This document shows positions 1 through 64,000 of a DNA stretch of 64,000 bases, piece by piece. The stretch is taken from positions 1,488,001 through 1,552,000 of the forward strand of contig JAUPFP010000045.1 of assembly GCA_036925085.1 (NCBI GenBank). Reading direction: 5' to 3'. The stretch is from Brachycybe producta (lineage: Eukaryota; Arthropoda; Diplopoda; Playtdesmida; Andrognathidae). How positions within the stretch are numbered: the first letter of the stretch is position 1; every line of letters begins with the position of its first letter. Position numbers and translations under genes: made by a program. The notes under the pieces were generated by a model. The model was not told where the DNA came from. It ran no database searches and saw only the letters and a program-made list of their open reading frames with translations.

Positions 1-276
1 AGCATACTTCTTTTCACACCTTAAATGTAATAATTAAAGTTTAAGTTTTGCAAGTTTAAGGTTGCTATAGGAATAGGTTTTTATTGTTTTAAATTTTTAC
101 TGATTCGTTATGTGTTTAGGCAAAGTGTGAATTTGTTTTGTTTCTTTTTAGGTTTTTGAATAAGTGAAAGTATGTATCAATAACCGAAATTGAGGTTGAT
201 CTATATTGTGTTAAACCCTTAAAACAGGAGCCGCAACACAACGACAACAACAAAAAGAAGTTGCAATTGGTTTTAC

Positions 277-418
277 CTGGTTGGATGATGATGGGTGGAG
301 TGGATTGAAAGAAGAATTGGGGATAGGGTTTTGGGGTTTGAATGTAGGGTGTACCGATGGGGGGAGGGTATAAGTAAGTAGGGTGGATAAAAAAAAGGTA
401 GTGGCAGGTCATTGGCAC
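277..418 (-). CDS. Possible further exon of the unidentified gene
   Basis: This is a 142-nt segment preceded by an excellent acceptor (GTTTTCTTTTAG at 430-419) and followed by CAG|GTAAAA (GT at 276-275). It is open in two frames. In the frame that continues from exon 2217-2821 (phase 0) it encodes a Pro/Tyr/Phe-rich stretch such as YLYPPPIGTPYIQTPKPYPQ. The 1.8 kb between the two exons is mostly inverted-repeat element sequence. Low-complexity proline composition can arise by chance, so this is a candidate only. Confidence 0.3.
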
Positions 419-2216
419 CTAAAAGAAAACTATAGGAAACTTGGCTTGAAGCTACTTTTTGTTCAATACAAGTAGTTAGAAATATATTCCTTTTCCGTGT
501 TCACTCCGTTCGATAAATTATATGTCTATTGGTTTGTTTATGCTTCGGCCTTTGATGACCCACTTTGAAAAAAAGAATGGACATTTGTGTTTATATATTG
601 TACATACATAATATGTTTAATCCACCTTCCTATTGCCACCCACTCTGAATAGTCTTGGGTCATGTGAAATTTCTATGTATTTCCTTTTCTTTTCATAATA
701 GGGCTTAGCTTAGCTTTTAAATTATTTATAAGAGTTTTTCTTAAGATGGGGTTTTATGAACAGCTGATTTTGGAAGTCGGATTATTTTTTTTTTGTTTTT
801 AGAAGAGCAAAATTAAGAGAAGTGTTTTAGAAACTAGAATGGTAGATGTTGATATTTTTTTTCAAAAAATAAACCTTTTATAGACAAAAATTTAAAAAAA
901 AATATTGTCTGCTTTTAAAGTTGGATTATTTTTTGATACCAAAATGAGAAATACTCTTTTAAGTTACTGAGCTCTACCCTTCTAGTTTCTAAAAAATAAA
1001 TTCAAGTTTCTCTTCGTTTCAGAGTTTTAAAGGCGTTTTACACTTAAAACCACATTAAATTTTAAAATTTTCATGTTGGTCTTCTTGGTGTGTGTTCTTT
1101 GATTGGTAATTTTGGCATTTGGCGTGTAAATTTGGCTGAATGTAGTTTCAAACAAAGTTTTACGTACTGAATAGAATAACCACAATTTCCACTCATTTTG
1201 GTTAAAAAGAAATTGGTTAAGAGTTTTAAAGTTGCTAGCATCTGTTAACTAGAGAATTCTAGTCTGTAACCAGTGTTTTTGATTGGAAAACAATCAAAAC
1301 AATATGGTTGTTCTAATATAGAAGCAACTTTAAAAAAGATAATTTATTAAAAACTAGAAGAGCATGCTAGGAAAGTTAACTGCAACTAGAAGAGTAAATA
1401 CTAGAAGAGTAGTGTGCTAAAAGTATTTTTATGACAGTATCTTTAAAGATTAACATTTTACGGCAGTTTGAAAATCATTTCTTCATTAAAGAATAAACAA
1501 ATGTGAAACAATTTTTCAAACTACTATAAAATGGTCATTTTTAAAGATATGTTCATAAAAATACTTTTACTATTCTAGTTTTTTATTCTGTAAATTGTTT
1601 TTGCTGAAGATGTTTTTTAAACCGTTGGTTTTGGAACTCTGGTTATCCTGTGTTTCAGACGATAAAAACTAAGGAGAAATTGAAAATGTGTTAGAAACTA
1701 GAACGGGTAGCGTAATCACTGAAAAGTATTTTCAATGATGATATCTTTCAAAATAAACTTTTTATAGACAAAATTTAAAAAAAATATATCATTTTCAAAC
1801 CGACGTAAAAAGTTTATTTTAAATGATATCTATTTGATAATTATCTTTAACTAATAGAGCTACCCTTCTAGTTTCTAAAACACTCATTTTTTTCTTCTTA
1901 ATTTTTCTCCTGAAAAAAAGAGAATAATTAAGAGTTCGAGGAGTCGTTTACACTTTTAAAATTATCTTAAGGCATTCTAAACGAATCCAATTCAGGATGC
2001 TAATACAATTAGCTAATTAATGCAGTTAACTAACTAATGCAATTAACTAAAATTAATACAATTAACTAAATTTTATTATATTAATTATTTTAACTATATT
2101 GTAAGCTAGAAAACTTAGGAAAGGTTCTTGAAAAAGTTCTTATTTTATGGTAATTAATGTTAATATTTGTTAAATAGAAATTCAAGAATTGTTCCTAAAG
2201 TTTTGTCATTTCTTAC
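419..2216. other. AT-rich intron-like stretch with fold-back repeats
   Basis: No gene is seen here. It holds two degenerate copies of the fold-back repeat described at 41365 (about 740-1035 and 1605-1970), short direct repeats of the TAATTAACTAA type near 2010-2095, and otherwise AT-rich sequence. Confidence 0.5.
1605..1970. repeat. Fold-back MITE, family 1
   Basis: The left arm (GTGTTAGAAACTAGAACGGG, then GATGATATCTTTCAAAATAA) and right arm (TTTATTTTAAATGATATC, then AGCTACCCTTCTAGTTTCTA) are inverted copies around an A-rich centre. It belongs to the family most abundant in the window. Confidence 0.75.
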
Positions 2217-2821
2217 CTTTAATATTCGGAAGGGATTTTCATTGATGTGACATACCTCTCCCATCACCTCCCCTTTGTTGACTACTGGTTCTCCATCAAT
2301 AGTAACCAGTGGTAAAGAGAAATCCGTTTGAAATTCTTTGGATAAATTATTTCGATGATTTCTATAAGTTAAGGATGCAAGTGAAGCTTGATGGAGAAAT
2401 TTCTTTTCCTTTTCTTTACATGTGTCATTTAGTGGAACATTTTGTTCTGTTCCATCATCTTCACTACGACTTCGTCCGGCCGCAGCTTCTGACCTCCACA
2501 TATGAAAAATGTGTGGTAAGGTCCATGGATTTGGCCTTCTAGATGGCATTCTTGTTGGTTCAACTCTAACTAAATTATTTCTTAATTGTGCTGGTTCTAC
2601 TTTGATGTAAAATATTGGAAAATGTTTCTTCCAAGAAGAGTCAATCTTATTGGGTTTAGTAAAAAAGTGTCTTGGACTTAGATTCCAATGATGTTCTTTC
2701 AGTTGTTGTTCTTCCTGGAGGTTGGATTTGGTCGATGTTTCAGCCAACGTGTGTTTTACAGTTGATTGGATGCTGTGGTTGCTTTCATCAGGTTTAGTCT
2801 CTTTGTTGGGAATAGTCCATT
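2217..2821 (-). CDS. Internal coding exon of an unidentified gene
   Basis: A 605-nt exon is open in one frame for 201 codons. It is bounded by a strong acceptor (a long T-rich tract, then ACTACAG at 2828-2822) and a consensus donor (AAAG|GTAAGA, GT at 2216-2215). The reading frame begins with two bases of a split codon and has no ATG before the middle, so it is internal and an upstream exon is expected toward higher coordinates. The product is polar and basic, with Trp, Pro and Arg scattered (HHWNLSPRHFFTKPNK, EPTRMPSRRPNPWTLPH) and a C-terminal part DGEPVVNKGEVMGEVCHINE. I do not recognise the family. Transcription is in the same direction as the otoferlin gene, whose stop lies 7.5 kb upstream. 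Confidence 0.55.
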
Positions 2822-3948
2822 CTGTAGTAGATTATATAGATTGAAAAAAAAAAAACAGTTTTGTTGTTGTGTTGCTGTTGTTGTTTTTAGGTTGACAGGA
2901 AGGAAGGAAGTGATTGGATGGAAGTTTAGGGATTTGAAGTATATGAGGTCTGCTAGTGTAACTTTATGATTTGACACTTCTGTACCAAATCTAAATTACA
3001 TATAGATCTACAACATTTTTTTTTATATAAAAAAAGATTCTTTATACCAAATAAAGCAGAAGTATAGACTTCATCACTAAGGCTATTGGCGAGTTGGTCT
3101 ATTGGGCATTTTCCTGATGAACCGCCTAGTTTGAGGGCCGGTTTTTCTATTAGAGGGCCGATTTTATGATGAAACTCGATAAAAGTTTCAATATCGCGCA
3201 AGAAAAATATCAGAAAGCTGATGTCATCAATAAACGAAGAATTCAAACAAGAAAAATGACGATTTTTTTTGGAAGGGGGGGGGGAGAAAAAGAACGAAAA
3301 TTTTAAAAAAAATTTAGAAAGAGAAAATAATTTCGCTGGTTTCAGACATTTTGCCACGTTTTTCGTCTTCTTCTTCTTGAATTTGATCCTCATTTTTTCA
3401 ATTTTTGGAGTAAAATCTTCATTTTTTTCTTACTGGAAGTTGGCCAAGGTTAGAAGTTAATTTTGAGGGCGCATATAAGTTATTTTAGTTTTCATTAAAG
3501 CTTTTTTTGATTTCATTCAACAAACAACATTCGAAAATTACACTTTTGTTGCTATAAATAAACGAAGTATCATGTAAGCTGTGAAATTTGTTTCTGTTTA
3601 TCTTTCCATTGAAATATGGGAAGAAAAAAATGTCTTTATGAAGCTTAAGTGTTCTCATGTAAGAGTGAAAATTGCATTCGTGTTTAATCTTAAGTATATA
3701 CTTTAGAAGAAAGGATTTCTTAAAATAGTTTAAGTGATGAATCTAATGACGAAGTTGTGTGTTTTACAGATGAAAAAAAAAAAGGTTCAAGAAAAAAAGT
3801 CCCTCTGAAGTAATTTAACATCTGCTTGTTCATGTCACTGATTATAAAATAACAGAAACCCACACAAACTGTATTTACGGACAATTCATCCATTGGTACC
3901 ATTTTATGCTCTGGTCAAGTATACATTTCTTACAGCTCATGACTTAGA

Positions 3949-4415
3949 CCAGCTTCACACAGAACACTTTGTGACGTCACATAAAGTGGTCGTTTTTAGC
4001 TGACCATTAATTATACAGTATAAAGGCATTGGCAACACAGTGACGATAGGCGGCTTGACTCCTGCTGCGAGTGGCAACCCACTGTTTCTTTGTCAGAGGT
4101 GAACAAGGTCATATTAATACTGACACCAGGTTTTATATGGCTTTCATCACAGGAGCCACCGTATGGTTCTTGGCGACGTTAATGGCGACTTTTCAAATGT
4201 ATTTGGACTATGGAATTCTCTGTCCAGTGCAATAGTTCTGTTTTATTAAGAATTCAATTTGACGATTTTGTCTAAACCTTGTCTAAATTCGACGTCTAAA
4301 TTGCAACCAGTTATGATTGGGAATTGTCTCTCCCACTCACCAAATGGCTCTCGAATTGGTTGCAGGTGTACTGAGTTAAATTGAATTGAAAGTGGTTCGT
4401 GTGAAGCTCGCCTTA
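3949..4415. mobile_element. MITE-like element with imperfect terminal inverted repeats
   Basis: The ends AGCTTCACACAGAACACTTT and AAAGTGGTTCGTGTGAAGCT are inverted copies of each other with a few mismatches. The interior is GC-richer than the flanks, has no ORF, and includes a TGACGTCA palindrome at 3972-3979. Confidence 0.5.
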
Positions 4416-4522
4416 AGCTAAACTCAACACATGACTTCTTTTTACTCGCTTTTATTTAATTTCATAATTTGTTTGTTTGTCCAATGTGCCACCTTCTGAA
4501 CTATATATTTGAAAATATAATC

Positions 4523-4603
4523 TACACTGCATGGGATTGAACCCATGGTCAATATAACCAACATAACCATGGGAGGAGACACTAACCACTACACCAGTAA
4601 CCA
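4523..4603 (-). repeat. tRNA-derived SINE head or tRNA pseudogene
   Basis: On the minus strand there is a Pol III A-box-like TGGTGTAGTGGTTA (4596-4583) and a B-box-like GGGTTCAATCCC (4544-4533), about 40 bp apart as in tRNA genes. The region between is too irregular for a functional anticodon arm and the acceptor ends do not pair. It is therefore a tRNA-derived SINE or tRNA pseudogene rather than a tRNA gene. Confidence 0.55.
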
Positions 4604-5724
4604 GTACCAGTTTTGTAAAAACGAGTATCACAAAAAAAACATATTTTAGTTTAATTTTCTTGTTTTTAACTACTCCGTCTTCTGTATTCAGAGTGTAGTT
4701 GCCCAGAGCATAAGGCTTTCATTGCAAAGAAACTTTTACCTCGAGAGAGAGAGAGAGAGGAAAGTACAATTTTCGAAATAGTTGTTTTCTCTGAGAATAA
4801 ATAAATTGTATTAACACATTTATAGTTCTAATAAAAGGTTTTCCTGGAATTAATTGTAGCTAAAGGATGTCATTGGTATATATATATATATTTTTGTTTT
4901 TTCTTCTTCCGAACATTTAACCGGTGAAACTAAACAAGTTTCTGATTTTTAGTAAGAATTATAGAACAACAAATTCAACAAGAAAAGAAAACTTAGTAAT
5001 TTTTGTATCTCTCTTCTTACCTGATGATGATGCAATCATGATGATCTGTTATCTGATTGTTGCTTTCAAACTAACATCAAAAACCATCTGTTGATTGTTA
5101 GATGATGTTGCATCTTTTTGTTCTTTATCATTTAATGGACCTTTTTCGATCTATTTGCACTTTAGGGAATTTATTATCACTGATGATGACGATGATGATG
5201 ATGATGATCGTGACCTATAACAATTTATTATGTTCGAGCCCCTTATTATATATAATGTGAATGAGTTTGTGTAAATAAATTCATAGTTTTATTTATACTG
5301 AAAACAATGTTTTTTCATGGATCAAAGTCATTGTTATAATATTACAACTACTGATCATGACATTGAATAAAACTTGGAATTTGTTTAATAAAATTAATAG
5401 GGTAATAATTTTTTTTTCGATCATACTTCGACAAAGAAAAAAAATATTGGAAATCATCATCATCATCATCATTATTAATAATGAAGTTTCAAAAAGCAAT
5501 AAATTGTTTAAAAAAAAAGTGAAATAGAGAGATGTTAAATAAGTATTGTTTCTGTTTAAATATGGTTTTTGTTTACATAATTATTAGACATTTATAGGAG
5601 GAGTTAAAATGGAATAGGAATGTTTTCTCAAGAACCCTTAGAAAAGATTAATTTATTCAGCACACACTATTCTCGTTCTTTCAAGATAGCAGTTAACACA
5701 ATATTAAGAATGTAAGTACATGTA

Positions 5725-6115
5725 TAGGTCATTTATTTTGTGCGTGTAGCGTTAGATGGCGCCACTAGCCTTCCTCTCATAGAAATGTACTGCAGACACT
5801 CTTCAACTCTTGACTCACCTTCTTTCTTTTTTGTCACGTGGCAAACTTTTAATTGCGTCATCGCTATTTCTACACGTGCTCTCTCTCTCTTCTTCACTTA
5901 TGTTCTGAATAAGTTTGTGCACGTGCTCTGATAATAAAGGTTGTTTTGGACGTGGCTTTTAGAGCTAAAAGGCTGCATTCGATTTCAACTAATTGGTGAC
6001 GAGTGTAGTTTGCCATCTATGGAGGAGTTGCAGGCGCCATCTACCTTGCATTTACACAATTATTTTTCTACTATGGAGAGCCCTATTAATGTTGAAATTT
6101 TTTTAAAAGGTACAT
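5725..6115 (+). mobile_element. Possible LTR-retrotransposon relic (LTR end, PBS, gag start)
   Basis: This is a GC-richer block in AT-rich DNA with an AATAAAGG signal at about 5934. About 50 bp further on comes ATTGGTGACGAG, which resembles the junction just after the 5' LTR of Gypsy-like elements. A short ORF then follows (MEELQAPSTLHL) that looks like the opening of some gag proteins. No second LTR and no pol are present. It could be a chance resemblance. Confidence 0.25.
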
Positions 6116-6519
6116 CATTTTTTTTAAAGTAATATTCATTACTTCTAAATATCTCATCATAACAAAAGGTGGTTACTTTAGAAAGTCAAATTTTTACTCA
6201 TAATTTTAGGTTCTTATGTAGGCTGCTTATGTTATATGTACTTGGTAAAGACGATGAAATTCGATTGATGAAGATTAGGGGGGGATGGGCATTAATTAAC
6301 AAGTAAGAATAAAATGGGCATTATAAACAAGTAGTGGTACAATTTGGGTATGTCGATACATAGGTTTTATTTGTTTGCTCATAAGTGTATATGAAAACCT
6401 AATCAATTTTTATAGTCATTAATGAAATTTTGAATGAGGTGGTACCATTCTAGTTTTTTTAAACACTTTAAATTTCTACTTGTTGTTGCTCCTGAAAAGT
6501 GCAATAACGATCTGGATAA

Positions 6520-6750
6520 TTTTACAGAAAGACATTAAGACAGTCATATAATAGTAAATTGTTATTTCTAGCTCATAATCATCTTACAGTCACAAGAGTA
6601 CCAATTACATAACTTCATTTTATGACAAATGTCGTCATATGTTATGCCTGTCATTGTACTGTTGTTGTACAGCATAATAAATCATAACGAGTGACATAAA
6701 AAATGTGATTGTCACATTTTTATGATTTTTTCTTTCTGTAATGAGGCCTC
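6520..6750. mobile_element. MITE, family 5 copy
   Basis: It begins near TTACAGAAAGACATTAAGAC and ends CTTTCTGTAATGAGGCCTC. The internal motifs GACAGTCATATAATAGTAAA and GTGATTGTCAC recur in the second copy at 8292-8557. There is no ORF. Confidence 0.6.
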
Positions 6751-6771
6751 ATATTTCTAGAAATTAGCTGT

Positions 6772-7052
6772 TTACATACATTATACAGAGTGGTCTCACA
6801 AAAAAGTGGCCCGCTCCACTGTGCCGAGTGAAAGTGTTCATTTTTGGACTCCATTTTACTCATTTTTCTCCAAAAGTGCATTGAAATGAACGGGAGCCAC
6901 TTCCAGCACCTCTTATGACATGTTACTAAACCTTAGAAAAACGATTATTGTAATAATAGCAATAATGCAGTAGTTATATATATTATTATCATTATCCACA
7001 TGCTCGTTGTTTCTGTCAGGGTTTACGTTTTTGTGGCCCACTCTGTATGTAA
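6772..7052. mobile_element. MITE with mariner-like ends
   Basis: The terminal inverted repeats are TTACATACATTATACAGAGT on the left and ACTCTGTATGTAA on the right, joined to CTCACAAAAA and TTTTTGTGGCC just inside. The element is about 280 bp, has no coding capacity and abuts the family 5 copy. Confidence 0.6.
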
Positions 7053-7922
7053 GGTTCTGTAGGTAAGGACCTAGGTTTCAGCCTTTAGGTTATTGCAGGT
7101 CACGAACTGTTTGAACTGTTATGATTTTTTATTAATAAGGTATAAATTTGTTTTTAATAGATGTGCGTACAAAGTACTTAGGAATATACAATAAAAGATG
7201 GCGTGCTCAATTCAGATACCGTTACTGACACATTAATTGCGACACAAGTAGCTTGACTTTATTACTTGACTCTTATGAATTAGATGCAGTCTATTCGGTA
7301 AAGAGCACTCTGAATGATTAAAAAAGGCTAGAAACCATAACATAATTGAAGATTAGGTAATTTACCACCATATACAACATATGAAACAATAGGTTTATGT
7401 TTCATTCTTGAGTAAAAAAATAATAAAAATTCAAAACAATAGATTTCTAGATGAAATACAGAAATTTATTTATTTTAAATGTTTTGTTCTGGGGTTAATT
7501 CTTACAGAGATTATTGCAATAAAGTATATAACATTAGAAGGGAAAAGAACAACAACAAAAATATTATTAAATCTCGAAATAAAGAGTGAAAAATAAATTA
7601 GACTAGAAAGGCCATTTCAACGAGATGTGGACGCTACAGAATAGAACAATACAGTACATTATATATAGAGACGCGTGGCCAGCACACATTCTATGAACAT
7701 TGATAAATTATTCTACCTATACAAAACCCATTAAAAATGTATATAATGAGCAATAATAATATAATTAATAATATCTGGGGTTTTTCATGTTCAAAAAAGA
7801 TAAAATTTAATGATTATTTCAGGACAAATTCGACATTTTGAACGTTTTTTGAACATTGAAATTAAAAATAACAGTGGAAAGAATGATAGAGAGAAAGAAA
7901 GAAAAAGATAGAGGGAGAGAGA

Positions 7923-7933
7923 GAGACAAGAGT

Positions 7934-7992
<59 letters not shown>
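7923..7992. repeat. (GA)n microsatellite
   Basis: An almost pure GA/AG dinucleotide run, with a short broken prefix of GAGAGACAAGAGTT. It produces Leu/Ser-repeat ORFs on the other strand that are not genes. Confidence 0.95.
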
Positions 7993-7997
<5 letters not shown>

Positions 7998-8139
7998 TTC
8001 AGAATATTTATGGCCATTTTATGTTTTTTATAAACATAAATAACATTGTCATTATTAGTAATTATCAAGTTCATTATCTATGAGCACAAGTTACTTTTAA
8101 CATTCTAATTTAAGACAATAAAGAGAGTTTAACTTCCAC

Positions 8140-8243
8140 ATTCCGTTATTCATTGATTTATTTATCAGTATGACGTCACGCCCATAGAAATATGTAGAGG
8201 TGACGTCACACTGCTGAATAAATTGGTGAATAACAGAAAATGC
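8140..8243. mobile_element. Small MITE with two CRE palindromes, family 4
   Basis: It reads CACATTCCGTTATTCATTGA to the left and ATTGGTGAATAACAG to the right. The core has two TGACGTCA octamers at 8171-8178 and 8201-8208. A second copy with the same architecture lies at 26505-26612. Confidence 0.6.
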
Positions 8244-8291
8244 AGTGAACATTTTTCTCATTGGTTAAGAGTTGAGACAATAAAGATTTTC

Positions 8292-8557
8292 GAGGCCTTA
8301 TTACAGAAATAGATTAAAACTGTGATATGACAGTAAATTGTCATATGTAGACTCATAACCTTGTAACAGTCACACAACAAAAAAAAAACAAATTACAAAA
8401 TATCATTATGACAAATATTCTCATATGACTATCATTGACTGGTGTACAACATAATATGATAGTCTTAAAATAAAATAGCGCACAAACAAAAAAAGTGATA
8501 TTATAAGGCATGACTGTCACAATTTTATGACATTTTTTTTCTTTCTGTAATGAGGCC
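8292..8557. mobile_element. MITE, family 5, intact copy
   Basis: It has terminal inverted repeats GAGGCCTTATTACAGAAA and TTTCTGTAATGAGGCC with about 266 bp total and no ORF. It shares interior motifs with 6520-6750. Confidence 0.65.
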
Positions 8558-10321
8558 CTTGCTTAACTAAAATTGATCACGAAGAAAAAAAAACAATTGA
8601 TTTAAAGTACATTAATTATGCTTTAAAAACTATTTACATGTTTATGAAAGATAGAATTGAACCACAAGTAAAGCTTTAATAAAGCTCTTATTCTTAAAAA
8701 GCTCTATTGTCTTTTTTTTTATACATAATATGTGATAAAATCACATTCAAACATTAAACATTGTTTTAATTTTGATCCAAAGTTGATTTTCAAAATACTT
8801 ATTTTTTTTATATATATAAATAGTTGATTGTTTTAAGGCAAGCTTTTTTTTTTTTTTGAGATGCGCAGCATTTGAAAGCAAAAGAAATATTTAAAGAAAC
8901 AAGAATAACAACATTGATTAAATTTTAAGAAATGTAATTGGATATAATTGATAGTTTAAAATTTAAACAGAGTTCTAAAAATGGTTTTGATTTTTGATAA
9001 AATAGTGTGATTTGTGTCATAAGAAGTTGATAAAACAGTTTTAAATGTTATCTCAAGAGTCGTTTGTGTGTGTGTTATGTGCGTGTCATAAATAACATTT
9101 TATTGATTGATTGCTAAAGAGTTGCGTCAGTTGGTTTTAATCATGACATCTTCATGAGTGCTAAATAAAGTGGTTATTAGTTAGATACATAGTGTGGGTG
9201 GAGACATCACCGTTTTATGTAATTGTCTGTCTGTCTGTTTGTTTGTGGGATTTACTGGACCATGTTTTTAATTAAGGCCCAAATTCAAATAAAAGGAAAC
9301 ATGTAACACTTGAACTTTTAAGTTGAACCTTCAAAACCAAGCTTCCATAATGAAAAACCCTATTTTGAGTGCCTATTTTATTGAGTTATATTAGTGGACA
9401 AGAATTTTTAGACCTTTGTTGTTCTGAAATGCTTTGAAGAAAGGGACTATATGATACTTAAAAAAATAGGCAAGGAGGTCTGTGTGTGTATGTGTGTATG
9501 GATCTCCCAAATCGTTCTGGGCCATATTTCTAGAGAACGGAACGAGATAATTTGATGCGGTTTTTTGTATCGTTTACATTGATATACAAACATGAACATA
9601 CCAAAAAAAAATGAAATAAATTCCTATTCTAGTTAATGAATTGTGATTAATTCTCAGTCACATTTAATGTGAGTGTTTAATCTAAGTGTTAAAACTCGGA
9701 AAGGAACTGATACTGAACTAATTTCTAAATAAATCGAGACATTTCAAAGATGCTGCCTGTTTATTTTCAGAATTTTTGATTTAACGGGAACTATTTTTAG
9801 TCGTTTACTATAAATTAACTATATATTTATACTAATATGTATATATTTTTGTTACAAAAATGTCGATAAGATGTTACAGGAATCTCCTTCTTTATTTAGT
9901 AAAACTCGATTATTCTTTTTATTCTCGGTAACATTGTAGCCGAGGTTACTTAGATGGAATTAGCGTCATTTTGACGTTATTTTCGAGTTATCATTTAGTC
10001 GTATATAGTCGGTGTCGTTACAGTCGATGTTATTATAACCGAGTTTGGCTGTACTTTCGATGTTATTTTACATCTATTACAAAATATATGAATGTATGAT
10101 AAATCATGCAATTTACAATAAAAAAAATCACATGCTATATGACAAGTCATAGTATAATAAACAACGCAACAAAGGTCTAAAAGGTTCCTCTACTTTCTTG
10201 TTTTATGTTTGAACCCTGCTCAAACTCATAGAGATCAAGTTGAAGTTCAAGTGATAAGTTTTCTTCCGGAATTTGGGCCTTAGTGTATTTTTGTTAGTTG
10301 AGTGTATTGAGGTTAAGTATT

Positions 10322-38329
<28,008 letters not shown>

Positions 38330-38505
38330 CTGAAACATAAATAAAAAATGATTGAGTTATATATGTTAAAATAATTTCAAAAATGAGGGTACAACATGCA
38401 ATTAATATTTGGGGGCAACTTTATTTTTTATTGCGTGTTGGCAAATTATATCCATTTCAGTTGAAATTTTTATCTTTATTTCTAAGCTTATTATATGGTT
38501 TGGAG

Positions 38506-38549
38506 TTAGAGAGAGAGAGAGAGGGAGAAATATATTATGAAACACAACT

Positions 38550-38588
<39 letters not shown>
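38506..38588. repeat. (GA)n microsatellite, two runs
   Basis: Two GA runs separated by about 28 bp (AAATATATTATGAAACACAA inside). They generate spurious Glu/Arg and Leu/Ser repeat ORFs. Confidence 0.95.
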
Positions 38589-38591
<3 letters not shown>

Positions 38592-39136
38592 TGTGTATAT
38601 TTTTTGTGCCTTATTTCCATGAACAAAAAAATGATGGGGCCATTTCACTGTTTATCTTTCTCATAAAACATACAATATATACTGTATGATGCTTACATTA
38701 TTGCTTACTGTGTGTTGTTGTATGTTGGTGGCTCACATTTCATACAGACAACACGTTTTAGGAAGAAAAAGAGAGGGTTTTCAAAATTGGATCAACTGTG
38801 TTTGCATTTTATCTTATGCGAGTGTAATTAAATTGAAATGATGAATATGCTCTGTCCATAAAGACATTTTCAAAGCGAAATTAGCCGCAATTTTTGCCGC
38901 AAGTTAAATCACTTGTGGCTAACATTTTAAACTAGAAAACTTTACTGAAGTAAATTCGATTGTGGCTGGAAAAAATATGAAATCTTTTAGTTTTAGTTTG
39001 TAAACCAATCAATTCGGTATTAAATAACTGAACATTTTACAGTTTTGTTTATTGTGTGAAATGACTGGAATAGCTAGCTAGTCAATATAGATAATTTCAT
39101 GAAGAATTTAGATGGATTTAGATGGATTTTTGTATA

Positions 39137-39312
39137 ATAAGCCCAGTTCACTATCCAGATGAAACCCACCAAGCACATGAGGCTCACAAAGCCCATGAAA
39201 GTTCACGATGTCCAGAAAGCCCATGAGGTGCTGTACAAAGTTCATGAGACCCAAAAATGTATGAGACTCACAAAAAGCCCATGAGGCCACATAAATTCCC
39301 TGAGGACCACAA
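39137..39312. repeat. AGCCCA repeat block, family 6
   Basis: Degenerate tandem units such as CAAAGCCCATGAAAGTTCAC and CAGAAAGCCCATGAGG, related to 18840-19005. Confidence 0.6.
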
Positions 39313-39314
39313 AA

Positions 39315-39690
39315 GATGATTTATGAACTGCTGATTTTCGAACTCTTGATTATTTTGCCATTCAGGAGCAAAATTAAGAGAAACTTGAAATTATTTTAGA
39401 AACTTAAAAAGATTAACTCAATCACTTGGATATTTTCATAATGATATCTTTCAAAATAAACTTTTTGTCTGCTAAGCGGTTACACATACATAAAATTGAA
39501 TCATTTCTAAACTGACATAAAAAAAAACTTATTTTGAAAGATATCAGCATGAAAATACTCTTCTAGTTTGAACTACTCTTCTAGTTTCTAAAACACTTTC
39601 TAGTTTCTCTTCATTTTGTTTCTGAACGACAGAATAACCAGAATTCGAAATATGACTTTTTTACACTTTAAAACCATCTTAAAGTCTCAA
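39315..39690. repeat. Fold-back MITE, family 1, near full length
   Basis: GAACTGCTGATTTTCGAACT at the left is mirrored by ACCAGAATTCGAAATATGA at the right. TCATAATGATATCTTTCAAA pairs with TTTGAAAGATATCAGCATGA around the centre. Confidence 0.75.
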
Positions 39691-41364
39691 CTTTTCTTCT
39701 TGAATTTAAGCCTTCAAAAGCCTTTTCAGCCTTTTCAAAATGAATACCGAAACGATGATGTTTTTTTTTATATATATTATGCCTATATATAGTGACTGTA
39801 GGGCCCTACAAGAATATCTTATTTTCAAATATTATAAACAACTTTGTATGTGTTTGTGTGATAGACACACACACACACACACAGTTGTTGAATTTGTAAT
39901 TTTAATGCATTCCAGAAGGAATGAAAAAATGTCAATGTGTTATGTTTCTGTGGGGGTCTTTTTGGTGAATTTCATTACATATGTACAGGCGCCAGGCGCC
40001 AATTTTATTTAGGTTTTTTAAGGCATTTATTAGTGCTTTTAGGCTGCTGAAGTTTCTCATATTTTCATCCATTTTTTTTTTTTGCTTCTTACTTTCCTTT
40101 GGGGGCGAATTTATTCTGTTTTCGTATTCCAAGTGCAAACACACGCACAGAAATATACTGTTTTATACACAGAAAAGTATCTTTAAAGAGTAACACGTTT
40201 GGAATAATAAAGTAAAATAACGCCTCTTTCTCTCTCATATTATTGAATGATGTCTATTTGTGGTAGAAAAATTAGCTTTCCAAACATGTCAGTTAGATTC
40301 GCTCAGATTTCTAGGTAAATGTTGCTACACCCTATATAGCACTGTTTGTTGAGCTAGATGTTGACTCCGATTTTATGATAATGGTTGGTGGTAAGGGTTT
40401 TTTGAGTCTTGTATTGGAAATGTTGGTACCAGTACTACCAGGGACCTAATTAATGTTCAAACTTTCTCCGTTTAAGCGCCGTTGAGCCGAATGCGTGTAA
40501 TAAGGCGAAAGAAAGGGTACAGAGGAAATAAGGGCCGTAACCATAGAGGGTTTTACTGGGTGCTCCAGTCGAAAGCCTTTCCTCAAGAAGGCATACAAAT
40601 TTACAAACAAAAATTTACGTATAGGTCTTTAAATATTTTATAATTTATAAATTATTGTAATATTTTAAATTAATTTTATAAACCATTGTTGTATCATACA
40701 TGAGGCATACATTTATAAATTGAAAACAATTGATATTTTTTAAATTATTTTTGATATCGTGTGTATATTTAATTAAAGCAAAATGACAATCAGAAAAGTA
40801 GGTTCTGAAGGAGTCCTTAGCTGCCAAATATTTTGGACTAGGGCTTGGTGTACCTTTGTTACGGACCTGCATAAAGTACTATCTATCCAGCCCTCAGTCA
40901 CTAAAACTGATTTCAAAAGGGTGCTCTGTGGCACGCTAGTATGCTCTGAAGTTTGCTAAGTGGGCCGAGATTTCTCCAGAAACAAAAAACGTTTTTGGGA
41001 ATCACTGATGTACGCAGAGGCTAGCAGTAAGTTAAAATGGTTTATGAACAGCTGATTTTCGAATTTATATTTCATTTTAAAACCACTTAAAATAGCTTAC
41101 ATGACTGAATAGCTAGATTCTCTTCTACATATACATGTAAGTATAAATAAGGAACTACAGCAATCAATCGATTACATGTCTTACTTCTTCCTGTTGGTTT
41201 TTATTCACTTTTTCTTGTTAGTTTTATGAATTATGCATATTTGATTAAATATTTGTTTCTAACTTGATTTAAAAACAAGAAAAGTTTTGAAATGTTGTTA
41301 ATTTTCGCTCATGGTTTTCTTCTTCTATTTTCTTCGCAACTATCATATAATATTTTAGTAAGAT

Positions 41365-41695
41365 GATTTACGAACAGCTGATTTTCAAACTCAGTAGCAA
41401 AATTAAGAGAAACTAGAAAGTGTTTTAGAAACTAGAAGGGTAGCTCAATCACTTAAGGGTATTTTGATGTTGGCATCTTTTAATAGACAAAACTACCTTC
41501 TGCTTTAAAGTTTATCATTTTCAAACTCAAATAAAAAGTTTATTTTGAAAGATATCGACATGAAAATACTTTTAAGTGGTGGAGCTACCTTTCTAGTTTC
41601 TAAAACACATTCAAGTTTCTCTTCATTTCGCAACTGAAAGACAGAATAATCATAGTTCGAGTTGCGTTTACACTTTAAAACCATCTTTTATTTCA
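41365..41695. repeat. Fold-back MITE, family 1, best-preserved copy
   Basis: It runs from TTTACGAACAGCTGATTTTC through GTGTTTTAGAAACTAGAAGG, GGTAGCTCAATCACTTAAGG and an A-rich centre, then back through TTTGAAAGATATCGACATGA, AGCTACCTTTCTAGTTTCTA and AGACAGAATAATCATAGTTC. Virtually the whole element is one long imperfect hairpin, and it codes for nothing. I count at least a dozen copies in the window. Confidence 0.85.
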
Positions 41696-42145
41696 AGTTC
41701 TTGGTGTTTACGGTACAGTTTGAATTACTAGAACATTTCAGTTGTCAGTCGCATTTTCAGTCGACGGTTTTTTCTATGTGAGAACCAGGCCTTACTCGTT
41801 CAATGGGGACTGATGTTTTTCTACCTCCCCCACCACAAAAAAAAAAAGATTTTCAGACACAATATCGATTATCGATGAATAATTTCAACTATGATAATAA
41901 TTAACATATAAATCATAAATTTCAAAATTCAGTTGTTTTCATGATGTGTGATAAATTGATAATAAATATTAAAAAAATCTTTCATATTTCTTATTCTGTC
42001 ATCTTTCATTTCACTTGATGTTTTTATTTAAAATTCTAAACGCGTGGTCTTTTAAAACATGTATAAGAATTTCATTTGTGAATATATTTGAAATTCCTCA
42101 TTTATATTCTGGATCTCATTCAATGGACTTTGAGAGGCATGTACT

Positions 42146-42333
42146 TAGAAATCGGGGAGAACTTCAGTTGACTCCGCCCTTGGTATGACGACCGGCAACT
42201 TCTAATTGGTTTGTTGTGTGGTTCGACGTTGAAAAGGGCGGAGCATGTGACGTCAGACTACATAACCAACCAATTAGAAGTTGTCAGTCGTCATAACAAG
42301 GGTGGAACCAACTGAAGTTCTCCCCGATTTCTA
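42146..42333. mobile_element. 188-bp fold-back MITE, family 3
   Basis: The element is nearly palindromic: TAGAAATCGGGGAGAACTTC on the left, its inverted copy on the right, ATTGGTTTGTTG and a CATGTGACGTCAGAC motif in the middle. Other copies lie at 45787, 50304 and 50523. Confidence 0.85.
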
Positions 42334-42428
42334 ACTGCCAGTCTTTGAGAGAGAGAGAGAGACAGACAGAAAGAGAGAGAGAGATTGTTTTTTCTTAAAA
42401 AGAAAAGAAGGTTCCTTCTAGTACATGT

Positions 42429-42612
42429 ATATGTTACTGTCAATCTACGGAATCAGTCAATCTGCAGATTGCCTAGGCAATCTCTCCAAAAGAACCAACC
42501 TGTTAATGAATCTGCAAAATTCAACACCTAAAATGTATTGAATTTTGCAGATTCACTCAGCAGGTTGGTTGTTTTGCGGATTGCCTAATTCCGCAGATTG
42601 ACAGTAACATAT
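42429..42612. repeat. 184-bp fold-back element
   Basis: Long arms (TATGTTACTGTCAATCTACG, GATTGCCTAGGCAATC, ACCAACCTG, AATCTGCAAAATTCAA and their inverses) make one near-continuous hairpin centred at about 42530. Confidence 0.8.
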
Positions 42613-45404
42613 ATAAATATCTTAACATAAAATAATAAATGATAATGAAATTATTGAAGTCTTTGTTGCGTAAAAGAGACGTTTTAAGTCTCAAGTAAAA
42701 ATGAAATTCATTTATCTTTTATTACTCTTGATTTAATTTAAGCCAAGTACACTGTAATGAATTTATGCAAATTAAGGATAATCTTCTACTTAGATTCAAA
42801 TCCACGATTTTTCTTTTTAAGGGTTTATTTCCGTTTGTATAATACTAGAAAATACAAGTATAATATGTTTTATTTTACAAAAGTTCTAATTTTTACAAAT
42901 TTCTTTTGAAAGTGACCGCAAAATAACTTTTCTTCTTTGTTTTTTTTGGGGGGGGGGGTCCTTTGAGACATTTCTGAAGAAATTGAAATTCCCACGTAAT
43001 GTATAGGCTCTTTTTTAACTGAGGAAATTGTTTTACGGAATTTGCTCGTGTACATTTATTTATTTAGGTGTAATAATACATGTTCTAGTCAACTTTATAT
43101 TGAGTCTAGAGAGTCATTACAAATGGATCATTATATGAATGGACGTATTTGGGTTTGTAGACATTTCGTGTTCTTTTAAGGACCATATTCAAGAATGGAA
43201 ACTTGGCACTTAGGGTCATATTCTTAATGATTTTTAAGACAAAGCCATTGCTAAAATTCATCAACTTTAACATGAAACGTCTTATCAAAAGTTCATGACT
43301 TAAAAATCATTCCGAATACAACTGTTAAAGTTCTACTGAAATTCTTTTAAGGTGGCTTTATAATTCAGTTTGCTTTTCCCTCTACTTATGTACATTCCTA
43401 TGGAAAGAAGCCCGGACCTTGGCACACAGGCGACAACTCGACTTCATTTTGCAGTTGAAATCGACTACCAAAAGTGATTTGTGTGCAAAAGCCATATACA
43501 GTATTTCTTTACATCAGTTTCTGCTTTTTATGTTCTATTTTTTAGTTCAACGATTTTTTTTTTCCTAACTTGTCATTGAAATATTTCTTGCAATACAACA
43601 TCAACTGTGTGACGTTATTTGCTTTTTTTTCCCCGGTTCATTCTGAGTAAATATAAGAAGAAGAAAAAAAAACGACACATGGAGAAATGGAAAATATTCT
43701 ATATAGTAGAATAATGAAGTACACTTGTCAAAGACATTGAGAATGTCAGTATTTTATTTGATATAGTGTGTACTTCTCTAGGCGAAGAAGTAGGCCTACA
43801 TTTTTTGTTCATTTGCATGTAATGTTCACTTTTTTTTTCAAGAAAAGACAGAAATCCAATTTTCTTTATTTTTGTATTGCAATGATTTGTGCAAGGAAGG
43901 AATTTCACTTGAAATTGATTTTAGTATAGGAAAATAGAGAAAGAGAGAGAAACGTTTTATGTTTACGTAGAAAATGAACGTTTGAAAATCTTGTTTCTTT
44001 CTATTCTGTGTGTTGTTTGTTATACGTGAATTTTTAAAATAGGACCAATTTAGAAACTTACATTATAAAAGAATACAGGCTTGTAAGCCTATCTGAAACG
44101 ATTCCATTTTGAACGATTCATTCTCAAATGACTAAGAGGGTTGGAGGTGAAGGCGGAGACCGGAGACCAAATAAAAATCCTCCACCTCCAGTTAAGATCA
44201 TTTATGATCTGATGATTTTCAACATTTGGAATGAATTGAAAGGTTTTTTTTTTAGAAACTGGAAGGGGTACAGTCACTTAATAGTATTTTCATATAGATA
44301 TCTTTCGAAATAAACAATCTAGATAAAAGTTAAAAAAAAAATTCATCTAATATAGTGAAAGGTAATTGTTTTTTCTCATTACAGTGGAATAAAGTGATGA
44401 GGGCCAAGCGTGCCGGATAATTGATTATCATACTCCAACACAGGCACGCAACTAGATTACCTAGAAGCATGGCTAGCCTCCACCTTCAATCCTCGTTATC
44501 ATTTGAGATTGAATCGTTTGAAGCCGGAAAACACATACTCAAGTCCCTCTTTGACTTCAATGTGTTTTTGTTTTTTTTTTCATTTTTGGACAAAATCTTT
44601 TGTCTAATTCGACTTGAGTCTGTAGAACACTTGATTTTTAGTCGAATTTTTAAACAGTTTTAATCTAAAATACAGGTTAAACCATTGATTGGTCAATTCA
44701 AACTACGATTGGCAAATGTCAAATCGCTGGATAAATGTCATTTTATTCTGACAGATGTCAACTAACTCTGTATGTATCTGTCAATAGGATTTCTAGTTTA
44801 CTGTCATTTTTTTTGGTTCCAGAAGATTTTCTTTGATATCTGCCAGTGACAGTTGCTCTAATTCATTTTTGGTAGTATAGGGGGTTGAATTTTCTCTTTG
44901 TTATACCCTCTAGAAAGGTTTCCACCGCCTTATTTTAAAAGCTCTGCTAACACAGAGCTGTAGCCATAATAATCATGTTGACCTATTTTAAAAGATGCTG
45001 CCATAAACATTAAAATATACAGCAACAGCAAGAAGAAACGTTGCGACCACAAAGCATCCCGGCAACTAGTTGCTCCATGTTTCTAAAAACTAGTGTCCGC
45101 ATGGGGGCGACAAAATTATCAAAGAAAAATAATTAAAAGTCAACTGTCACACACTAGAGAAACATCTGGTATTATTTCCCACATGTCGCCACTTGTTGCC
45201 ATTTTTTTCTTTTGAAGTTTACCAGTGCATATTTAAACAGCGCAACATAGTGAAATATTTGGCAACTAGCAAAGCAGACATTTAGAAACATAATAAAAGC
45301 ATCAAATGCTAAGAACGTTTTCCCCCCAAACATGTTGTGACTTGTTGCTTCTGTGTTAACAGGGCTTTAGGCAAAAATTTAAAAAGGAAATTTCAACTTA
45401 AGGT

Positions 45405-45750
45405 ACTTTATTTGGAACTCAGATTATTCTTTCTGTCAGGTGAAAAAGGAAAAGAAACTCCAATGTGTTTTAGAAACTAGAAGGTGTGTATAGCTCAATC
45501 ACTTTAGGGTATTTTATGGTGATATCTTTCAAAATAAGCTTTTTATGCGAGTTTTAAAATGACCAAACTTTAATTAGACAATATTTTTTTAGTTTTTGTC
45601 TATAAAAAGTTTATTTTGAAAGATATCAACATGTAAATACCCTTAAATGATTGATTTACGCGTCCAGTTTCTAAAACAATTTCAAGTTTCTCTTAATTCT
45701 GTTAAAGAAAGAAAGGAATAATCAGTTGTTCATAAACCACCTTACGAGCG
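45405..45750. repeat. Fold-back MITE, family 1
   Basis: Both arms are preserved (GTGTTTTAGAAACTAGAAGG; TGGTGATATCTTTCAAAATA; TTTGAAAGATATCAACATG; CCAGTTTCTAAAACAATTTC) and the right end has CAGTTGTTCATAAACCACCTT. Confidence 0.8.
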
Positions 45751-45786
45751 TAAAATGGTTCAAGTTGAAGGTTAGTACTGCTAAGA

Positions 45787-45978
45787 CAGGCAATTGTGCC
45801 CAGCATTAGAATTTATTTTGCTCCCCCCTTTTATGAACGTCATCAATTTGTAATTGGTTTGTTAGTTGGTCTGATGCCACACGCTCCGCTCTTTTCAATT
45901 TCTAATTGGTTTGTTACTTGGTCTGACGTCATAAAAGGGCGGAGCAAAAGAAATTCTAATGCTGGGCACAATTGCCTG
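45787..45978. mobile_element. 192-bp fold-back MITE, family 3
   Basis: The terminal arms CAGGCAATTGTGCCCAGCAT and their exact inverse flank a core with ATTGGTTTGTTA and GTCTGACGTCATAAAAGGGC. The core is shared with 42146 and 50304, though the outer arms differ. Confidence 0.85.
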
Positions 45979-46846
45979 TGCTAAGTGGGTTTTCTCGAAT
46001 CTGAGTTTTAACATTATTAAAATAATAATAATTATTCCATATATGAAAATTCCCATTGTAGACTATATAATTATTATATGATCCTTTAAGTATATATTAT
46101 ATCCTTTCATTATTTTCTAAATGGTGCACACTTTTGAATTAAGAAGCATAATAATTATTAATTAAGCTCAAATGTAAAGTGGCATTTGTCATAATAAGCA
46201 TGTGAACTTTTACAATCTGAATTTTTAATGCCTATTATGAATGTAATTTACAAACGTAACAGAGACAGACAAGACCGACCTTGATGCATGATCTTCAACC
46301 TAAAATGTACAAAAAAAAATGGCAATTTGAAACACGCCATTGCATGCTATATGTTTATCGGCCTACAATTTCTGGTATTTTAGTTATCAGAGCTTTAAAA
46401 ATATCGTAAACGATTTTACATTGTTTTTTAATTCAGAGAAAAAATAAAAATTTCAATTAGAAAACCTTTTGTTTCATACTAATTAATTTAGTAATAATTT
46501 GAGAAAGGAATGCAATAATTTATGCAATTTATGGAATTTTTATTTAATAAAGCGGAAAAAATAAAGTGAACAATAGAATGTAGTTAATTGACCATGAACC
46601 CCATTAGTTAGTTGAACACTTGATTTGATATTTATGTGTGTAACTTGTTTATTACGTCAAATATGTAACTGTAAATACCTTTTTACTACCTCAATTATTA
46701 TTTATTGATATTATAATGCTTAGAAATTACTTGTGTTTTATTAATGTATGTCATTGTTTGTCGTGTTTAATGTCTAGACTGCATGCATTAGAACATAACA
46801 AGGGTTTATTTAAGGGGTTTCAGGGAGGGTTAGAATTCTGATAACT

Positions 46847-47140
46847 AGGGCTCGAATTTTCATGCAAATATCAACCAAAAAATGCTTCTCAATTTGTGGC
46901 CCGAGTGCCAATTGTGAAGTAATCACCATAATTACAGCAAATATTCTAATAAAAAAAGCTGGTTAGAGGCTAGATGCCTGGTTAGTGTCACTGTATTTTT
47001 AAACTAAAAGTCTAGCCTGATTAAAAAACCGTATTTGTTGGTTGACCTAAACGGAATATTATTATTATGTCACAATTGGCTATTTATTGGGCCACATATT
47101 GAGAATCATTTGCTGGATATTGCATAAAAATCCGAGCCCT
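46847..47140. mobile_element. Fold-back MITE, family 2
   Basis: It starts AGGGCTCGAATTTTCATGC and ends GCATAAAAATCCGAGCCCT, with mirrored GGCCCGAGTGCCAATTGTGA and ACAATTGGCT...GGGCCAC. This is an uninterrupted copy of about 294 bp. Confidence 0.85.
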
Positions 47141-47429
47141 ACTAATAAGGTTTGTTAAAAAAAAGGGTATTCTTTTGATTAGGAGCTGCTAGTCAGCCTT
47201 CAAGATAGGAATGATATAACAGCCTCATTGTAAGAAAAAGCTTATGACGTCAGAGGAGTTGTCGTAAAATTTAGGATTGTGTCATTTTAGTCTATTATTA
47301 AAGGGATGATAGCAACCGTTTACAACAGTTTAAGCATAAAATGTTCTGGAAATCTTTTATTACAGTATTCCTTTTTAAATGAGACAAAATGACATAATCC
47401 TAATTTTTTTTATCAAACCTTCTGACATC

Positions 47430-47660
47430 ACTAGTTTCGAAACTAGAAGGGTATCACAATCATTTAATGGTATTTTTGTTATTTTTCAAAATAAACTTTT
47501 TATAGACCAAAAATTAAAGAATATTTTCAGCTTTAATTTGAGTCATTTTCAAACTTGCATAAAAAACATTATTTTGAAAGATATCAACATAAGAAACACC
47601 CGTAAGTGATTGAGTTATTACCCTTCTATTTTCTTAAAACACTTTCAATTTTCTCTCAAT
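47430..47660. repeat. Fold-back MITE, family 1
   Basis: TTCGAAACTAGAAGGGTATC at the left and TTACCCTTCTATTTTCTTAA at the right, with ATTTTGAAAGATATCAACA in the right arm. Confidence 0.65.
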
Positions 47661-48068
47661 TTTGTTCCTAGAAGACAACTTAAAACTGACTAAAAACATA
47701 AGAATTGTTTTTCTATTTGAAACCCTGTTATCAAACTTCCCCTATATACATAGTACATAATAGAAACCTACATAAAGCCCATGACCCAGTATTTTTATAT
47801 TAAAGGCCCATGGGCCTGGTGGGCTTCATGGGCCTCGTGGGTTTGGTGGCCTTTGTGGGCATCACGAGTTTGGAAGGCGTTTCATCATTTCTCTCCTGGG
47901 GTTCTTTACAAATGTATAGAACTGAACCACATAATATTTCACACGTTAAGAAAAGTATAACATATTCCTCACTGATCAATCAATAAAATAAACATATTAA
48001 AGCCGTTAATTAGGGCAGTTTCTTTTCTTGGTAAGCATGCGAACTTGTGAACCATTTAGTGTGGAAAT

Positions 48069-48242
48069 TAGAGACCTACACAAAGCCCATGGGATGGTGA
48101 GCTTTTGGGCTGGGCTGGGCATTGATCGGCATATTTATGTTAAAGGCCGATGGGCCTCGTGGGCTTTGTAGGCCTGGTGGGCCCAGGATAAAGTCTCATG
48201 GGCTGGACTGGGCTTCAAATTTTTGCTCAACGTAGGTCTCTA
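48069..48242. mobile_element. 174-bp element with TAGAGACCTAC ends, family 6 core
   Basis: TAGAGACCTACACAAAGCCC on the left and GTAGGTCTCTA on the right are inverted, enclosing GGGCCTCGTGGGCTTTGTAG-type units. It shows that the dispersed AGCCCA blocks belong to a discrete mobile element. Confidence 0.65.
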
Positions 48243-49254
48243 CTACATAACCCTGTTATGTGTTCAGATAATTCAAATTGAAAATTGAAGTGCTTAGTTT
48301 TTCTGCTTAAATTTAGTCCAGTTATAATTTGTTTTAAAAAGATTAATTGTATTAATACTACCATAATAATGATTTTTAATAATAATTTAGAATATATATG
48401 AAAATAAGTTTAGTATTTTAAGAGAAATATATTTAATAATTCATAATAAATTAATAATTTGATCTTTGACACAACTAGAATAGAATTTCTCATTTTTTGT
48501 TTCATTATTCGTCATTGTCACATTCTTCAGTGACCTATTTTTTTTGCATCACGTGAGCATAAAATGTTTTGCATAAAATTTGTTTTAATTAGTTTTTATT
48601 GCGTCATAATGTAGCTTAGTAATTCTAAGTGATTGAGCTACCATTCTAGTTTCTAAAACACATTCACGTTTCTCTTCATTTTTCACCTGAAACACGGAAT
48701 AATCAAGAGTTCGAGGGGGGGGGGGGAGTTTACACTTTAAAATGACCTTAAAAAAACTAAGAATTATTTTTTTCTATCTAAAACCCTGTTTAGAGAGTTC
48801 AAGTTGAAGTTCACAAGTGCCAAGTTGTCTGCTTGAATTTTGGTCCAGTTCATTTATAAGAATATAAATTAGGCTATAATTTAGTATTTTATGAAAACTA
48901 TTTAATCATTTATAATTTAAAAGTTCAACTTTGACACAAGTTTAGTAGAAGAGAATTTCGATTATTTGGATTTTGACCTTTTTTTTTTGGCATCACGTGA
49001 GCAAAATAATTTTCTGCATAAAATCTGTTTTAAATCGGTATTTGTTGCGTCATAGTTCAGGTGCAAGTTGTAAGGAATTTGTGAGCAAAGTTCAAACGAC
49101 GTCACGTGTATAGTGGTGTCATGAGGTTGTCTTTGAATTGTCGATTATGATTGGCTAATTCAGATGATATTATTTGCTTATTGGTTGGCGCATTTAGACA
49201 CATTTTACAGGTGTGTGATGAGGTTCAAAGGTGATTAAAAAGGGTGCAAATTTG

Positions 49255-49400
49255 CGCGCGGCCCACATTGACCACTTCATTTTTTGTTGCGTTTAGTTCA
49301 TTGTGATTTTTAATGAAGATTATTAATTTTGAAAAGTTTACGTGTTAATTACGTTTTTTTTTTTTCTTTTTTTCACTGCGTGGCCCCCATTTTCCTTAAC
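49255..49400 (+). ncRNA. Candidate first exon of a plus-strand lncRNA
   Basis: A GC-richer block follows the TATA-like ATTAAAAAGG (49230-49239) and ends TTAAC|GTAAGT (GTAAGT at 49401-49406). The start is guessed from the TATA-like motif. No coding frame is apparent. It lies about 11 kb upstream of, and is oriented away from, the visible otoferlin exons, so the block could instead belong to a shared promoter region. Confidence 0.3.
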
Positions 49401-49869
49401 GTAAGTTTTTGTTTTCGGCGCTTCCTTCCTTCATTCATTCTCCGTTAATATTGGAGATTTTTTCTTTTTTTTTCGTTTAACGAAATCTTTATTTTCCCCG
49501 CACATTTGTGTTAGTCACCGCTTTTATTCATTCGATTTTTTTTCCAAATCAATTATCGGTTTATCACGTTCAAATACGACATCCACGGCTGAATAAATTC
49601 ATGAATTGACTGAATGTGCGGTCAATATATTATATTTTAATGGCACATATATTGATTTTATCAAATTTTTATAGCTTTTAGCGCTTGATTATTATATACC
49701 TCTTTGGTGCCAGTCTTTTTTTAACGCCATTATTTGAATTACATTTAATGGTTTTCTTTTGATTAACTGCGTCAAAGAGACGTTAAAACGTCATGTAACG
49801 AAAAGCGCGGCGCTTATTGTTTGTTCCCTGGTCACCGCCGAACATTACAAACGTTTTGAAGGCGCTTAA

Positions 49870-50130
49870 AATTATTTCTGAACGGCTGATTTTCGAACTC
49901 TATTGTCTTTCAGATGCAAAACTTATAGAAACAAGAAATTTTTTTTAGAAACTAGATGGGTAGCGCAATCACTTGAGGGCATTTTCAAGTGGATATTTTT
50001 TTTTAATTTTAACTTTTTAGACAAAAATTAATGAAAAATATCAACATAATTTCCATATAGTTATAACCCAGTTCAGCTACTCTTCTAGTTTATAAAATAC
50101 AAATTGTTTCTCCATTTTTCACCTGAAATA
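49870..50130. repeat. Fold-back MITE, family 1, decayed
   Basis: GAACGGCTGATTTTCGAACT and AGAAACTAGATGGGTAGCGC, then AGCTACTCTTCTAGTTTATA on the other arm. Confidence 0.6.
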
Positions 50131-50303
50131 CAGAAAACGTTTATCAAAAGCGTTATTTAAGCCAAAATGAAACTTAATCTACACTTGAACTCTCCATAGA
50201 CTCACTATTAAAAATTTGTAACTTTATTGTAAGGAACGTTTTTGAAACGATTTTTTTTTTGCGCCGCCATCTTTTTTAACGAGACCAATACAACAATTAT
50301 AAA

Positions 50304-50508
50304 CAGGCAATTAGAAATCGGGACAAACAGAAGTTGCTCCGCCGTTTCTATGACGAACGCAACTTCTAAGTGGTTGGTTATATATAGTCTGACGTCACAT
50401 GCTCCGCCCTTTTCAATGTTGAAACCCCACAACAAACCAATTAGAAGTTGCCGGTTGTCATAAAAAGGACAGAGCCAACTTCTGTTCATACCGTTTTCTA
50501 ATTGCCTG
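50304..50508. mobile_element. 205-bp fold-back MITE, family 3
   Basis: CAGGCAATTAGAAATCGGGA and its inverted right end (TTTCTAATTGCCTG) flank a core with CTGACGTCACATGCTCCGCC. It is followed 14 bp later by a second family 3 copy. Confidence 0.85.
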
Positions 50509-50522
50509 TCTAATATGATCGC

Positions 50523-50707
50523 CAGGCATCTGTAGACAGCTTCAGGATATCTTTGGCTCCGCCCGTTTATGAATGTTAGGGTGATTAGTTTAGAAATGAA
50601 AAGGGTGGGGCATGTGACGCTAAACCCAGTAACAAACCAATAAGAAATTGGTGACGCTCATAAGAGCGGAGCCAAAAAAAAATTCTGAAGATGTCTACGG
50701 ATGCCTG
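50523..50707. mobile_element. 185-bp fold-back MITE, family 3
   Basis: CAGGCATCTGTAGACAGCTT and AGATGTCTACGGATGCCTG are inverted ends. The core has TGGCTCCGCCCGTTTATGAA and its inverse. Confidence 0.85.
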
Positions 50708-51082
50708 TTTATAAGACGTCATTAATCGTCAATCATTTTTTGCGCGCCCTCTGTCGTCGGGCTCTTTTATTTTTGTTTTTACAAAGCCTTATACAAACGA
50801 ATGCAATAATATTAAAATATAATTTAACTATATTAGTAATTTTAAAAAAATTGGAAATGCAATAATTTTGAAAAATATTATGGTTATTATTTAGTTATTT
50901 ATTAAGAACTAAATAAATAGAAATATATAGGTATTATCAAAACATACGTATAATATTAAAATGTTTTAGTAGAAATTATTTATTTACTGTTTCCATGTTC
51001 TTGACTGTGATTGAGTAATTGAGTTTTGAGTGATTTTTTTAAGAAAGCCTAATCATGTTTAATGGTTTTCTTTTTTGTTTAG

Positions 51083-51477
51083 GTTTGGCGTTTCGTCTCG
51101 GGGCTTTTTGAAATGTGGTCTTCGATGCGCTTAATTGACAGAAACGACAATATATGCCACAAGCGCATCAGGGTCTCTGTGTTCGAATGAAATTAAAATC
51201 GGACTTGATACGTCGAAGGTGTTTGCATGTTGCCAAAGCGGCACTTGGTACATATATTGATACCATCCGAAACCGGACTTTGTGCTGATTGGGACAATAA
51301 TGTTTAATAGTCGTTTTGGAGCAATCTCCAAAAATGACGAGCACGTGTTTGAGGAACACGAGAGACCTGTGAATGTCTGTCACGGGCTTGTTTTGGTGGT
51401 GACGTTTGAACGGCAGTGTCAGTAGTAAAACGATACTCTTCGGACTCCACTGGTTCATCAACTCTCCTTCACCAAAG
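51083..51477 (+). ncRNA. Candidate lncRNA exon, 395 nt
   Basis: A strong acceptor (GGTTTTCTTTTTTGTTTAG ending 51082) and donor (CAAAG|GTAATT) bound a distinctly GC-rich, CpG-containing block in AT-rich DNA. All three plus-strand frames are closed within the exon. The minus strand has a 97-codon ORF here without recognisable features and without matching splice signals, so I prefer a plus-strand noncoding exon. Confidence 0.45.
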
Positions 51478-51639
51478 GTAATTGCTAATTTGTTTTAATT
51501 GGCTAAATTCGAAAAAAATGATAAATATTGTGGCTAACCCTATCTTTAGGCTAGTGGAAGAGGAGGGGCCCCAGATAAACAATATCTTGCGAATCTGCCA
51601 GACTGCTACTGACAAATCTGTGCCTTCCATATTGTTTGT

Positions 51640-51995
51640 TTGTCCTTCACAGGGCTCTGAGGAACACGTTTATTATTTAAATGCATTTAAATTATAAGGT
51701 GTGTACTTGGTATTATACTCTCGACACACATGCAGTTAAATGCATTTAAATAATGTGTTCAACAGAGCCCCGTGAAGGGCAAACGGACAATATGTCGAAT
51801 TCATTTTATTCAGTTAATAATTTAAAAAATATTGAGTTAATACTTAAATCTAATAAATAAACTATTGACAAAATATTGATTTAGGATTTCAATTTAAAAT
51901 ATTAATAAAAGTAAATTTTTGTTTGTGTCCTTAACTGGGTTCCGTATAATTTACCTAAACACATTTAATTTGAATTCGTTTAACTCGTGTGTTGA
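51640..51995. repeat. Interspersed repeat, family 8
   Basis: It carries ACAGAGCCCCGTGAAGGGCA, AATATGTCGAATTCATTTTA and CACATTTAATTTGAATTCGT, matching 27868-28165. It is preceded by an inverted TTTGTCCTTCACAGGGCTCT, so this copy is a fold-back. Confidence 0.7.
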
Positions 51996-53950
51996 AGGTA
52001 TAAAAATATAAGAAAATGAAAAGCTAAATTTGAACAGCAATAGAGAAGTTCTTTGCAAGAAAAACTCCCATTTGCTTTTCACGTTGAAATTTGTATTGTG
52101 ATGCCAGCGATTGAAGTATTTAAAATTGCAGTTTTTTTTAATTCTTGGGCTTATTTTGTTTTATGAATTGTGTACTAAATTTAAATTATAATGTTAATTA
52201 TGTATTATTGTTAATTATGCTATTATGATTTAATTTTAATTATGAATTTTGTTTCTTTTCAGACTTGTCTGGTGTCAACTTTAACCTGTGTTAAATTAAA
52301 TGTTGTTGATATCGCGGGCTCTTCTCTATGAGATCTGAATTGAATGGAGGTGTTTTGTTCGCACCAATGAAGTTCAATTTCAGGGCATGTATTTAAATTA
52401 ACATTAAACTTAACATTGTGGACATTTTTTTATTAACTTTTGTAATATTAATTACTATGAACTTTTATGAACGAACGGTAAACGTGCAGAGCCGAAGACG
52501 TCACGGATAACAGCAAGTAGAATTTTTTTTTACCGATAACCAGAAGACTCACTGAAAGGCACCTTTCTAAAGGTTTAAATTAAAAAAATAAACACAAGCA
52601 GGTTTCTTCTGTGTTTCGGATGCATTTTCTTAAGAGCCCAGAGACCAGAGACATTCTTGCGTGGCTATATCCCGGTAGAATGGTTCGCACCCTAGAACCT
52701 TAATGGATTTTTTTTTCGTAATTTTCCGTTTTTGATTAATTTTTTACCTGACTTTTCCGATCTGAAATCGAATGACAGATTTGACATTTGTAACATTATC
52801 TGTTCTTCGATGAAGGTGAAGATATGAAGTTCAGTTTGCTTAAATTTAATCATTTTCTGCTACGTAAGAGTGCGCGTTGTCCGTTGTCCGTGTGTTGTCT
52901 CCCATATGTTGTCTTTGTGTACCGAGGTACTAACGGTGTTGAAGAGAGGAGGTGGAAAGTGGTGATAAGGCTCTGAATACACACTCCGGTCGTTGGTAGT
53001 TTTGGCCAAATGTGAAGCGTATACAGGGCGAGTGTTTGGCGGACCGACGGGCGAGCCTCTCACTCATCTTTTTTTCTTCTTATATAACTACCCGCAATCG
53101 CGTTTTTTTTTGTTTTGTTTTGTCTGTCCCTATGTACAATATAAAGTTTCATTGCACTATGAAACTTTACCAAACCGCACACCGCACCAGGTTGCATCCT
53201 CCTCACATGATGTCCGGATCCCAGCTTCAGTTGTGTGTTATTTGGTCACCTTAGTTGGAGGAAATCTTTTTTTAGTTGGTTTTTCTGATGTGGTATCTAG
53301 TGTTCCCAATAGATCCATGATTGAAAAACACTTAAAAACTTTGTTTGTTAATTTAAAGTTTGTGAAATGTGATTTGGTTGCATTTTTTCAAAACTTTAAA
53401 TTACTTTAAAAATTAACTTTAGTACTCCACACCCTTCCAACAGTAGATATTATAGATTTAGAATTATATATTTAACTAATTCTAGCTATAAATCTGACTG
53501 TTTACTAATATTTACTAGTTTTATTTATCTCTTGGTCTCGATTTGTGGCTCAGGTTTGTTTTATGTGACAAAAAACACGAGCTTTGTTATAAACACAATT
53601 GTTACATATTGGTGTGGGTTGGTCGCGTTTCATCGTCCTGTCAGGCCCCCTGTTAGGTGTTAGTGTTAGCGTTAGGATTGGTGGAATGGGTTGGAATCTT
53701 CGATCTTCGTTTCATTGTCTTTGTGATTGTCGCGTTTAACTTCAAACCGTCCTTTTTACAGGTTCTCGGCTCACGGTTTGAAGTTGAGAATGCGAAGGAC
53801 CAGGGTATCCTTCGTAGTCTCCTATATTTTTTTTTTACTAACACTTGTGAAATTTTGTGCAAAAAATTGTACAAATTCTGTTTTGAAATAATTGTGAATG
53901 CGATTGCAAAAAATGAATTGCGACAAAAAATGAATTTTCCCCAAAAAACA

Positions 53951-54158
53951 TTGTTGTGACAAAAAGAATTGTTGTGACAAAAAGAATTGTTGTGACAAAA
54001 AGAATTGTTGTGACAAAAAGAATTGTTGTGACAAAAAGAATTGTTGTGACAAAAAGAATTGTTGTGACAAAAAGAATTGTTGTGACAAAAAGAATTGTTG
54101 TGACAAAAAGAATTGTTGTGACAAAAAGAATTGTTGTGACAAAAAGAATTGTTGTGAC
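53951..54158 (+). repeat. 18-bp minisatellite, about 11.6 copies
   Basis: Tandem TTGTTGTGACAAAAAGAA units are identical across almost the whole array. Because 18 is a multiple of three, several frames stay open and encode hexapeptide repeats (VVTKRI on plus, FVTTIL on minus), but these are by-products. The flanking sequence (TTGCGACAAAAAATGAATTT) looks like the degenerate seed of the unit. Confidence 0.97.
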
Positions 54159-54394
54159 ATAATGCGTTGTTTTATTTTTTAATCGTTGTGTATAATTAAT
54201 TTGTATGTAACTTGTTTTGCCTTGCACGTAATTTTTTGTTTAGACTATTTTCAGATAAACAAATATACATTTTGTATAATCTTATTGTTTTGGTTTTATC
54301 CTGGATCTTACAAAATGAAGGTGTGCATTTTTGTTTCGTAAACATCCCATCTGGTTGCTAGAAACTGACTTACCTTTTTTCTCCATTTGTGTAG

Positions 54395-54513
54395 TGAATG
54401 GTTTGGTTCCTTAACTAGTTTTATAGTTGCTACTATTTGTATGCAACTCATCAGTGGGCCCAGGGATCATTATGCGATCTTTTCGGGTCTGGCACTCGTC
54501 ACCATTTTTGAAG
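54395..54513 (+). ncRNA. Repeated lncRNA exon A1
   Basis: Acceptor TTTTTCTCCATTTGTGTAG, donor GAAG|GTACAA. It contains the A-repeat core: CAACTCATCAGTGGGCCCAG, GATCTTTTCGGGTCTGGCA and TTTTTGAAG at the 3' end. Four further copies follow within 1.6 kb. Confidence 0.5.
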
Positions 54514-54723
54514 GTACAACTTTATTTCAATTGCATTATGGTCTTGTTTTTCACTTGCTCAATAAAAACAGCTGAAAGTAAACATTATTTTGATCAATTT
54601 TAAAATACCCTACAAATATATTATCTTTAAATAATCAACAAACAAAAATTTACTTTCAGGGCAAAGTGGAAAAGCGAAATTTTGGAAAATTAAACTGATC
54701 TTATGTTTTTTTTTTCTCTCTAG

Positions 54724-54792
54724 TTGCTCATCAGTGGACCCAGAGATACTTTTGTGATCTCTTCGGGTTTGGCATTTTCATCATTTTTAAAG
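54724..54792 (+). ncRNA. Repeated lncRNA exon A2
   Basis: Acceptor TTTTTTTTCTCTCTAG, donor AAAG|GTAGGC. Core CTCATCAGTGGACCCAGAGA and GATCTCTTCGGGTTTGGCA. At 69 nt it is the shortest A copy. Confidence 0.5.
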
Positions 54793-54956
54793 GTAGGCCT
54801 ACATTTTCAATAACTCGGTAGGATTCATTTCCATTAGGCACAAATTATTTAATTGAAATAATTAAATGTTAGGTTCCCCATTTATAAAACATAAATAATA
54901 ATGTAATGCTTATATTAAAATAAAATAAAAAATACTAAACTAAAATACTAAAAAAA

Positions 54957-55023
54957 ATTTAGTTGCAAAACGTTTGCAATTACGCCATTTTATGGTGTAA
55001 TTGCAAACGTTTTGCAACTAAAT
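54957..55023 (+). ncRNA. 31-bp near-perfect hairpin
   Basis: The arms (54957-54987 and 54993-55023) are fully complementary except for one G-U pair; the loop is only 5 nt. The left arm begins ATTTAGTTGCAAAACGTTTG. It lies in the intron between exons A2 and A3. It could be a small-RNA precursor or simply a tiny fold-back element; the very short loop and lack of mismatches favour the latter. Confidence 0.6.
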
Positions 55024-55226
55024 GCAGATTTAAATATATATAAATAAATAAATAAATATACATGAGGTGTGTAATTAACTATTTTAAGGTTCCAGTTCTA
55101 AACATGTGTAGAATCTTAAAATACTGGCTTAGTTTGGACAGATTTAAAAATAGGCCTAGTCTGATCAATTTCTGATTAAGTGGCTTTTTGGAACTTAGTT
55201 AAAATGAACTTTTATTGTTGTCTTAG

Positions 55227-55299
55227 TTAATCACCAGTGGGTTCAGAGGTCCAAATGGGAGATCTCTTCGGGTCTGGCATTTTCTTGTGGTTTTTGAAG
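55227..55299 (+). ncRNA. Repeated lncRNA exon A3
   Basis: Acceptor TTGTTGTCTTAG, donor GAAG|GTATAA. Core ATCACCAGTGGGTTCAGAGG and GATCTCTTCGGGTCTGGCA. One base longer in the middle than A4, so no shared reading frame. Confidence 0.55.
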
Positions 55300-55371
55300 G
55301 TATAATGCCATTTTAAATGACTTAATTAATATACTTTAACCATGTAATTAATGACCTGTTTTTTTTTTCAG

Positions 55372-55522
55372 CTTTCGAGGTTTTGTCCACAAAACTTAAC
55401 CTTCGTGGCTTCGATGTTTTTACTTGCCATACTAACTGCTTTTCAGAATCATTACAGGTCGTCAAGGCTGTGTAATATTGATTACAAATTCGTGTGCTTA
55501 GGGCTTTTCGTGTAAGAACAAG
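55372..55522 (+). ncRNA. Repeated lncRNA exon B1
   Basis: Acceptor TGTTTTTTTTTTCAG, donor CAAG|GTAAGT. 151 nt, starting CTTTCGAGGTTTTGTCCACA and containing CCATACTAACTGCTTTTCAG. Its second copy is B2 (55774-55918). Confidence 0.55.
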
Positions 55523-55590
55523 GTAAGTGGAATTTATACAAAAACTTCACATTTGTATTGTTTAAACTTAAAATAATTTTTTGTTTGCAG

Positions 55591-55696
55591 GAAATGAGTG
55601 AATTTCACTTTGAAAGTTGCAATGCAACTCACCAGTGGGCTCAGAGGTCCATATGGGGATCTCTTCGGGTCTGGCATTTTCTTATGGTTTTTGAAG
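55591..55696 (+). ncRNA. Repeated lncRNA exon A4
   Basis: Acceptor TTTTTTGTTTGCAG, donor GAAG|GTATAA. Begins GAAATGAGTGAATTTCACTT and carries the core CAACTCACCAGTGGGCTCAG plus GATCTCTTCGGGTCTGGCA. Confidence 0.55.
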
Positions 55697-55773
55697 GTAT
55701 AACACCATTTTAAATGACTTAAGTTATAGACTTTTAACTGTGTAATTAATGGCCTGTTTTTTTGTTTTTTCAG

Positions 55774-55918
55774 CTTTCGAGGTTTTGTCCACAAAACTTA
55801 ACCTTTGTTTCGATTTTTTTACCTTCCATACTAACTGCTTTTCAGAATCATTTCAGATTGTCAAAGTGGTGTAATATTGATTACAATTTCGTGGACTTGG
55901 GGCTTTTCTTGTAACAAG
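55774..55918 (+). ncRNA. Repeated lncRNA exon B2
   Basis: Acceptor TTTTTTTGTTTTTTCAG, donor CAAG|GTAAGC. 145 nt, about 85% identical to B1 by eye with small indels that are not multiples of three. Confidence 0.55.
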
Positions 55919-55982
55919 GTAAGCAGAATTTGTACAAAAACTTCACATTTGTATTTAAACTTAAACATTTTTTCGTTTGCAG

Positions 55983-56082
55983 GAAATGAGTAAATTTTAC
56001 TTCGTATGTTGGAATGCAACTCACCAGTGGGCCTAGAGGTCCAAATGGGTCTTCGAGGCTGGCGCTTTTCGTCGTTTGGAAG
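55983..56082 (+). ncRNA. Repeated lncRNA exon A5
   Basis: Acceptor TTTTTTCGTTTGCAG, donor GAAG|GTAATT. Begins GAAATGAGTAAATTTTACTT like A4; the core has a deletion in the middle (CCAAATGGGTCTTCGAGG). Confidence 0.5.
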
Positions 56083-56439
56083 GTAATTTTATTTAAAAAC
56101 TAATTGTGAAATGCAGAAATGATGTAAGCATCTGTTGAACTACTGACATGTCTTAAAACATAATTTGCATTTGAGTTCCTAAAAATCTCACTTGCACCTA
56201 GTTTTGAAGCGTAAGCACCTTGGCACACATACAACTTTGAGTTGTTGCCGAAACTGAACACTTTTGGTACACCGTAATACACTTAGTGTTTGAAAGTTGC
56301 CTGTACCATATTAAAAATGTCACCAGTCATGGGGGGGGGGGTTTCCAGACAGAGGTTTTACTCTTAAGTCGCCTATGTTATAGGGTTGGCATCTTTCTAT
56401 AGAAAATACATTGCAATGACACCACTGTGCCTCTACTTC

Positions 56440-56640
56440 TTTTTGTCATGTTGGGTATCTTTCAAAATACACTTTTTATTCAAACAAAAATTGAAACAAT
56501 AATTTGCTTTAAAGCTGTCATTTTCAAACTCAGTTTATTTTGAAAGATGAGTGTTTTGACACCTACCTTTTTAGTTTCCCAATTTTACACCTAAAAGACA
56601 GAATAATTCGAGAGGTGTTTACACTTTAAAAAACCACCTT
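56440..56640. repeat. Fold-back MITE, family 1, partial
   Basis: GGGTATCTTTCAAAATACAC, CAGTTTATTTTGAAAGATGA and CCTACCTTTTTAGTTTCC remain; the outer parts are lost. Confidence 0.55.
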
Positions 56641-57046
56641 GAATCTACTAAAATTTTGGAATTTGAAAAAACTAATTGGGATTTTTTTTTAAATATTTTT
56701 AGATGATTTTCGCCTGTGTAATATGAATATTTCTATTTACCAATGGGCCAAGATCACTCGCACTTAGTCATTTTCAAAGTAACTATTTAAAATGACTGAA
56801 TTCTAAAGAAAATGAAATTGATTCTAATGTTTTGAGTTTTTTTTTTCTTAAGCTTTAAGATTATTGGATACAATTGCTTGTTCAGGTCAACAAGAGAATA
56901 TACATCAGTTATTGTTGACCGTTATTTTCTAGTCATCCAGAGGAAGACTAACTAAACGGTAATGTACATGTATATATACGTCTACAACGGATCAGTTTGA
57001 ATTTTGAAGGTTCTTCACATTCATATTTCACGTTATTTTTTTTTAG

Positions 57047-57161
57047 AATTTCTTGGTTTGGTTTTGGTTTATTTTGGTCATTTGTTATGAATGAATGCAT
57101 ATCATTGCGTCCTGGAAGGGGACCACCTCTACGTTCTGTTCCTTCTGTTTTTTTCTGATGG
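57047..57161 (+). ncRNA. Candidate lncRNA exon before the hairpin-bearing intron
   Basis: Acceptor GTTATTTTTTTTTAG, donor GATGG|GTAAGT. It contains GCGTCCTGGAAGGGGACCAC and is GC-richer than its flanks. There is no clear relation to A or B. Confidence 0.4.
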
Positions 57162-59456
57162 GTAAGTTTTATAATAAGTTTATTAAATTTGTGTTTAAAA
57201 GCTTTCTTTATTCTTCTATTATCAGGTACTGTCTGTGACTTAACATTTAGTCTCTTTCACCTATTTGCTTACATGATGAACATACAAACTGTTTTCTGGG
57301 AGGCCACTTCGCATTTCATAACATGATTTCTTCTGGATCTTTTTTGGAGCCAAAATTGAACATATTCACAGCTGTCTTCCGCGGTTTTTTTTTTATAAAA
57401 GCTCTACTCTATAATGGCCATTTTATCTGCATCAAAGTAGGCTGGTTGAAATAATTTAATTATTTTTTAATTGATTTGAACTTTTGTGGGATTGTGTGGG
57501 GGGATTTGGGAGGGTTGTAAAAGGAATTCTTCGAATGCAACATTTGTACAAAGTAATTCGTTGAGTGTTATCCATTTGTTTCAATTTCTTCTCTGCCAAT
57601 TCTTTGAGACGATGATTTTATGCTACGAGGGGTGAAGGTGGACGCTACATATTAAGGGATTCCGAAATAACTTAGTTTTGAGTGTCGGTGCTACGAGTGC
57701 CGTGCAAACCCTCAGAATTACATTTCTAGCATTCAATGTATATGAAGCCTTTGCTAGCCTCCACCTACAAACCATGTGACAGAGGATACGGTTGTGCTCA
57801 ATAGAGGTTTGACAGCATTGATGAAATAGTCAGGAATGGAACACTTATTTGTGATGGTTTCGAATACATTTGCTAATTGTCGGTGGAATTGCTGCTGCTT
57901 GGATAGTTAATTTCTTTGTTAATTTGCGAATTGGCAATTAACATACTTAAGTATCAATAATTAAGTGGGTGGAGGGGATAATTAAGGTTGAGGTGGTGTG
58001 GTGCACACTACTAATTTATTCTTTAACTTAATCTTTTCTTTGCTTTGTCTTTATGTTAATAGTGGGGGAGTTGAATTAGTTAAAGAATAGTAGTAACACT
58101 TAAAAATCATAAACAAAACAGTTGAAAACACACTAATAATTTTTCTTTCTGAACATTGTTTCGTTTTTCGTGGTCGTCTTAAATTGTGAATGTTTTTTTC
58201 TGGCTGCGTAAAATTGCGAATGGCAATAAAAATGAGAGGAATTCTAAAAGGGTTAGCTGGTATTGGGGCATTAATGTGGACGTGTTTGGATTGGGTAAAA
58301 CGTGGATGTGTTTGATATGTGATCGGATGGTAGTTGTGGGCAAGATGGTTGTGGGTTGTTAAGCTCAGTGTCCACATGCAAGGATTATTGACACCTCGAG
58401 CAGACCAGTTTAAATTTTAATGGCACCATTTTTAGTGGCACCAGTTTACGGTTCCACAGGCATTGATGTGCTTATAGAAATACTTTCAATTGAATTTTTC
58501 CTAATGATGGGCACCACAAAAGTACACTTGCCATGTACTTTTAATGGTTCAATGATTAATGATGCCAGTGGTGTGGAAACCCTTCATGGTTTTAAATTTT
58601 GGAATCCTTTTTATGATTGATTTTTTTTGGTTGTTTTAAAGAGGTTTTTCAACATTTTCTACTTCCTGTTATGATCAGCTGTTATGAAGTATTAATTAAT
58701 GCAGAATAGTCTTTTTTCTGTGTGTGGAGCTTTTTCAATACAGGTTTTTAATGTTGTATTGGCACAACTATGGTGTGTGTGGTGATGGGTTTTGTGAACT
58801 TGTTAAATTACTCTGTAAGCAGCCGAGAAGGCTTGTTGCAGTGGGACTAAAGTCCAATTGAAGCATGTGAAATGCATTTCATGGAGAAAGGGAAAGTATT
58901 ATTGGCTGTTTTTTTCCAGATTTAATGCTAGATTCAAAACTGTTTCTTAAAATAAAGTGAAGCTAAAACTATTAAGTCTAGAGAGCTTTTAAGTTTCACT
59001 TCGACTTAAGTAACATTTTAGAATTTGACCATTAAGTCATGATTTAGTCAAATTTTATTTGTTACTCTGAATAATTGACTTACAGACTGTCTTAGTGTTA
59101 TTCTTATGGGAAGTTAAAGTTGCCCATTAAAAATAGCAGGAAAGATTACCTGTAAATTTTTCATTGTGAAGTGATCTCTTGTTGTTTCTTGTTGGAATAA
59201 TTTAAGATATTTAAGTTGTGAAGATAGCAGCATACCCTATGGGAGACTGTTATGCTTTTTACTCTTAAAAGGATAGTTTAAATAGCATGCCATTCTTCTG
59301 GGGATAATGTTTGTTGCCTAAAAATAGGCTGTTATTAGTGTAAACTGTGAATACAATAAGTTCTGTTGAATTAAGAAACAGAATTAGATGTGTTGATGGT
59401 GTTAATATAATTTAAATTTACTCTCCGTAGTGTGAAATTCAATGGTACAGACAAAA

Positions 59457-59510
59457 ATCTTCCTGTTATCCTAATGGGATGTATTAATACCCATTGGGAT
59501 AGCAGGAGAT
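59457..59510 (+). ncRNA. Candidate microRNA precursor hairpin, unit 1
   Basis: The 5' arm 59457-59478 (ATCTTCCTGTTATCCTAATG then GG) pairs with the 3' arm 59490-59510 (CCCATTGGGATAGCAGGAGA then T). That gives 21 pairs, two of them G-U, and one single-base bulge; the loop is 11 nt. Both arms are identical to those of unit 3, while the loop differs at two positions. Size, bulge and arm-over-loop conservation fit a pre-miRNA. I do not recognise a known mature miRNA. Strand is assumed from the surrounding plus-strand exons. Confidence 0.6.
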
Positions 59511-59872
59511 AGCCTGTACATTGATAAATAATTTAACTATTATTCCGATAAAAGATGTGTTTTGTTGCTTTTTGGAATAATGTTGCAATTTTGTAGCCTT
59601 GATTAGTTTGATAATCTAAGCTATAAAGTTGTGTTTGTGAGATTAGTTCAGCTTATGTTTTGCTTTTTTCACTTAAAAGATAGTGAAAATAGCATACCAT
59701 AGTCTGAAGTTAATGATAGTTAGCTGGACGTGTGAATACCTTAGCTAACAGAATTTAATAGGTTTTGAGCTGTTTGTATAATTTGTTTTTTTATGGTTCG
59801 AATTTATGGAAACCTGGAAATACAAATTTTATTATTGAACTAGTTTTGTTGTGCAAATTAAATGATGTAACT

Positions 59873-59926
59873 ATCTTCCTGGTATCCTAATGGGACGTAT
59901 TATTGCTCATTAGTTTAGCAAGAAAT
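59873..59926 (+). ncRNA. Diverged hairpin copy, unit 2
   Basis: The 5' arm is almost unchanged (one substitution, TCCTGGTATCC) but the 3' arm (CTCATTAGTTTAGCAAGAAA) has diverged, so the stem has several mismatches. It lies exactly 234 bp before unit 3. It is either a decayed paralog or one with altered processing. Confidence 0.4.
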
Positions 59927-60106
59927 CAACCTGCATCTAACTAATTTCACTATTCCTAATTAGATGGTTTTCTTGCTTTTTGGAATAGCACATTTTTGTA
60001 GCTTTGATTAGTTGATAATCTAAGCTATAAAGCTGTATTTGTTTTCCTATGGTTCGAATTTATTAAAAACCTCGTGAATTAGTTTGTGTAAACAAATAAT
60101 ACAGAT

Positions 60107-60160
60107 ATCTTCCTGTTATCCTAATGGGATGTGTTAATGCCCATTGGGATAGCAGGAGAT
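60107..60160 (+). ncRNA. Candidate microRNA precursor hairpin, unit 3
   Basis: The same two arms as unit 1 (60107-60128 and 60140-60160) without a single change; loop ATGTGTTAATG instead of ATGTATTAATA. The stem is 21 bp with one bulge and two G-U pairs. Confidence 0.6.
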
Positions 60161-60340
60161 CAACCTGTATCTTTAACTAATTTAACTATTCTAATCAATT
60201 TTTTTGCGTTTTGGAATAGCACAATTTTGTAGCTTTGATTAGTTGATAATCTAAGCTATAAAGTTGTATTTGTTTTCTATGGTTCGAATTTATTAGAAAC
60301 CTGATGAAATAGTTGATGTAATTAAATGATGCAAACAAAT

Positions 60341-60399
60341 ATCTTCCTGTGTTATCTATCCTAATGAGACTTCATTGTCCATTCGTTTAGCATGAGAGA
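60341..60399 (+). ncRNA. Diverged hairpin copy, unit 4
   Basis: It starts ATCTTCCTGT like the others, with a small insertion (GTTATCTATCCTAATGAG) and a diverged 3' part CCATTCGTTTAGCATGAGAG. Stem poor. Spaced 234 bp from unit 3. Confidence 0.35.
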
Positions 60400-62086
60400 A
60401 ACCCGTGTTTTTGAAAACTTACTCTAATGAGATGTTATTAGAATTGATACTATTGTGACATCAACTTATGTTGTATTGTTTTTATTTTACACAAATTAGT
60501 GTATCGTTTGACCGATTAATTCAGTATTATACGAATTGTTTTTTGTTCAATGATTATGTATGTTTGGGCTCAAAACAATGGTTTGTTTTGATGGGTTTAC
60601 CGAAATATTTTTCTGGGTATTCTAGTGGGAGATTGCATATTGTTGGGTTCACAATAATTACTGCAGAAGTGTAGTTTGAGTGATTTTTCATTAACCAACA
60701 AAGGGTGCGGATATAAATTGGTTCCCAAATTTCTACAGTCTGCTGTATACATATGGTGTTTTCTATTTCTACTTCTACTAATTTTGTGCATTTTTTTTCT
60801 GGGTGAGGGGGGGGGGGGAACATTTCTTGATCTGATCAAGTTGTGATTTATGCGAGGTGGGTTGAATTTGTGATGAATTTTTGGTTTTTTTTTTAATGAG
60901 ATACTTAAAATTACGACAAGATTTTGGGGTTGTTTGCAAACGGCGTTTACTGCGTTTGGTATCTTTGTGTAATGTGTTTTTGTTCATTTTTGTCCTGTTT
61001 TATTCTAACTAAACATTACACACATACACCTTTATAACACAGTAGAGTGGGAAACAGACAATAAGCATTGTGCCATGTGTAGACTACTTATTTTCTTTCT
61101 ACTGTCTAAATCTTATTAATTACATTAATTTGTCCGGGTTGGGAGATTTATTCTTAGCTGGAGTATCGCTAGTATTGTTTAGTTTGTGTAATAACTGTCA
61201 TAAAATGGCGTTATTACAAATCCATGTTGATGTCTACAATTTATTCTAGTAAGACATAAAATATGGCATTTTTTAGCATGCCGTCTATATACATTGACAA
61301 TTTGCAATTGTGTTACGGAATTCTTTTATACTTTGCTATTACCTTCATTGAAATTTAATTGCAAATTTTTAATTTGTAATTAGATTTTGATTAAATTGTG
61401 TTTAATTTTTTTATTCAATTATGTGTGTAATTAATGTCAATATTTAATGTAAATCATAAATTAAAAAAATTAAATTTCTTAATTTTTTGTCATTTTCGAA
61501 ATTGTCCTAATTAAATTAAATGTTTGTTTTTACGTGTCTCTCCTATAAATGTCTTAATCTTCTACCAGAGTAGGGATGATAATGTCAGCATGAAAAATAC
61601 CCTCAGGTGATTGAGTTTCCCTTCTAATTTCTAAAACGCTTTCTCAATTTTTTTTTTCCTGAAAAACAAGACAATTGGTGTTTTAAAATCAGCTGGTCAT
61701 AAACCCATCTTACGATGTAAAAAATATAATCCTACTTCACGTTTGGTTTTAATCGTTAATTGTCGTAAAGTCCATGACATTGGGTAATTTTTTATTATTG
61801 TATTCAGGTAGTTTGTATAATTGATTCTTTTTATGAAGATATTAGTTAAGGACATTGCCTGCAGTGTCACTGTTTGAACCTTGACGCCTTCTATATTATC
61901 TAGTGCCATGGCTTTTGGGAGGACTGGACACAAATGTGCTGTAAAATAAGCAGTATAGGAACTGTGGTTTGATTATGCATTACGGCCGTCTAGCTCGTGT
62001 TTGTTCTCACTAAAAACGTACAAAGGCACAGGAGTAAAGATACGTTTTAAAGTATTACATTAAAAACTTTGCATTTATTATTGCAG

Positions 62087-62202
62087 GTACACAAGTGGAG
62101 GGGAATAATGATTGCCATTTCTGTACACATATGTGGATCAGAGTTGGAATTGGAGCTACAAAGTTGATGAAACACAAAAAGAGAAATGGAAATCGAACTG
62201 TG
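62087..62202 (+). ncRNA. Candidate downstream exon, 116 nt
   Basis: Acceptor GCATTTATTATTGCAG, donor ACTGTG|GTGAGT. One frame is open throughout (GNNDCHFCTHMWIRVGIG), so a coding exon cannot be excluded, but no neighbouring exon continues that frame recognisably. Confidence 0.4.
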
Positions 62203-64000
62203 GTGAGTTAAGTTTCCATTAGACTGCAAGTAAGTTTAGTGTCATGTTTTGGAGAATGGGTTTTAAAACCGTCTGACCTGGAATGATGCTTTGCTAGGTT
62301 CTAAGAAGGAAAAAATAGCCTTTAAATCGAAAAGTCGAGCAATTGGCTTCTTGAAGGAATTAGTCGGTTTCTACGTGTGACAATTGTTTTTATAAAAAAA
62401 ATATAGTCCTACATTTTATGCAAATATAAAATAAACCCCAAACAATGCAGTAAATTTGTTTTTATGCAAATAATAAAAATGTTTATTAAAAAACAAAATC
62501 GCAACATTTGTAGGAATGCGCAGGTGTGGCTTCGTTTTGTAGGGAAAAAGTATCTAGGACAAATGTCACCCACTCCAGTATGTATTTCTCAGGCCTGTAT
62601 TTCATGATGTGAACAAGGGCCTTAAGTATACTTTACTACCAAGTTACAGTCGTTAAGGTTTTATGTTATGTAGGTTTGATGTTTTATTTTCTAATAATTA
62701 CATACACTAAAATGACTTGGTTTTCCACATTTGTTGTGGCAAGTGCAACATGTGTGCTGGTATTTTGAGAAGATGCTAGAAAAACATGTTAACAATCATT
62801 TGCCTGAATGGTTTTTAAGTGCGCAAATGGTTCTTATTATAAGATGATGTCTTGGTGTAATGGATATTACAAGTAGAGTTTTTATGATGGTTGTTGCACA
62901 CACTAGTTTTTTTTTTCAATTTAGGTTTGTTTTTCTACATTTCTATAGTTGATGAAACTATTAAGTGTACACAGAAGGATCTATAGTGATATAGAGAAGT
63001 TTTGTTTGATTGTTCGGGTTCGAATTGGGAATTTACGAGAGATTCTTCTATTGTTGAGAGAAAATTAAGATTGAACTTTCGTCTTTTTCAATGTTTTCGC
63101 CTACAGTCTTCGTGTGCACTTGTAATTAGATTCCCGCATTTTTTTGTTCCTTTCATCAAGAAATCTCTAGATGAAGGGTCTCTCTGAAAACCTGATTCAT
63201 TAATCAGATATCAAGTGTTACAAGGGTGTGGTTGCTCATTGCTCATATTATATAGAACTAAGATAGATGGTGGTTATGTCTTATTACATTGCGTAGGAAT
63301 TAGTATATTTCTACATATTGTTGCCGCTGAATAAGCGCCAGATTGAACAAAAAATACCAAATGGAAAAAATTACCGCTCATCTATTTTTAATTTTATTAA
63401 AAGTACTGGTATCAGAAATAGGAATCAATTTAGCCTTTTAGCTTTAACTTGTGTTAGTTAAATAGGTGCAATGTGAGCGCGAATGCGCCAAACGCGCTCA
63501 ATAAGGAACAGTTTACATAGGAGGAGGCTAAAATGAACCAAAATATTTTCAAACATAACTCAAATGAAGCTTTTTATGTGACTTTCAAAATGACCGTAGT
63601 TTATTTTGAAAAATATCAGCTGCATGAAAATAACCTTAAGTGAATTGACATACCCTTCTAGTTTCTAAATTCTTAGTTTTGCACCTTTCGGAGGATTTTT
63701 TCACTTTAAAAAACCACCTTAAAGTTGACTTCAACTATGGTTACATTTTCGTCACTTCTCCTTTTATTTCAAATTTATTTTTATCTTTACATACATTTCT
63801 CCTATATTCATCATTAGGGCTCGGATTTTTATGCAATTTCATGCAAATGTTTCTCAATCTGTGGACCCAAGTGCTAAGTAGCAATCCCGATTAGATCAAC
63901 CAACAATTATAATTTTTTTAAATAAAAATGGTTAGAGGCTAGAACTCTTAGTTGACAACTGATGGCACCCACAGGTACCTAGTCTCCTTCTAAACCAATC
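62203..64000. other. Right-hand end, no gene recognised
   Basis: AT-rich sequence with a partial family 1 fold-back at about 63520-63730 and a family 2 MITE cut by the window edge from 63816. A short plus-strand ORF at 63002-63187 has no supporting feature. Confidence 0.5.
63816..64000. mobile_element. Fold-back MITE, family 2, truncated by window end
   Basis: It starts AGGGCTCGGATTTTTATGCA and continues ATGCAAATGTTTCTCAATCT, GATTAGATCAACCAACAATT and GTTAGAGGCTAGAACTC as in the complete copies. Confidence 0.8.

Follow-up and report, generated by a model that had tools for sequence, protein, structure and literature searches.

Tandem RNA hairpin modules in a predicted intron of a candidate multi-copy family of non-coding, apparently spliced RNA genes in Brachycybe producta

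The stretch of DNA analysed here (hereafter the window) is 64,000 nucleotides long and lies on contig C45; the whole genome, 295 Mb in 442 contigs, was searched. Its COX1 gene has an open frame when translated with the invertebrate mitochondrial code, which marks the organism as an invertebrate and, by resemblance, an arthropod. Minus-strand frames of the window match C2 domains above cut-off and Ferlin_C just below it (26.8 vs 29.4 bits), which together place a ferlin-like gene upstream. The plus strand carries a strongly conserved block, a first tandem array of exon-like units, and a predicted intron that holds a second tandem array, made of RNA-like hairpins (Table 1).

Table 1. Positions of the features in the window, with the evidence for each.
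Feature	Position	Strand	Evidence and remarks
Most conserved block of the family	52263..54270 (right end approximate)	+	Boundary alignment of 6 loci; preceded by TTTTCAG
Pair of neighbouring hairpins (stems of 12-13 bp and about 9 bp)	53738..53815	+	Compensatory changes in 13 aligned loci
18-bp minisatellite, 12 nearly perfect copies	53942..54159	+	TRF; inside the conserved block
First tandem array, five exon-like units	54441..56082	+	Sequence, 6-locus alignment, whole-genome matches
Predicted intron holding the hairpin array	56083..61157	+	Donor and acceptor read from sequence
Hairpin A, unit 0	59089..59144	+	nhmmer and fold
Hairpin A, unit 1	59457..59510	+	21 bp, 1-nt bulge; z -7.62; 0 mismatches in 21 pairs
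Hairpin A, unit 2	59873..59926	+	Class marked by two mismatches at the centre, U-U and C-U; 16/21 pairs
Hairpin A, unit 3	60107..60160	+	z -7.05; 0 mismatches in 21 pairs
Hairpin A, unit 4	60341..60398	+	6-nt insertion in 5' arm; 15/21 pairs, insertion excluded; z -1.1
Hairpin B, first module	59537..59581	+	11-bp stem; alifold of 7 loci, arm/loop identity
Hairpin B, later copies	about 59950-59988, 60186-60219	+	Read from sequence
Hairpin C, first module	59584..59633	+	17 matches, at least 1 in each of 9 loci examined
Hairpin C, later copies	about 59991-60038, 60222-60269	+	z -5.4 for the 60215-60275 copy
Hairpin D	59651..59702	+	Weaker; alifold structure has just 6 pairs

The sequence immediately before the conserved block resembles a 3' splice site. 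The best-conserved part of the host gene spans 52501-54000, with 0.81-0.98 matches per 100 nt. The two hairpins inside it show C-G to G-C exchanges between subfamilies and a G-C to A-U exchange in C24, and the alignment shows that paralogues carry repeats related to the minisatellite. The block was also considered as a protein-coding sequence, a reading rejected, one stretch apart, on account of frame-breaking indels (in 52600-53830, 104 of the 114 indels that separate five copies from that of the window have lengths not divisible by 3) and the lack of a steady period of 3 in 120-nt windows. No large reading frame common to all copies was found. We note that an open stretch of 146 codons at 52969-53409 has 32/33/71 substitutions by codon position, and this third-position excess, which is not fully explained, would by itself suggest coding.

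The exon-like units of the first array start near 54441, 54722, 55226, 55622, and 56014. The unit at 54722 has a preceding AG and a following GT in all six aligned loci. Another exon-like type, near 55780-55920, lacks its donor in C44 and has an unclear one in C24. Short open frames can be recognized by eye in the units near 55.2-55.9 kb. The predicted donor at 56083 reads GGT in 6/6 loci with variable neighbouring bases, and the predicted acceptor ending at 61157 reads TTAG/CTG in 6/6. With this donor and acceptor the hairpin array would sit in an intron, and both the intron position, as a prediction, and the non-coding context proposed in the preliminary description agree with our analysis. 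The window's strongest hairpin, at 54961-55020 between exon-like units, is a foldback of 28 bp that has a single G-U pair, a 3-nt loop, and a folding energy of -42.8 kcal/mol; it is single-copy in the genome search and thus no obvious MITE. The motif GGTTCGAA could conceivably be tRNA-like, judging from its sequence.

The window copy belongs to a dispersed family. Pairwise comparison reveals a colinear unit of ~9 kb, whose left limit is the splice-acceptor-like site (52262) and whose right limit is near 61.5 kb. With the hairpin array as DNA query, we obtained at least 13 matches, located in the window and eight other places, and the conserved block as query detected at least seven strong loci, including the window, and at least six more distant ones. 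A search with the first array added C21, and a 20-base core of the hairpin A 5' arm, at 3 mismatches, was the only query that added C88. The family thus occupies at least 16 dispersed places including the window, where C88 is counted from the 20-base pattern only. These counts are lower bounds, since the searches score best candidates only. Full arrays were read in the window and 8 loci, and parts of C2, C29 (twice), C11, and C1 near 3.99 Mb were read as well; C21 and C88 are counted from their matches alone. With the 20-base core as query, all 19 matches with up to 2 mismatches in the whole genome fall in family loci, and the 13 matches with 3 mismatches comprise eight in known family loci, the one in C88, and four elsewhere; a reversed control pattern gave 9 matches. 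Copies are 67-89% identical over the main pieces and up to 94% identical over the conserved block, and none was seen to be near-identical. Their composition varies. In the stretch read of the C8 copy near 88 kb, both arrays are present and the conserved block is absent; in about 10 kb read of C2, no hairpin A was found at E<1, though the conserved block and the first array are present.

The preliminary description reported four related hairpin units spaced 416, 234, and 234 bp apart. We find all four at these spacings, and a fifth, overlooked one upstream (unit 0). Refolding also agrees with what was described for units 1 and 3. Each of these 54-nt units folds at -32 kcal/mol into a stem of 21 pairs that includes two G-U pairs and has a 1-nt bulge in its 5' strand; none of 200 dinucleotide shuffles folds equally well. 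The two units differ by two bases in 54, both within the loop, so that their arms are identical, and they rank 4th and 5th among the non-overlapping hairpins of the window (60-nt windows, 64 kb, both strands). Units 0, 2, and 4 fold weakly, with z of -1.3, -2.4, and -1.1. The loss of pairing proposed for units 2 and 4 needs correction, as 16 and 15 of the 21 pairs, respectively, are still present. The tandem cluster is real, but decay is not a sufficient description of unit 2. The central U-U and C-U mismatches of unit 2 are common to its counterparts at C23, C8b, C44, C7, and C8a, so that the unit-2 class is found at its array position in six loci, the window included, and the counterparts in the five other loci fold with z of -3.8 to -6.4. 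The shape of unit 2 is therefore old and shared. Unit 0 also has counterparts, at C23, C8b, and C8a, with z of -4.0, -2.8, and -3.7.

To build a set of hairpin A copies, we used 34 plus-strand nhmmer matches of at least 20 bits in 9 loci; three weaker plus-strand matches (<20 bits) and one type-B hairpin in C7 were left out, giving 33 copies. All are built on a frame of 21 pairs and have 8-15-nt loops, and 26 of the 33 have z below -3. The 21-pair structure of units 1 and 3 was applied to the 33 copies (693 cells) and compared with 500 shuffles; the automatic structure of model R1, with 11 pairs only, was set aside. Because the copies are related, a relatedness that the shuffles leave in place, and the structure was taken from two of them, the following figures are support rather than probabilities: 86.4% of cells are paired vs 83.8 after shuffling, pairs changed on both sides number 9 of 21 vs 4.6, and cells changed on both sides number 19 vs 7.2 (sd 2.3). 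The covariation score is 0.174 vs 0.133 for shuffled copies and at most 0.093 with a slid partner, a comparison in which the structure derived from units 1 and 3 is biased against the slid versions. Further pair types are ordinary (24 vs 21.6, a value reached by 61 of the 500 shuffles). There are 78 G-U cells vs 18 A-C cells among the 693, and this excess suggests that the RNA is most likely read from the plus strand. The window hairpins are real, and selection appears to maintain them as RNA structure. Long non-coding RNAs rarely have enough relatives to reveal structure-preserving change; here, many diverged copies in one genome make selection on RNA folding measurable and allow paralogues to be compared module by module.

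Conservation along the hairpin follows a pattern that was described before for units 1 and 3, where the arms are conserved over the loop. The pattern is real, and it reaches well beyond that pair, to 33 copies of 9 loci, with mean ungapped identities of 0.80 in the 5' arm, 0.70 in the 3' arm, and 0.45 in the loop; those of the flanks, 0.39 and 0.36, are understated since gaps were disallowed. Inside one orthologous class the contrast can be weak, as in class b (arms 0.92 and 0.94, loop 0.87). Gapped identities in a module aligned over seven loci (arm/loop/arm) are 0.78/0.60/0.85 for the unit-1 class and 0.94/0.84/0.85 for the unit-2 class, in which the loop nearly equals the 3' arm. The leading arm varies with the set: it is the 5' arm over the 33 copies and the 3' arm in the unit-1 class of the seven-locus module.

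Hairpin A is not the only conserved hairpin of this module. The corresponding values are 0.83/0.72/0.93 for hairpin B, 0.87/0.63/0.90 for hairpin C, and 0.64/0.61/0.77 for hairpin D, with spacers at 0.31-0.63. The module averages 0.87 in paired columns and 0.72 in unpaired ones; 672 of 709 cells are paired, and compensation is seen in 4 of 103 pairs. All 12 whole-genome matches of hairpin C lie inside family loci. As hairpins B and C also have arms conserved over loops, the pattern marks structured RNA generally and not, as the preliminary description had it, a mature small RNA in particular; by itself it is insufficient to identify a microRNA. Among paralogues of an animal microRNA, the seed block is expected to be conserved above the rest of the arm. 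We looked for such a peak in the 5' arm of hairpin A and found none, all 17 seven-base blocks being at 0.85-0.93.

We tentatively favour the explanation, with a probability of roughly 0.45, that the array consists of tandem RNA hairpin modules (A, B, C, and the weaker D) in a large family of non-coding RNA genes that is multi-copy and apparently spliced. The hairpins, their copies, the compensatory changes, the plus-strand bias, and the frame-breaking indels can be read directly from the DNA; from them we infer a transcript, its splicing, and any function. As the likeliest mechanism, the hairpins would be structured modules of a long transcript, serving as repeated protein-binding or folding elements, and array copies would be gained and lost through tandem duplication. 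Tandem structured repeats are thought to act as such elements in Xist or roX. This explanation accounts for the retention of hairpins A, B, and C together with the upstream-block hairpins. Points against it are the missing hairpin A in the part of C2 read, the missing donor of one exon-like type in C44, the ordinary number of further pair types, and the well-conserved loop of the unit-2 class. Should the array really be intronic, moreover, it would be lost from the mature RNA, which favours precursors of small RNAs.

A polycistronic microRNA cluster, in which hairpin A and perhaps hairpin C would be excised from an intron in a non-coding host transcript, is a quite plausible alternative, if also short of an even chance, and the two readings are close. 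The frame of 21 pairs, the small loop, and the predicted intron are all explained by it; many hairpin A copies also have basal pairing beneath the stem. The order of conservation over all copies (5' arm, 3' arm, loop) is also in line with it, and clustered copies have a precedent in a spider, where, as described in PMC4987109, the mir-3791 family of Parasteatoda has 34 copies, 13 of them within one 50-kb locus. Criteria for animal microRNAs, as given in Table 1 of PMC12594335, include at most 7 duplex mismatches, no asymmetric bulge >3 nt, both products of 20-26 nt with a 2-nt 3' overhang, and at least 10 reads with 75% precision. Counted over the whole 21-pair stem, 32 of 33 copies have no more than 7 mismatches; in the three units considered, the bulge is 1 nt in units 1 and 3 and unit 4 has the 6-nt insertion; and the arm length of 21-23 nt suits the product size. 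Hairpin A is compatible with a microRNA. Its 5' arm lacks a seed peak, however, its stems vary by compensation among paralogues, and hairpin B, equally conserved, is with 11 bp far too short for a microRNA. Nor does hairpin A match Rfam at gathering score. This is true of the whole window (0 matches), in keeping with the earlier remark that no known family was recognized. At low stringency, 52000-62500 gave 14 sub-threshold matches, including only mir-991 for hairpin A (opposite strand, E 4.1) and mir-143 for hairpin C (E 0.0096 and 0.24, 26.4 and 21.7 bits vs a gathering score of 60); no snoRNA family was among the matches in the window or at low stringency in this region. The only rox1 match (E 1.7) lies on an unrelated foldback.

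The other explanations are much less probable. The ~9-kb unit could be a non-autonomous mobile element with the hairpins as its parts, given its many dispersed places and the lack of a large reading frame common to all copies, but the ends of the copies and the absence of long terminal repeats make this unlikely. A splice-acceptor-like site forms the left edge, and the sequence shared by closely related copies continues beyond it; the right ends are ragged, and the raggedness leaves no defined sites for target-site duplications; comparison of the ends of five copies gave only matches of at most 24 bp, and neither the terminal repeats nor the sharp common ends expected of a transposable element were found. 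The absence of near-identical copies and the compensated stems also argue against it. The preliminary description held that many copies with transposon-like borders would speak against its proposal; many copies there are, but the tests run found no such borders. It is still less likely that the palindromes act as DNA, as a binding site or a cruciform: units 1 and 3 are near-perfect inverted repeats, but the asymmetry between G-U and A-C cells is unexpected for a DNA palindrome. Least probable of all is a lack of function, in which case units 1 and 3 would stem from recent duplication or gene conversion and their pairing would be due to chance. Two differences in 54 bases and the poor folding of the other three window units fit this idea, whereas the high rank of units 1 and 3 in the window and the retention of hairpins, with compensation, in 9 loci despite the diverged spacers do not.

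Host genes of snoRNAs and microRNAs carry small RNAs in introns. The family described here is similar in having repeated hairpin units within the predicted intron of a non-coding gene and differs from snoRNA hosts in that no snoRNA family is among the Rfam matches. Arthropod clustered microRNAs such as mir-3791 of Parasteatoda and mir-71/mir-2 (PMC4987109) have tandem copies, dispersed duplicate clusters, and conserved arms alike; the present family, in contrast, has no seed peak in the 5' arm, is known from sequence alone, includes equally conserved hairpins that are too short, and has a host gene that is itself multi-copy and structured. Repeated structured modules of a long non-coding transcript, here a predicted one, would be shared with Xist and roX. 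The anatomy that resembles them (tandem hairpins, upstream compensated hairpins, exon-like units) is read from sequence, and the family differs in its 16 dispersed loci, with a putative transcript and a putative chromatin role, if any.

Taken further, the copies may represent about 16 undescribed dispersed long non-coding RNA genes with structured modules, acting jointly as a multi-copy regulatory RNA system that might also release lineage-specific microRNAs; we regard this broader proposal as possible but rather doubtful. Each gene would have a conserved 5' block and tandem exon-like units, with an intronic hairpin array in most copies read. Clustered hairpins and structured long RNAs are known kinds, and a dispersed family this large with measurable structural selection is new as far as we can tell. 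No description of this family was found in the open literature within the terms searched, which is weak evidence.

Other repeats and matches were seen in the window and the genome. At 24310-24635 lies an array in which repeats of 15 bp and 30-32 bp, based on TTTGCCCTAAAG and the complement of this sequence, occur in both orientations. Two related hairpins on TGTGACGTCACA-like palindromes, at 26527-26586 and 8155-8214, are possibly small foldback elements. Further COX1-like matches at C1 12697416 and C17 4028172 lie on large contigs and are probably nuclear copies of mitochondrial DNA.
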